From: a bacterium
GTDB taxonomy: Bacteria; Zhuqueibacterota; QNDG01; DSAB01
Direction of reading: 5' to 3'
Assembly: GCA_016931965.1 (NCBI GenBank)
Contig: JAFGDT010000115.1
Span: 1-64,000 of the forward strand
Length of the DNA: 64,000 nucleotides
The first letter of the stretch is position 1; the number at the start of each line of letters is the position of its first letter. The notes under the pieces were generated by a model that worked only from the letters and a program-made list of their open reading frames with translations, had not been told where the DNA came from and searched no databases. A program made the translations under genes and the position numbers. Shown piece by piece: positions 1 to 64,000 of the stretch.

Positions 1-138
1 ACCCTCTCCTAAGGCTTTGTTACTTCTGTCGTAAAATAAGAAATCCTGAATATGATTCAAAATCATTATTTTTGCCAAAGTTCAGTATTTAAATCTTGGT
101 AATCTTTCAATCCCACAAATCCCCGTTCAGACAAAAAA

Positions 139-156
139 GGTGCAGGAGACTGCACC
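139..156 (-). terminator. Intrinsic terminator downstream of accC
   Basis: Perfect 7-bp stem GGTGCAG-GAGA-CTGCACC followed on the - strand by a T-run (aaaaaa at 133-138 on +). Confidence 0.75.
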
Positions 157-187
157 ATACAGAATGCCTTAAAAACGATCCTTCATT

Positions 188-1543
188 TTACACTATCTCT
201 TTCTTCAATTCAAAACTCTCCAGAAACCGCGTGTTAAAATCACCCGCGATAAATTTCTTATCATTGAGCACCTGCTGATGGAAGGGAATCGTTGTCGGTA
301 CACCCTCAATGATAAATTCCTCCAGAGCTCGGGACATCTGATTGAGCGCCTCACTTCGGTCGTAACCGTGAGAAATAATTTTGGCCAGGAGGGAATCATA
401 ATTTGAAGGAATCTTGTAGAGCGCATAGGCATGGGTATCCACACGAATACCAAATCCCCCGGGCACATGAAAACTGGTAATAATTCCCGGAGTCGGACGG
501 AATTGATTAAACGGATCTTCGACATTGATACGACACTCAATGGCATGGCCCTTGGGTTCCATCGCTGCATGGATTTCTTTCAGTGTACCTCCGGCACTGA
601 CGCGAATCTGTTCTTTGAGCAGATCGATGCCGTACACCATCTCGGTCACAGGATGCTCGACCTGAATACGGGTGTTCATCTCCATGAAGTAAAATTTTCC
701 ATCTTCATCGAGCAGAAATTCAACGGTACCCGCGCTGCGGTAACCAACCGATTTGGCTCCTCGCAATGCGGCATCCACCATCTCTTTTCGCAGATCTGAA
801 CTCACAGCTGGAGAGGGCGATTCTTCGATCAGTTTCTGATGTTTCCGCTGAATCGAACATTCTCTTTCACCCAGAGCGATCACCTGACCCTTACCGTCTC
901 CCAGGAGTTGAATTTCAATGTGCCTGGGTTTCTCGAAATAACGTTCCATATAGAGACTGGCATTCCCGAATGCAGCCTGCGCTTCTGTTTGTGCTGTGGA
1001 AAAAGCCATACTCAGACCTTTTTCCTCACGTACGATCCGCATCCCTTTTCCCCCACCCCCTGCTGCAGCTTTCAACATGACGGGAAATCCAATCTTCTGA
1101 GCCAGTTTGTAAGCCTCCTTTTCATTCTTCACACCCCCCTCACTCCCGGGGATCACAGGCACGTCGGCTTTTTTCATTGTCCGTTTCGCATCGATTTTAT
1201 CTCCCATACGGGAAATCATCTCCGCATTGGGCCCGATAAAGGTCAGCCCGGATGTTTCACAGATATCCGCGAACTCTGCATTCTCTGCCAAAAATCCATA
1301 ACCGGGATGCACGCCGTCAGAATCGGTGATCTCAGCCGCACTGATGATCCGGGGAATATTAAGGTAACTTTGTGCGGGAGGCGGCGGACCGATACAAACC
1401 GCCTCATCCGCAAAACGGACATGGAGACTTTCCCGATCAGCCTCCGAGTAGACAGCTACAGTAGCAATACCCAGCTCACGGCATGCCCGAATGACACGCA
1501 GTGCAATCTCCCCCCTGTTCGCAATGAGAATCTTTTGTAACAA
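188..1543 (-). CDS. accC: Acetyl-CoA carboxylase, biotin carboxylase subunit
   Basis: [23 protein letters not shown]-terminus, [13 protein letters not shown]-grasp loop, [17 protein letters not shown] track gives 1567; a TTG start at about 1543 ([12 protein letters not shown]) seems more likely. Confidence 0.97.
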
Positions 1544-1553
1544 ATAAAATACC

Positions 1554-2036
1554 CTATGATTTCTCAACTAAAAAAAGAGGTTGGTTATACTCGACTGGTT
1601 GAGCATTTTGAACCAAAATTTTAACAATTTTCCCCGAAACCTCTGCTTCGATCTCATTCATCAATTTCATGGCTTCAATAATACAGAGTATCTTTCCGGG
1701 TTCGATATGGCTCCCCACTTCCACATAAGCATTGGCATCCGGTGCAGGTGCCCGATAAAACGTACCCACCATGGGAGAACAAATCTCAACGACATTATCA
1801 GACTCTGTTCCTGGCAGGGGTTCAATCTTTGCCTCATAGACCTGGGTTTCATATTGGGCAGGTGGAGCATTCTGTGTGGGCGATGGGATAACAGAACTTG
1901 GCTGAAAAACTTGTGGAACGGGTATTTCTTTCTTTTTGGTAATACGAACCTGTAATCCCTCTTCACGTATTTCGAGTTCTTCAATATCGCTGGCTTCGAC
2001 CAATTTAATCAGACGTCTGATATTTTTTAAATCCAT
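1554..2036 (-). CDS. accB: Acetyl-CoA carboxylase biotin carboxyl carrier protein
   Basis: C-terminal biotinyl motif [13 protein letters not shown]; adjacent to accC. Confidence 0.96.
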
Positions 2037-2066
2037 GTTTTTATCCCTTTAAGTAAATAACATAAC

Positions 2067-2630
2067 CTATTTTACCCTTTCAACATAGCTCCCCGTACGC
2101 GTATCCACTTTAACGGTTTCTCCTTCTTGTATAAAAAGTGGGACTTGAATGGTGGCTCCTGTTTCCAGTGTTGCGGGTTTTGATCCACCGGAAGCCGTGT
2201 CCCCTTTTACGCCCGGTTCAGTTTGGGCGATTTGCAGTTCAACAAATATCGGAGGTTCCACTCCAATGGGATCCTGGGCATGAAAAAGAATTTCAACATC
2301 CATTCCCTCTTTTAGATATTTTGATGCTTCACCCACCACCTCATTCAAGACGGGAAACTGTTCATAGGTACTCAAATCCATGAAGACAAATTTATCTTCA
2401 TCTTTGTACAAATACTGCACCACCCTTTTCTCTAAACGGACATCCTCAACTTTCTCTCCCGATCGAAACGTGCGATCAATAACCCGGCCTGTCTTAACAT
2501 TTTTCAACCGCGTTCGTACAAAGGCCCCCCCTTTACCCGGTTTAACATGTTGAAACTCAACAATTGTATAAAGCTCGCCATCCAAAATGAGAGTCAAGCC
2601 ATTTCTGAATTCAGAAGTTGACGCCATCAT
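2067..2630 (-). CDS. efp: Elongation factor P
   Basis: KPGKGGAFVRTRLKN domain I loop; full EF-P length; VPLFIQEGETVKVDTRTGSYVERVK C-terminus. Confidence 0.97.
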   Translation of the reverse strand: MMASTSEFRNGLTLILDGELYTIVEFQHVKPGKGGAFVRTRLKNVKTGRVIDRTFRSGEKVEDVRLEKRVVQYLYKDEDKFVFMDLSTYEQFPVLNEVVGEASKYLKEGMDVEILFHAQDPIGVEPPIFVELQIAQTEPGVKGDTASGGSKPATLETGATIQVPLFIQEGETVKVDTRTGSYVERVK

Positions 2631-2669
2631 TCTCCTAAAATAAGGTTAATAAAATCCGAAGAGCGATTC

Positions 2670-2698
2670 AATATAAAGCATTAATTTGTATTTGTCAA
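2670..2698 (-). promoter_or_regulatory. Sigma70-type promoter for efp-accB-accC
   Basis: On the - strand: TTGACA-N17-TATATT, about 40 nt upstream of efp. Confidence 0.7.
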
Positions 2699-2788
2699 CC
2701 ACCGTTTTAAAACGATTGACGGTCACTTTTAGCCAATGATGAAATGTTCTGTTTTGTCGCCTCTGGAAGAGATAATTGTCTTTGCAGA

Positions 2789-5041
2789 TTAATAATGGAT
2801 ATTCAACTGAAAAACACCGGTTCGTGGTGGAGCCATATTGGCGGGGGATACAAGATAATTATACTGAAAAAGATTATCGACAAGAAACCGCAAAGAAAAA
2901 TGCTCCCGAGCATAACCCAAGCGCAATGCAACCGCGTAAGTGGGGACCAGTTTATCGATATCTTTGATATAGGACTTATGGTATTCATCAATGCGCTCGA
3001 TTTGACTTAAATAGCGGATATCAAAACCAAATTGAAAAGGATCAAAATTCAGATCATTTGTCAGATAAATCGTATGCTTGGATCGATATTTGAGGGGAGC
3101 TCCGTACTCGACTCCTGGGGAGAGATCCTTGGAATCGATATAGGTATAACTGAACTGTGTGGAAAAAAGCTGCGACTGCCAGTCTGTACGATAGGTCAAC
3201 TCAAAACCTCGAATACGGGCCTTGACAACGTTTTTAAAACGGACACCCACATCCTGACCGGAATCAACGTCGAGCTGGGGTTCGATCAAGTTATCATATT
3301 TTGTATAAAAAACCGCCATATCCAGCATCATCGCACTCGAGAAATACTGGATCAATCCCATCTCTGATGAAATACTTTTTTCAGATTGAAGAGCCGGATT
3401 GGGAAAAACAAGTAGTGCCCCTGTTTCGGTAGAGACAAACCTTTCACCAACTGCCGGTACTCGAAAACCTTCTCCAAGGGAGCATCGGAAATGGGTACCA
3501 CTGGAGAGTGTCAGATTCAATCCGAATTTATTCGAAAGTTCCCCAACAGCCACTTCCGTCGTATCCTTCCATCGGACACTTTCCCAGTCATATCTTGTTC
3601 CAAATGTTGCTCTGAAAACATCCCAGAGCTGCTGCTCAAATTGCATGAAATATGATTTCTTCATAACTTCTGCATGACTGTATTGTATCGATTCGACTTG
3701 ATCAGCCTGTAAATCACTACCGACCACAAGTATCCCTTGAGGATTAACCTGATAATTGGCCTGAATTTCAACACCCTGTGTGTTGACCGATGAAGAACGA
3801 AAAATTTCTTCTGCAGGACGGATTTTCTCATTTTTACTCTGTTTCAGATCGACTGTAGATCCCTTATTGATTCTTCCCCTCACGGACAGGAAGAAACGTT
3901 GGCTCATCACATAAGTCAAAGAGGGATAGATATAGGTGTTTTTAATCGTCGTTCGTGTTCGATACCCGTAAGGATCTGAACCATTGTGGTAGGGATGATT
4001 GAGATCCTTCCAATAAACGAAAAATCCACCCCGATTTCGACCATAACCCGTCATCAGATTGAAATGGAGATTGGGTGTAAAATGATAACCAAGAGAGGTC
4101 ATGAAATTAAATATTTGATGGTCGTCGTTTTCTTTGTAGCCGGTTGTTGTCTGGTAATTCGATGAAATGAGTGTTGAAATGGGACCGAGGTGGGTTGATA
4201 TATCGAGGGAAGTACCTTCATAATGATTGCGCTTGTCGGTCCATCGCCATTCTTTATAGGACGGATGGTTATAAAACCCGGTAAAGGTTCTCAAATGGAT
4301 ATGGCTTTCATTCTCAGGCACTTCGGTAATAATATTGATGACCCCTCCCATAGCACTGGACCCGTAAAGCGCTGAACCCGATCCCTTCATCACTTCGATC
4401 TGTTTGATAGTTGAAGTGGAAATCGCATACCAGTTGATGCTCCAGTTGTCACCGGTCATAACCGGATTGCCATTGAGAAGAACGAGAACACGGCTTCCCA
4501 TTCCGAAATTGAATCCACTCGAGCCCCGTATCGTAACCTGTCCGCCTTCCAGTGTATTGACACCGGGCGCATATCTTAAAACATGATCTGCGGAAACGAT
4601 ATTCCGATTGGTTATTTCCTGTGCAGGGATTATGTCCATGCTTGTGGATAATTTGTCCAAAGACTGCTGGTATCGATTGGCCGTAACCGCAATCCCATCC
4701 ATCAGCAGTACGGTCTCCTCGAGACGAAAAACGAGATGGATTTCTTCTCCAGCGACAGTCTGAATCCTTCTTTCTTCTTTTTTATAACCGATCGCAGAAA
4801 CCATGATGGTATATTCGCCGGGTGAAACCGACACAATAATGAAACGTCCCTGACGATCAGCAGCAGTGCCCATGATGGTTCCGAGGAGAAGCACATTTGC
4901 ACCAGGAATGGGATCGCCTGACCGGGCTTCTACAATCTGACCTGTAATTCGGGATCCACGTATATTCTGACTGTAAAGATTTCCCCACACAAATAAAAAA
5001 TAGAATAGAGCTAATAAAATCAAGTAAATCCTGTATTTCAT
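2789..5041 (-). CDS. TonB-dependent receptor with N-terminal carboxypeptidase-regulatory-like domain
   Basis: Signal peptide; GQIVEARSGDPIPGANVLLLGT CarbopepD_reg-like domain; plug domain (GGQVTIRGSSGFNFGMGSRVLVLLNG, GSGSALYGSSAMGGVINIIT); C-terminal beta-barrel. Confidence 0.93.
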   Translation of the reverse strand: MKYRIYLILLALFYFLFVWGNLYSQNIRGSRITGQIVEARSGDPIPGANVLLLGTIMGTAADRQGRFIIVSVSPGEYTIMVSAIGYKKEERRIQTVAGEEIHLVFRLEETVLLMDGIAVTANRYQQSLDKLSTSMDIIPAQEITNRNIVSADHVLRYAPGVNTLEGGQVTIRGSSGFNFGMGSRVLVLLNGNPVMTGDNWSINWYAISTSTIKQIEVMKGSGSALYGSSAMGGVINIITEVPENESHIHLRTFTGFYNHPSYKEWRWTDKRNHYEGTSLDISTHLGPISTLISSNYQTTTGYKENDDHQIFNFMTSLGYHFTPNLHFNLMTGYGRNRGGFFVYWKDLNHPYHNGSDPYGYRTRTTIKNTYIYPSLTYVMSQRFFLSVRGRINKGSTVDLKQSKNEKIRPAEEIFRSSSVNTQGVEIQANYQVNPQGILVVGSDLQADQVESIQYSHAEVMKKSYFMQFEQQLWDVFRATFGTRYDWESVRWKDTTEVAVGELSNKFGLNLTLSSGTHFRCSLGEGFRVPAVGERFVSTETGALLVFPNPALQSEKSISSEMGLIQYFSSAMMLDMAVFYTKYDNLIEPQLDVDSGQDVGVRFKNVVKARIRGFELTYRTDWQSQLFSTQFSYTYIDSKDLSPGVEYGAPLKYRSKHTIYLTNDLNFDPFQFGFDIRYLSQIERIDEYHKSYIKDIDKLVPTYAVALRLGYAREHFSLRFLVDNLFQYNYLVSPANMAPPRTGVFQLNIHY

Positions 5042-5667
5042 GATCGATCCTCATCCTTTTTTGAATCACTGGGGATCAACACATTTTTCGTTAGGACTTG
5101 ATCAATAGACCGTGTGAGATACATCACATAGTAAAACTGGATATCATCAAATCCTTCCACTGGAAATGAATTGGGAAGGCTGATCAGTTCAAGATCATTC
5201 TGACGGCTGGTGAACCCGAGCGTGTCTAATTGTGAAAATGTCGTCATTATTGACAAGGTTAATATCTTATCATCAATAATTTCATAGGGTCCATCTGCAA
5301 TCAATGTATCATTCATGGAAAGGACAAGTGGATTGACAAGACTCTGGAGATAGACAATGGGTTCGATTTTCAAAACAGCATAGATTGAACAGAGACCCGA
5401 AGACGAAAACAAAAAGAGCCCATTCTTATCCAATTCCGTATCAAGGATCAGAGAATCAATAATCGTCGGTAACTGATCTGGATCAAGAAGGGCGACGTGA
5501 ACTGGTTTCGTTGTATCCGGAACCCATACGCCGACAGGATCTCCCCCCTCTGGGGGAATCGGAAAATCGACGTTCATATAAAGCATTTCCAGGGGTGCAA
5601 GCCCTTGATGACAGGACACCACGAACAAAATGAGTCCAACAAATATCATGTACTTATTCTTTGTCAT
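5038..5667 (-). CDS. Putative lipoprotein of unknown function
   Basis: N-terminus with lipobox-like LFVVSC; 4-bp overlap with downstream TonB receptor. Confidence 0.7.
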   Translation of the reverse strand: MTKNKYMIFVGLILFVVSCHQGLAPLEMLYMNVDFPIPPEGGDPVGVWVPDTTKPVHVALLDPDQLPTIIDSLILDTELDKNGLFLFSSSGLCSIYAVLKIEPIVYLQSLVNPLVLSMNDTLIADGPYEIIDDKILTLSIMTTFSQLDTLGFTSRQNDLELISLPNSFPVEGFDDIQFYYVMYLTRSIDQVLTKNVLIPSDSKKDEDRS

Positions 5668-5669
5668 GC

Positions 5670-6053
5670 TTATCCGACTCTTTCACTCCCCGCAGCCAGC
5701 ACATATTCTGCAATGATGACCCCTCCCACAATATGTTGATGAAAAATACGTTTGATTTTTTTTGGCGTGAGGTCAACATATTTGACTGGCGGGAACCCCT
5801 TCAATTCTACGGTGACCATCGGTTCACGACTGCACAATCCAGCACAACCCGAAGTAGTAATGATCACATCATCCATGTTTTTTTGTTTCATTTCATCCAA
5901 AAGCGTATCCATAATTTCCCCCGCACCAGATGCAAGTCCACAAGTGCCCATGTGAACTGTGACTTTGGCTCTTTTCCCGCTTTCAGATAACAAAGTTTTT
6001 CTTCGTGACTTTTTTTTGATTTTTTGCAGATCCTCAATGGTGATTTTCTTCAT
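5670..6053 (-). CDS. (2Fe-2S) ferredoxin, thioredoxin-like (NuoF/HydB N-terminal-domain type), standalone
   Basis: VHMGTCGLASGAGEIMDTLL and TTSGCAGLCSREPMVTVE motifs. ATG at 6053 preferred over the TTG at 6080. Confidence 0.85.
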   Translation of the reverse strand: MKKITIEDLQKIKKKSRRKTLLSESGKRAKVTVHMGTCGLASGAGEIMDTLLDEMKQKNMDDVIITTSGCAGLCSREPMVTVELKGFPPVKYVDLTPKKIKRIFHQHIVGGVIIAEYVLAAGSERVG

Positions 6054-6076
6054 CCCACAATCCTTCAAAAATCCTT

Positions 6077-6241
6077 TCAAAATGCTTCCGCTTCATCGAT
6101 AATCATAATGGGAATATCATCTTTGATATCATATTTTAACCGGCAATGATGACAGATGAGCTTGTTGTTTTTCCGATCGTACTCCAAATCACCCTTGCAT
6201 TTGGGACATGCCAAAATATCCAACAATTCTTGATCCAGCAT
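6077..6241 (-). CDS. Trm112/YcaR-like zinc-ribbon small protein (54 aa)
   Basis: Hand translation: MLDQELLDILACPKCKGDLEYDRKNNKLICHHCRLKYDIKDDIPIMIIDEAEAF*. Below the ORF-track length cut-off. Two CxxC knuckles and a DDIPIM motif typical of the family. Confidence 0.85.
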   Translation of the reverse strand: MLDQELLDILACPKCKGDLEYDRKNNKLICHHCRLKYDIKDDIPIMIIDEAEAF

Positions 6242-6351
6242 GATGACCTCCAAACAGTACTATGATTGAACAAAAGAAACATCTGATCTTCAGTCGATCT
6301 CCTCTTTGTCCGCCTATCAGGAATCTGTATTGAAATATGCGTTTGTTGTAA

Positions 6352-7032
6352 TTATGAAAATATACGCAATACTTCTTCTGGTTGTTTAAAATTATGAAAT
6401 AAATAATCCGGTTTCTCTGAAGCCAAATCTTGAAATGAATGGAAACCCGTTGCTACAGCCATGGTTCGTACACCATAGGGCTTCGCACAGTGTATGTCCA
6501 GCGGTGTATCGCCGATAACATAAACGTTTTGTTTTTGGATCTGAATTTTTTGTTCTTTCTTTAGCCTTTCAATAGCAATAGGAACCAGCTCGTTTCGATC
6601 GGACGAATCATCCGCAAAAGCACCCATGGTAAAGTAATGATCGATCTTAAAATAACCCAATTTGATCATGGCACTTTGCTGCCAATTCCCCGTTAAAAGA
6701 CCAAGTATAATATCCGACCGTTTATCGAGTAAACGTAAAAGGGGACGGACACCCGGACAAACCCGTTTTCCCGGTCTGGGAATCTGAATTTCATTTTTCA
6801 ATATACTAAAATAGGTTTCACGAAAACGGTCCGCCTTTTCCTCATCCCACCCCAGATGATGACTGGACAAGGCTTCCATGAGTATGGAAGGATCTGTCCT
6901 GCCCATCATATGAATATTATGAAATCCATTCCCAATACCAAACACATCTTCAAAGGACCGTTCCATCGATACCTTTCCGGCCCCTGCGGTTCGTATTAAA
7001 GTGCCGTCAATATCAAAAAGCAACAGTTTCAC
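6352..7032 (-). CDS. HAD-superfamily hydrolase (phosphoglycolate phosphatase-like)
   Basis: LLFDIDGTLI motif I; GDTPLDIHCAKPYGVRTMAVATG motif IV. Confidence 0.92.
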   Translation of the reverse strand: MKLLLFDIDGTLIRTAGAGKVSMERSFEDVFGIGNGFHNIHMMGRTDPSILMEALSSHHLGWDEEKADRFRETYFSILKNEIQIPRPGKRVCPGVRPLLRLLDKRSDIILGLLTGNWQQSAMIKLGYFKIDHYFTMGAFADDSSDRNELVPIAIERLKKEQKIQIQKQNVYVIGDTPLDIHCAKPYGVRTMAVATGFHSFQDLASEKPDYLFHNFKQPEEVLRIFS

Positions 7033-7090
7033 AAGATCTGCCTTCTGTTCGTATTCCGAATTTTATCACTGTTTACGGATTGAAATTGTC

Positions 7091-8242
7091 TTATTGATAT
7101 ATCTTTGCCATCTCTTCGAGCGAAACGCGCTCGACTTTGTTTCCCAGACCTGCACATCCAAACTTTCGGACAAGCATTTCAACGTGGGCGGCGATTCTTT
7201 CCTTCACAAGGATCATAACCTCTTCCAGAACAGAGCCGGCCGGATCGTTTCGAAGCAGTTCGACATCGATTACTTTTAAATAATCGCGCGGATCGATAAC
7301 TTCCGGATTTTCATCAAGCACTTTCTTAATGGGTTGGAGCACTTCCGGCGAATTGTCCTCGATGTGGGAATGATCAACAAAATATTTACGGAATGTCGCC
7401 GTAATACCCAACCGGAGATCGGTATCGATATTAACCTTGCGGATTCCTGATGCAATAACTTCCTGAATCTTATTCATGGGGATACCGGCTGCATTCTTGA
7501 CCCCCCCACCATATTGATTGATTTCCGCCACAATATCCTGGGGAACGGTAGAGGAACCATGACCAACAAGAAAATGATCATTATTCTGACCATAGGCTTT
7601 CATGCCTCGGTAACTCTCATCGACAACGTGAATGGCCAAATTTTCAAGACCTTTACCTTTATTGGGTCCATGCGATGTTCCGTATGCTATGGCCAGAGCG
7701 TCTGTACCTGTTTCATGAAAGAAATAGGGCACAAGATAGGGATCGGCGTAAGTTGTTTTTTCATGAATCACATCCTCTTCAACACCGGCCAGTTTTCCGT
7801 ATTCTCCTTCGACACTGACCCCTTTGGGGTGCGCATATTCAACGATGGTTTTTGTTGCACGGATATTCTCTTCAAGATCCAATTTGGATGCATCAATCAT
7901 GACAGAACTGTAACCATTATCCACACATTCGTGAGCTTTTTCATCATCGCCATGATCCAGGTGAAGGGCAACGGGTAACTGATGGTGGGTATTTTCGATG
8001 GCATGTTTCACCATACCCGCAATTTTATCCGGTCCTCCTTGAAATTTATTGGCCCCCCGACTGGCCTGAATGATACCGGGAGCATTTCCTCTGCGTAATC
8101 CCTCTAAAATACCTTCTGCCTGGGTATAAAAATTCACATTAAAAGCACCGATAGCTGCCGCTTTTCCTTCCTGAGATGAAATTTCTGCAGCTCTTAATAA
8201 GGGAACCATTGGATAGAATTGGGCGGATTGTTTGTTCATCAA
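7091..8242 (-). CDS. fba: Class II fructose-bisphosphate aldolase
   Basis: HLDHGDDEKAHECVDNGYSSVMIDAS; YGTSHGPNKG; GGVKNAAGIPMNKIQEVIASGIRKVNIDTDLRL. Confidence 0.95.
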   Translation of the reverse strand: MMNKQSAQFYPMVPLLRAAEISSQEGKAAAIGAFNVNFYTQAEGILEGLRRGNAPGIIQASRGANKFQGGPDKIAGMVKHAIENTHHQLPVALHLDHGDDEKAHECVDNGYSSVMIDASKLDLEENIRATKTIVEYAHPKGVSVEGEYGKLAGVEEDVIHEKTTYADPYLVPYFFHETGTDALAIAYGTSHGPNKGKGLENLAIHVVDESYRGMKAYGQNNDHFLVGHGSSTVPQDIVAEINQYGGGVKNAAGIPMNKIQEVIASGIRKVNIDTDLRLGITATFRKYFVDHSHIEDNSPEVLQPIKKVLDENPEVIDPRDYLKVIDVELLRNDPAGSVLEEVMILVKERIAAHVEMLVRKFGCAGLGNKVERVSLEEMAKIYQ

Positions 8243-8276
8243 TATTCCTCCTCGTTTCTGAATTCAAAACTTTAAC

Positions 8277-8305
8277 AATATGAAACAATTTCAAATAAAA
8301 GTCAA
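8277..8305 (-). promoter_or_regulatory. Sigma70-type promoter for fba
   Basis: On the - strand: TTGACT-N17-CATATT; RBS AGGAGG precedes fba. Confidence 0.55.
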
Positions 8306-8445
8306 GTGGAATAAGAAATGGTGTCAATTATTGATTGATTTTCTCGGACCATTTTGTTAGATTGTCCAATAATGAGATTCGAATTGTATTCACAAGCCAT
8401 TAAAAATTTCACAGTGGCTTTCTTCATCATTGTATTCAAATATTC

Positions 8446-9465
8446 ATGGGAATTCAAACCATGAAAAAAATGCTGGTTACAGGTGGAGCAGGATTCATCG
8501 GAAGTCATTTTATCCGTTATATGTTGTCCAAACATAAGGACTTAGAGATTATCAATCTAGACAAATTGACTTACGCAGGAAATCTGGAGAACCTGAAAGA
8601 TATCGAGAAAGATTCAAGATACACATTCATACAGGGCGACATCTGTGATGAACACAGGGTGAACAGCCTCGTTCAAAATGTGAATGTTATACTCAATTTC
8701 GCCGCTGAAAGTCATGTAGACCGGTCTATCGGCAAACCGGATGATTTCATCAAGACCGATATATATGGGGTGTTTGTTTTATTGGAAGCCTCTAAAAAAT
8801 GGGGTGTGGAACGGTTTGTACAGATCAGCACGGATGAGGTGTACGGGAGTATTGAAAACGGCTACTTTAAGGAGAACGATACTCTTATGCCTTCAAGCCC
8901 TTACGCAGCTTCAAAAGCCGGCGGAGACCGTCTGGCTTATTCTTATTATGTGACTTATGGTATTCCGGTTGTCATCCCCAGAAGTTCGAACAATTTTGGC
9001 CCATTCCAGTACCCGGAAAAAATCGTTTCACTCTTTATAACCAATGCACTGGATGATAAAAAACTGCCCATTTATGGAGATGGAGGCAATGTTCGAGATT
9101 GGCTTTTTGTTCGGGACAATTGCGAGGCGATAGAGATCATCATGGAACGGGGAAAAGAAGGTGAGGTGTACAATATCGGTGGAGGGAATGAGCGAACAAA
9201 TCTTGAACTCACCGAATTCATTCTTCGAATGCTTGATAAGCCGTTGGATTTAAAAACATTTGTTGAAGATCGTAAAGGTCATGACAGGCGATATGCCCTG
9301 AATACAGATAAAATAAAAGCATTGGGTTGGAAACCCAATCATACATTCGAAAACGCCATGGAAGAAACGATTTTTTGGTATCAAAAAAACCGATGGTGGT
9401 GGGAAAGGTTAAAGAGCGGTGAATTTCTGGAATATTATAAGAAACACTATAAACAGAATCTATAA
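8446..9465 (+). CDS. rfbB: dTDP-glucose 4,6-dehydratase (real start probably ATG at 8461)
   Basis: MLVTGGAGFIGSHFIRYML; NFAAESHVDRSI; QISTDEVYGS; SPYAASKAGGDRL. Confidence 0.95.
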   Translation: MGIQTMKKMLVTGGAGFIGSHFIRYMLSKHKDLEIINLDKLTYAGNLENLKDIEKDSRYTFIQGDICDEHRVNSLVQNVNVILNFAAESHVDRSIGKPDDFIKTDIYGVFVLLEASKKWGVERFVQISTDEVYGSIENGYFKENDTLMPSSPYAASKAGGDRLAYSYYVTYGIPVVIPRSSNNFGPFQYPEKIVSLFITNALDDKKLPIYGDGGNVRDWLFVRDNCEAIEIIMERGKEGEVYNIGGGNERTNLELTEFILRMLDKPLDLKTFVEDRKGHDRRYALNTDKIKALGWKPNHTFENAMEETIFWYQKNRWWWERLKSGEFLEYYKKHYKQNL

Positions 9466-9524
9466 TCCATAATTTGTGTTTTTACCCGTCTAAAAATGAA
9501 AATACGAATTGGAATAATTCAGGC

Positions 9525-9553
9525 TTGACATTGAAAAAAATATTTTTTACATT
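9525..9553 (+). promoter_or_regulatory. Sigma70-type promoter upstream of polysaccharide operon leader
   Basis: TTGACA (9525-9530), 17-nt spacer, TACATT (9548-9553). Confidence 0.6.
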
Positions 9554-9559
9554 TTAGTA

Positions 9560-9728
9560 TCACAAATAGGAGAATGCCTATAAAAGTTTGTTAACGGTCT
9601 TTTGGATATATTTTCAAGATGGGTTGATCTGACGGATACCCATCCTCCATAGAGCGTTAATGAACTTTTTATCAAGACCGAATGGAAGGGTGGATTGCAT
9701 GTTGGACACCCGGACGATTCGGTTTTTT
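9560..9728 (+). ncRNA. Candidate structured leader RNA / transcription attenuator (or sRNA)
   Basis: Long stem 9582-9596 with 9655-9669 (13 Watson-Crick pairs plus tandem G-U); hairpin 9618-9624/9638-9644; terminator-type hairpin 9677-9683/9717-9723 followed by T-run; alternative 7-bp pairing 9595-9601 with 9674-9680. Confidence 0.6.
9677..9728 (+). terminator. Rho-independent-type terminator hairpin in the leader
   Basis: ACCGAAT...ATTCGGT outer stem with inner GGGTG...CACCC stem, followed by TTTTT. Confidence 0.6.
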
Positions 9729-9801
9729 AATTTATCACCATTTCTGACACGGCATATATCATTCATTTCATAAAAACTGTAAACGATTTAATGAGGACTC
9801 T

Positions 9802-11112
9802 ATGGAACTGAAAGAAAAAATTCAATCAAAAAAAGCGATTGTGGGTGTTATTGGATTGGGGTATGTTGGATTACCTCTACTTATCGAGTTTATCGAGGTC
9901 GGATTTAACTGCATCGGTTTCGATATCGACGAGAAAAAGGTGAATACATTAAATCAGAAAAAATCATACATTAAACATATCCCTCAAAATCGTATCGAAG
10001 ATATCATGAAGAGTGGGCAGTTTATGGCAACAACCGATTTCTCACAATTAGCCGAAACGGATTGTATCCTTGTGGCAGTACCCACACCACTGGACCGAAA
10101 CCATCAACCCGACCTGAGTTTTATCATCAATACATCCAATACGATTTCAAAATATCTTAAAAAGGGCCAGATGGTCATTTTGGAAAGTTCCACATGGCCG
10201 GGAACAACCGATGAAGTCATGAAACCGATATTGGAGAAATCCGGATTGCGGTGTACAGAGGATTTTTATCTTGCATTCTCTCCCGAAAGAGAGGATCCCA
10301 ACAATCCTAACTATTCCACAAAGAACATCCCAAAAGTCGTTGGAGCCAATGATGCTGCCAGTCTGGAATACGCCAAAGCTCTCTATGATGCAGTTATTAT
10401 TCAGACCGTCCCTGTTTCGTCAAGCCAGGCTGCCGAAGCGACAAAACTTTTGGAAAACATTTTTCGCAGCGTCAATATCGCACTGGTCAATGAAATGAAG
10501 ATGATTCTGGATCGCATGTTCATTGACGTCTGGGAGGTCATTGATGCGGCATCAACCAAACCGTTTGGTTACATGCCTTTTTATCCCGGGCCCGGTTTGG
10601 GAGGGCATTGCATCCCCATTGATCCCTTTTACTTGACATGGAAGGCAAGAGAATACGATATGCCCACCCGTTTTATCGAACTGGCAGGGGAAATCAATAC
10701 AAACATGCCATACTGGGTCGTGAATAAAGTGATGGAAGCTTTGAATGTGAATGCAAAGAGCCTCAATGGAGCACGCATCTTAATCCTGGGTGCAGCCTAT
10801 AAAAAGAATGTGGATGATATTCGGGAGAGTCCAACACTGAAACTCATCGAGATATTGGAGGGAAAAGGGGCTCTGGTTGACTACAATGATCCATTTGTTC
10901 CTGTTATGCCGCATGTGCGGAAGTATCAATATGATATGAAAAGCGTTGAAATAACACCGCAAAACCTGCAGCAATACGACGCCGTTATCATTTCAACTGC
11001 CCATGACGCCTATGACTATGAGACCATTGTCAATCATGCCCAGTTGATCATTGATACAAGAAATGCAACAAAAGACGTGAAAAAGAATAGAGACAAAATC
11101 GTCAAAGCCTGA
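9802..11112 (+). CDS. Nucleotide sugar dehydrogenase (UDP-N-acetylglucosamine/mannosamine 6-dehydrogenase type)
   Basis: VGVIGLGYVGLPLLIEF; YPGPGLGGHCIPIDPFYLTWKA; DDIRESPTLKLIEIL. Confidence 0.93.
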   Translation: MELKEKIQSKKAIVGVIGLGYVGLPLLIEFIEVGFNCIGFDIDEKKVNTLNQKKSYIKHIPQNRIEDIMKSGQFMATTDFSQLAETDCILVAVPTPLDRNHQPDLSFIINTSNTISKYLKKGQMVILESSTWPGTTDEVMKPILEKSGLRCTEDFYLAFSPEREDPNNPNYSTKNIPKVVGANDAASLEYAKALYDAVIIQTVPVSSSQAAEATKLLENIFRSVNIALVNEMKMILDRMFIDVWEVIDAASTKPFGYMPFYPGPGLGGHCIPIDPFYLTWKAREYDMPTRFIELAGEINTNMPYWVVNKVMEALNVNAKSLNGARILILGAAYKKNVDDIRESPTLKLIEILEGKGALVDYNDPFVPVMPHVRKYQYDMKSVEITPQNLQQYDAVIISTAHDAYDYETIVNHAQLIIDTRNATKDVKKNRDKIVKA

Positions 11113-11124
11113 ACCTTTGGATAA

Positions 11125-12462
11125 ATGGAGACCCACGATATCATGAAGATCCGAATCATTTATCTGGTTATTTTTCAAAGCCTGCTTTTATTCAATCTAT
11201 CTGAAGCACAAATTGCTGAGGAGAGTGAAAGAACTTCGGGAGAAAGAACTGCCATACCCAAAGTGATGGATTTATCAGAGATTTTTCAACTGGAGGAAAT
11301 GACCAGAGAAGATTTCGAAGTTTTAAAGAGAGAGAGAGAACAAAACATACGTGAACGATTATCCCAGATGGAAGCGCTCGAGCAGGCAATCGATCCAACT
11401 CAATACATTGTTGGGCCCGACGACATTTTCTCTTTCAATGTCTGGGGTGCAATGGAAATCCAAACACTTCTCGCTGTGACCCCCGAAGGGAAGCTTCTGA
11501 TACCCTCCGCGGGGGAAATGGATGTGAGCGGCAAACCACTCACTGAAGTTCAAAAAAGCGTCATTGAAAAGGCAGCTGGTTTTTATGAACACAGCAATAT
11601 CACACTCAACCTCGAAGGTCTCCGATTTTTTCGGGTACATGTTGTGGGTGAGGTCAAATTCCCTGGCACATACATAGCACAGGCAGTAGACCGCATATCA
11701 GAATTGATCGTAGAAGCCGGCGGTGTGACAGAAAGGGGTTGGAAAAGAGAGATCCAGTTGCGCCATCCAGATGGTGCGGTTGACTATTTTGATTTAACCT
11801 CTTTCGAACAAGAAGGAAATTTAGAAAAAGATCTCTATGTGAATGGAGGCGATGTCATCTACGTACCTCCAATTGAAATTCAAACCAATCTTGTTCAAGT
11901 TGAAGGGGATCTTGAGCATGCGGGGATATACCAAATATTCGAAGATGAAAATCTCATCGACTTCCTCAATCGCATCAGGGCACTGAAAAGGAGTACGGAT
12001 TTATCGAAAATCGTGGTCATTCGTTCCGGAGAGAATGATGGGACAAATTCCGAGAGCAAACATCTCCTATCACCTTTCTCGTCACCTTTCACAATCAGTG
12101 ATTCGATCGACCATTTTTTCCCGTTACGTCACGGAGATCGCATTGTACTCCCTTCTATGGTTGTTTATGTAAAGGGAACCGTTCAAAGTCCGGGTGCTTA
12201 TCCATATATTTTAAATCTGACAGCCAAAGATTATGCAGGAATGGCAGGGGGAGATTACAGGTCAGGGAGTATCAAGGACGTCCGGGTATTCCATACACAG
12301 ACGGGAAAAACTGAAAAGGGTCCGGATGTTTTGGTTGAGCCTGGCGATGTGGTTCATTTGAATCCCAGCTGGAATGTCCGTTTGGGGAATTACATCCAAA
12401 TATTACCAGCCATTACATCTTTGATTTTGGCTGCAAAAGCGGCTGGCTTTTTAGGAGATTAA
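11125..12462 (+). CDS. Polysaccharide export protein (Wza-type, SLBB domains)
   Basis: YIVGPDDIFSFNVWG poly-export domain; repeated SLBB segments (HVVGEVKFPGTYIAQAVDRISELIVEAGG; VYVKGTVQSPGAYPY). Confidence 0.9.
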   Translation: METHDIMKIRIIYLVIFQSLLLFNLSEAQIAEESERTSGERTAIPKVMDLSEIFQLEEMTREDFEVLKREREQNIRERLSQMEALEQAIDPTQYIVGPDDIFSFNVWGAMEIQTLLAVTPEGKLLIPSAGEMDVSGKPLTEVQKSVIEKAAGFYEHSNITLNLEGLRFFRVHVVGEVKFPGTYIAQAVDRISELIVEAGGVTERGWKREIQLRHPDGAVDYFDLTSFEQEGNLEKDLYVNGGDVIYVPPIEIQTNLVQVEGDLEHAGIYQIFEDENLIDFLNRIRALKRSTDLSKIVVIRSGENDGTNSESKHLLSPFSSPFTISDSIDHFFPLRHGDRIVLPSMVVYVKGTVQSPGAYPYILNLTAKDYAGMAGGDYRSGSIKDVRVFHTQTGKTEKGPDVLVEPGDVVHLNPSWNVRLGNYIQILPAITSLILAAKAAGFLGD

Positions 12463-12487
12463 ATCTGATCATGGGGATAATTTTCAA

Positions 12488-13678
12488 ATGGAAAAAGAAC
12501 ATTTTATCAATATTGATTTAATCAAATTACTAATAAAAAATATCAAAATCATCATTGCCACCTTTTTAATCATAACGGTCATGGCAGTCATTTTCAGTCT
12601 CATCATACCGGAACACTATCGAGGCCAAACAACCATATTACCCCCCCTTGAAGAGGACGGCCTATCCAGTTTTGCGTCATTGGTCAGCGATTTGCCTTTA
12701 AATGCATTGGGATTGGGTACTGGACCCGACCAAACAACACTCTTTTTGGCAACGCTTAAAAGCAGGACCATCATGGAAGCCGTTACAATAGAATTTCATT
12801 TAATGGAGCGCTATAAGAAAAAAAATATGGAAGAAACTGTAAAAGCACTGCGGAAGAATGTATCGACCCACTTGGATGATGAAGGAACCATTACCCTTTC
12901 AGCAATAGCCAAAACATCATGGTTTCCGTTTTTCAACAGAAGTAAAAGGGATGAAGCAAGAGTACTGTCAAGAGATATGGCCAATTTTTTTATAGAAGAA
13001 TTGGATGAGGTAAACAGACGATTGAAAACAGAAAGAGCAAGCAATACCCGAATATTTATTGAGAAACGGTATCAAGAAAATATTGCCGATTTGCATCAAG
13101 CCGAAGAGGCTCTCAAAAATTATCAAATCCAATATGGAACTATTGCTCTTCCCGAACAGACACAAGCTACGATTGCAGCAGCAGCAGAAATCAAGGCTCA
13201 AATCATTGCCAAAGAGGTGGAAATAGGCGTCCTTCAAAGATCGGTTGGACCCACACATTCTGAATTGATCAAAGCTCAAAATGAATTGACCGAATTAGAG
13301 AAAAAATACAATGAATTCGAATCTCGGCAGGGATCGTTATTGGATCATGACCGTGATGAAATTGAGAAGGATCTATTTTTGCCCCTCAACGATTTGCCCG
13401 ATCTGGGACTGCAGTATGTCCGTCTCTACCGGGAAGTGGTACTGCAGGAAACCATTATGGAATTTTTACTTCCTCAATACGAACAGGCTAAAATTCAGGA
13501 AGTCAAAGATACACCTTCCCTACAGGTTTTGGACAAAGCGGTCACACCAATCAGAAAACATAGGCCCAAAAGAGCCATACTCGTCGTCTTTTTCGGTTTT
13601 TTAAGTTTGATTTTGAGTTCAGCATATGTGATTACCAAACCCGGATTATTAAAAATTTATCACGAATTAAAAGATTAA
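12488..13678 (+). CDS. Chain-length determinant (Wzz/GNVR) family protein, no kinase domain
   Basis: N- and C-terminal TM segments, long coiled-coil; LIIPEHYRGQTTILPP; VTPIRKHRPKRAILVVFFGFLSLILS. Confidence 0.85.
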   Translation: MEKEHFINIDLIKLLIKNIKIIIATFLIITVMAVIFSLIIPEHYRGQTTILPPLEEDGLSSFASLVSDLPLNALGLGTGPDQTTLFLATLKSRTIMEAVTIEFHLMERYKKKNMEETVKALRKNVSTHLDDEGTITLSAIAKTSWFPFFNRSKRDEARVLSRDMANFFIEELDEVNRRLKTERASNTRIFIEKRYQENIADLHQAEEALKNYQIQYGTIALPEQTQATIAAAAEIKAQIIAKEVEIGVLQRSVGPTHSELIKAQNELTELEKKYNEFESRQGSLLDHDRDEIEKDLFLPLNDLPDLGLQYVRLYREVVLQETIMEFLLPQYEQAKIQEVKDTPSLQVLDKAVTPIRKHRPKRAILVVFFGFLSLILSSAYVITKPGLLKIYHELKD

Positions 13679-13683
13679 CTTCA

Positions 13684-15231
13684 ATGATCAAAAAGGGCTT
13701 TACATCTTCATCAATACTGGTGAAGAATACACTCTTTAATTTTTCGGGTATGTTACTGCCCCTTCTTGTGGGTGTTATTGCAATTCCCCTGACTGTCAGA
13801 GGATTGGGTACCGAAGGTTTTGGGATACTCTCAATCGCTTGGATCATTCTTGGATATTTGACACTTTTGGATTTTGGCCTATCCAGAGCAACAACCAAAT
13901 TTGCCGCAGAAAATCTGAATAAAAACAACCTGAATGGTATTCCATCCATTTTTTGGACGTCGATTTTAATGGGTTTTTGTTTTGGGTGTTTGGGAAGTGT
14001 CATATTGTATTTGGCGACACCCCATCTGATCAATTCGTTTTTTAAAATTCCTACAACCTATCTGAACGAAACAAGACAATCCTTTTACCTGCTGGCCTGT
14101 GTTCTACCTTTCTTACTCGTATCGATCAGTCTGAAAGGGATGCTGGGAGCAGCCCAGAGATTTGATCTGGTCAATGCGGTCTATGTCCCTGTCAGCACGC
14201 TGAATTTTATTTTTCCCGCCCTTTCCATGCCATTCGGTTTAAATCTTCCGGCGATTATCTTATTGATTGTGGTATCTCGGTTGATCGCTACAGGCGTCTA
14301 CTTTTTCCTCTGTTTAAAAATATATCCCAACTGCAAACACAAACCCCACATGGACTTGCCTCTCTTAAAAAAATTATTGTCCTACGGAGGGTGGATCACC
14401 ATCTCAGGTGTGGTAAGTCCACTTCTCGTCTATTTAGACCGGCTATTTATTGGATCCATGCTCTCTGTTGGCTTGTTAACCTACTACTCAGCTCCATTAG
14501 AAGCCATTACCCGGTTAAGGATCATTCCCCAGGCAATCATGACAACCCTTTTCCCTGAATTCAGCAAGGGTCTCAATATTGAAGACCGAAAAAGAATTTG
14601 CTTTCTCTTTGGCAAATCGGTAAAGATCCTATTGTTAACAACAGGCATCATCTCATTAATTCTTTCTTTCAATGCACATGATATTCTAAACTTATGGCTC
14701 GGCAAAACATTTGCAGAGCAAAGCACATCTTTATTTCAGATTTTCTCTGTGAGTATTTTAATCAATTTTTTAGCACTGGTTCCTTTCACCTATTTACAAG
14801 GAATAGGCAGACCGGATCTACCTGCCAAATTTCACCTTATCGAATTGCCCATTTACCTCTTCCTTTTGTGGGTTTCAATTACGACATTTGGGATTTTGGG
14901 AGCTGCCTATGCATGGCTGTTTCGTGTGACGCTTGATTTTGTTCTGCTCTACAGATGGAGTTTTAAATTTTTACCAAAATTATCTGAGGAGATACGATCC
15001 ATCGATATTAGAAAGATATTGACGCTATTACTTTTATTCGGCCTTATTCTCATCCCGATTCGTTTGATGGTGGCTCATCTCATCATAAGAATCATTTTGC
15101 TTTCAGGACTCATTATTCTCTTAGGATGGGCAATCTGGTTATTGATACTGGATACATCCGAAAAGGCGTTCATCAAATCGACCTCCGAAAAACTTTGTTT
15201 TTTAAAATGGATCCATGAGACCACGCACTAA
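13684..15231 (+). CDS. Oligosaccharide flippase (Wzx family)
   Basis: Multi-TM; NTLFNFSGMLLPLLVGVIAIPLTVRGLGTEGFGILSIAWIILGYLTLLDFGLSRATTKF. Confidence 0.9.
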   Translation: MIKKGFTSSSILVKNTLFNFSGMLLPLLVGVIAIPLTVRGLGTEGFGILSIAWIILGYLTLLDFGLSRATTKFAAENLNKNNLNGIPSIFWTSILMGFCFGCLGSVILYLATPHLINSFFKIPTTYLNETRQSFYLLACVLPFLLVSISLKGMLGAAQRFDLVNAVYVPVSTLNFIFPALSMPFGLNLPAIILLIVVSRLIATGVYFFLCLKIYPNCKHKPHMDLPLLKKLLSYGGWITISGVVSPLLVYLDRLFIGSMLSVGLLTYYSAPLEAITRLRIIPQAIMTTLFPEFSKGLNIEDRKRICFLFGKSVKILLLTTGIISLILSFNAHDILNLWLGKTFAEQSTSLFQIFSVSILINFLALVPFTYLQGIGRPDLPAKFHLIELPIYLFLLWVSITTFGILGAAYAWLFRVTLDFVLLYRWSFKFLPKLSEEIRSIDIRKILTLLLLFGLILIPIRLMVAHLIIRIILLSGLIILLGWAIWLLILDTSEKAFIKSTSEKLCFLKWIHETTH

Positions 15232-16306
15232 ATCAATGCATGCACCTTCGGTTGCGATTATCATGCTTAATTGGAATGGTTGGAAAGACACCTGTGAATG
15301 TCTGGCATCACTGTTAGAAAGTTCATATCAGGATTTTCAACTCATTCTCATCGATAATGGTTCCACTGACGGTTCGATCGATCAAATAAAATTATGGGCA
15401 AAAGGCGAATTACCTGTCTCCGTGGGGCTATTTGGAATCAAATCCAAAGCATATGTCACTCCATTGACTGAGTACAGTTTGGAGGATATAGAAAAACGAG
15501 ACGCAATGCCCGATCCATCCACCCATAATAAAATGATTTTAGTTACCTGTCCTGAGAATCTCGGATTTGCAAGAGGATGCAATGTGGGTATACGGTATGC
15601 AATAAAATCAGGATTTCAATATGTTTTTTTAATCAATAATGACACCATAGTGGAGCGATTTTGTCTCAATCAATTGGTAGATTATATGAATGACCAGACA
15701 GATATTGCAGTTTCAACTCCGCTGATTATGTACTATGACAAACCTGAAACGATTTGGGCATACGGAGGTAAACTCACATTTTTCAACCGAAGAGATATGT
15801 ATCATATGAACAAAAACGAAAAGAAAGTGCAATTGGGTACTTATAAAGAAATCTCTTTTATCTCAGGCTGTGCGATATTTGCACGTACCGAAGTTTTTAA
15901 AAAATTTGGATTATTGACCGAAAATTTCTTTTTCGGAGAAGAAGATTATGAACTGAGTTTAAGAATGAAAAAGAATCATATCAAAATGGCCGCTCTCTCA
16001 TCCGCAAAAGTATACCATAAAGTGGGAGCATCCAATACAAAAATTTACAACGATGACAGACTGCCATATGCATTCATCGGTTATTTAAACAGGTTTATCG
16101 ATAAAAAGAACCATTGCAGTGGAAACGCGAGCTGGAAATTCTGGCGGGCAATATGCCTGATCTATATTCTACCAAAACTGATCGTTATGCACCACTACCC
16201 AACAAACAGAATATATCGATTTGCAGTATTACTCATTCAGACATCGAACAGATATGATCGCGTAGACAGGGAAATGTTTTTTAAGGCGAAAGAATTACTC
16301 AGATAG
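15215..16306 (+). CDS. Glycosyltransferase family 2
   Basis: VAIIMLNWNGWKDTCECLASLL; LIDNGSTDGS; FLINNDTIVE; FFGEEDYELSLRMKK. Confidence 0.93.
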   Translation: MRPRTKSMHAPSVAIIMLNWNGWKDTCECLASLLESSYQDFQLILIDNGSTDGSIDQIKLWAKGELPVSVGLFGIKSKAYVTPLTEYSLEDIEKRDAMPDPSTHNKMILVTCPENLGFARGCNVGIRYAIKSGFQYVFLINNDTIVERFCLNQLVDYMNDQTDIAVSTPLIMYYDKPETIWAYGGKLTFFNRRDMYHMNKNEKKVQLGTYKEISFISGCAIFARTEVFKKFGLLTENFFFGEEDYELSLRMKKNHIKMAALSSAKVYHKVGASNTKIYNDDRLPYAFIGYLNRFIDKKNHCSGNASWKFWRAICLIYILPKLIVMHHYPTNRIYRFAVLLIQTSNRYDRVDREMFFKAKELLR

Positions 16307-16308
16307 CA

Positions 16309-17595
16309 ATGTACTACCTTGAAAATTATTTGGGAACACTCATACTGCTTTCATTTTGTTCTCTTATCAGTGCCTGGGAGAAACACCAAGACGGCACAAT
16401 GATCACACCCTTTGGTGTTATTGCTTGGCCCTATGCGATTATCGTGTCCATGATTAATCTGGGTGGAATATATTTTGGATTTTTCTCTGTGAGTTTAAAA
16501 AGCATTGTATTTGTAATGCTATGTCTTCTGTTTTTTCTTGTCGGTGGACGAGGAATCGGAATGATTTTCCAATACAGAAAGGAAAACAAGAATGTTTTTT
16601 TTAATCCAATTGAAAAGTTGACAGAATTATTGGATTTCTACAGACCGTTTTTTATCTCTATTGCCATTATATCAATTGTTATAGGTTATATCAACCTTTA
16701 TTTATCACTAGACCAGAATGGATGGTTTTTTCTTGCATCAAAAGAATTTGAAGAATCATATGGAAAGGGTTTGTTAGCTCACATTACACTGCTTAATAGA
16801 CCGGCCATAATATTTTTATTTGCAGACTATCTAATACATAAGAAAAAATCAATCCTTCTTTTATTAATACTTATGTTTGTCACGATATTAATACTGCAAA
16901 TTAAAAATAATATTATGACTATTATTCTAAGTTGCATTTACTTTGGATATTTTTATTCAATAATGAAATTAAACATTAAAAAGATTATAATTTATGCACT
17001 TATAATTTATGGTATATTTAATATTTCTTACGTAATCGGTTTCAGCAGAATTGGTATTGTTAACGCCTATTCATTTAAAGTTCAGCATTATCTTCTCAAT
17101 CAATTTTTTACCTATTTATTTGGAGGCCCCATAGGCTTTAGTGAAATACTAACAGATCCGACCTATCCTTTATATCAGTTTGATGCAATATTCGCAGTAC
17201 CTTTTAACTTATATAATACAATCATAGGTAACCCTGATTTAGTGAATGTCATTTTTTACCATTGGATTCCTGTTTCAAATATATACCAATATTTTCATTT
17301 ATCGAATGTTTTTGGAATATTTGGAATGCTTTATATGTACATCGGACCTTATGCGACATGGATTTATATGTTTCTTCTTGGAACTTCAATTTATTATATA
17401 AGATTCTTGGCATTCAAGAAAAATGCATTCATAGGATTTCAGCTAATATATGTATTTATGATAAGTTATTTAACCATTTCTTTTTTTGGATTATATTTCA
17501 ACATACTTATTGTCCATGAAGCTTCATTTTTTATGTTTATGATGCCATTCCTGTATCTTTTATTCAGAAGATTAATCAGGATGATTCATATGTAA
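16309..17595 (+). CDS. Wzy-like O-antigen/polysaccharide polymerase (multi-TM)
   Basis: About 10 hydrophobic segments; AT-rich; located between flippase and GT genes. Confidence 0.65.
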   Translation: MYYLENYLGTLILLSFCSLISAWEKHQDGTMITPFGVIAWPYAIIVSMINLGGIYFGFFSVSLKSIVFVMLCLLFFLVGGRGIGMIFQYRKENKNVFFNPIEKLTELLDFYRPFFISIAIISIVIGYINLYLSLDQNGWFFLASKEFEESYGKGLLAHITLLNRPAIIFLFADYLIHKKKSILLLLILMFVTILILQIKNNIMTIILSCIYFGYFYSIMKLNIKKIIIYALIIYGIFNISYVIGFSRIGIVNAYSFKVQHYLLNQFFTYLFGGPIGFSEILTDPTYPLYQFDAIFAVPFNLYNTIIGNPDLVNVIFYHWIPVSNIYQYFHLSNVFGIFGMLYMYIGPYATWIYMFLLGTSIYYIRFLAFKKNAFIGFQLIYVFMISYLTISFFGLYFNILIVHEASFFMFMMPFLYLLFRRLIRMIHM

Positions 17596-17705
17596 TCAAG
17601 AAATATTTCTAAAGATATTTTTTCGAATAAACTCATGAAAATTCCTTTTAGCATTTAAGAAACTAAAAAACAGAAATTGTTCATTCTATCATCTAAATCG
17701 ATTTT

Positions 17706-18809
17706 ATGAAATTGACATATATCAAAATGAGAATAGCTATTAAAAAAATACTGGAAAATTTCCTGATACACATGCTCACTATTTTCAACGTTAAAAAGGA
17801 GATTACAGAAACAGACAGTATTCACAAGATTGTTATTCCCTTATTTGCCGGTATTGGGGATACGCTCATATTTACATGCTGTCTTCAAAGTTTAATCGAT
17901 ATATTTCCAAAGGCAGACGTAACCTTGATTACAACAAAAAGAACGAATAATCTTCTCAATGAAACATATCCTCATTTTCGATATATCCATCTTAGGTCAA
18001 TGCTTGATATGTTCTTAATAAAACATGATTATGATCTGATGATTAGCCCGTGTCGAAATATGAGACATTATTTACTGGCATTATGGATCCATCCAAAATA
18101 TATGATCGGTTACAATTACTCATTATTGATAGAAAATGGCGAGTCGCACATCCTTCGAGCCAATAAAATTTTAAATCAATTGGGTTACCACCATTTCAAC
18201 TCTCCAATGATATCACTGTCCCAAGAAACGATAGACAAATCCTTCCAGTTGATTAAAGACCATATAAACCCCTTATCGAGGAATCCGATCGCATTGATTA
18301 TCGGAGGACGATGGGAATCGAAAACATATCCTGCAGAGAAATATCGTGAACTCGCCGAGAAATTGATAGAAAAATATGATTTAGATATCGTCCTACTGGG
18401 TACAGATTTTGAAATGGGAAATACAATTGCAAATGGGAAAAAAAAGATACAAAACCTTACCGGTGTAACAACAATTCAAGAGGTGATGGGACTGATTTAT
18501 CAATCACGATTGGTAATCGGTCCCGACAGTGGACTGCTGAACATGGCCATTGCAATGGATAAGCCCATTGTAGGCCTGTTTGGACCGGTGGATCCACATA
18601 CAATTGTACCAGATAAATATTTAAACTGTGTGTTATACCAAAATAAATGTGAACTTCAACCCTGCTTTAACGAAGAATACCAACCACAATGTCCATACGA
18701 AAAAATACCTTGCATGGACTTTCGCGTTGAGGATATCATCAGTAAAGTTGATGAAATATTATCTTTGAAAAAAAATCGGTTATCAATTCAAATGATAACG
18801 CTTAAATGA
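17706..18809 (+). CDS. Glycosyltransferase family 9 (heptosyltransferase-like)
   Basis: GIGDTLIFTCCLQSL; VIGPDSGLLNMAIAMDKPIVGLFGPVDP. Confidence 0.88.
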   Translation: MKLTYIKMRIAIKKILENFLIHMLTIFNVKKEITETDSIHKIVIPLFAGIGDTLIFTCCLQSLIDIFPKADVTLITTKRTNNLLNETYPHFRYIHLRSMLDMFLIKHDYDLMISPCRNMRHYLLALWIHPKYMIGYNYSLLIENGESHILRANKILNQLGYHHFNSPMISLSQETIDKSFQLIKDHINPLSRNPIALIIGGRWESKTYPAEKYRELAEKLIEKYDLDIVLLGTDFEMGNTIANGKKKIQNLTGVTTIQEVMGLIYQSRLVIGPDSGLLNMAIAMDKPIVGLFGPVDPHTIVPDKYLNCVLYQNKCELQPCFNEEYQPQCPYEKIPCMDFRVEDIISKVDEILSLKKNRLSIQMITLK

Positions 18810-18821
18810 ATCCGATTTACA

Positions 18822-19973
18822 ATGAAGAAATTAAAAATATTGCATATCATCACATACCTTCCAATCGGTGGGGCACAGGACAATACACTACTCACAGTGG
18901 AAGGTCTCGATAAGGATTGCTACGACATTACCTTGATATGTGGTAAGCGGGGTGAATGGATCGATCGCGCATTGTCCATAAAGGGTATCAAAATCCATTT
19001 TATCAATGAACTGATCCGGAAAATACATATTTTTTATGACGTGATTGCACTGTTGAAGATGTACCATTTCATTAAAAAAGGAAAATTTAAAATTGTTCAT
19101 ACACACAGTTCAAAAGCCGGTTTTTCAGGACGTATTGCAGCTTACATCGCCGGTGTTCCAGTCATTATTCATACACTACACGGATTCCCATTTCATGATT
19201 TTATGTATCCAGCAGAAAGGATGTTTTATATTTATCTCGAAAGATTTCTATCAAAATTATCGGGGAAAATCATTACAGTTTCACATTTAAACCGGGAAAA
19301 GGCAATCCGTCTCAAACTCAATCGTCCGGAGAAATTTATAAACATATACAGCGGAATTAATTTTAGGAGATTTAACCATTCGGTCAATGTTGTGAACAAA
19401 AAAAAAGAACTTGGCATCAGTAAAAAAGATCAGGTTGTTGGAATGGTAGGCAGACTTTCCGAACAAAAAGCACCACAATATTTCATTCAAGCCATACCCA
19501 CTGTTCTGCAAGTCCATCCTCATGTGCACTTTTTATTGGTGGGTGACGGAGAATTAAAAAATAACATCATGAAAATGACTGAAAAATTAAATATATCGAA
19601 TCATGTTTTCTTTTTGGGATTCAGAAATGATGTCCCTGAAATTTTGAAAATATTCAATGTTTTTGTATTACCATCACTTTGGGAAGGATTGGGACGGTCA
19701 TTGACAGAGGCCATGTATTCAGCATGTGCTGTGATTGGAACAGCTGTTGAGGGTGTTCCCGAATTAATAATCAATGGGAAAACAGGTTATTTGGTTCAAC
19801 CGAAAGATTCAGATGCAATTGCCCAAAGAATCCTTGATTATTTAAGTAATCCAAGAAAGGCAAAACAAATAGGTAACAATGCTCGAAAAAGAGTAATGAA
19901 AGATTTTGATGTGAATATCATGATCAACAAAATCGATCAGTTATATCAAAACATGTTGAATAAAATCAATTAA
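18822..19973 (+). CDS. Glycosyltransferase family 4
   Basis: YLPIGGAQDNTLLTVEGL; VHTHSSKAGFSGRIAAYIAGVPVIIHTLHG; LPSLWEGLGRSLTEAM. Confidence 0.93.
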   Translation: MKKLKILHIITYLPIGGAQDNTLLTVEGLDKDCYDITLICGKRGEWIDRALSIKGIKIHFINELIRKIHIFYDVIALLKMYHFIKKGKFKIVHTHSSKAGFSGRIAAYIAGVPVIIHTLHGFPFHDFMYPAERMFYIYLERFLSKLSGKIITVSHLNREKAIRLKLNRPEKFINIYSGINFRRFNHSVNVVNKKKELGISKKDQVVGMVGRLSEQKAPQYFIQAIPTVLQVHPHVHFLLVGDGELKNNIMKMTEKLNISNHVFFLGFRNDVPEILKIFNVFVLPSLWEGLGRSLTEAMYSACAVIGTAVEGVPELIINGKTGYLVQPKDSDAIAQRILDYLSNPRKAKQIGNNARKRVMKDFDVNIMINKIDQLYQNMLNKIN

Positions 19974-19998
19974 ATTTTTCTTATTCCGGACCATTCGA

Positions 19999-21399
19999 AT
20001 GTCAAAGACTATTGAAAAAAGTATCCTTTTTTTAACCGATTTTATCACGATTGCAGGCACTTATCTACTTTGGTGCAATCTTAGGTGGTCAATGGGATTT
20101 TTCTATGAAGCCGCTCCCATACGAATCCTCCCTTTGTCATTTATTCTTTATCTATTCTGGCTGGTTTTATTTCTCTTTTTCGGGCTCTACCGATTCAAGT
20201 ACACGCAATCCCGAACGGATGAATTTATTGCCGTTTTGAAGACCGTTTCGATCGGGATTTTTATTATTCTTCTCATCACATTTAATCAGAGAATCAATTC
20301 AAATCATTCAATCACTGCAAGTCGACTCATGATCATCCTTTACTGGGGAATGATGGTAGTGTTTGTAGGGGCTGCTCGTGTATTATTGCGGAGCCTCCAT
20401 CGCTATCTTTTGGTTGTGGGAATAGGACGAAGAAAGACACTCATTGTGGGATACGGTAAAAAGGCAAAGGAACTCTTTTCACAAATAAAAGATGCACCGG
20501 CAATGGGTTATCATGTTGTTGGTTTTTTTTCAATGAATGAAAAAAATCATCATAAAAGTTATCAAAGAATTCCAGTTCATCATAAACCAGCCAACTTAAG
20601 AAAATTGATTAGGGAAGAAACGATTCAGGAAGTCATTGTTGCTCTTTCTCATCGTTCAGAGCGCCATCTCGAAGAAGTCATCCAGCAATGCAACGGAACA
20701 TCTGTGGGCATTCAAATTGTTCCTGACCTTTATGATGTGATTATTGGTCAGGTGCGAACCAATCAAATCTACGGATTGCCTCTCATTGAAATCCTCCCGC
20801 AACTGATGCCCCCATGGGAAAGAATTGTAAAAAGAATCGGCGATGTCATCTTCTCCCTGTTTATCTTATTATGTTTTTTGCCATTCTGGCTCCTTATCGC
20901 ATTGTTAATCAGGTTAGACACACAGGGTCCGATATTTTATACACAAAAAAGAGTGGGGAAAGGGGGGAAAATTTTTAATATGATCAAGTTTCGGTCTATG
21001 GTTGTAGGAGCAGAAAAAATGACTGGGCCAATATGGGCAACCAATAATGATTCGAGGATAACAAAAGTTGGAAAGTATTTGAGGCGGTTACGGCTTGATG
21101 AAATACCCCAGTTTATTAATATCTTAAAAGGGGACATGTCACTGGTGGGTCCGCGACCGGAGAGACCGTATTTTGTGGATAAACTGAGTAAAGCTATTCC
21201 TCTTTACAAACGGAGATTACGGGTGAGGCCCGGTATTACAGGCTGGGCTCAGGTGAAAGGAAATTACGACCAGTCATTGGAATGTGTTAAAAAGAAATTG
21301 GAATTTGATCTTTTTTATTTTGAAAATATGTCGCTTCGAATGGATTTGAAAATCATCCTGAACACACTCTATGTTATGTTGACGGGTAAGGGGCGTTAA
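19999..21399 (+). CDS. Undecaprenyl-phosphate sugar phosphotransferase (polyprenyl glycosylphosphotransferase)
   Basis: N-terminal TM block; KRIGDVIFSLFILL; KFRSMVVGAE; LRRLRLDEIPQFINILKGDMSLVGPRPERP; RVRPGITGWAQVKGNY. Confidence 0.94.
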   Translation: MSKTIEKSILFLTDFITIAGTYLLWCNLRWSMGFFYEAAPIRILPLSFILYLFWLVLFLFFGLYRFKYTQSRTDEFIAVLKTVSIGIFIILLITFNQRINSNHSITASRLMIILYWGMMVVFVGAARVLLRSLHRYLLVVGIGRRKTLIVGYGKKAKELFSQIKDAPAMGYHVVGFFSMNEKNHHKSYQRIPVHHKPANLRKLIREETIQEVIVALSHRSERHLEEVIQQCNGTSVGIQIVPDLYDVIIGQVRTNQIYGLPLIEILPQLMPPWERIVKRIGDVIFSLFILLCFLPFWLLIALLIRLDTQGPIFYTQKRVGKGGKIFNMIKFRSMVVGAEKMTGPIWATNNDSRITKVGKYLRRLRLDEIPQFINILKGDMSLVGPRPERPYFVDKLSKAIPLYKRRLRVRPGITGWAQVKGNYDQSLECVKKKLEFDLFYFENMSLRMDLKIILNTLYVMLTGKGR

Positions 21400-21458
21400 T
21401 TTTATATCATGGGAAATTTCCGAATTGATGAACCAAATAGGGACTTCATACAGGTTAG

Positions 21459-22745
<1,287 letters not shown>

Positions 22746-22814
22746 AAGAGGATCGATATCCATCCAAATTTTCAATGCTTCATTCATATCCTAAGAGAAA
22801 TTGAATGGCAGCGA

Positions 22815-23585
22815 ATGCAAATTAAACTGATTTCAATCACACCCAATGCCGAAAAAGTCATTGAATCGGCGGGAAGAACGGCCTACCTTTCATTTGACAA
22901 ACAGACCGATCTTCCCATTATTCAGGGCATGAAAGGGCAGAAATCCAAACTCTTTTGGGTTGAAGAGCATCCTGCCCTGGCACCAGTAAAGACAGATGAA
23001 AAATTTCGCGTTCGTGACGAAGATTGGCGTGCAGTCAGAATCTGGAAAAATTCAGCGGAAAAATTTGTGGAGATGCTTGTTCGAAACAATCACCTCTCTG
23101 TATTGGAACATGCGTTTGCCACTTTCCGAATATCGGGTGCATCGAGGGTTTTTACTCACCAACTGGTTAGACATCGCATGGCCTCTTTCACACAACAGAG
23201 TCAGCGATATATCGATGAAAAGGGATTTCGGTATGTGGAACCTCTATCCATTCAAAAGCATATAGCGGCTCATCAATTATTTGTTGATTTTGTCGATAAA
23301 GCCAAAGAAACCTATATCCAACTTGAAAAAATGGGCATCCGAAACGAAGATGCCCGGTTCGTACTCCCCAACAGTGTTCAAAGTGAAATTGTGGCCACAG
23401 CAGATTTTCGGGAGTGGAGACATATTATTCAGATTAGAGGTTCCATGAAAGCACAATGGGAAATTCGTGAAGCTGCCTTCAAAATACTTCGGATATTTAA
23501 AAAAAAGGTGCCTTCCGTTTTTTGCGATTTAGAAATTGATAAGCAAAAAGGTGTTTTACAAATATGTAAGGAGGATGTGATATGA
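22815..23585 (+). CDS. thyX: FAD-dependent thymidylate synthase
   Basis: ThyX motif [41 protein letters not shown]. Confidence 0.95.
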
Positions 23586-23893
23586 TTGTTACAACCACAC
23601 CGACGATCGAAGGGAAAACAATCAAAGCTTATCAAGGCATCGTAGCAGGTGAGGCAATTATGGGTGCAAATGTGGTTCGGGATATCTTTGCATCCATTAC
23701 CGATATCGTAGGCGGTCGATCAGGTGCATATGAGAAGAAGCTCATTCAAGCCAGAGAAATTTCAATCCAAGAAATGATAGATCATGCTGAAGAGCTTGGT
23801 GCGAATGCGGTTGTGGGTGTTGATATCGATTATGAAGTGGTGAGAGAAGGGATGCTCATGGTAACCGCTGCCGGAACCGCGGTATCCATATAA
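23582..23893 (+). CDS. YbjQ family (UPF0145) protein
   Basis: [49 protein letters not shown]; overlaps thyX stop. Confidence 0.9.
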
Positions 23894-23903
23894 TCCCCAC
23901 ATG

Positions 23904-24851
23904 CTATTTTCTTAAGATGCAAAAAAGATTAACGCCCAAAGGCTCACTTTCAATTTCAATTTCTGAAAAGGGCAAGTGGGTTTTTTTACAAAGTTTGATT
24001 AAATGATCGGCCGTTCTGTGAATGAGATGCCATTTTCCAACCATTTCCATACCTTTTCGTGTCGGATTCTTTGTACTGAAGTTGCCAAAGATAATTTGAC
24101 CATCTTCTTTCAAATACCGCCAAATCTTCTTTAATAAGAGAATAGCCATCGGGTCTTCAAGATAGTCAAACAAGCCCGCTGACCATATCATATCGTATTT
24201 CTTTGATGTTTTAAGTTTAAAAATATTTTCATTGTCAAGATGAATATTCTCTCTAAGCTGTGTATTCGCAAACAACTTTTTGGCGTATTGGAGCGCTTTT
24301 TTTTCGTGATCAACGCAATGAAAATAAATCTGTTTCCCATTTTTGGAATATTGATACATTTCCAAAACATCTCGGCAAGAACCACACCCAATATTAAGAA
24401 TATCGAATCGTGATTGTTTTTGACGAGAAAGTTCTATACATTTTTGGATAAAATAGGCTTTGCGATTTCTGACAGATTCAGCAGCTTCGTAACTGTGAAA
24501 GAGCAGGTCAAAGAGTTTCCCTTTACCGGACGGTGCCGTTTTTTTCGTATAGATCCAGTCGATGAGTTGATAATCACCTGCATAACCAAGAGGTTTTTTT
24601 CTTGTCCGTTTATGCATGATGCTGGTTTCAATGCCTCCACACATTTCGAAAAAATGATCTTCAAGCTCGGTTCTATTGGGAGCAGATTCAATGGTTTTTG
24701 CAATGCTATTGATCTGTTGAAAAAATTTTTCTTTATACTCAGATAAATTGGTTTGATCTATTTCTGATATGAACTTTTTAAAACGATTAAACTGTTTTTC
24801 TATATTATCACCAATCAAGATGCTACCCCTTAGGCTGATAATCATTTCCAT
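23904..24851 (-). CDS. Class I SAM methyltransferase related to 3-hydroxypalmitic acid methyl ester (PhcB-type) biosynthesis proteins
   Basis: KPLGYAGDYQLIDWIY; AAESVRNRKAYF; ILNIGCGSCRDVLE; YDMIWSAGLFDYLEDP; GNFSTKNPTRKGMEMVGKWHLIHRT. Start uncertain (ORF track 24911). Confidence 0.75.
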   Translation of the reverse strand: MEMIISLRGSILIGDNIEKQFNRFKKFISEIDQTNLSEYKEKFFQQINSIAKTIESAPNRTELEDHFFEMCGGIETSIMHKRTRKKPLGYAGDYQLIDWIYTKKTAPSGKGKLFDLLFHSYEAAESVRNRKAYFIQKCIELSRQKQSRFDILNIGCGSCRDVLEMYQYSKNGKQIYFHCVDHEKKALQYAKKLFANTQLRENIHLDNENIFKLKTSKKYDMIWSAGLFDYLEDPMAILLLKKIWRYLKEDGQIIFGNFSTKNPTRKGMEMVGKWHLIHRTADHLIKLCKKTHLPFSEIEIESEPLGVNLFCILRK

Positions 24852-24891
24852 AAATATGAAAAAAATGCAAAAATCGTTGCAATTATGTAAT

Positions 24892-24913
24892 ATTTGCAAA
24901 TAATATACCAAAA
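24892..24913 (-). promoter_or_regulatory. Candidate sigma54-type (GG-N10-GC) promoter upstream of methyltransferase
   Basis: On the - strand: TTTTGGTATATTATTTGCAAAT. Confidence 0.4.
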
Positions 24914-25122
24914 AACTATTATGGAAATATTATAGCTTAATCTCTTAATTATATATAAATAAGATCAAATGCTTCAGATGCAAATAACGACGACCAAATA
25001 ATAAAATTAAACACAATGGACGAAATTTGGTCATTTTTGATTTGAGTATAATGAGATTGAATGAGGAGATTCGTTGAGGTCTAAGAAAGGATAACGGGAT
25101 GAATCAATGTTCGAGAGGCCAA

Positions 25123-26943
25123 TTAGTTATCAAAAATATTTCTAATTTTATAATTGAGACTTTCAAAGGTGTAGGGTTTCTGCAGTAAATCACTATCTAC
25201 ATCTACTATGCCTTGTTGTGTGATCATACTGTCGATATGACCCGAAATATACAACACTTTCAAACTCGCCCGCTGCGCTATAAGGTGTTCAGCTAATATT
25301 TTTCCATTCATCTGCGGCATAATCACATCTGTTACCAAAAGATCAATTGGACCCTCATATTCTTTTGAAAGCGATAACGCTGCTTTCCCCTCTTTAGCCT
25401 GCATAACACGATATCCCTGTTTCGTAAGCATTCTGGCCGTAAGTCGACGCACTTCATCTTCATCTTCAACAAGTAAAATCGTTTCTCTGCCCTTCGGCAA
25501 TTGGGAAAGATAATTCCTATTCTTGGTTCCTTTTTCCAAAGCTTCCTGAACACATGGAAAATAGATAGTGATGGTTGTGCCCATGCCTACCCTACTGGAA
25601 ACTGTGATCTCACCTTGACTCTGTTTCACAATACCCAACACGGTTGAGAGACCAAGCCCTGTCCCTTTACCCTTCTTCTTGGTTGTAAAAAAGGGTTCAA
25701 ATATCTTTACTTTCACATCTTCACTCATACCTTCTCCTATATCACTTACAGAAAGCAGGACATAATCGCCAGGTGCTAGAGATATTTTACATGAACGACA
25801 ATACGATTTATCCAATGTTACTCTGGCCGTTCTAATGGTTAAACGTCCTCCTTTTGGCATAGCATCTCTGGCATTGACCGATAAATTGAGCACAATTTGT
25901 TCAATTTGAATTGGATCAGCCATGATATTGCCCAAATTTTCTTGTCTATCTATAACCAGCTCAATATCCTCACCAATGACACGAGAAAGCATTTTTTCGA
26001 TATTAATAATTTCATCGTTCAAATTGATGACTTTTGGAGATAGTATCTGCCGACGACTGAAAGCCAACAATTGTTTAACCAAATCGACAGCTCTTTCACC
26101 AGATTCTGCAATGCTTTTGACATCATTTCGAAGAGGGCTCTTTGCAGGCAAGGAATCCAATAACAATTGGCTAAACCCAAGGATGGCAGTGAGAATATTA
26201 TTGAAATCGTGGGCAACGCCACCGGCAAGTTGACCCACAACAGCCAGCCGCTCCGATTGAAGAAGACGCTGTGTTCTCTCCTTTACTTTCTTCCTAAGAT
26301 CTTTTGTCTGACATTGAATTTTTTGATGGGCCAACTGTAATTTCTGATGTGTATACCATTGTGTTTTTCTCTGAGATAGATGAAATTGAGAACTCGCCAG
26401 TGAAATAATGATTGTTGAAAGCATAAAAAAATTATTGCTGATAAATATTTGTGTTTCGTAAGGTTGAAGTATAAGCAGATTTGGAATGAAATAGGAAAGC
26501 CATACCAAAACAAATATAAAAATCGCTTCCGTCATTTTTAGCGGCAGCAAAATGCCAAATCCCAGGAGTGGTAAGTTTATCCCTGCATAATACGGATCAC
26601 TAGGCCCTTGATCGAGGTAACACATTAAAGCAATAGATCCTCCGACAACGAGGGTTAAAAAAGCTCCCAAGACATAGGGTTGCTTTCCCCCATATGCGCT
26701 TTTCGCAAGAAAATAAACGGCTAAAGAAATCAGGGTAACACTTATTCGAATGGCTAAAAAAGTACTGATTATATGATATTTTAAAACCAGATCCAAGATT
26801 CCAAAAATCGGCACCAAAATAACAGCCAACAATGCTCCGACAGTTACTGCCCAATTGAGTAACCTAAGGCGCTCCTCTTCAAATTGTGCATCTGATAAAA
26901 ATGATTCTTTATTGATTTGACTATTACTTTTATTTTTCACCAC
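25123..26943 (-). CDS. Membrane-bound hybrid sensor histidine kinase with C-terminal receiver domain
   Basis: N-terminal hydrophobic segments; [23 protein letters not shown]-box; N-box [32 protein letters not shown]; receiver [15 protein letters not shown]...[13 protein letters not shown]. Confidence 0.93.
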
Positions 26944-26996
26944 AGATATAAATCCTTTTGCTTATGGAATGATCAATTCATTGATCCAATGAATGT

Positions 26997-27302
26997 CTAT
27001 TCATTTTCAAAAACCGGATTAAGACCGATCTTGAGAGATGTTTGGTTAATATCTACAATTTGACTGAGGGCTAAAATCGCAGGCTCCGCTTCAGGTTGAA
27101 TAGACTGATAATTCCATTTCTCAAGATTTTTCACTGCAAAACGACAAATTATGATGTTTTTATTTTTATCGTTATCATTCCAAAATTGAACAGATGTGGC
27201 GCCCCAATTCCTTTGCATGGTCCAGTATTGACCTAACCACTGCGTAAAATCCTCATATTTTCTACCCGCTTTTAAGACAGTCTTGTATGTGATATAATAC
27301 AT
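26997..27302 (-). CDS. Small protein of unknown function (paralog of the next gene)
   Basis: 101 aa; shares G(A/T)xS(V/I)QFWN....NK(N/K)I(I/V)(I/L)CR(F/Y)(A/S)VK with the 27330..27518 ORF. Confidence 0.7.
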   Translation of the reverse strand: MYYITYKTVLKAGRKYEDFTQWLGQYWTMQRNWGATSVQFWNDNDKNKNIIICRFAVKNLEKWNYQSIQPEAEPAILALSQIVDINQTSLKIGLNPVFENE

Positions 27303-27329
27303 TTCAGTTAATCTTTTACATAATAATAA

Positions 27330-27518
27330 TTAAGTGGTAAATTGATCGACAGGCTTTACGGAATAACGACATAAGACGATTTTCTTATTGCCTTCCTGTG
27401 TGTTCCAAAATTGAATAGAACCAGTTCCTGGTCTAAGATGAAAAGGTTTTTGTATCCTTTTCCATCGAATTAGATTGTTTCCTGAACCTTCGGTTTGAGA
27501 ACAATTTCTATAGATCAT
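27330..27518 (-). CDS. Small protein of unknown function, paralog of 26997..27302 (ORF track 27590)
   Basis: MIYRNCSQTEGSGNNLIRWKRIQKPFHLRPGTGSIQFWNTQEGNKKIVLCRYSVKPVDQFTT aligns to the N-terminal two-thirds of its neighbour. Confidence 0.55.
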   Translation of the reverse strand: MIYRNCSQTEGSGNNLIRWKRIQKPFHLRPGTGSIQFWNTQEGNKKIVLCRYSVKPVDQFTT

Positions 27519-27727
27519 CGTGTTCATGTCGTGATTCCATTTCTCTGAACAATTTAAAAATGTAATCGTTGTATCATTTAAAAAGTTCAATATGAAATTA
27601 TTGAATGGAAATCATTTTATACCGTTATATTTATGATTAAGTATAACACTCTGTTTATTAGTAATATATAATTTCATCCAAAAAAAATGAAATGTACATA
27701 TCAATACAATAAATCGATCATGACAGT

Positions 27728-27749
27728 TTATGCAAAAGTTATACCGAAA
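27728..27749 (-). promoter_or_regulatory. Candidate sigma54-type (GG-N10-GC) promoter upstream of small paralog/kinase operon
   Basis: On the - strand: TTTCGGTATAACTTTTGCATAA; 16/22 identical to the site at 24892-24913. Confidence 0.4.
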
Positions 27750-27826
27750 GGAATGATATAAAAGTGCAAAAGAAATGCGTTAGTATGATGTTATTGAAAA
27801 AAGGTGTTCAAAATGGTTTCATCAGC

Positions 27827-28204
27827 TCATTTTTTTAAAATCTTAATTCGACGAATAAGGGCTTCCCTGCCCTGCGTAATCTCTATCTTCGAACGCTGGC
27901 ATTGGGGACATGAAAAAGTGGGTATTGAAATATGGTAAGCGGGATCTTTCTGTATGTTCAATTCACCTTGATAATCACAGGCTTTGCAATGTATGATTCC
28001 TTTAACCTGTTTGATGACAATTTCTGCTTTTTCCGCAATGGTTCCCTGAAAACCGGTTTTAATCCAAAATTCAATTTGTTCGATCCCCAAAAAAGTCAGT
28101 TCTCCAATTTCTATTTCAACAGACTCAATATAAAACGCACTTTGCTTATCGGCTTCTTGGAGAACCGTTTGAACAATGGATTGGGCAATGGAAGCTTCGT
28201 GCAT
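27827..28204 (-). CDS. hypA: Hydrogenase/urease nickel incorporation protein HypA
   Basis: MHEASIAQSIVQTVLQEA; CxxC...CPQC zinc site; IEIGELTFLGIEQIEFW. Confidence 0.94.
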   Translation of the reverse strand: MHEASIAQSIVQTVLQEADKQSAFYIESVEIEIGELTFLGIEQIEFWIKTGFQGTIAEKAEIVIKQVKGIIHCKACDYQGELNIQKDPAYHISIPTFSCPQCQRSKIEITQGREALIRRIKILKK

Positions 28205-28882
28205 CTATTCTCCGGATAAATTTAAAGCTTCAATCAGATCTTGAATGCCTTCTCCCCTTCTTCCATTGGCAAAAACGACCTTTAAATCCGGTTTGATATT
28301 AAGAGCATCTTCTCTCAATTGATGGATGTCGACTTCCATCGCTTGGGCCAAATCAATCTTGTTGATGACTAAAACAGAAGATTCCAACAAGATATAGGGA
28401 TGTTTCACGATCATGTATGGTCCTTCTGTAGTCGATACAACGACCATTCGTTGATGCGCACCCAATGGAAACTCTCCTGGACAGATCAAATTTCCGACAT
28501 TTTCTATCAATACCAAATCAAGATCTTCCAAATTTAATTCATTGAGCGCTTTAAGCACAAGATTGGCATCAAGATGGCATTCCTTGCCTGTATTGGCCTG
28601 GATAACAATTGCTCCCTTATCCTGAATACGGGCGGCATCAATGGTCGTCGTCAGATCGCCTGCAATAGCAGCAATGCGATATCGACCCTTGAGTTCCTTA
28701 ACAACTTGGCCAATAATGGTGGTCTTTCCCGAGCCGATTGAACCCAAGACATCAATAGCATGGACATGGTATTGATCAAACCGGATGCGGTTTTTCTCCG
28801 CCAGTACCCTGTTTTGTTTGAGTAAATCTTCTTCAAGTTCAATGTCAAATGTTTCATTTTTACCGGGTTTGACTATTTTCAT
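28205..28882 (-). CDS. hypB: Hydrogenase nickel incorporation GTPase HypB
   Basis: LGSIGSGKTTIIGQ P-loop; IENVGNLICPGEFPLGAH; VINKIDLAQAMEVD. Confidence 0.95.
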   Translation of the reverse strand: MKIVKPGKNETFDIELEEDLLKQNRVLAEKNRIRFDQYHVHAIDVLGSIGSGKTTIIGQVVKELKGRYRIAAIAGDLTTTIDAARIQDKGAIVIQANTGKECHLDANLVLKALNELNLEDLDLVLIENVGNLICPGEFPLGAHQRMVVVSTTEGPYMIVKHPYILLESSVLVINKIDLAQAMEVDIHQLREDALNIKPDLKVVFANGRRGEGIQDLIEALNLSGE

Positions 28883-28917
28883 TTTTCAATCCTCAAATAA
28901 TTAATTTGATAGTTCAT

Positions 28918-29352
28918 TCATCTTGTCACTTTTATCTCTTTGTGAAATGTTAATCGAATCAACCCCATACCGCTGCAAAGAAGAAAAAGATTTTCCAACA
29001 ATTTTGTCAATCTGATTCTTGAATCTTCATCAAATGCATAACAACCACACTGAATATCCAAATTCCGGAAGTAAGCCTGACCGACCAAAATCAGAAAAAC
29101 CAACATGAATAAAGCATTTATTAAGACTGCAGCATCAATCCATATGCCCAATATAAGTAGAAAACCGGTCAAAATCTCAAGATAGGGAACCCAAACGGCG
29201 ACCCAGCGAGATAATCCCTCACCAAGTATACGATAATTTTCGATGGCTTCTGCAAACTCAAAAGGAGATCGTATTTTATGCCAGGATGAAAAAATCAATA
29301 AAATACCAAATCCGAAACGCAGCCCATAATAGAGAAAATTCTGCCATTTCAT
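28918..29352 (-). CDS. MauE/DoxX-like membrane protein
   Basis: Four TM segments; FGILLIFSSWHKIRSPFEFAEAIENYRIL; PYLEILTGFLLILGIW; CGCYAF. Confidence 0.8.
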   Translation of the reverse strand: MKWQNFLYYGLRFGFGILLIFSSWHKIRSPFEFAEAIENYRILGEGLSRWVAVWVPYLEILTGFLLILGIWIDAAVLINALFMLVFLILVGQAYFRNLDIQCGCYAFDEDSRIRLTKLLENLFLLCSGMGLIRLTFHKEIKVTR

Positions 29353-29828
29353 CGTTCCGTATCCTTCCCTGTTTCAAGTGGGTATCCATTTTCTATCCAT
29401 CCTGCAAATCCATCCTGCAAAATCCGGGTTTGGTTAAATCCCTGTTCTGTGAGTTGTTCAGCGAGCAATTCGGCCTCTTGATTCGAAGGTTCAAATCCAT
29501 AGACAACCACAATCTCATCTTTCTTTCCAGTCTCAAGCAAATTCGCCTGACCATAATGTTGATTAAAAGGTATGGACAATGCGCCGGGGATATGATCAAT
29601 TTCAAATTCGATTTTTGGACGGATATCAATGAAACAGGGTCCGTTATTGAGAAGGAGACCGTAAGCTTCATGAACCGAAATGCTTTTTAAATCGACAGTA
29701 TTTTCCGTTCTGGGTAACGCAAGGAGAAGAATAGGTATACGGATGCCTTGGTGAATGAATTGATTTACACCGACTCCAATAATTAATGAAACACATCCAA
29801 GAACAGCTATGCGGAATAGGGTTGACAT
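29349..29828 (-). CDS. Rhodanese-like domain protein with N-terminal TM anchor
   Basis: ISVHEAYGLLLNNGPCFIDIRPKIEFEIDHIPGALSIPF; YGFEPSN replaces the usual active-site Cys loop. Confidence 0.85.
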   Translation of the reverse strand: MSTLFRIAVLGCVSLIIGVGVNQFIHQGIRIPILLLALPRTENTVDLKSISVHEAYGLLLNNGPCFIDIRPKIEFEIDHIPGALSIPFNQHYGQANLLETGKKDEIVVVYGFEPSNQEAELLAEQLTEQGFNQTRILQDGFAGWIENGYPLETGKDTER

Positions 29829-29831
29829 GAA

Positions 29832-30515
29832 TTAATTTTTTTTATCAATAATAATAGGTACAACAATCTCTGGCTCTTGATTATAATCTGTTTCAATGGT
29901 AAGAGTCATATATCTTTGTTGCATTTGATACACATTAAACTGGATTTCGAGTGATTTTGCTTCTCCCGGTTGAATTACAGCAGCTGTTGGGACGACAGTG
30001 ATCATATCATCCACTGCATATATGTTATGAATATGAAGTGGCTTTTTTAAATGATTTCTGATCGTCAATAGTTCAGTAACAACACTATCCGAATTGAATT
30101 GATTGACAGCAAAATGAAAATGCCTTGGATCAATATCGATATCTTGAACAACATGGGTTTGAATAACAAAGTGTGCATCCTCAATATCACTTTCCTGGAA
30201 AAAAACAGTAACCGACTTTCGTACCAGTCCGTCGAATCCTTTTGTATTGAATGAGAAAGCAATATTCACTGTATCTCCAGGTGCACATTCTTTTTTCAAA
30301 GCCTGAGCAACTGTACAGCCACAGCTGGTACGGACATTTCTGATGGTTACCGGATCGGAACCGCTATTGGTAATAAGAATGCTTCCCTGCAATAATGTAT
30401 CTTCCTTGACCGAACCAAAATCGATTACCTGTGGTGTGAGATATTGAAGGTGTTGTGCCAAACCTATTTCAGAATAAAGTAAAAACAGCGATAACAGAAA
30501 TGTGAATTTTTTCAT
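29832..30515 (-). CDS. DUF1573 domain protein
   Basis: Signal peptide; VIDFGSVKEDTLLQGSILITNSGSDPVTIRNVRTSCGCTVAQ. Confidence 0.88.
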   Translation of the reverse strand: MKKFTFLLSLFLLYSEIGLAQHLQYLTPQVIDFGSVKEDTLLQGSILITNSGSDPVTIRNVRTSCGCTVAQALKKECAPGDTVNIAFSFNTKGFDGLVRKSVTVFFQESDIEDAHFVIQTHVVQDIDIDPRHFHFAVNQFNSDSVVTELLTIRNHLKKPLHIHNIYAVDDMITVVPTAAVIQPGEAKSLEIQFNVYQMQQRYMTLTIETDYNQEPEIVVPIIIDKKN

Positions 30516-30713
30516 TTCATGATACCTGTGCTATTCATTTGTATTGGATCAATTTATATAAAAAGATCGGTAAAGTCAAGTCATCCATGAATCACGCCAT
30601 GCCAAACCAGAACCGTCAATATATGCATCTATTCTTAAGGGAGAAGACCATTTTAAACTTTGACGTTGATTGTCTTTGGGAGGGTGTTCATTTGATAATG
30701 ATGGATTTTCCTT

Positions 30714-31412
30714 CTATCGATTCTGATTTTCCAAAATCATGTTTTCTTTCAGATTCAGCTTACGCAAGTTGAGAATGGCACTGCGTAGAGTCACCACAAA
30801 TAAAAACAGGGAGACGATACCAGCAATGATATCCAAAAAATAACTCTCAAAACTAAAAATGGTTACCTTATTAATAAATAGTAAGATTGTATTCAGTATG
30901 ACAAGAATGATTCTTGCTTCAGTAGTGGAGATTTTCGAATAGGATATCTTAAAAACATGTACAGAATTTGTAGCCAAATAGGTATTAATTGAAGCGATGA
31001 AAAATAATACAAGCACAAGCCAAACAAAAGGTTGACTGATCATTTTCGAATAGGCTAGGCCAAAAATCACAAATGAAAATCCAAACGCATCGACCAGATG
31101 GTCTAAATAATATCCATACTTTGGTCTCTGCTGATTCCGAACCCTTGCCAGAGTACCATCAAGACTATCACCAAACCAATTGATGATAAAACCGACACTC
31201 GCCAAGATCAAATACAGCCGATGATAGGAAACCAGATAGTACGACAATCCAACTCCAGCCATGGCAAAAAGGCCGAGGAAAGTAAGCATATCCGGCGCTA
31301 CCCATTGAGGTAGCCTGGGTGCCATCCAGAGAAGTAATTTTCTTTCAACATCTGCCAATAAACTGGTTTGTACACGCCCTTCGCTTGATTTCTTTTTGTC
31401 TTCATTTTCCAT
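30714..31412 (-). CDS. CDP-alcohol phosphatidyltransferase family protein
   Basis: WFGDSLDGTLARVRNQQRPKYGYYLDHLVD matches the DGxxARx8Gx3Dx3D motif; multi-TM. Start at MENEDKKK (31412) with RBS GAGGAG preferred. Confidence 0.9.
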   Translation of the reverse strand: MENEDKKKSSEGRVQTSLLADVERKLLLWMAPRLPQWVAPDMLTFLGLFAMAGVGLSYYLVSYHRLYLILASVGFIINWFGDSLDGTLARVRNQQRPKYGYYLDHLVDAFGFSFVIFGLAYSKMISQPFVWLVLVLFFIASINTYLATNSVHVFKISYSKISTTEARIILVILNTILLFINKVTIFSFESYFLDIIAGIVSLFLFVVTLRSAILNLRKLNLKENMILENQNR

Positions 31413-31522
31413 TATTATCTCCTCTTGTTTGCTATTTAATTTTACTTTAAACACCATAAATGGTTTCAAAGAAAATCAGTATAGTTTTCGAACAATCAAT
31501 AAATTAGTATCGTTCGATGCAG

Positions 31523-31551
31523 TTGACATTTATTCAAATTTGCTGTATATT
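31523..31551 (+). promoter_or_regulatory. Sigma70-type promoter for second polysaccharide cluster
   Basis: TTGACA-N17-TATATT. Confidence 0.65.
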
Positions 31552-31678
31552 TTGAAAGCTTAAACCACAGATTGTGGATACCCTTCAATCAAATCGTTGA
31601 TACGGTTTTTGTCCTGATATATGCTTCATGCAACACCTTCATTATTGGAATCTGGATAATATTGACAAATAAAAAATC

Positions 31679-32686
31679 ATGAAATTAACATACAAAATAA
31701 AAAGATTTTTTTTCATGCTGAATAAATTTTTGAAGGATATTTCAAAGAAAAAAATACTTTACGAGATTGCATCCGATCTGCATTCAAGTCATCTCGAACA
31801 ATATTATTTCATATTCCATGAAGATCGGTTACAAAAAGGGAAAGATCAACCACTCATGAAGCAACTTGACAACAACGGCATACCGATCAATAAAACATAT
31901 ATCGATGTCCAAAATCAGGACTATGTCTACTTCCCGATTTCGATCGGCCAAATGGGATTGGCCGTTTTTCATACTTACTTAAAAACAAAATCAACTGCCG
32001 ATAAAAATCGTTTTATGAAATTTGTTGATTGGTTTTGCAACAATGCAGAATCAAATCAAAAACTCGGAATCCGATGGTTAACAAATGTGCCGTTGCCCCA
32101 ATATAAAAATCCCGGACCCTGGCAATCGGCATTTTCACAAAGCAGAGGTATCTCCATTTTGCTTAGAGGATATCAAATCACCGGTGATCAAAAATATGCA
32201 GAAACAGCTGAACGGGCTCTACGCCCTTTCACTATACCTGTTTCGGATGGGGGAGTAACCTCATTTACAAAATGGGGACCCTTTTATGAAGAATATACGG
32301 CCGAAGTGCCTATACTTGTATTGAATGGGATGATATTTTCGTTGTGTGGACTAAACGACTTTGTTCGTGTGTTTCCTAAAAATGAAGGAGCAAAGAAAAT
32401 ATTTAATGACGGGATTCAAACCTTAAAAAACATATTACCCGAATATGATCTGGGTTATTGGTCGCGGTATAACCTTTGTAAAGCCGAATGGTACCCGGAA
32501 ATCGATCCTTCAACTTTGGGATACCAAAGGTTGCACATCATCCAACTCAACATGCTCTTTCAATTGACAGATGAACCTATTTTCAAAACATACGCTGAAT
32601 TATTTCAAAAACAGGATAACATCATCAATATAGTCAAAATGTATCGTGTCAAATATGCTGCACTTAAAAAAATGAAGAGACTTTAA
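31679..32686 (+). CDS. D-glucuronyl C5-epimerase C-terminal-domain-like protein
   Basis: FYEEYTAEVPILVLNGMIFSLCGLNDF; LPEYDLGYWSRYNL; YQRLHIIQLNMLFQLTDEPIFKTYAELF resemble the heparosan C5-epimerase C-terminal domain. Confidence 0.8.
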   Translation: MKLTYKIKRFFFMLNKFLKDISKKKILYEIASDLHSSHLEQYYFIFHEDRLQKGKDQPLMKQLDNNGIPINKTYIDVQNQDYVYFPISIGQMGLAVFHTYLKTKSTADKNRFMKFVDWFCNNAESNQKLGIRWLTNVPLPQYKNPGPWQSAFSQSRGISILLRGYQITGDQKYAETAERALRPFTIPVSDGGVTSFTKWGPFYEEYTAEVPILVLNGMIFSLCGLNDFVRVFPKNEGAKKIFNDGIQTLKNILPEYDLGYWSRYNLCKAEWYPEIDPSTLGYQRLHIIQLNMLFQLTDEPIFKTYAELFQKQDNIINIVKMYRVKYAALKKMKRL

Positions 32687-32687
32687 A

Positions 32688-33452
32688 TTGGATCAAGAAC
32701 TGAATAGAGGCTACACATTTCTTAATGAGCAATATTGGTATGCATCGACTTTCTTAAAAACATATTTGCCATATGATGATTATGAAAATATCCGCTTTCT
32801 GGATATCGGAAGCGGTGAGGGAGGATGCTTAAAATTTTTTAATGAAAAGGGTGCAGTATGTTATGGTATAGAGATATCAAAAGAGGGAATTCAATTTGCC
32901 ATAGCCAACAATCGGAAGGAGATCCATTTTATATTGGGGGATATTTGTGATTGTGTTTTGATCCACCAACTCCCTCGTATGCATATTATTATTGTGAGAG
33001 ATGTGATTGAACACATTCACCAAAAGAAACTGGCTCTCCAAAATATAAAAAAACTTTTAAAAAAGGAGGGCGTCTGTTTTATAGCATATCCTCCAAAGTA
33101 TTCACCTTACGGTGGTCATCAGCAAAATATAAAAAACAGTTTTACCCGGCTGCCTTACATTCATTTATTTCCTGAATTTATCTATTCAAAAATATTAAAA
33201 TGGACTGGCGTCGAACCTTTTCAAATCAATTCCCTTCTCGAAACCCATAAAAATATGATTTCCCTCAAAAAAATCGAACGGATGTTTTCTCAAATAGGAT
33301 TTGAAATATTGAAAAAGGATATGTATTTTATCAGGCCTTCTTTTGAAAAAAGATACGGGATAAAACCAAGAAAAACGATTTTCAATAGAATCCCCGTGAT
33401 AAAAGAATTTTGTACATTGGGTGCACTGTATTTATTGAAAAAAAATGGGTGA
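32688..33452 (+). CDS. Class I SAM-dependent methyltransferase (TTG start)
   Basis: IRFLDIGSGEGGCLKFFNEKGAVCYGIEIS; VRDVIEHIHQKKLALQNIKKLLKKEG. Confidence 0.85.
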   Translation: MDQELNRGYTFLNEQYWYASTFLKTYLPYDDYENIRFLDIGSGEGGCLKFFNEKGAVCYGIEISKEGIQFAIANNRKEIHFILGDICDCVLIHQLPRMHIIIVRDVIEHIHQKKLALQNIKKLLKKEGVCFIAYPPKYSPYGGHQQNIKNSFTRLPYIHLFPEFIYSKILKWTGVEPFQINSLLETHKNMISLKKIERMFSQIGFEILKKDMYFIRPSFEKRYGIKPRKTIFNRIPVIKEFCTLGALYLLKKNG

Positions 33453-34674
33453 ATCCGTTCAAATGAAAATTGGAATGATATTGGATCAAGAATTCCCCCC
33501 CGATACGAGAGTGGAGAATGAGATCCGGTCACTGGTAAAAAACAGCTTTCAGATTCATTTGCTCTGTTTTACATACAGCAGACCTAAAACGGAAAAACAA
33601 ACAGATCAAAACATCCACATAATCAGGATACCCAAGCCGAGAAACTGGGTAAGAAAGGGAAAGGCTTTAATCAATACCGCTTTTGATTATTACACCCCCT
33701 TCTGGAAAAAACGGATCCAAGAATGGATAGAACGTTATCGCATTGATGTATTGCATGTCCACGACCTGTATCTTTTAGGAGCCGCTTTGAAAGTGCGAAA
33801 AGAAAACCAATTCCCCATCGTGGCAGATTTGCATGAAAATTATGTAGACGGTCTGCGATCCTATCGATTCGCAAACACATTTCCGGGCAAATACATCATT
33901 TCGATCCCCAAATGGAGAAAAAAAGAAATCGAATGGTGCCACCAAGTTGATTATATCATTACGGTGATAGAAGAAGCCGTTGATCGTTACAACGCACTAG
34001 GGATCCCGGAGAAAAAGATTACGGTCGTATCCAACTATGTTGATCCTGATCAATTTTTACAGGTTGAAGAAGACAGAAGTATAATCGACAGATTCAAAGA
34101 CCATTTTGCCATCCTTTATTATGGTTCATTCGATATCCACCGAGGTCTTGGAACGCTGATTCGTGCCATGCCCTTAATTAAACCACAATGCCCCCATATT
34201 AAACTGGTGCTTGTCGGTAAAGGGAAAAATTTCCCCGGTCTTCAAAAACTATCGAAAAAACTCGGCATGACCGATTCTATTGCTTTTGAAGGATACCACC
34301 CGCCCTCCCATTTACCATCTTACATCAAAGCCAGCGACATCGGTCTGATACCCCACATAAAAACCATTCATACAGACAACACGATACCGCACAAGCTCTT
34401 TCAATACATGCTGATGGGTAAAGCGGTTGTGGCAACAAATTGTGATCCAATCCAGCGCATCATAAACGAAACAGGGTGTGGTTTGATCTATCCAACTGGT
34501 GACCACGAAAAATTGGCCCAATGCATCATAGATCTTTATCACAACAAACCATTGCAGTCTAAAATGGGAGAAAGAGGGAAAAAATCGGTATTGGAAAAAT
34601 ACAACTGGGAAAAAACAAGTAAGAATCTCATCAAACTGTATAAAGGGATAGGAAAATTACTCAATGAGAGCTAA
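33445..34674 (+). CDS. Glycosyltransferase family 4
   Basis: LDQEFPPDTRVENEIRSL; DVLHVHDLYLLG; YYGSFDIHRGLGTLIRAMPLI; IPHKLFQYMLMGKAVVATN. Confidence 0.93.
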   Translation: MGESVQMKIGMILDQEFPPDTRVENEIRSLVKNSFQIHLLCFTYSRPKTEKQTDQNIHIIRIPKPRNWVRKGKALINTAFDYYTPFWKKRIQEWIERYRIDVLHVHDLYLLGAALKVRKENQFPIVADLHENYVDGLRSYRFANTFPGKYIISIPKWRKKEIEWCHQVDYIITVIEEAVDRYNALGIPEKKITVVSNYVDPDQFLQVEEDRSIIDRFKDHFAILYYGSFDIHRGLGTLIRAMPLIKPQCPHIKLVLVGKGKNFPGLQKLSKKLGMTDSIAFEGYHPPSHLPSYIKASDIGLIPHIKTIHTDNTIPHKLFQYMLMGKAVVATNCDPIQRIINETGCGLIYPTGDHEKLAQCIIDLYHNKPLQSKMGERGKKSVLEKYNWEKTSKNLIKLYKGIGKLLNES

Positions 34675-35227
34675 GAGAGGTCAAAAGGAAAAGTATATCA
34701 CGCCATATATGCACGACTTGTTGCCAGAATCAAAGGGAACAAAACGGGCTGAAAGGGTTATTATAGATTTTGTTGGTAAGAAGGAATTGGGAAGAGTTTT
34801 AGACATTGGAGTTCCCAACCCACTGGGTACTCTGCTAGAAAAATACTATAATTTAAAATTTGATCATACAGAGACAGATCTTGATGTAGGAGCACTGAGT
34901 GGAAAATATGATACCATTTTTTGTTTGGAAGTGATTGAACACTTATTCAATCCTTTACATTGCTTATTCCAGATGAGAAAAATATTGAAAAACGATGGTA
35001 CATTGTATATCACAACACCCAAATGCAAGCCTCATTTTCTATGGAGCAAGGTACATTTTCATGAATTTCATATGTCTGAATTGATAAATTTATTTGAAAG
35101 AGCAGAATTTATATTGATTCGGATGAAGTGTATGAAGATTCGCCCATTTTGGTGGTATTTTACGGGACTTAGACCACTTTTAAGAATGGTTTTTGAACGG
35201 AGATATTTAATTGAACTAAAAAAATAA
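34664..35227 (+). CDS. SAM-dependent methyltransferase
   Basis: GRVLDIGVPNPLGTLLE; FCLEVIEHLFNPLHCLFQMRKILKNDGTLYITTP. Confidence 0.8.
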   Translation: MRAKRGQKEKYITPYMHDLLPESKGTKRAERVIIDFVGKKELGRVLDIGVPNPLGTLLEKYYNLKFDHTETDLDVGALSGKYDTIFCLEVIEHLFNPLHCLFQMRKILKNDGTLYITTPKCKPHFLWSKVHFHEFHMSELINLFERAEFILIRMKCMKIRPFWWYFTGLRPLLRMVFERRYLIELKK

Positions 35228-35263
35228 TTATCAAGAACATAATTTGATAAAACAATCAAAGAA

Positions 35264-35665
35264 ATGAAAAGAATCACCCAAAAATACATTTTGCTCACCG
35301 TGCTGTATCGAGAAAAAATCCAAAGGGATTTGATCCAATATGTGTCATGTTGGTATATTGGCAATCCTTCCTATTACCAGCGAAATTTGAGTTTAAATAG
35401 AATCAAGAATCCTTTCACCGATTATCGGATTGTCGGACATTCTCAGTTAGGTTCAGGCAAAAGCGGATACAATTCCTTTTCATTGAAAATAAAACATGCT
35501 TTTGTTCCTTCATCTGGGTGGATACCGATCGGATGGACAAAACATCAGCCCATCAATACAATGTGCCCTCAATGTGAAACGGTCATTACCTACACATATC
35601 GGTTTCACCTGCTGGATTTTCTTTGCAATATTTTGAATGTTCTTTTTATCTCCCACAAATCCTAA
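35264..35665 (+). CDS. Hypothetical ORF, low confidence; may be non-coding or decayed gene
   Basis: 133-aa open frame in the gap between methyltransferase and flippase; no recognised motif. Confidence 0.25.
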   Translation: MKRITQKYILLTVLYREKIQRDLIQYVSCWYIGNPSYYQRNLSLNRIKNPFTDYRIVGHSQLGSGKSGYNSFSLKIKHAFVPSSGWIPIGWTKHQPINTMCPQCETVITYTYRFHLLDFLCNILNVLFISHKS

Positions 35666-35696
35666 TGGTTTTTCATATTCTTGGGAAAGTGTCAAG

Positions 35697-37172
35697 ATGT
35701 ATCAAAAAATCAAACATACCTTTCAGCATACGGCCATCTACAGCCTGGGTAATATAGCAACAAAACTCGTCGGTATTGTCCTGTTACCTTTATATACAAA
35801 ACACATTACCGTTTCTGAATACGGGATACTGGGCATCCTGGAAGTGACTTTGATTATACTGACCCAGGTGTTGAGTTTTGGTCAAACGAGCAGTTATCTG
35901 AGATTCTATCATATGGAAGAATACGCATCGAAAAGAAAATCCACACTGTTTACGATATTTGTTTTTCTGTTTATAGCAGAAAGCCTATTCATAGGATTGA
36001 TATGGATCGTTTCCGAACCACTTTCTCAATGCTTCGAACAGTCCCATAATTTTGATATTTATTTCAAACTATCCGCCTGGATTCTATTTTTCAGGGTGAT
36101 CAACCATCTTTTTTTGACAGTGCTGCGTGCAAAGGAAAAATCGCATTTTTATGTGTTTGTGAATCTTGTCAGACTTATGACCGGATTGGGCTTCAATATC
36201 TATTGGGTTGCATTCGCGCAACTCGGCGTCAGGGGCGTGATGTTGTCTTCGATGGTCAGTGAGGGAATTCTCGTGTTGATTTTGATCCCAGCAATACTCA
36301 GAGATATGGTTATCAAGTTGAATCTTGAAGTGCTCAGGGATTCTCTGGTTTTCGGCATGCCGTTGATTTTCTCTTCACTGGCGGGTATGCTGCTCAATGT
36401 TGGAGACCGCTACATCATCAAATTGCTTCTCAATTATGATCAAGTGGGTCTGTACAATCTCGGTTATAAGGTCGGAAGCATTTTCAATGTCCTTCTCATT
36501 CAATCTTTCAGTTTGGGTCTGCTTCCCCTGGTTTACAAAGCCTATGGACAGACAGGAGACAAACGTTACTACAGCAAAATGCTGACTTACTTTGCATTAT
36601 TTCTGTTGTGGACGTTTCTCGGCTTATCCGTTTTCAGCAAGGAAATCATTCAAAATTTTACTCTGAATTCTGATTATTGGTCTGCCTACAGAATTGTTCC
36701 CGTCATCAGTTTGGCCTATGTATTCAGCGGAGCAAACTGGGTTGTTTCCCTTGGACTGTTTTTGAAGAAAAAGACGCAACGCGTTGCTTTCAACAACATA
36801 TTGGTTGTTTTACTGAACATCGGTTTAAATTTTCTTTTGATCCCCAAACTGAAGTTGATAGGAGCAAGCATCGCCACACTGATCTCTTACATGACACTCT
36901 ATCTTTTAAGTTATTATTCTTCCGGAAAATATTATCAAATTCCCTTTGAAAATATCAAGTTGCTGAAAATGTTCGGTCTTTCTCTCCTTTTGTATTGCCT
37001 TTCCTCCATCGTCTCGGATGGGAACATGCTTTGGTCCATTTTAATAAAAATGGTCCTACTCCTATTTTTCCCTTTTGGATTGTATTTCCTGGGATGTTAT
37101 GAAAAAAACGAACTGGAACGTATTCGCATGGTTAAATTTTCAAATATCATACAGAAATTCAGAAACAGATAA
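35697..37172 (+). CDS. Oligosaccharide flippase (Wzx family)
   Basis: Multi-TM; MYQKIKHTFQHTAIYSLGNIATKLVGIVLLPLYTKHITVSEYGILGILEV. ORF track starts at 35637. Confidence 0.9.
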   Translation: MYQKIKHTFQHTAIYSLGNIATKLVGIVLLPLYTKHITVSEYGILGILEVTLIILTQVLSFGQTSSYLRFYHMEEYASKRKSTLFTIFVFLFIAESLFIGLIWIVSEPLSQCFEQSHNFDIYFKLSAWILFFRVINHLFLTVLRAKEKSHFYVFVNLVRLMTGLGFNIYWVAFAQLGVRGVMLSSMVSEGILVLILIPAILRDMVIKLNLEVLRDSLVFGMPLIFSSLAGMLLNVGDRYIIKLLLNYDQVGLYNLGYKVGSIFNVLLIQSFSLGLLPLVYKAYGQTGDKRYYSKMLTYFALFLLWTFLGLSVFSKEIIQNFTLNSDYWSAYRIVPVISLAYVFSGANWVVSLGLFLKKKTQRVAFNNILVVLLNIGLNFLLIPKLKLIGASIATLISYMTLYLLSYYSSGKYYQIPFENIKLLKMFGLSLLLYCLSSIVSDGNMLWSILIKMVLLLFFPFGLYFLGCYEKNELERIRMVKFSNIIQKFRNR

Positions 37173-37187
37173 AGAGGGATTCATTGA

Positions 37188-38372
37188 ATGAGAAATCTTT
37201 TAAGCAGATTATTTGGCGGTTATAAAGGACTCTTTTTTATTTTTATTGTGGGAGTCGGCTTAACCCTTCACCTTTATACTCAGCAGATCATTAATCAACT
37301 CAGAGACGAAACACGCTCAATCGTTCAATTCTACGCCCAGACTGTGGCTCAGGTCACAGAGACAGAATCATCCGACGATATCAGCTTTATTTTTGATCAA
37401 ATCATCTTAAAAATCAATTTCCCCCTGATCAATACAGATGTCAACAAAGTCCCCACCAGTTGGAAAGGAATCAATATTGATCCAAATGATGCTTCAGAAG
37501 AAACAATACATAAGGTACAGCGGATCGTGAATCAATTGGACAAAGAGATTGATCCTGTTCCCATCAGATGGCGAGATATTGTACTGGGATATCTCTATTA
37601 CGGAGATTCCCATCTGATCAAACAGCTTCAGTGGCTCCCTTATATCGAAGCGGGTATCATGGGCCTTTTTATCTTTGCGGGATTTATCGGATATGCCAGT
37701 ATCAAACGCAGTGAACAGCGTTACATTTGGGTGGGTATGGCCAAAGAGACGGCTCATCAACTGGGGACTCCGATCTCTTCTCTTATGGGATGGCTGGAGG
37801 TAATGGAATCTGGAAAATCACGCATTCAAAAACAAATCGCAGTTGAAATTGAGAAAGACCTTCAACGTTTGAGTCAGGTGAGCAAACGATTCTCACAAAT
37901 TGGATCAAAACCCGATCTGAAAAAGACAGATATCAAACCTGTATTGATAGAAGTCATTGAATACATCAAAAGGCGGATCCCTCACATCGGCCATCAGATG
38001 CGTATCCTGGAGTACTTGGAACCCGTCCCGCCCGTAGCGCTCAATATCGATCTGTTTCAGTGGGCTATCGAAAACATCATGAAAAATGGACTCGATGCCA
38101 TCGATAAAAAAAAGGGGCTGATCGAAGTCAAACTGGGACCGATAGTGGACAATAAAAAGATATTTATCGAAATTAAGGACAACGGCAAAGGCATTGGAGG
38201 ATCTAACAAAAAAAAGATTTTTAAACCCGGCTACTCCACAAAAAAAAGAGGCTGGGGGCTGGGCCTGAATTTGGCCAAGAGAATTATCGAGGAATATCAC
38301 AGGGGTAAACTTTATCTGAAGGAAACAAAAGTAGGCGAAGGAACAATTATGCGCATCGAACTCAAGTGCTGA
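37188..38372 (+). CDS. Sensor histidine kinase
   Basis: Two TM segments; MAKETAHQLGTPISSLMGWLE H-box; KDNGKGIGGSNKKKIFKPGYSTKKRGWGLGLNLAKRI. Confidence 0.9.
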   Translation: MRNLLSRLFGGYKGLFFIFIVGVGLTLHLYTQQIINQLRDETRSIVQFYAQTVAQVTETESSDDISFIFDQIILKINFPLINTDVNKVPTSWKGINIDPNDASEETIHKVQRIVNQLDKEIDPVPIRWRDIVLGYLYYGDSHLIKQLQWLPYIEAGIMGLFIFAGFIGYASIKRSEQRYIWVGMAKETAHQLGTPISSLMGWLEVMESGKSRIQKQIAVEIEKDLQRLSQVSKRFSQIGSKPDLKKTDIKPVLIEVIEYIKRRIPHIGHQMRILEYLEPVPPVALNIDLFQWAIENIMKNGLDAIDKKKGLIEVKLGPIVDNKKIFIEIKDNGKGIGGSNKKKIFKPGYSTKKRGWGLGLNLAKRIIEEYHRGKLYLKETKVGEGTIMRIELKC

Positions 38373-38395
38373 TTCTCTTTGAGAAAAAATTCTTC

Positions 38396-38423
38396 TTGAC
38401 ATATTCATCTTTTTTTTTAAACT
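38396..38423 (+). promoter_or_regulatory. Possible sigma70-type promoter
   Basis: TTGACA-N16-TAAACT upstream of the AMP-binding gene. Confidence 0.4.
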
Positions 38424-38484
38424 GTTTGGTATATCTTTTTTGAACATCGTTTAACAATCCAATAAAATATTCTCCAAATAATAA

Positions 38485-40023
38485 ATGGAGAGGAGGGGAA
38501 AAATGATGATACTGCATCAGGATTTTGTAAAGGTCGCTAAAAAATTCAGTAAGAAATTGGCCATTATTGACCGGACCCGCGACAGTAAAGTGTCTTATTC
38601 AAAAGCACTTATTGCATCACTGATCTTATCTAAAAAATTTCAAAAATACGAAGAACAATACATTGGTGTGATGATTCCCACTTCTGCTGGCTGTTTCTTA
38701 ACCATACTCGGGTTATTGATGACTGGAAAGGTTCCTGTGATGATTAATTATTCAACAGGTGCTGCAGAAAATTGTGAATACGCTCAAAATAAAATCGGAT
38801 TTAAAACGATTATCACTTCTCAAGCGCTGCTCGATAAAATAGGATGTCCTCTGGTACCCGGTATGATATGCATCGAAGATATCATGAAAGAAATTACGAC
38901 CATCAACAAGCTGAGTGCTGCATTGAAATCCAAACTTCCCGCCACGATGATTAGCAATTCATTTCCAAAGGCAGATATGGATGATGATGTGGTCATTCTT
39001 TTTACAAGCGGCAGCGAAAAAGATCCCAAGGCAGTTCAATTGACACATCGAAATATCGGATCCAATATCGAAAGCATCCGGGCATTTCTGGAATTGTCAG
39101 AGAATGATATCATGATGTCCATCCTGCCTCTTTTTCACGTTTTCGGGCATAATATCAATTTCTGGCTTCCTTTGAGTATCGGGATGACTGCTGTGACCTA
39201 TGCCAATCCCCTGGATTATAAAACCATCCCCAAAATCATGAAAGAAGAAAAAATCAGCGTCATTGCCGCCACACCGATTTTCTTTTCGGGATATTTAAGA
39301 GAATCCACTCCAGGAGATTTCGAAACCTGTCGAATCATGATTGCGGGAGCGGACAAATGCCCCGAACCCCTGCGCGAAGGGTATATGAAAAAACACAAGA
39401 AAGTGCTGCTTGAAGGCTATGGCGCAACCGAGACAAGTCCCGTGATCTCTGCCAATATCCCGGATCAAAACAAGCCGGGGAGCATCGGGAAAATTCTCCC
39501 CAATATCCGTGTAAAAATCACAGAGATCAATACGGGCAAAGAACTGCCAAGGGGTCAGGAGGGGAAAATCCTCGTAAAAGGGGACTTGGTCATGAAAGGG
39601 TACTACGATGATATTGAGGAAACCTCTTTGCACATTAAGGATGGTTGGTACGATACAGGGGATATGGGAATTCTTGATGAGGATGGTTATTTATGGCATA
39701 AGGGTCGGCTCAAGCGGTTTGTCAAAATTGGAGGCGAAATGGTTTCTCTTGTGAAAACAGAGGATGTACTCGAAAAACTGCTTCCTGCCGGTGTCGATTG
39801 TTGTGTCGTTGAAATTCCCGATCCACGCAAAGGCGCCAGACTCATTGCCGCCGTTACAGGAAAAGTAAACGACAAAGAAATGATCAATAAAATGTCAAAA
39901 TCTCTTCCATCCATCGCTATTCCCAGCCAATTTATTCTATTTGATGAACTACCGAAAATGGGAAGCGGGAAAATGGATTTTCGAACCATTACAGAAATGG
40001 TGAAAGAGCGGTTTCAAAAATAG
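38485..40023 (+). CDS. AMP-binding acyl-activating enzyme (Aas-like acyl-ACP/CoA synthetase domain)
   Basis: VILFTSGSEKDPKAVQLTHRN; LLEGYGATETSPVIS; DGWYDTGDMGILDEDGYLWHKGRLKRFVKIGGEMV; GSGKMD. Confidence 0.92.
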   Translation: MERRGKMMILHQDFVKVAKKFSKKLAIIDRTRDSKVSYSKALIASLILSKKFQKYEEQYIGVMIPTSAGCFLTILGLLMTGKVPVMINYSTGAAENCEYAQNKIGFKTIITSQALLDKIGCPLVPGMICIEDIMKEITTINKLSAALKSKLPATMISNSFPKADMDDDVVILFTSGSEKDPKAVQLTHRNIGSNIESIRAFLELSENDIMMSILPLFHVFGHNINFWLPLSIGMTAVTYANPLDYKTIPKIMKEEKISVIAATPIFFSGYLRESTPGDFETCRIMIAGADKCPEPLREGYMKKHKKVLLEGYGATETSPVISANIPDQNKPGSIGKILPNIRVKITEINTGKELPRGQEGKILVKGDLVMKGYYDDIEETSLHIKDGWYDTGDMGILDEDGYLWHKGRLKRFVKIGGEMVSLVKTEDVLEKLLPAGVDCCVVEIPDPRKGARLIAAVTGKVNDKEMINKMSKSLPSIAIPSQFILFDELPKMGSGKMDFRTITEMVKERFQK

Positions 40024-40067
40024 GAGTAATAAAAAGACCAACAAAGAAATCTGAACTGCAGAAAATA

Positions 40068-41105
40068 GTGACGACATGCATGATTAGAAAGGAATCTCGA
40101 TTGAACTGGAAGTTTTGGATTGGTATAATTATAGGAATTTTATTTTTATTTCTTGCCTTTCGTAAAGTGGATTTTAATGAAATCGGGATCGCCTTAAAAA
40201 ATGCGAATTATATCTACACCATTCCGGCTATTCTTCTGACTGTTCTCAGTTTATGGTTGAGATCTCTCAGATGGCATTTCATGTTACAGCAAATCAAGAA
40301 AATAAGACTGAACAGTCTGTTTTCAGCGACGATGATCGGATTTATGGCCAATTATCTATTCCCCGCCAGATTGGGAGAATTCGTACGGGCTTACGTTATT
40401 GGGGAAAAAGAGTCTATCAGCAAGAGTGCTTCCTTTGCCACAATCATTTTTGAGCGCATTCTTGACGGGATAACCATACTCACATTTCTATTCATCATAT
40501 TGATATGCTTTTCTTTCCCTTTGCCCGATTGGATGAAAAGTGCAGTCTACCTTGCCTGTGGATTCTACATTCTCTCACTTCTATTTCTAATCCTGTTGAA
40601 AGTCCAGACAGACAAGGCCTTGAAACTGACCAGTTTCATCTTTCGCCCTCTGCCGAAAAAGATACAGAACAAATTTTTAACGACACTAAATTCATTTATT
40701 ACAGGTTTACAAATTCTGCATCATTTCAGAAATATCCTTGTGTCTGTTTTCTTGTCTGTACTCGTCTGGATTCCCCCAGGTTTCATTATCTATTTCATTC
40801 TCATCTCTTTTGACATTTTCCTACCGCTATATGCTTCCTATCTCATTCTGGTTATTTTTTGTTTCGGTGTGATGATTCCTTCAGCTCCTGGATTTATCGG
40901 CACCATTCAATTTCTTTCTGTTTCTGGTCTTGCTCTTTTCGGTGTTTCAAAAGGTCAGGCATTGAGTTTTTCTTTTTTATATCACCTCTGTCAGTACATT
41001 CCGATTATCACCATTGGTCTCATATATTTCTTCATTGAAGGTTTCTCATTTGCACAGATTAAGTGCTCACAAAAAATAGAAGAAGTAGAAACGAACAGAT
41101 CTTAG
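40068..41105 (+). CDS. Lysylphosphatidylglycerol synthase TM region / UPF0104 family membrane protein
   Basis: WLRSLRWHFMLQQI; ATMIGFMANYLFPARLGEFVRAYVIG; PSAPGFIGTIQF. Confidence 0.9.
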   Translation: MTTCMIRKESRLNWKFWIGIIIGILFLFLAFRKVDFNEIGIALKNANYIYTIPAILLTVLSLWLRSLRWHFMLQQIKKIRLNSLFSATMIGFMANYLFPARLGEFVRAYVIGEKESISKSASFATIIFERILDGITILTFLFIILICFSFPLPDWMKSAVYLACGFYILSLLFLILLKVQTDKALKLTSFIFRPLPKKIQNKFLTTLNSFITGLQILHHFRNILVSVFLSVLVWIPPGFIIYFILISFDIFLPLYASYLILVIFCFGVMIPSAPGFIGTIQFLSVSGLALFGVSKGQALSFSFLYHLCQYIPIITIGLIYFFIEGFSFAQIKCSQKIEEVETNRS

Positions 41106-41162
41106 GCAATCTCCTATACAGTTCATCGAATATTTTCACAAACAAGAAAAAGGGTTTTCTCA

Positions 41163-42739
41163 TGGCTGAAAAATATATTGTTGCTCATGATATGGGTACC
41201 AGTGGGAACAAGGCCGTCCTTTTTACGATCTACGGAAATATGGTGAGCACTGCCCATGAATACTATCCCATGTTTCATCCACATCCCGGATATGCTGAAC
41301 AGAATCCGAATGATTGGCTCGATGCCGTGTGTAAAACAACACGCGCTGTACTCGAAAAAAGAAAAATACATCCTGAAGATGTAGCCGGTATCACATTCTC
41401 ATCTTGCACACAGACACTGGTTCCTGTCTCAAAGGACGGAACACCATTAAGAAGGGCAATCAGCTGGCTGGATGGCCGAAGCGCAGAGATCATGCGTCGA
41501 AAATTATGGACACCGCCAAGAATCATGAGATACAACATATTCAAATTGCTCAAATTTCTGACCATTACCGGAGGCAGTCCGGGTCACACGGGCAAAGATC
41601 AAATCGGAAAAATTTTGTGGATGCATGAACATGAACCAGATCTTTTTGAAAAAACATACAAATTCATTGACGCAAAAGATTTCATTCTTTACCATTTGAC
41701 AGGAAACATGGTAACATCCGTGGATCTGGCTGTGATCTGGTGGTTTCTGGATACCCGAAAGAATCGAAACCAATGGCATCCCAAGCTCTGCAAACTCGCA
41801 GGCATCACAACCGAAAAATTAGCCGAAGTTCGCGAGAGTGCGGAAGTCATCGGACAGCTCACTCCCGAAATGGCCAAAAGAACTGGGTTGCTTCCTGGAA
41901 CTCCTGTCATCAACGGGGCCGGTGATTTAAGTGCAGAAGCACTCGGTTCCGGAGCGATCGGAGAAGGCGAGCTCCACATCAGTCTGGGAACCAGTGGATG
42001 GGTGGCCGGCCATTTTACAAAACGGAAAATTGACTTGGCCCATTACACAGGATGCATCGGCAGCGCTTATCCCCAAAAATATTATCTGGGGATGGCGCAT
42101 CAGGAAACGGCTGCTATCTGTCTGGAATGGCTGAAAAACAAGGTGCTCTACCATGAAGAGCAGTTGAAAGAGGAACATCATGTCCCTGACATCTATAAAA
42201 TATTGGATCAACTGGCTGAAAAGGCAGGACCCGGAGCCGGAGGATTGATGTTTACACCCTGGATGTATGGTGAACGGTGTCCCTTGGATGACGATTTTGT
42301 CCGAGCAGGCTTGTTCAACATCGGGCTGAACCATTCACGCGAGCACATTATCCGCGCTGTTTTTGAAGGGATTTCCTTCAACACGCGATGGGCCATGGAA
42401 ACACTGGAGAATCTTTTTTCTAAAGTTGTCTCCCTAAATATCATTGGCGGTGGTGCACAGAGCGATGTCTGGTGCCAGATCATTGCGGACATTTCAAATC
42501 GGGTAATCAACCGTGTTGCGGATCCCCAGCAGGCCGGTGCAAGGGGTGTGGCCCTGTTGGCAAGCATGACACTGGGATATATTGATTCATATGAAGATAT
42601 TAAAAAATATATCAAAATAGATCAGACCTTTACACCCAATCCGGAAAATCGTCAGCTCTACGACAAACTGTTTAAGGAATTCAAGAACATCTACAAACAA
42701 AACAAAAGATGGTATGCACGGATGAATCGACAAGCATAA
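41163..42739 (+). CDS. FGGY-family carbohydrate kinase (xylulokinase-like)
   Basis: YIVAHDMGTSGNKAVLF; YAEQNPNDWLDAV; ISWLDGRS; GAGDLSAEALGSGAIGEGELHISLGTSGW. ATG at 41163 preferred over ORF-track 41063. Confidence 0.9.
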
Positions 42740-42769
42740 TAAGATTTTCAGACCAGAAAAAGGAAATCG

Positions 42770-43642
42770 ATGCCAATAAAATCCAACGACATATCAGATT
42801 GTATCCATCCCGAAGCAACCTATGAAATCAAAATAATCTCTGTATCCGATAATGTCTCATTGAGGGTCATTCAACTGTCGCCTGCCATGGACCGAGGACA
42901 GCCGGTTGTTGTCTTTATTGCCGGCTGGATCTCTTTAATCTCAGCGTGGAAAAATGTGCTCAAAGAAATAACAAAAGATCACACGGTCTATTATGTGGAG
43001 ACAAGAGAAAAAATATCTTCCCAAGTCCAAGGAAAAACAACGTACAGCATCGAGGCGATTGGCCGGGATATCGTCCATTTAACCTCTCAACTCAATCTTA
43101 AGGAGAGGAAGTACATTCTATTCGGAAGTTCCCTGGGAGCTACGGCGATTCTCGATTGCTGTCGATCTCTAACGATGGCTCCTTTATGTCTTATACTCGT
43201 AGGACCCAACGCCCACTTCCGCGTTCCCAAAATCGGTATGGTTGTGGTCAGAATCTTCCCACCGAGATTATACCTTTTGTTGAAGCCTTATATTAAATGG
43301 TATCTCAAGACATTTCGTCTTGATATCAAAAGCGATTACGCCCAGTACGAAAAATATGGCCGTTATCTCGATTCAGCCGATCCCTGGAAATTGAAAAAAG
43401 CCGCCCTTGCTTTTTCAAAATATACGGTCTGGGAGGTACTGAAAACAATCAAATATCCAACCCTGATTATCGGCGCATCAAAGGATATCTTACACGAACC
43501 CGCCAATCTTCAGCAGATGGTTCAAACCATGGCAAATGCAACATATGTGGATCTGGAAACCAACAAACGCACACACAGTGAGGAAGTGGTTAAGGTGACA
43601 AAAAGGTATATTCACCATGTTCAAGAGATGAATAGGAAGTGA
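42770..43642 (+). CDS. Alpha/beta hydrolase fold protein
   Basis: VVFIAGWISLISAW; ILFGSSLGATAILDC (GxSxG); LIIGASKDILHEP. Confidence 0.8.
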   Translation: MPIKSNDISDCIHPEATYEIKIISVSDNVSLRVIQLSPAMDRGQPVVVFIAGWISLISAWKNVLKEITKDHTVYYVETREKISSQVQGKTTYSIEAIGRDIVHLTSQLNLKERKYILFGSSLGATAILDCCRSLTMAPLCLILVGPNAHFRVPKIGMVVVRIFPPRLYLLLKPYIKWYLKTFRLDIKSDYAQYEKYGRYLDSADPWKLKKAALAFSKYTVWEVLKTIKYPTLIIGASKDILHEPANLQQMVQTMANATYVDLETNKRTHSEEVVKVTKRYIHHVQEMNRK

Positions 43643-43690
43643 ATTTGCTTCCCCCCGCACTGATTCTCTTAAACATCTTATAATTTGCTC

Positions 43691-43719
43691 TTGATTTTTA
43701 CATTAAAAACATATATAAT
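43691..43719 (+). promoter_or_regulatory. Sigma70-type promoter for nnr
   Basis: TTGATT-N17-TATAAT. Confidence 0.55.
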
Positions 43720-43774
43720 TTGATGATTAAAATACACCATCATGAATCATCTCCCATCACCAAAGGAGCAAGTC

Positions 43775-45349
43775 ATGAAAATCACCCGTGTAGAAGAAAT
43801 GAGAAAATGTGATGCAGCCGCCATCACAAAATATGGGATCACCGATGAACTTCTCATGGAGAATGCAGGACTGGCTTCATCTCGGGTGATATCTCAGGAA
43901 TTCGGCATCCAAAATCACCGTTTTCTCATACTCTGCGGTATTGGAAACAACGGTGGAGACGGCCTGGTCGTGGCGCGTCAAATACATTCAATGGGAGGAC
44001 AGGTAACCATTTTTCTTTTCGGAGATCCCAAGAACTTTAAAGGAGCAGCAAAAAAGAATTTTGAAATCGTATCCAAATTGCCAATAAACCTGAGACAGAT
44101 CAAATCTGTTAGACCTTTGAAAACCGAAATACTCCTCCACGATGCGGTGGTTGATGCTCTCTTTGGGACCGGATTGACAAGAAATGTAGAGTCCATTTAC
44201 AAGGAAGCCATTGAACTGGTGAACAGTTCAAGTAAAACTGTCTTCAGCCTGGACATTCCATCCGGTATCAACGGTAATTCGGGACAGGTTATGGGAACTG
44301 CTGTCCGAGCCGATTTTACCATCACATTCGGTTTGCCGAAAGTGGGTAACATCCTTTATCCGGGTTATGTGTATTGTGGTAAGTTATTCGTATCCCACAT
44401 CTCTTTCCCCCTGTCCCTTTATACCCAGAATTCACTTAAAATAGCAATCAACCAGCCAAATCAACTGCCACCAAGAGATGCGAATGGCCACAAAGGGAGC
44501 TTTGGGGATGTACTTTTCATTGCAGGTGCATTGAACTACTTCGGAGCCCCCTACTTTTCCGCACTCTCTTTTCTGAAAGCGGGAGGCGGATACGCCAGAC
44601 TCGCATCGCCTGCATCCATGACGCCATTTATCGCCAACAAAGGCAGTGAAATTGTATTTGTTCCTCTGAAGGAGACAAGCTCATTCTGCATTGCCTTTGA
44701 GAATTTGAATACACTCATGACCCTTTCCGAAAAATGCGACATGGTCGTATTGGGACCGGGCTTGTCATTGAATGAAGAAACCCAGGGATTGGTCATTCAA
44801 TTGGCAAAGAAAATCGAAAAGCCCCTCCTCGTTGATGGTGATGGGCTGACGGCACTTTCACAGGACATGGATATCATCACAAAAAGAAAACATCCAACGA
44901 TACTGACACCCCATTTGGGAGAAATGTCGAGAATGACCGGGAAAAGCATTCAAGAGATCGGAGAGGATAAACTATCGATCCTGCAAATTGAGGCGAAAAA
45001 ACGCAATGCCATCATTGCATTGAAAGGGGCACATTCAATGATTGGGTACCCGGATGGCAGTGTATTCATCAACATGAGCGGCAATTCCGGCATGGCCACT
45101 GCAGGTTCGGGCGATGTACTCACAGGAACGATTGCGGCCATGCTTGGATTGGGATTGCCTTTGGAAGAAAGTGTTCGAACAGGTGTTTTTCTGCATGGAT
45201 TTTCCGGAGATCTGGCTGCACAGGAAAATGGCGAAGACGGGATGACGGCCCAGGATATACTCGATTATCTCCCCTATGCCGTAAAACAATACAGGGATGA
45301 ATATCACGAGATTATTGCGAATGATTACCACAGTATTTACTCAGTGTAA
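43775..45349 (+). CDS. nnr: Bifunctional NAD(P)H-hydrate epimerase / ADP-dependent dehydratase
   Basis: LCGIGNNGGDGLVVARQ YjeF N-domain; NMSGNSGMATAGSGDVLTGTIAAMLGLG carbohydrate-kinase-like domain. Confidence 0.95.
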   Translation: MKITRVEEMRKCDAAAITKYGITDELLMENAGLASSRVISQEFGIQNHRFLILCGIGNNGGDGLVVARQIHSMGGQVTIFLFGDPKNFKGAAKKNFEIVSKLPINLRQIKSVRPLKTEILLHDAVVDALFGTGLTRNVESIYKEAIELVNSSSKTVFSLDIPSGINGNSGQVMGTAVRADFTITFGLPKVGNILYPGYVYCGKLFVSHISFPLSLYTQNSLKIAINQPNQLPPRDANGHKGSFGDVLFIAGALNYFGAPYFSALSFLKAGGGYARLASPASMTPFIANKGSEIVFVPLKETSSFCIAFENLNTLMTLSEKCDMVVLGPGLSLNEETQGLVIQLAKKIEKPLLVDGDGLTALSQDMDIITKRKHPTILTPHLGEMSRMTGKSIQEIGEDKLSILQIEAKKRNAIIALKGAHSMIGYPDGSVFINMSGNSGMATAGSGDVLTGTIAAMLGLGLPLEESVRTGVFLHGFSGDLAAQENGEDGMTAQDILDYLPYAVKQYRDEYHEIIANDYHSIYSV

Positions 45350-45383
45350 AATCCTTTTTTAAAAAAACCATTCAGATATTCAG

Positions 45384-46283
45384 ATGGATATAAACAGTAT
45401 CATCAAGACCTGGTTTCTTCAGGTTCGCGGACCCTTTCTGATTTTATCTGTTGTTCTTGTACTCCTGGGGATGGCATTGGCATACCAAAGTGGTGTAATT
45501 CATTGGATGCATGGTACTCTCCTCATGATCGGTGTTCTTATGACCCACATATCGGTCAACCTTTTTAACGAGTACTCCGATTTCAAGACAAAAATTGATA
45601 CATTTACCCATCGCACACCCTTCAGCGGCGGAAGTGGACTGCTGCAGGCCGGAAACACCTCACCTAAAGCGGTTTTGATGACAGCCTATATCATGTTTTT
45701 TCTCTCAGCCGTGATCGGATTCTATTTCATATGGGTGAGCGGTTGGATGATCGCCATTTTCATGATCATCGGGGGACTGTCTATACGATTTTATACATCT
45801 CATTTGGCCAAATGGCTGCTGGGGGAGTTTTTTGCGGGTCTGGCACTGGGAACGTTTGTGGTTTTGGGTGTTTACTATGCCCTGACCGGTTATCTTACAT
45901 TGAATGCGGTCTTGATTTCCATTCCACCAGGAATATTGACTTTTCTGCTTCTCTTTCTGAATGAATTCCCGGATGCGGAGGCCGATCAAAAAGGTGGACG
46001 GCACCACCTGGTCATCCACTTCGGAAAGAAAAAAGCCTCTCGTATTTATATAGGTGCCATGCTCCTTGTTTATGTCATTATCCTCGCCGCGCCCTTTATC
46101 TGTGCTATTCCTTTTTTAGTATGGATTGCATTGCTGACATCGCCTCTGGCTGTAAAATCAATAAGCATCGTTGTAAAACATGTTGATGATACACCCCAAT
46201 TGATCCCTGCCCTGGGAATGAATGTGGGTGTTGTGATCCTGACCGACCTTTTGCTTGCTGCAGGTTACTTTCTATCCGCATGA
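45384..46283 (+). CDS. UbiA-family prenyltransferase (MenA-like)
   Basis: NLFNEYSDFKTKIDTFTHRTPFSGGSGLLQAG; LLFLNEFPDAEADQKGGRHHLVIHFGKKKA; multi-TM. Confidence 0.88.
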   Translation: MDINSIIKTWFLQVRGPFLILSVVLVLLGMALAYQSGVIHWMHGTLLMIGVLMTHISVNLFNEYSDFKTKIDTFTHRTPFSGGSGLLQAGNTSPKAVLMTAYIMFFLSAVIGFYFIWVSGWMIAIFMIIGGLSIRFYTSHLAKWLLGEFFAGLALGTFVVLGVYYALTGYLTLNAVLISIPPGILTFLLLFLNEFPDAEADQKGGRHHLVIHFGKKKASRIYIGAMLLVYVIILAAPFICAIPFLVWIALLTSPLAVKSISIVVKHVDDTPQLIPALGMNVGVVILTDLLLAAGYFLSA

Positions 46284-46726
46284 TGATGATCTTTTTGATC
46301 CGATAGAGCTGACCTACGAAGAAACCCGATCCACAACCATCCGAAAAAGCAACCCACCACATAATAGGGAAAATCCCACCACGAAAATGAGGTACCGATC
46401 AAAGTACGGCCAATAAATGTGGAACGGATTGTTTCAAGAAAGGGTGGATGAGCCAACTGAAACCATTCAAGAAACGAAGTGACTCCAAGTACCCAAAGAG
46501 CAACTTTGAAACGAGAAACCTGCGGCCAGATCAAAACGACAACAAGACACCAGAATAGTTCATACAGCATCCCCCCCGCATAATCGTTGAACCACCATGC
46601 AGCTGGTCCATTATAAAATTTGGATGCAAATCCAATTGGAGTGAGTACCAATAAGGAGATCACTATTTTTATACGAATGGCTCTGGTATTGATCAAAGCT
46701 TGACTCACAAAAAAATGCAGAATCAT
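46265..46726 (-). CDS. DUF2809 family membrane protein
   Basis: GPAAWWFNDYAGGMLYELFWCLVV; SFLEWFQLAHPPFLETIRSTFIGRTLIGTSFSWWDFPYYVVGC. Confidence 0.85.
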   Translation of the reverse strand: MILHFFVSQALINTRAIRIKIVISLLVLTPIGFASKFYNGPAAWWFNDYAGGMLYELFWCLVVVLIWPQVSRFKVALWVLGVTSFLEWFQLAHPPFLETIRSTFIGRTLIGTSFSWWDFPYYVVGCFFGWLWIGFLRRSALSDQKDHHHADRK

Positions 46727-46745
46727 TTTCCTGAAAGATCAAGTG

Positions 46746-46762
46746 AAATGATTATCATCATT
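46746..46762. promoter_or_regulatory. Possible Fur-box-like palindrome
   Basis: aaatgattatcatcatt contains AATGATTATCATCATT, partial match to GATAATGATAATCATTATC. Confidence 0.25.
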
Positions 46763-46780
46763 CGATCGAACGGCGTTTAT

Positions 46781-46805
46781 CATTCCTGCGGAAGCAGGAA
46801 TCCAG
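46781..46805. repeat. Intergenic palindromic repeat
   Basis: cATTCCTGCggaaGCAGGAATccag: inverted repeat resembling the widespread CATTCCCGCgaaaGCGGGAATCCAG type. Confidence 0.6.
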
Positions 46806-46830
46806 TTTTTATAAATCAACTAAAGAAGAA

Positions 46831-46858
46831 CGTCATCCTGGGCGGAGTCGAGGGATGA
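46831..46858. repeat. Intergenic repeat of the CGTCATCCTGAGCGGAGTCGAAGGATG type
   Basis: cgtcatcctgggcggagtcgagggatga, close to a commonly seen intergenic repeat in many bacterial genomes. Confidence 0.55.
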
Positions 46859-46994
46859 AGAAAGCAAAACGCCAACACAGATTGGTCGGGATATTTATCC
46901 CCGACGTCATTTTGAATAGAAACATTCATCCCTGGAAAACAAACAGTAATCCAATTTTAAGATGAATATCCTGACCAACCTAAATGGGTCTCAA

Positions 46995-47579
46995 TCAAAA
47001 ACTGCCGAATTTCAGAATCACCAGACCGGAAGGACCACTGACATCCGAAGAGGCGATTCCAGGCAGATCCACTCCCATAGCCAGCCGATAACTGACACCC
47101 AGTCCTATGCGAAACCACTGGCTGACGTTCATATCGACATTGAAACTCGGTTCAAACATGAAAATATTATCCGTTTCGACAGCCTCATTGGGATTGTGCT
47201 CCTTGAGTTTGACATAGCCGCTGCCGATCATTACATGAACCGTCCAGTGAATCAGCTTGTCGGATTCATGGATGTACTCCATTTCAAATCCACCATAACC
47301 CACATTCAAATACAACGGTTTCCCCTCCGTGCTGAACTGATCCGTTTCGACATCCAGAAGCTGACTGTATCCCCCACCACCAATAACGAATGTGTGATTG
47401 ATAATCCATCCGCCCCTTCCTCCTGAAAACAGACCCAAATGACCATTCACCAATCCAACCTTCCAGACCGGCCCTCCATACCCACCGCTGTGAAAACCAC
47501 CATCAATAAGTGTTTCTTCCTGCGCCAGCAACGGCATTGAAATAAAAATATAAAACAATATAACGAAACATCTCTTCAT
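46995..47579 (-). CDS. Putative outer-membrane beta-barrel protein
   Basis: Signal peptide MKRCFVILFYIFISMPLLAQ; alternating beta-strand pattern; C-terminal aromatic residue (FGSF). Confidence 0.6.
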   Translation of the reverse strand: MKRCFVILFYIFISMPLLAQEETLIDGGFHSGGYGGPVWKVGLVNGHLGLFSGGRGGWIINHTFVIGGGGYSQLLDVETDQFSTEGKPLYLNVGYGGFEMEYIHESDKLIHWTVHVMIGSGYVKLKEHNPNEAVETDNIFMFEPSFNVDMNVSQWFRIGLGVSYRLAMGVDLPGIASSDVSGPSGLVILKFGSF

Positions 47580-47635
47580 GATTTGACCTCCTCCGTATAA
47601 TGAAAAAATCTCCGCTGATCGAATCGACGGTTGGT

Positions 47636-47974
47636 TTATCGCAAATGTCTGACGGCTTGTTTGAGTGAATCAAAATGATCAAATAGGGTGTTGATTTTGG
47701 AAACATTCATAATCTTCATTACGCGATCGGGTGTTTTGGCCATTCCAATCCGACCATTGACATCCTGAACAGCTTTGTAACAGGCCATCAGCATACCAAG
47801 ACCATGACTGTTCATCCACTTGACTCGAGACATGTCCAGAACAAATCGATGAATCCCTTCTGAAACCAATGCTTTTAACTGATCGTGGATCTCCCTGGTT
47901 TCCTCGTCTCCGCTGAGTACACCCCTGATTTTAATAATGGCCACTTGATCAATGATCTTAACCTTACAAGCCAT
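47636..47974 (-). CDS. STAS-domain protein (anti-sigma factor antagonist type)
   Basis: VAIIKIRGVLSGDEETREIHDQLKALVSEGIHRFVLDMSRVKWMNSHGLGMLMACYKAV. Confidence 0.88.
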   Translation of the reverse strand: MACKVKIIDQVAIIKIRGVLSGDEETREIHDQLKALVSEGIHRFVLDMSRVKWMNSHGLGMLMACYKAVQDVNGRIGMAKTPDRVMKIMNVSKINTLFDHFDSLKQAVRHLR

Positions 47975-48193
47975 CCACTTTTCTCCATTGAAGATTGAAC
48001 GAACGCATATTATTTATGAAATACTTTTTTAAATGTCAAGCTGTAAATCAAAGGACGGACAACCTTTCTTGATCCAATTGAATATTTAATTTTATTTTTT
48101 TCATATTATTTTTTTGTTGATTGTATTGGGCAGTTTTATTATTTTGAAAATGATTACACAGGACAATATCATCAAGGTGAAAGGAATCAACCT

Positions 48194-48985
48194 ATGTCGA
48201 TTGATTTGAGCAAACTCGAAAAACTGGCGGAAGGCAAAACCAAAATCATCTATAAAAATCCTGATGACGTGAAAACCGTATTTATGGTTTTCAAGGACGA
48301 CATCACAGCCGGAGACGGCGTGAAACACGACATCATCGAAGGCAAAGCCGTTGTGGACTGGCAAACCAACCGTGATATTTTTGAATATCTCAACCGTCAA
48401 GGTGTCAAAACCCACTACATCGAAAGCCCTCAAGAAAAAGTATCCCTGGTGAAAAAACTGGATCGAAAAATCAACTTGGAAGTGGTGACACGCAGGGTTG
48501 CTGCCGGATCGATCTTAAAATGGGGAAACGAAGAAGAAGGGAAACGATACGATCCCCCGATTACACAGTTTCATTACAAAGACGATCCGCTGCACGATCC
48601 CATGCTCGACCAGACCTATGTGGATTACATCATCAAAGCAAAGTCCGGAACCGAGTATGCCAAAATGGTTCAAATGAACGAGAAAGTACTGATTCAGTTG
48701 GAGAAAGCCTTTTCCCGGTTTGACATCCAATTGATCGATATGAAGTTGGAATACGGCATCATTGAAGATGACGTCTATGTGATCGATGAAATTACCGGAG
48801 GATCTTTCCGGTTATGGCCTTATGCCCATAAAAATCCGCATCTCAATCAGCCCAATGTTATCAAGGAGCTCAATCCCGAAGACAGGCTGGATAAAGACAC
48901 CTACCGCATGGGTGGGGACCTGGGTATGGTGCAATCGAAATTTGGAGAAATCGCCAAGATCACAGCCCAATTTAAAAATATCTAA
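48194..48985 (+). CDS. purC: Phosphoribosylaminoimidazole-succinocarboxamide synthase
   Basis: LAEGKTKIIYKNPDD; DDITAGDGVKHDIIEGKA; VYVIDEITGGSFRLWP. Confidence 0.95.
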   Translation: MSIDLSKLEKLAEGKTKIIYKNPDDVKTVFMVFKDDITAGDGVKHDIIEGKAVVDWQTNRDIFEYLNRQGVKTHYIESPQEKVSLVKKLDRKINLEVVTRRVAAGSILKWGNEEEGKRYDPPITQFHYKDDPLHDPMLDQTYVDYIIKAKSGTEYAKMVQMNEKVLIQLEKAFSRFDIQLIDMKLEYGIIEDDVYVIDEITGGSFRLWPYAHKNPHLNQPNVIKELNPEDRLDKDTYRMGGDLGMVQSKFGEIAKITAQFKNI

Positions 48986-48991
48986 AACAGA

Positions 48992-49909
48992 CTAAGAGTC
49001 ATTCGTCTCACCATTTTCAACAGGTCTGGCAATCTTCGACAGCTCGGGAAACCGGGTGAGCAGGGTTGCCGGCATCTCGAGTTCTTCCTCACCTAAAACA
49101 GCTTTCAGCTGAAGTGCATTGGCCACTGCCTGTCCCCATGGGTGATTGTTTTGGATCACATAGGTTTCCCCTGATCCCTCGGATACAGTCTTCACATTTT
49201 TAGCGATTTCTTCGATCTCCTTCTCAGAGTAGTAATAATCGTATCGATCACCAGGGGATTTTTTACTGGTTTCATCGGTTTCCTTTTTCTGAAACCAGGA
49301 TTCATAATTTCTGCCGTGCATCCGTACATAACCAACCTTTCCGGTCCGAACCGGTTTAAAGCCGATTGATTCTCCAATGACAGGTTGATCGATTGCTGCC
49401 AACCCAACATTTTCTTTATCAAGGAATTCGTAAGTCGTATCGACATCCCAGCTGCCGTGGCGCAACTCAAAAACCAGAGGATAATGATGAAATGTTCCAA
49501 TCAGATTGGACAGCCATTTCCGATTCTCTTCATCATTTCTAAAACTCCAAGGGAACTGACAGAGCAGAGCGCCCAATTTATCAGCCTCTGCCAGAGGATC
49601 CGTGCCGTTGGTGACCTGTTTTACCTCTTCGGCGGTGAACACATTTCGATCATGCGTAAAACGCTGCCAGAGCTTGGCCGTGAACTTGAAGTTCGGATTA
49701 TGAGCCACTTTTCTGACCCAGGCCGAGGCCATAAATGAATTCGGCGGCCTGTAAAATGTGGAGTTGATTTCGGCTGTATCAAAAAATCGGGCCAAATAAT
49801 CGAGTTCCTTGAAACATTTGTCTGGTTTTCCAGGATAGACAGTGCCGTACCAATCTTTGTAGTTCCAGCCGGCTGTACCGACTCGAACGATTCCCTGATT
49901 GACTGACAA
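48992..49909 (-). CDS. DUF72 domain protein
   Basis: VRVGTAGWNYKDWYGTVYPGK; FDTAEINSTFYRPP; GALLCQFPWSFRN; YVRMHGRN. Confidence 0.92.
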   Translation of the reverse strand: MSVNQGIVRVGTAGWNYKDWYGTVYPGKPDKCFKELDYLARFFDTAEINSTFYRPPNSFMASAWVRKVAHNPNFKFTAKLWQRFTHDRNVFTAEEVKQVTNGTDPLAEADKLGALLCQFPWSFRNDEENRKWLSNLIGTFHHYPLVFELRHGSWDVDTTYEFLDKENVGLAAIDQPVIGESIGFKPVRTGKVGYVRMHGRNYESWFQKKETDETSKKSPGDRYDYYYSEKEIEEIAKNVKTVSEGSGETYVIQNNHPWGQAVANALQLKAVLGEEELEMPATLLTRFPELSKIARPVENGETNDS

Positions 49910-49957
49910 TGGATCGATCTCCCTTTTAACAAAATCAATCTTGATAGAAATAAATCA

Positions 49958-51214
49958 TTACGAGACGGCCTGCATCAGTATCCCGCAAATCCAGGCACAG
50001 TAGGTACCGAGCACATAACCCAATACGGCTAACAATACACCAACCGGTGCAAGGGCTGGATGAAACGCCGAAGCCATAATGGGCGCGGAAGCGGCTCCTC
50101 CAATATTGGCTTCACTGCCCACAGCCACAAAGAAAAAGGGTGCCTTAATGGCCTTCCCCACTATTAAAAGAAGCATCACATGAAAGAGCATCCAAACAAG
50201 GCCCACAAGAAAAAGCTGAGGATTTTTAAAAATCGCCATAATGTCCATTCTCATCCCGATACTCGCAACCAGAATATAGAGCAGCAGACTGCCGTACCGC
50301 GAGGCACCAACACCCTCAAGCTCCCTTGCTCCTGTAAATGAAAGCAACACACCGCCTGTCGTGGCAATAATGATAATCCAGAAAAACGGTGAAGTGAGGC
50401 TGTACTTTCCCAGAGACGGCGCATGCTCTGTAATCCACGGTGCGATCAAATCTGAACCGAAATGAGCAATGGCCGTCATCCCGAAACCCACTGCCATCAC
50501 AGTCATGACATCGGTAAGACTCGGGATGCGTGAGAGACTCATCCTGTAATCATCGATTTTTCGACGCAAACTCTCAATGGCCGATGTGTCTGATTTCAGC
50601 CAACCGTCAAGTCGTTCCGTAATACCGGCACCGTACAAAAGAAAGGCCATCCATAAACTGCCCACGATAACATCAACAGTGATCATCGAAGCAAAGAGAT
50701 TATCACTCACATTAAAAACCTCTTTCATCGCCGCCTGATTGGCTCCACCTCCAATCCAGCTCCCCGCTACTGTTGTGAGCCCCCGCCATACCGCATCCGG
50801 ACCGCTACCACCCACAGCACCTGGGGCAATAGCTGAAAAAATAAGGATTGTGATGGGTCCTCCGAAAATAATACCGACAGTACCTGTTAGAAACATAATC
50901 AATGCCTTAGGTCCAAGGCTTAAAATCCCTTTCAGATCAATACTCAGTGTGAGAAGCACCAAACTCGTAGGCAACAAATATCGGGAAGAAACAAAATAGA
51001 GATTGGATTCTTCACCGGATATCACACCCAAAGAATTCAGAACAGAAGGGATAAAATAACAGAGGAGCAGAGCCGGAACACAGGTGTAGAATTTTTTCCA
51101 GAAGGGTTTGGCACTGTGGGAAGTTCTGAAAACAAAAGCCAAAATAATCAATAAAATACCGAGAACAACGGCGTCATTCATAAAAAGAGGTGGATTCAAT
51201 CGGACACCTTTCAA
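49958..51214 (-). CDS. DUF819 family membrane protein
   Basis: Multi-TM; GSWIGGGANQAAMKEVFNVSDNLFASMITVDVIVG; GSEANIGGAASAPIMASAFHPALAPVGVLLAVLGYVLGTYCA. Confidence 0.9.
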   Translation of the reverse strand: MKGVRLNPPLFMNDAVVLGILLIILAFVFRTSHSAKPFWKKFYTCVPALLLCYFIPSVLNSLGVISGEESNLYFVSSRYLLPTSLVLLTLSIDLKGILSLGPKALIMFLTGTVGIIFGGPITILIFSAIAPGAVGGSGPDAVWRGLTTVAGSWIGGGANQAAMKEVFNVSDNLFASMITVDVIVGSLWMAFLLYGAGITERLDGWLKSDTSAIESLRRKIDDYRMSLSRIPSLTDVMTVMAVGFGMTAIAHFGSDLIAPWITEHAPSLGKYSLTSPFFWIIIIATTGGVLLSFTGARELEGVGASRYGSLLLYILVASIGMRMDIMAIFKNPQLFLVGLVWMLFHVMLLLIVGKAIKAPFFFVAVGSEANIGGAASAPIMASAFHPALAPVGVLLAVLGYVLGTYCAWICGILMQAVS

Positions 51215-51282
51215 GTTTGTCTACACGTGTTGGATAATCTTGATCCTTAATATACTATTTTAAAACATAAAATTAAACGGAA

Positions 51283-51312
51283 AAAGGGCGAGAGATAAAA
51301 ATCTCTGCCCTT
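51283..51312 (-). terminator. Intrinsic terminator downstream of dnaK
   Basis: aagggcgagagat-aaaa-atctctgccctt stem (one bulge) with T-run on the - strand. Confidence 0.75.
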
Positions 51313-51388
51313 ATCATTATCCATCACCATGAGATCATTGTGATACTTAAGGTGATACATTCAATTTAAATAATCATGAAGTTGCCAA

Positions 51389-53302
51389 TTATTTGTCATC
51401 ATCCACAACTTCGAAATCGGCATCCTCGACTTTTTTGCCTTTCTCCTTTCCCGGCTCAGCCTGTGCTTCCTGTCCCGCCTGAGCCTGACCTCCTTCCTGC
51501 TGGGTGGTCTGGGCATACATCTTGGAAGCCGCTTCCTGCCAGATTTGATTCAATGCTTCTGTGGATGATTTCAGCTCATCGAGACTGGATCCTTTAAGAG
51601 CCTCTTTCACGCGGCCGACGGCTGCCTCGATTTTGCCTTTGGTTTCACCGTCCAGTTTTGCACCATATTCCTTGATATTTTTTTCTGTTTGATAGACCAG
51701 CTGATCGGCAGAGTTTCTCAAATCGACCTCTTCACGTCGCTTCTTGTCCTCCGATGCATGGGACTTGGCATCGTTGACCATTTTCTCGATTTCTTCTTTG
51801 GTGAGACCACTGGAAGCCTCGATTCGAATCGATTGTTCCTTTCCGGTCGCTTTGTCCTTGGCTGACACATTGAGAATACCATTGGCATCGATGTCAAACG
51901 TCACTTCGATCTGGGGGATGCCTCTGGGTGCAGGGGGAATGCCGTCTAAATGAAAACGACCGATGGTCTTGTTATCCAGGGCCATTTCCCGCTCTCCCTG
52001 CAAGACATGAATCTCCACGGTGGTTTGACTGTCTGCTGCAGTGGAAAATATCTCACTTTTCTTGGTGGGGATCGTTGTATTTTTCTCGATCAGTTTCGTA
52101 AAAACATGACCGAGGGTTTCAATACCCAGCGACAAAGGTGTTACATCGAGAAGCAGAACATCTTTCACATCTCCACCCAGGACACCGCCCTGAATGGCGG
52201 CTCCCACAGCAACGACTTCATCCGGATTAACGCCTTTATGGGGCTCCTTGCCAAACAGATCTTTGACGATCTCCTGAACTTTAGGCACACGTGTCATCCC
52301 GCCGACCAAGATCACCTCATCGATATCACTGGCTTTTAAGCCCGCATCTTTCAGAGCAACATGACAGGGTTCGATGCTTCGAGCGAAGAGATCATCACAG
52401 AGTTGCTCGAACTTGGCTCGGGTCAGTGTCATATTGAGATGCTTCGGACCCGAATCCGTCGCAGTAACAAACGGAAGATTGATCTCGGTTTGCGTGGTCG
52501 TCGACAACTCCATTTTGGCTTTCTCGGCTGCTTCTTTCAAACGCTGCAGAGCCATCGGATCCTTGGAAAGATCGACGCCTTCCTTCTTCTTGAACTCATC
52601 GACCATCCAGAGGATAATTTTCTGATCGAAATCATCTCCACCGAGGTGGGTGTCGCCGTTTGTGGACTTCACTTCAAACACGCCTTCGCCCAATTCCAGA
52701 ATGGAAATATCAAACGTACCACCACCCAAATCGTAGACAGCAATCTTTTCATTTTTCTTTTTATCCAGTCCGTAAGCCAAAGAAGCGGCGGTCGGTTCGT
52801 TGATAATTCTCTTCACATCGAGTCCGGCAATCACCCCGGCTTCTTTGGTGGCCTGCCTTTGGCTGTCATTAAAATAGGCCGGAACCGTGACAACTGCCTC
52901 GGTTACTTTCTGACCCAGATAATCTTCAGCTGTCTGCTTCATTTTTTGAAGGATCATCGCAGAGATCTCGGGAGGCGAATACTCTTTGTCCTGGATTTTG
53001 ACGCGGGCGACATTGTTCTTGCCTTTGACGACTTTGTAGGGAACCTCTTCTATCTCCCGGCCCACTTCATTATACATACGCCCCATAAACCGTTTAATCG
53101 AATAGATTGTATTCTCCGGATTCGTGACAGCCTGTCTCTTCGCAGGGGCCCCGACCAATCGCTCACCACTTTTATTAAACGCAACGATGGATGGCGTGGT
53201 TCGGGATCCTTCTGCATTGGGGATGACAACCGGTTCGCCGCCTTCCAATACGGCAACGCACGAGTTTGTCGTTCCCAGATCAATACCTATTATTTTACCC
53301 AT
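51389..53302 (-). CDS. dnaK: Molecular chaperone DnaK
   Basis: [52 protein letters not shown]. Confidence 0.98.
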
Positions 53303-53349
53303 AATGCATAACCTCCATTTCGATTTGTATTTTGATGAATCATACGATT

Positions 53350-53646
53350 CTATTCATTTGTTGATTTTTTTTCTGTTTGTCCTTTCTTTGTTTCACCATT
53401 CTTCTTGGATTCAGCACCTTCCTTTTTACTCCCACTCCCGATTTCTTTCCTTGTACCGGCCTCTTTTTTCTTATAATCGGTGATATAGAAACCTGAACCC
53501 TTAAAAATCAATCCGGATCCCGGACCAATCAGCCTTTTGACTTCACCTCCACAGGACGGGCACTTCCGTACAGGCTTTTCAGAAATCACCTGAAATATCT
53601 CAAACAAATGTCTGCACCTTTTACATTGATACTCATACGTCGGCAT
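53350..53646 (-). CDS. FmdB-family zinc-ribbon protein
   Basis: [19 protein letters not shown]...[33 protein letters not shown]. Confidence 0.93.
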
Positions 53647-53690
53647 AAATACTCCTTCCCAAATTCTTAATATTTAAAAAATCGATAGGA

Positions 53691-54827
53691 TCAGTTTTTA
53701 ACATGGCTCTCTTTCTCATACTCTTGGAAAAGTGCTTTTTCTTCCTGATTGAGATTTTTCGGAATTTTAACCCGTACGGTAACATACTGATCTCCCCGAT
53801 GCCCATTCTTACTGATGCCCATTCCTTTTAATCGAAATTGGGATCCATCTCTTGTTTTGGGGGGAATTTTAAGCTGCACTTTTTTGCCGTTGACGGTTTT
53901 GATGCGCAAAGTCGATCCCAAAACCGCTTGAGATAAACTCAAAGGAACCTCACAGGTGATATCATTCCCCTTCTTCTTGAAAAATCGATGGGGTTGGATA
54001 TGAACCGTCACCAGCATATCTCCGGGCGGCCCTCCTGCCACACCCAACTGGCCTTCCCCCCTCAACCGGATCTGTCCGCCCTCATCAATACCCGCTGGAA
54101 TTTTCACTTTATAGCACCTTCTTCCCTTAACCTGACCCGACCCCCAGCATCGGTCGCACGGATTTTCGATGATCTGCCCTTTACCATAACATCGTGGACA
54201 GGGACGGCTGACACCGAATCCCCCCTGACCGATCACCACTATTCCTCTGCCTTGACAATCCGGACAAGTTCGTACTTTCGAGCCGGGTTTGGCCCCTCCA
54301 CCATTACAGGAGGGACACGTTTTCTCTTTCTCTACAGTAAAAGATGTATGACCACCGGATATAGCAAGTTCGAAAGGTATGGAGAGCGTGACAATAAGAT
54401 TATCTCCCTTTCGAGGTCCATACCGTTCCTGTCTCGTTCTCTCTCCCAGATCAAAGAATTGGGCAAATATATCTCCAAGCCCGCCAAAGTGATCAAACCC
54501 TTCAAATGAAAATCCTCCTCGATCCGTTCTTTGACCCCTGTTCCGGAACAGATCAAAATCAAAGCCATCAAAATGGACATTCCCGGGACGGAATCCCTGA
54601 CTGCCAAAACCATATTTCCGCATTTGATCGTACTGCTGGCGTTTTTTGGGATCGCTTAGAATTTCATGCGCTTCAGAGACATCTTTAAATTTTTCCTCTG
54701 CCTGCTTGTTCCCGGGATTGATATCGGGATGATACTGCTTGGCCAACTTCCGATAGGCCTTTTTAATTTCATCCTGACTTGCCCCTTCACCAACACCTAA
54801 AATGTCATAGTAATTTTTTCCACTCAT
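53691..54827 (-). CDS. dnaJ: Chaperone protein DnaJ
   Basis: J domain with HPD; four CxxCxGxG repeats; C-terminal domains. Confidence 0.97.
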
Positions 54828-55402
54828 TCTGAATCACTTCTTCCATCATCAACGGCTTTGCCGACTTTAACTTGACTTGGACGCAAAAGTTTTTCTCCAA
54901 ATGTATAACCCTTTTTCCACTCTTCCAGAACCACTCCTTCACGATCCGGATCCGTTATCTCGATATCCACAGCCTCATGAATATGGGGATCGAATGGTTT
55001 CCCGACCGATTCAATTTCCTCCATCCCTTCTTCCACGAGACATTCTTTCAGATTTTGACAAATATATTGAACATCCTGCGCATCACATTTTCCATTCGAC
55101 TTCACACTATTGAGCAAACGGTCAAAATCATCCAAAACAGGCAATAATTTTGAAACCAATTCACCCTTTGCTGTTGAAAACAGGGATTTTCTTTCCTTTT
55201 CAATTCTTTTCTTGTAATTGCTAAATTCCGCCTGCAATCGTTGAAGCTGATCAATGGTCACATCGATATTTTCCTGAGAGTCCCCATTTCTATGTGCAGC
55301 AGGATATAATCCTTCAGTATCAGCAACAGCCTCTTCTTCAGGTCCCTTAACCGGAATCGTTATTTCCTGATTTTGGTTATTTAACTTTTCATCCATTATC
55401 AT
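54824..55402 (-). CDS. grpE: Nucleotide exchange factor GrpE
   Basis: [59 protein letters not shown]; 4-bp overlap with dnaJ. Confidence 0.95.
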
Positions 55403-55474
55403 TCAATATCCTTTCAAACAAAAGTCATCCATCAACACGATATCACTTATGATGATAAAAAAGTCAACATGAAT

Positions 55475-55496
55475 AAAGCAAGAGACGTGCCAAAAT
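55475..55496 (-). promoter_or_regulatory. Consensus sigma54 (-24/-12) promoter upstream of grpE operon
   Basis: On the - strand: TTTTGGCACGTCTCTTGCTTTA; full match to YTGGCACG-N4-TTGCW. Confidence 0.65.
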
Positions 55497-55631
55497 TGAG
55501 AATATAGTTTAATATACTGATATTATGTAAAATAGGGAATACGAAGTAAAATGAAATGGATTGCCACATTGACAGCAATAGCGTCATATCGGCATTATAT
55601 TAAACAGAATTGCCAGATAGACACAGTAAAA

Positions 55632-55655
55632 AAGGGCAGGTTAAAACCTGCCCTT
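55632..55655 (-). terminator. Intrinsic terminator downstream of HtrA/DegP gene
   Basis: AAGGGCAGGT-TAAA-ACCTGCCCTT perfect stem, followed by T-run on the - strand. Confidence 0.85.
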
Positions 55656-55686
55656 CCTGATAAGGTGACATAAAAACGAGCGATTT

Positions 55687-57222
55687 CTATTCAGGAATTC
55701 TTACAAACGCGTGTAAATCGACATCACCGCGCTTCATATAAAAAATAACCACTCTGCCTTTCTCAAATTGTCGAAGGGCTGATTGGAAATCAGAAACGGA
55801 CTGAATTTCCCAATCTTCAATTTTTACAATCAAATCATTCACCTGAATTCCTGCATCATAAGCATTGCTGTAAGTCTGTACAAGGGTCACAATCACACCT
55901 TCACTATTTCGATATTCATCTATCCGTGACCGTATATCATTGGTCAAGTTCTGAACTTCAAGACCCAGTTGAGGAAGCGTTTCATCCGAACCCCTCTGAT
56001 CGGATACAGTTTCCCTCCCTGTGTCTCTTTCCCCCAACGTAGCCCGTATTTGTTTCTCTTCTCCATTACGCCATACGGTGATGGTGATGACATCCCCTGG
56101 ATTTTTAAGAGCAATCGCATTTTGAATTTCATTGCTTTGATTGACTTCCTGGCCGTCCAATTTCAGAAAAATATCCAATGGTTTTAATCCCGCCTTTTCA
56201 GCAGGGCTGTCTTCCATAACTTGCTCAATTCGCACGCCCTTTGGTCGATCCAAACCAAACCGTTCGGCAACCTCTTCAGTAACCGGTTGCATACCGATAC
56301 CCAGATAGGCGCGTGTCACGTATCCCTGGTTGACCAGATCATTCATGATTTTCTTAGCTAAATTAATCGGGACGGCAAATCCGTATCCCTGATAATAGCC
56401 CGTCGTCGTCTGAATGGCTGTGTTGATGCCGATCACTTCGGCTTTTAAATTCACCAGAGCACCGCCGCTGTTTCCGGGATTGATGACTGCGTCCGTCTGT
56501 ATGAAATTCTCAATGGCATAGGATCCACTGCTGCCAGATTCTGTATCTTCTATAATGCCGATTGATCGACCTTTTGCACTTATAATACCGGCCGTCACAG
56601 TTGAGCTGAGTTCAAAGGGATTGCCTACAGCCAGCACCCAATCGCCTATTTCAAGGACATCCGAGTCTCCCAGACGGGCAACAGGCAGGTTATCTCCATC
56701 AATTTTAATGACCGCAATTTCTGTTAAGGGATCCGTACCGACCAATTCCGCTTCAAATGAACGGTTGTCATAAAGTGTCACTTTAATGTCGTCCGCATTT
56801 TGAATCACATGGTTGTTTGTTAAAATATACCCGTCACTGCTGACAATCACACCAGATCCCAGTCCTCGGAGCTCCTGCTGGTCTGGTATCTGAAAAGGCC
56901 ATTCCTGTCCAAACCAATCCCGCAGAAGAGGGTCGAAATAGTTATCTGATTGTTGCGAGCGATTTATCATTCTGGATGTGGAAATGCTGACCACAGTAGG
57001 GAGAATCTCTTTCGAGACAGCTGCAAATGAGGGCGTCGTTTCCTGGAGCTGCAGAAGAGCTTCAGAGGGTTCTCCCACTGCTCCCAAGACAACGGGTTTT
57101 ACATCCCGGGAAGCCAGTCCCTCGGGTGCCCAATTCAAATTAGAAGTAAGCAAAACACCGATTACAATACCGATAAACACCAATCCTGCAGTTGACCATA
57201 ATTTTGTTTTCGATGATAACAT
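55687..57222 (-). CDS. Do/DegP-family serine protease (HtrA) with two PDZ domains
   Basis: GLGSGVIVSSDGYILTNNHVIQNADDIKVTL; DPLTEIAVIKID; TDAVINPGNSGGALVNLKAEVIGINTAI; PDZ repeats. Confidence 0.96.
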   Translation of the reverse strand: MLSSKTKLWSTAGLVFIGIVIGVLLTSNLNWAPEGLASRDVKPVVLGAVGEPSEALLQLQETTPSFAAVSKEILPTVVSISTSRMINRSQQSDNYFDPLLRDWFGQEWPFQIPDQQELRGLGSGVIVSSDGYILTNNHVIQNADDIKVTLYDNRSFEAELVGTDPLTEIAVIKIDGDNLPVARLGDSDVLEIGDWVLAVGNPFELSSTVTAGIISAKGRSIGIIEDTESGSSGSYAIENFIQTDAVINPGNSGGALVNLKAEVIGINTAIQTTTGYYQGYGFAVPINLAKKIMNDLVNQGYVTRAYLGIGMQPVTEEVAERFGLDRPKGVRIEQVMEDSPAEKAGLKPLDIFLKLDGQEVNQSNEIQNAIALKNPGDVITITVWRNGEEKQIRATLGERDTGRETVSDQRGSDETLPQLGLEVQNLTNDIRSRIDEYRNSEGVIVTLVQTYSNAYDAGIQVNDLIVKIEDWEIQSVSDFQSALRQFEKGRVVIFYMKRGDVDLHAFVRIPE

Positions 57223-57257
57223 ATTAAACCTCCTGATTATTGAAAATAGTGATAAAC

Positions 57258-57944
57258 TTAATCCCGTGTACCCCGCAGAAGAACCAGTCGTAAAAGATGA
57301 AGCACGGCTACAGCGGTGGCAGCCACATAGGTCAGGGCTGCGGCATGCAATACCTTCCGGGCATGTCCGACTTCTTCTTCAGCCAGATATCCTCTCGATC
57401 TGAGTAGAGCGAGGGCTCTCGAACTGGCATTCAATTCCACAGGAAGCGTAACCACTTGAAAAAGAACAGCCGCACTGAACAAAACAATACCGATATCCAT
57501 CAACTTGGGCGAAGCAAATAAAAATCCGGCAATGAAAAGAGGAAACGCCAGTGTTGATCCTAAATTCGCTACTGGAAAAATATTCTGACGGAGCTGAAAT
57601 GCCACATAAGCCTGTTTGTGCTGGATGGCATGACCCACTTCGTGGGCGGCCACGCCGATTGCAGCTACCGAACGGCTTCTAAAAATCGCACTGGACAATC
57701 TGAGCTTCCGCTTTCTGGGATCATAATGGTCCGTCAGTTGACCGGGTACCTCTTCAATTTCGATATCATTCAGACCGCTTTCCTGAAGCAGTCTTTCTGC
57801 GATAGCGCCGCCGGTCATGCCCGTTACGGCAGGAATCTTACTGTATTTATTGAATGTGGATTTGACACGCTGCTGCGCCCATAGAGCTAAGATGATAGCC
57901 GGTATCAGCAGCAACATGGTTTGATCATAAAAAAAGAAAGGCAT
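57258..57944 (-). CDS. Zinc metallopeptidase, YugP-like membrane protein
   Basis: VAAIGVAAHEVGHAIQHKQAYV (HExxH); DHYDPRKRKLRLSSAIF. Confidence 0.93.
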   Translation of the reverse strand: MPFFFYDQTMLLLIPAIILALWAQQRVKSTFNKYSKIPAVTGMTGGAIAERLLQESGLNDIEIEEVPGQLTDHYDPRKRKLRLSSAIFRSRSVAAIGVAAHEVGHAIQHKQAYVAFQLRQNIFPVANLGSTLAFPLFIAGFLFASPKLMDIGIVLFSAAVLFQVVTLPVELNASSRALALLRSRGYLAEEEVGHARKVLHAAALTYVAATAVAVLHLLRLVLLRGTRD

Positions 57945-58091
57945 GGAAAATTCTCCGCTATATCGACTCTATAAATTCACACGCACTACAAAACAATCAC
58001 TTTACAACGAATAGTACGCTCACTTTTTTTAAAAAGTTCCAATATAGATGAGATTCTGTAATATATCAAAAGGATGGAATTGAAACAGTGT

Positions 58092-58652
58092 TTAGAAATG
58101 CAGAGCAACGGAGATCCCAGACGCTGTTGTTCTGAGACTGATACGTTCAATACGTTCTATCGGGATCCGGACTTCCATGGGTTTAAATGCAATATAAAAA
58201 GATCCTGCACAAAAAAGGGCTGATACGACACTATACGCCAGAAAAGTCTTCGATTTATCACTGGTGACTTGATAATCAGGATCCAGCTGCTGCTGTATTC
58301 TTTCGAGCTCGACTCGATCACGCTCATTTTGATAATCTCCAAAGCTCTTCACGGCATAAGCGCCGGTGACAATGCCCAAAACAGCAAATGGAAGGAAGGG
58401 ACGCCCGACTTCCAGCTGATATTTCATCCCTCCAATCAAATCGTATTCGATATTGTCACGAATAATCTTGGAAATATCTTCTGTGGGTACAACGACCAAA
58501 CTCCCATCTGGCTTTCTCAATCCGAAACCATTCTCCGTTCGGCTAACCACAGTTCCGACATGCTTATTGTTTTGCCTGGTAATGATTGTATCCGTACCCA
58601 AAACGTTTGACAGGCAAACAAAAGAAAGAAGAATACAAGTCAACTTTTTCAT
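58092..58652 (-). CDS. Secreted/membrane protein of unknown function
   Basis: MKKLTCILLSFVCLSNVLGTD signal peptide; central TM segment (ORF track 58667). Confidence 0.6.
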   Translation of the reverse strand: MKKLTCILLSFVCLSNVLGTDTIITRQNNKHVGTVVSRTENGFGLRKPDGSLVVVPTEDISKIIRDNIEYDLIGGMKYQLEVGRPFLPFAVLGIVTGAYAVKSFGDYQNERDRVELERIQQQLDPDYQVTSDKSKTFLAYSVVSALFCAGSFYIAFKPMEVRIPIERIERISLRTTASGISVALHF

Positions 58653-58725
58653 GAACGAATCCTTCATAACTGGATTTTATACAAAAGGCATATATTTCCT
58701 CTTTTTTTCCAAAATCATCCAGTAA

Positions 58726-58747
58726 ATTTGCATAAACTATGCCAAAA
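58726..58747 (-). promoter_or_regulatory. Candidate sigma54-type promoter / inverted-repeat operator
   Basis: On the - strand: TTTTGGCATAGTTTATGCAAAT; GG-N10-GC; 18/22 identical to the site at 24892-24913. Confidence 0.4.
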
Positions 58748-58774
58748 ATTGTGCTTATCCTTAATCTTTAAAAA

Positions 58775-61699
58775 TCAATACTCTTGAAAAAGCAATACCA
58801 TGATTCTTCTATTCAGATATCGCCCAACCGGTGTGTTGTTGTCTCCCAGGAGGACCTCTTCTCCTCCTTTCAACTGCAACCGCAAAGGTTCCTTTTCACC
58901 ATATCCTTCCGGAGCTTCGATCCGTTGTGTAATTTGCTGATACGTGTCGGGAAACATTTCCTTGACACGTTCAACAAAAGCTTCAGAAAAACGGAGCGCT
59001 CGCTGGTAGGACAACCGGTCATTGACATAATCAGGGCCGATGGTGCAGGCATGTCCTTCAAATACCAGATTCATTTTGGGATTTTCAACCATTTCTGTCG
59101 CAATATCCATGAGACGGTCCCAATAAAACTGAAATACAGGTTCTGTTTGGGCAAATTTTGCAGCTCCAAAAACTTCCCGTCTTCTGATGGTCCGCCTTTG
59201 TTTAAGATATACCATGTGCGGACGTGTATTGAATGAACGGCCCAATGTATCCGTCAATGTCAATGCAAATTGATAAGGACTGTTTCGTGGAACAAGTGTC
59301 CGGGTTTGATCGGTTCCATTCCACAATACAGTTCCCCACAACCTCTCATTCAGGATGACATCCTCCTGAGTAACAAGAATTGAACGGGGTTGGCCTTCCA
59401 GTTGCCATTCCGAAATATGAGCGGGAGAAATAATATCAACACGGAACAAAACGGTGTCCCTTATGGTGGTATCAACCGCCACATTATGAGGACCAAAGAT
59501 ATCAAGTTCGTTTATTTGGGAACAGCTAAATGTAACAACCCGATTCTGCTCCATAACCCATTTTGCATCTTGTGGATCAACCGGCATCGGTCGATCCCCC
59601 AAAATCTTATCTGGATGATCTCTTTCCACAACAACTTGAAAGGCAGGAACACCCATTTCAATAAGGACATTTCGAACACTTTCCGCCCGTTCATCAGCCA
59701 AATCGGTATCCTCCTCGCCGCTTAACAGATCAATGGCACCCATCGCTTTCAGTGTCACATCAGGGAACTTCTTCAACCGTTGGGCCAAAGTTTTTAAAAT
59801 GGGTGGCAGAATTTCTCTTCCGTTTATGTAAAAGGGATCGACTTGACTTGAAAACGGTGCAAAATAAATTTCAGGAACAACCGGTATTTCAGTATAATCA
59901 TAACCCGTGGCGACAACTTCGACCGTGTCCGGAACAGTGAACTCACCTTTCGGAATTGAAACGACAAGATCTCTTCTGATATTGTTCTCTTTATTGATCT
60001 CCAAAACGCTTGTATCCGCATCTACAAAAGTCTGAATAATATGCAACCCTTGTTTTGATGTGGACCAGGCAACCTGGAATGTGGTATCTTCACCAATATA
60101 GAGTTCCGAAACAAAAGTGTCTAAAAGCACATCTTCGGTTGTATCTTGAAGAGCATGGCTGCCAGGGGATAGATCTTTCACGATAAAGCGAAACCCAATC
60201 GATGGCATGTCCCCTTCATTTGCCACGACAAACGAAAGCATACCCTGTTCAGGGGTTTTTGTAATCCATGTAGAAGGTGTGAACATAAAATCTTTTACAA
60301 CCAGATCGGGTGTAGCCACAATAAATTGTCCGATTTTCTCTCTTCCTTTCTTGGCCAATTGAGCATGGTGATCCAAATCATAGGCGACAATAGCCCAATG
60401 ATAGATACCTCCCTCATCCACCGAACTTACATATGACGTTGCCGGTGTGAATGCACAGACCAGAAGAGAATCCCTTAAAGAAGAGCTTAAAAACGGATTA
60501 ATGCCTCTCTCGATTCTATCAATGGCTCTTTCAATTTTCGATCGATTCTTATCGATGAGTACAATATATTGAACCTCATCAAAAGGATCTGGATCAAAAG
60601 CATCCTCCCAAATCAATTCGACTCTGGAGGCTTCCCCAATCTCCTGAGATGTAACCACTTCTGGTTCTTCCAAACGGAAAGGTTCTGGAGCAATACTGTA
60701 ATGGGACAAGGTTCCCCTATAGGTTTCTTGAAGCACATCTCCATAACCCACATCAGCCATATCCAATTCGAGAGCATCACCATAATGGGAGGGAAGATCC
60801 ATCATCGTATTCATCACATTATTCCAACGGAGTCCCAGCCCAAAAGTAAAATCACCCAAATCTTCCTTGTTGAAACCATACCCGAAACGCATACCAACCA
60901 TTTCTCGCCACCAAATTTCCGTACCAACGCCAACCGTCCAATCTCTGTCTCGAACACCCACAAAATCAGTTGCCAGCAGAACACTCCAGTTACGATATGC
61001 TCCCAGATGAAGAGACAAACCGGCACGCCATGTTTTAGGAAGCAAGGTGGATTCACCATCAAACTTCATTTCTGTGCCCAAATGCAAAAGGGAAACACCA
61101 CATGTGATAATGCCATAATCAAAAATCCCCATTCCAAAAGCACCCAATCCAAATCGATCGGGTTTTAAAAGGAATCCCATATCAGCAGCCACACCCTGCG
61201 CAGAATAGGTATCAAATCGGCTTGAAATCCCTTTTACATTAATCCCAAAAGCCAGAGCGTGATAAATCCAGTCTAATCTCTGTCCCAGAGCCACACTGAC
61301 CAATAAATGGCCTGCTGAGACAGGGGATTCTTTCCCGCCTGTAGAATCCCAGGAAGGCATGCCCAGATAAGTGCTGCCCAATCCCAAAGTCGTTTTTCGA
61401 CTTCCGAGAATGCGGACTTGTTTGATATAGGTCAGATTGGCTTGATAAATATCGGTAAAATATTTATTATACGCAGCAGACCACTGCCACCTCCGGATAT
61501 GGCCCAATCCGCCTGGATTTGTGTATAAAGTATAAAGATCGTCACCGACGCCTGTAAAAACATTTCCCATCCCGGATTGTCTGGCTCCAGTGATCATTTT
61601 TAAAAATGGCAACCCCACACTTCCCTGCCCACAACAAATCACTGGAAATAGAAAAATGATTATTCCGATTAGACAGTAATACCTCAGCTTTTTCCTCAT
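58775..61699 (-). CDS. Large envelope protein: PorV/UPF0164-like N-terminal barrel, CARDB-like domain, two OmpA-like segments
   Basis: GARQSGMGNVFTGVGDDLYTLYTNPGGLG; VKDFMFTPSTWITKTPEQGMLSFVVANEGD; IYFAPFSSQVDP...LADERAESVRNVLIEMGV; NLVFEGHACTIGPDYVNDRLSYQRALRFSEAF...LNRRIMVLLF. Confidence 0.82.
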   Translation of the reverse strand: MRKKLRYYCLIGIIIFLFPVICCGQGSVGLPFLKMITGARQSGMGNVFTGVGDDLYTLYTNPGGLGHIRRWQWSAAYNKYFTDIYQANLTYIKQVRILGSRKTTLGLGSTYLGMPSWDSTGGKESPVSAGHLLVSVALGQRLDWIYHALAFGINVKGISSRFDTYSAQGVAADMGFLLKPDRFGLGAFGMGIFDYGIITCGVSLLHLGTEMKFDGESTLLPKTWRAGLSLHLGAYRNWSVLLATDFVGVRDRDWTVGVGTEIWWREMVGMRFGYGFNKEDLGDFTFGLGLRWNNVMNTMMDLPSHYGDALELDMADVGYGDVLQETYRGTLSHYSIAPEPFRLEEPEVVTSQEIGEASRVELIWEDAFDPDPFDEVQYIVLIDKNRSKIERAIDRIERGINPFLSSSLRDSLLVCAFTPATSYVSSVDEGGIYHWAIVAYDLDHHAQLAKKGREKIGQFIVATPDLVVKDFMFTPSTWITKTPEQGMLSFVVANEGDMPSIGFRFIVKDLSPGSHALQDTTEDVLLDTFVSELYIGEDTTFQVAWSTSKQGLHIIQTFVDADTSVLEINKENNIRRDLVVSIPKGEFTVPDTVEVVATGYDYTEIPVVPEIYFAPFSSQVDPFYINGREILPPILKTLAQRLKKFPDVTLKAMGAIDLLSGEEDTDLADERAESVRNVLIEMGVPAFQVVVERDHPDKILGDRPMPVDPQDAKWVMEQNRVVTFSCSQINELDIFGPHNVAVDTTIRDTVLFRVDIISPAHISEWQLEGQPRSILVTQEDVILNERLWGTVLWNGTDQTRTLVPRNSPYQFALTLTDTLGRSFNTRPHMVYLKQRRTIRRREVFGAAKFAQTEPVFQFYWDRLMDIATEMVENPKMNLVFEGHACTIGPDYVNDRLSYQRALRFSEAFVERVKEMFPDTYQQITQRIEAPEGYGEKEPLRLQLKGGEEVLLGDNNTPVGRYLNRRIMVLLFQEY

Positions 61700-61714
61700 A
61701 TCCGTTCCCTTCCC

Positions 61715-64000
61715 TTATCGAACAAGAATAAACTTACGCGCTTTTTTAAAATCTCCAGACTGCAGAACGGCAACATACACACCACTTCCAACGACCAAAC
61801 CATTCTGATCTTTTCCATCCCATGTTGTGCTATTCCATCCTGCTCTGTAAGGTCCCTCAGTCACTTGACTCACATACGCACCTGAGATATCATAAACCAC
61901 AATCTCCGCTATTCGATTCGAACTCAGTCTGAAACGCATGCCTAAGGGCATTCCCTTGTTTGACCGAAATACATTCTCATCCAATAAAAATTCATCTGCA
62001 CTTCGAAGGGTAAAACGTGCGCTCCCTGTGCAAACCACACCCCATAAATCTGTCGTCTCAAAAATGACATCCACCATTTCCTCTTCGCCACTGGTACGCA
62101 TCCAGGTATTACCAAATTCTGGAACGATCACAATCCAGCTGTTTGGTTCTAAATTGGGATTGTATTGAATAAAACCATCAGCATAATCCGTCACTTCGCT
62201 GTTATCCTCAAATCGTAATTTTAAATCCCACGATTGGATATCGACGGGTGTCATGACTTCGATTTGAACGCTGTCTCCCGGAATAACAATCCAGGGATTC
62301 ACCCTCACCTGCGGATCAGGCGGTACAATGCCCTGTACCCATACAGTGTCACGTGTTGAGTTATTCCAGAGAATAGTATCCTCATCACAAAAAACAGTTG
62401 CTTCATTAATCAGAGGCTCCACCCAGGGAGGCATAAACGTATCCACTTGACAACAATAGACAAACTCTTTTCTTCCACCCCGGGCATCCAATTTATTGAT
62501 CGTCCATCTGAGCGTATCTCCGCTGACCCAATGGGACGGCTCAGCGAAATCAATAAATTCAACATCATCGGGTAAAATATCCTGTACAGTCATATCACGA
62601 CAGATCATCTCTCCTTGGTTCACAACAGATACGTGATATTCGACTATTTTTCCGGGGAAAGTATACCAGACGGAATCTCCCTGAACAACGACAAGGGAAT
62701 CTCCAACACCCACTTTTTCAATGGCTGCATCAGGCCCTTTTAGAGGAATGTTATAGACAAGTGTACTGTCCATATTGTTGTGAAGTAGAGTATCCTGAAT
62801 GCAATCGATAGTCACCTTGTTCATCAGTGTAAATGTCTCTGACACCAACAAGGTATCAACAAAACAGCGGTAACTGAATCGAATGGATTCATGCAATGGA
62901 ATAGAATCGACCATCCAGTTTATCATACTGCCTTGAACCGAGTCGGGCATTCTTTCAAATTCAACTGGTATTAAATTAGAGGGCAATACGTCCTCGATCG
63001 ACACATCTTCAACATCTTTGTGGCCGACATTCTGTACATGAACAGTATACTGGATGGTGTCTCCAGGTATTACAAACCAAGCGGTATCTTCATCCGAAAC
63101 AGAAAAGGATTCTGTGATAACCGATTTTGTCACAGCACAGTCAGCAGGCCCAGATGGAACCAGATAGTATCCTTTGTCTGCTGAAGTGAAACCATCGTAT
63201 AATACCGAAAGATCAATTGTTCTCCAATTCTGAGCTTGAATCGTATCGGGAGAAGCGTGAGAAAGAACAAAATAATACCGGAGGAAATGCTCAATGGCCT
63301 CGAAACCTTCTTCCGTATCTGTTCCTTCGTTGAGTTCAACATACCACCCCCCACTCTCAGTACACAACATCCTCAAACTATCGGTAAGACTTCCTTTACC
63401 TAATCCAACAAAATGGATGGGAATTCCCCTTTCTAAGGCTGCATCAGTAACCTCAGCAGAAGTGATGGTACTTCCCACATCCTCTCCTCCGACGATAGCC
63501 AAAACACCCTGTCTTCCCGAACGAGAATTCGCCAAGGATACAGCATCATAGAGCCCATCATACAAATGTCTCTGGTTTTCCGTAAATAAACGGTCGAATG
63601 CATCTTTGATGAGGGTGGTTTCTTGAGTAAAAGATTGCATCATCTCAACACCATTTCCAACACCGATAACGGCACCCCAATCGTCTTCTGTAAACTGATC
63701 GACAAAACCGGATAGCCCATCTCGCAAATTGTCACTCCATCCAGAAACTTGACTTGTAAAATCAACCACAAAAACCAATGAAAAATCGGATTTCGTGATC
63801 TCGGTTACTCTTAACCCCGGTTTGACATTTGGGTTTGCTGGAAAAAACGGGTCTTCTTTGTGATACTCCAACATTTTCTGCCATACATCACTTACTGGAT
63901 CACCCAGTTGGTTTACGTCTGAAATCGTCAACCACTTTGTGGTATCCGCCAATCCAAGAATATGCTTACCATTTTGATCGACCACATGGACTTTGGTAAG
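61715..64000 (-). CDS. VWA-domain protein with DUF11-type repeats and C-terminal FlgD/T9SS-like domain, 5' end outside window
   Basis: FSLVFVVDFTSQVSGWSDNLRDGLSGF; two IxYxVxVxNxG DUF11-like repeats; IVVYDISGAYVSQVTEGPYRAGWNSTTWDGKDQNGLVVGSGVYVAVLQSGDFKKARKFILVR. Frame stays open to the window edge. Confidence 0.85.
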   Translation of the reverse strand, partial: LTKVHVVDQNGKHILGLADTTKWLTISDVNQLGDPVSDVWQKMLEYHKEDPFFPANPNVKPGLRVTEITKSDFSLVFVVDFTSQVSGWSDNLRDGLSGFVDQFTEDDWGAVIGVGNGVEMMQSFTQETTLIKDAFDRLFTENQRHLYDGLYDAVSLANSRSGRQGVLAIVGGEDVGSTITSAEVTDAALERGIPIHFVGLGKGSLTDSLRMLCTESGGWYVELNEGTDTEEGFEAIEHFLRYYFVLSHASPDTIQAQNWRTIDLSVLYDGFTSADKGYYLVPSGPADCAVTKSVITESFSVSDEDTAWFVIPGDTIQYTVHVQNVGHKDVEDVSIEDVLPSNLIPVEFERMPDSVQGSMINWMVDSIPLHESIRFSYRCFVDTLLVSETFTLMNKVTIDCIQDTLLHNNMDSTLVYNIPLKGPDAAIEKVGVGDSLVVVQGDSVWYTFPGKIVEYHVSVVNQGEMICRDMTVQDILPDDVEFIDFAEPSHWVSGDTLRWTINKLDARGGRKEFVYCCQVDTFMPPWVEPLINEATVFCDEDTILWNNSTRDTVWVQGIVPPDPQVRVNPWIVIPGDSVQIEVMTPVDIQSWDLKLRFEDNSEVTDYADGFIQYNPNLEPNSWIVIVPEFGNTWMRTSGEEEMVDVIFETTDLWGVVCTGSARFTLRSADEFLLDENVFRSNKGMPLGMRFRLSSNRIAEIVVYDISGAYVSQVTEGPYRAGWNSTTWDGKDQNGLVVGSGVYVAVLQSGDFKKARKFILVR

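Follow-up and report, generated by a model that had tools for sequence, protein, structure and literature searches.

The window, meaning the whole stretch of 64,000 nucleotides that was analyzed, comes from an organism known solely through metagenome assembly. It contains a putative leader RNA upstream of a gene of the UDP-glucose/GDP-mannose dehydrogenase family and further genes of a presumed polysaccharide operon (Table 1). The co-orientation and spacing of the genes between positions 9802 and 21399 suggest that they form one unit, and the position of the promoter would place the 5′ end of the leader at 9560.

We re-read the promoter, the long stem, the inner hairpin, and the terminator with its T-run that a preliminary description had reported upstream of these genes, and all four were correct in their coordinates. 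The long stem (P1) consists of 15 continuous pairs (9582–9596/9655–9669; duplex, −13.4 kcal/mol). The terminator hairpin (−21.3 kcal/mol) is directly followed by T6 and ends 73 nt upstream of the ATG at 9802. The terminator scan gave 1 site against 0.0 expected, and the fold of the 241-nt region was better than chance (z −2.69; 1 of 200 shuffles was as good). The complementarity of CGGTCTT (9595–9601) with AAGACCG (9674–9680) was also described correctly. A conserved 5′ element, GGAGAATGCCTAT at 9569–9581, was absent from that description and lies within the segment that the comparative data identify as the most conserved. No conservation of the inner hairpin was observed among the relatives.

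Table 1. Positions of the leader elements and downstream genes in the window.
Feature	Position	Strand	Basis or remark
Sigma-70-type promoter, TTGACA-N17-TACATT	9525..9553	+	Re-read of the letters
Leader RNA, approximately 169 nt if terminated	9560..9728	+	Model match at 9563–9727
Strand 1, 5′ motif GGAGAAUGCCUAU (family GGAGNNNGCYUAU)	9569..9581	+	Information profile, 79 leaders
Strand 1, core AAAAGUUUGUUAACGGUCUUUUG (family NUUCGYUANNGGUUU); supplies the 5′ side of both P1 and the order-specific pseudoknot	9582..9604	+	
Inner hairpin GAUGGGU/ACCCAUC (9618–9624/9638–9644)	9618..9644	+	Within the family's variable loop region
Strand 2, 3′ side of P1 (partner of 9582–9596)	9655..9669	+	Covariation; duplex energies within a genome versus across families
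Strand 3, AAGACCGAAU; forms the left terminator arm and can pair with 9595–9601	9674..9683	+	
Intrinsic terminator (3:4), ACCGAAU...AUUCGGU then U6; arms 9677–9683/9717–9723	9677..9728	+	
UDP-glucose/GDP-mannose dehydrogenase family, first gene of the presumably controlled operon	9802..11112	+	Pfam PF03721/PF00984/PF03720
Remaining genes of the presumed polysaccharide operon: SLBB/Poly_export, Wzz/GNVR, flippase, glycosyltransferases, DUF6337, bacterial sugar transferase	11125..21399	+	

Leader copies in KSB1 and in other lineages

The window leader is the second genomic copy of a porV leader that is widespread in the candidate phylum KSB1. A DNA search detected the other copy in the window's genome (G000:C71:768) and further copies in relatives, and the relatives obtained from a pattern scan of GTDB contigs belong to the candidate division KSB1; the scan gave five loci, four of them true leaders and one a chance match. 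The gene downstream of the other copies belongs to the PorV/PorQ family (Pfam PorV, E 1e-34; NCBIfam PorV_fam, 314 bits) and scored 238 bits against the NCBIfam T9SS PorV model, slightly below the cut-off of 250 bits. In the window's genome, porV is followed by the gene of a T9SS-dependent M6-like protein (638 bits; cut-off, 600). A porV relative was present in 79 of the 83 KSB1 genomes, and in approximately 70 of these genomes the leader layout was recognized by eye upstream of porV. The common layout is a promoter, GGAGNNNGCYUAU, NUUCGYUANNGGUUU, a complementary strand, CCGAAUG...CAUUCGG, a T-run, and porV. In most relatives, the leader is likewise preceded by a TTGAC box and a second, AT-rich box.

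The covariance model R1 matched 59 of the 83 KSB1 genomes at E ≤ 0.05. R1 was built from 32 sequences that include the window copy, which scored 88.5 bits (E 5e-15 in its genome; 90.4 bits with R2), and the plain DNA search also links the window to the family. The window's genome gave just two model matches, even at E 1. The window copy combines the covariance-model match with the strand 1 motif, P1, and the CCGAAUG terminator.

Second copies were also found before other genes in KSB1. In family f19, the second copy lies upstream of a lipoprotein and beta-propeller gene pair, the end of the propeller resembling PorZ (E 4e-6, under the cut-off); the contig of G068 includes the first gene of the pair alone. 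In G006, it precedes the gene of a C25/PorU-like protein that has a T9SS sorting domain. In family f20, the leader was not recognized upstream of porV.

Three candidate loci were rejected: L033 is the chance match of the pattern scan, inside a citrate-synthase-like ORF, the DNA match at G038:C38 (L005) is merely promoter-like, and the minus-strand model match at L070 overlaps a plus-strand leader and was taken as a palindrome artefact. Separately, a AAGGAACTTTT-like box resembling the −35 element of ECF sigma factors was observed in those porV upstream regions that lack the TTGACA promoter (L063, L073, L084, L088, L111, L046, and L047; families f16 and f20), and it may represent a SigP-like switch of promoter type.

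Model searches of 245 and 393 relatives detected the leader in seven genomes beyond KSB1 at E ≤ 0.02, and in the small phylum of G136 a match at E ≤ 0.01 was found in 5 of 6 genomes. The gene downstream is porU in G136, G246, G247, G248, G139, and G228, and porV in G245, G155, and G303. The lipoprotein/propeller pair follows the leader in G246 and, with a match at E 0.11, in G139; sprA/sov follows it in G363 (E 0.022) and G139 (E 0.4). On the single contig of G139 there are three copies, one each for porU, the propeller pair, and sprA. In G363, the leader also precedes a polysaccharide operon with a dTDP-sugar dehydratase-like protein and an EpsE-like export protein. The porU, porV, and sprA identities rest on NCBIfam matches of E 1e-43 to 1e-93, the proteins being mostly cut at the locus ends and below the curated full-length cut-offs. 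Approximately six matches at E 0.02 would be expected by chance over approximately 310 non-KSB1 genomes; all seven matches nevertheless precede T9SS or polysaccharide genes, which constitutes strong evidence. The preliminary description had presented the RNA as the leader of a polysaccharide operon. It does precede such an operon but is not specific to it; the dominant context is T9SS genes.

Base pairing and its alternatives

Covariation was evaluated on 80 sequences, in statistics from which the shuffles and permutations do not remove all relatedness. Paired cells amounted to 89.9% versus 83.7% in the shuffled alignments, double changes occurred in 14 of 20 pairs versus 7.5, and 80 cells were double-changed versus 20; none of the five covariation measures was reached in the shuffles (0/500). 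When the partner was slid by one column, pairing fell to 50–57%, and all slid controls gave 24–57%. Because the alignment had been fitted to the structure, an alignment-free duplex test was added, in which duplexes within a genome were compared with those across families (20 families). The strand 1/strand 2 duplex was 8.4 kcal/mol better within the genome (p 1e-4), the strand 3/strand 4 duplex 4.6 kcal/mol better (p 1e-5), and the strand 2/strand 3 duplex 3.0 kcal/mol better (p 5e-4). The compensatory changes that the preliminary description had asked for in related genomes were found in both P1 and the terminator. The duplex test gave no significance for a family-wide 1:3 pairing over 69 leaders.

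We also barred strand 1 from pairing in silico. Over the 20 families, the number of 2:3 pairs rose from 3.9 to 14.1 (10.3 in the shuffled-middle control; p 5e-6), and the number of terminator pairs fell from 7.0 to 4.0 (6.1 in the control; p 5e-5). These statistics support a predicted family-wide alternative in which strand 2 pairs with strand 3. For the window copy alone, 13.3 pairs of 2:3 were hardly better than 11.8 in the shuffled control, and blocking strand 1 left the terminator thermodynamically unweakened. An order-specific pairing of strand 1 with strand 3 would therefore have to carry the switch there. In the window's order (f1, f2, and f6), this pseudoknot gave 59 contiguous pairs versus 47.7 after permutation (p 0.0035, 8 sequences); the same test with 11 sequences gave p 0.0001, and kinship is removed from neither value. 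The partners are GGUCUU/AAGACC in the window, GGUUUGGU/ACCAAACC at porV of the window's genome, and GGUCUGGU/RCCAGACC in the others. The antiterminator originally proposed, 1:3, accordingly covaries within the window's order, but the general alternative pairing is that of strand 2 with strand 3.

Conservation resides mostly in strand 1 and in CCGAAUG, and the loop lengths vary widely. In the window and in G000, G002, G005, G007, G008, and G009, strand 2 offers no partner to the 5′ block of strand 1. The block is conserved even there, which suggests that it is recognized as a sequence.

Some members depart from this layout. The 5′ block of L004 (1502–1632; G023:C3:7566–7696), GAGAAUGCC, has a partner GGCAUUCUC after P1 that lengthens the stem; such a partner is common among the distant members and absent from the close relatives of the window. 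In L178 (the sprA leader of G139), L036, and L035, a U-run follows the 1:2 hairpin, and in some members P1 may thus serve as an initial terminator ahead of 3:4. In L157 (G248, before porU), strand 2 recurs as strand 4 (CUUUGACG) and strand 3 is a mirror of strand 1, which makes this leader a nearly literal 1-2-3-4 attenuator.

Proposed mechanism and competing explanations

We consider the leader to be, on balance, probably a transcription attenuator whose default state is OFF and which turns ON when a factor or ligand holds strand 1. An intrinsic terminator lies between the promoter and the first gene, and an alternative helix that would exclude the terminator is supported, namely 2:3 across the family and the 1:3 pseudoknot for the window copy, whose 2:3 pairing hardly differs from the control. 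RNA polymerase would make strand 1, with its two conserved sequence blocks, first. Free strand 1 would pair with strand 2 (P1, and an extra helix in many genomes), leaving strand 3 for strand 4, and the resulting terminator would stop transcription after approximately 170 nt (OFF). With strand 1 held by a trans-acting factor or a ligand, strand 2 would be released to pair with strand 3, the terminator would not form, and the operon would be read (ON). In the window's order, the pseudoknot GGUCUU (9596–9601)/AAGACC (9674–9679) would provide a second way to dismantle the base of the terminator with most of P1 intact, and we infer that it is the likelier switch in the window copy. The default-OFF logic and the assignment of strand 1 as the sensed part are suggested by the retention of the 5′ block without a partner together with the gain of 2:3 pairs on blocking strand 1. 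The homologues and their covariation thus favor the earlier proposal that this is a regulatory leader whose terminator is conditional and whose pairings exclude one another. The conserved terminator could also be a constant brake that conveys no signal.

In a rather unlikely alternative, strand 1 would recruit, as RNA or as non-template DNA in the manner of the ops element of RfaH, a factor that lets RNA polymerase pass the leader and later terminators. The conserved part is indeed the early strand 1, and the targets are long surface or secretion operons, as they are for RfaH and LoaP. A NusG paralog is the natural guess for this factor, since long surface operons are governed by RfaH-like factors and the window's genome has a paralog of the UpxY family (NF033644, 149.9 bits; cut-off, 100). 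However, the distribution of paralogs does not fit that of the leaders. The high-quality leader-bearing KSB1 genomes G020, G034, G040, G038, and G019 and the non-KSB1 genomes G139 (three leaders on a single contig), G363, and G228 have only one NusG-family match each, below the UpxY cut-off and thus probably the housekeeping NusG, whereas G070, G071, and G078 possess NusG paralogs and no leader was recognized in them. We rejected a NusG paralog of the RfaH/UpxY type as the universal factor; another, non-NusG factor is possible. Moreover, a processive factor would not need the 2:3 alternative that appears on blocking strand 1. At a separate locus, L152 (G000:C105:17323–17601), a gene for an UpxY-family antiterminator stands shortly before a UDP-GlcNAc 2-epimerase-like gene, the usual setting of a polysaccharide locus.

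It is more doubtful still that the leader is a metabolite or second-messenger riboswitch, in which strand 1, P1, and the pseudoknot would make up an aptamer whose ligand may be a nucleotide messenger coordinating secretion with polysaccharide. A pseudoknot adjoining a terminator is the classic riboswitch geometry, and the PglZ domain of PorX, a T9SS regulator, has phosphodiesterase activity, with contacts to pGpG described in a report that cites work on oligonucleotide signalling by PorX (PMC10951265). Nearly all of the conservation is on one strand, unlike in a compact aptamer; the pseudoknot is limited to the window's order, the loop lengths are highly variable, and no Rfam riboswitch matched; the leader could nevertheless be an unusual aptamer. 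With Rfam 15 at the gathering threshold, 0 matches were obtained in the window and in 20 loci, and permissive searches gave weak matches to unrelated families, none of them credible. This agrees with the earlier placement of the leader outside the known riboswitch classes.

Leader-peptide attenuation, in which GGAG would serve as Shine-Dalgarno site and strand 2 would be freed by a ribosome occupying strand 1, is very improbable. At 7 nt from GGAG there is an AUN, which in many members leads into three codons and UAA (AUA AAA GUU UGU UAA after GGAG at 9569–9594 of the window, and the same in G136). The third base of the start codon is G in just 4 of the 79 leaders, and UAA is missing in 30 of them; variants in spacing also disrupt the frame. 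The frame is not conserved, so the pattern is probably a by-product of the consensus, and we rejected a leader peptide with a conserved short ORF. That the terminated transcript of approximately 170 nt acts in trans as an sRNA is barely credible despite its own promoter and terminator, because in several unrelated lineages the copies with good support stand before genes that are functionally linked, the pattern of a cis-element. CsrA was considered as the factor and judged unlikely from the leader sequences, as some of those outside KSB1 lack the GGA (AAGGUUCG, AAGGCAGC, and GGGGGUAG). The list of mechanisms drawn up earlier (riboswitch, protein-controlled attenuator, processive antitermination, or sRNA) has thereby been narrowed, with the NusG-paralog route unsupported as a universal one and the sRNA unlikely.

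Biological context and comparison with known systems

Leaders of one family precede both T9SS genes and the polysaccharide operon, which indicates that these two surface systems are probably switched by one signal. In Porphyromonas gingivalis, the PorU-PorV-PorQ-PorZ attachment complex anchors T9SS cargo to anionic lipopolysaccharide (PMC8545088). The leader regulon comes close to this complex together with the SprA/Sov translocon and surface polysaccharide, and the presence of the leader before polysaccharide-export operons in two separate lineages fits this biology. An RNA leader common to sprA/sov, porU, porV, and the porZ-like operon would be a regulator of the outer-membrane module. Whether the leaders form an old and widespread new class of regulatory RNA, serving as a common switch of the T9SS outer-membrane machinery (SprA/Sov, PorU, PorV, and PorZ-like) and surface polysaccharide through a new ligand or RNA-binding regulator, is in our judgment evenly balanced. 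The family provides a direct handle for finding what binds strand 1 and helps to mark T9SS genes in uncultured phyla.

The openly accessible literature, with papers on T9SS and riboswitches covered by title and abstract, gave nothing on a KSB1 riboswitch or a PorV attenuator. Conditional terminators in leaders are a known kind of element; the family and its cross-lineage T9SS regulon are new within the reach of these searches. T9SS has mostly been studied in Bacteroidota, where the known control of its genes is exerted by two-component systems and sigma factors. The PorXY-SigP system of P. gingivalis likewise coordinates T9SS component genes, but it acts at initiation through an ECF sigma factor and not through a leader RNA (PMC4800418).

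The trp, his, and TRAP-controlled leaders also have four strands, with a 3:4 terminator, a 2:3 antiterminator, and a strand 1 that decides between them. In contrast to these, the new family has no conserved leader peptide, no (G/U)AG repeats were seen in it, and its genes are unrelated. The RfaH/ops, LoaP, and UpxY leaders share a conserved element near the transcript start, surface-polysaccharide or secretion operons, and a terminator downstream; the element itself differs, and some leader-bearing genomes have only one NusG-family match. Pseudoknotted terminator riboswitches resemble the leaders of the window's order in combining P1 with a pseudoknot formed by the terminator base, whereas the present family is distinguished by its lack of an Rfam match, its one-sided conservation, and a pseudoknot that is not family-wide.
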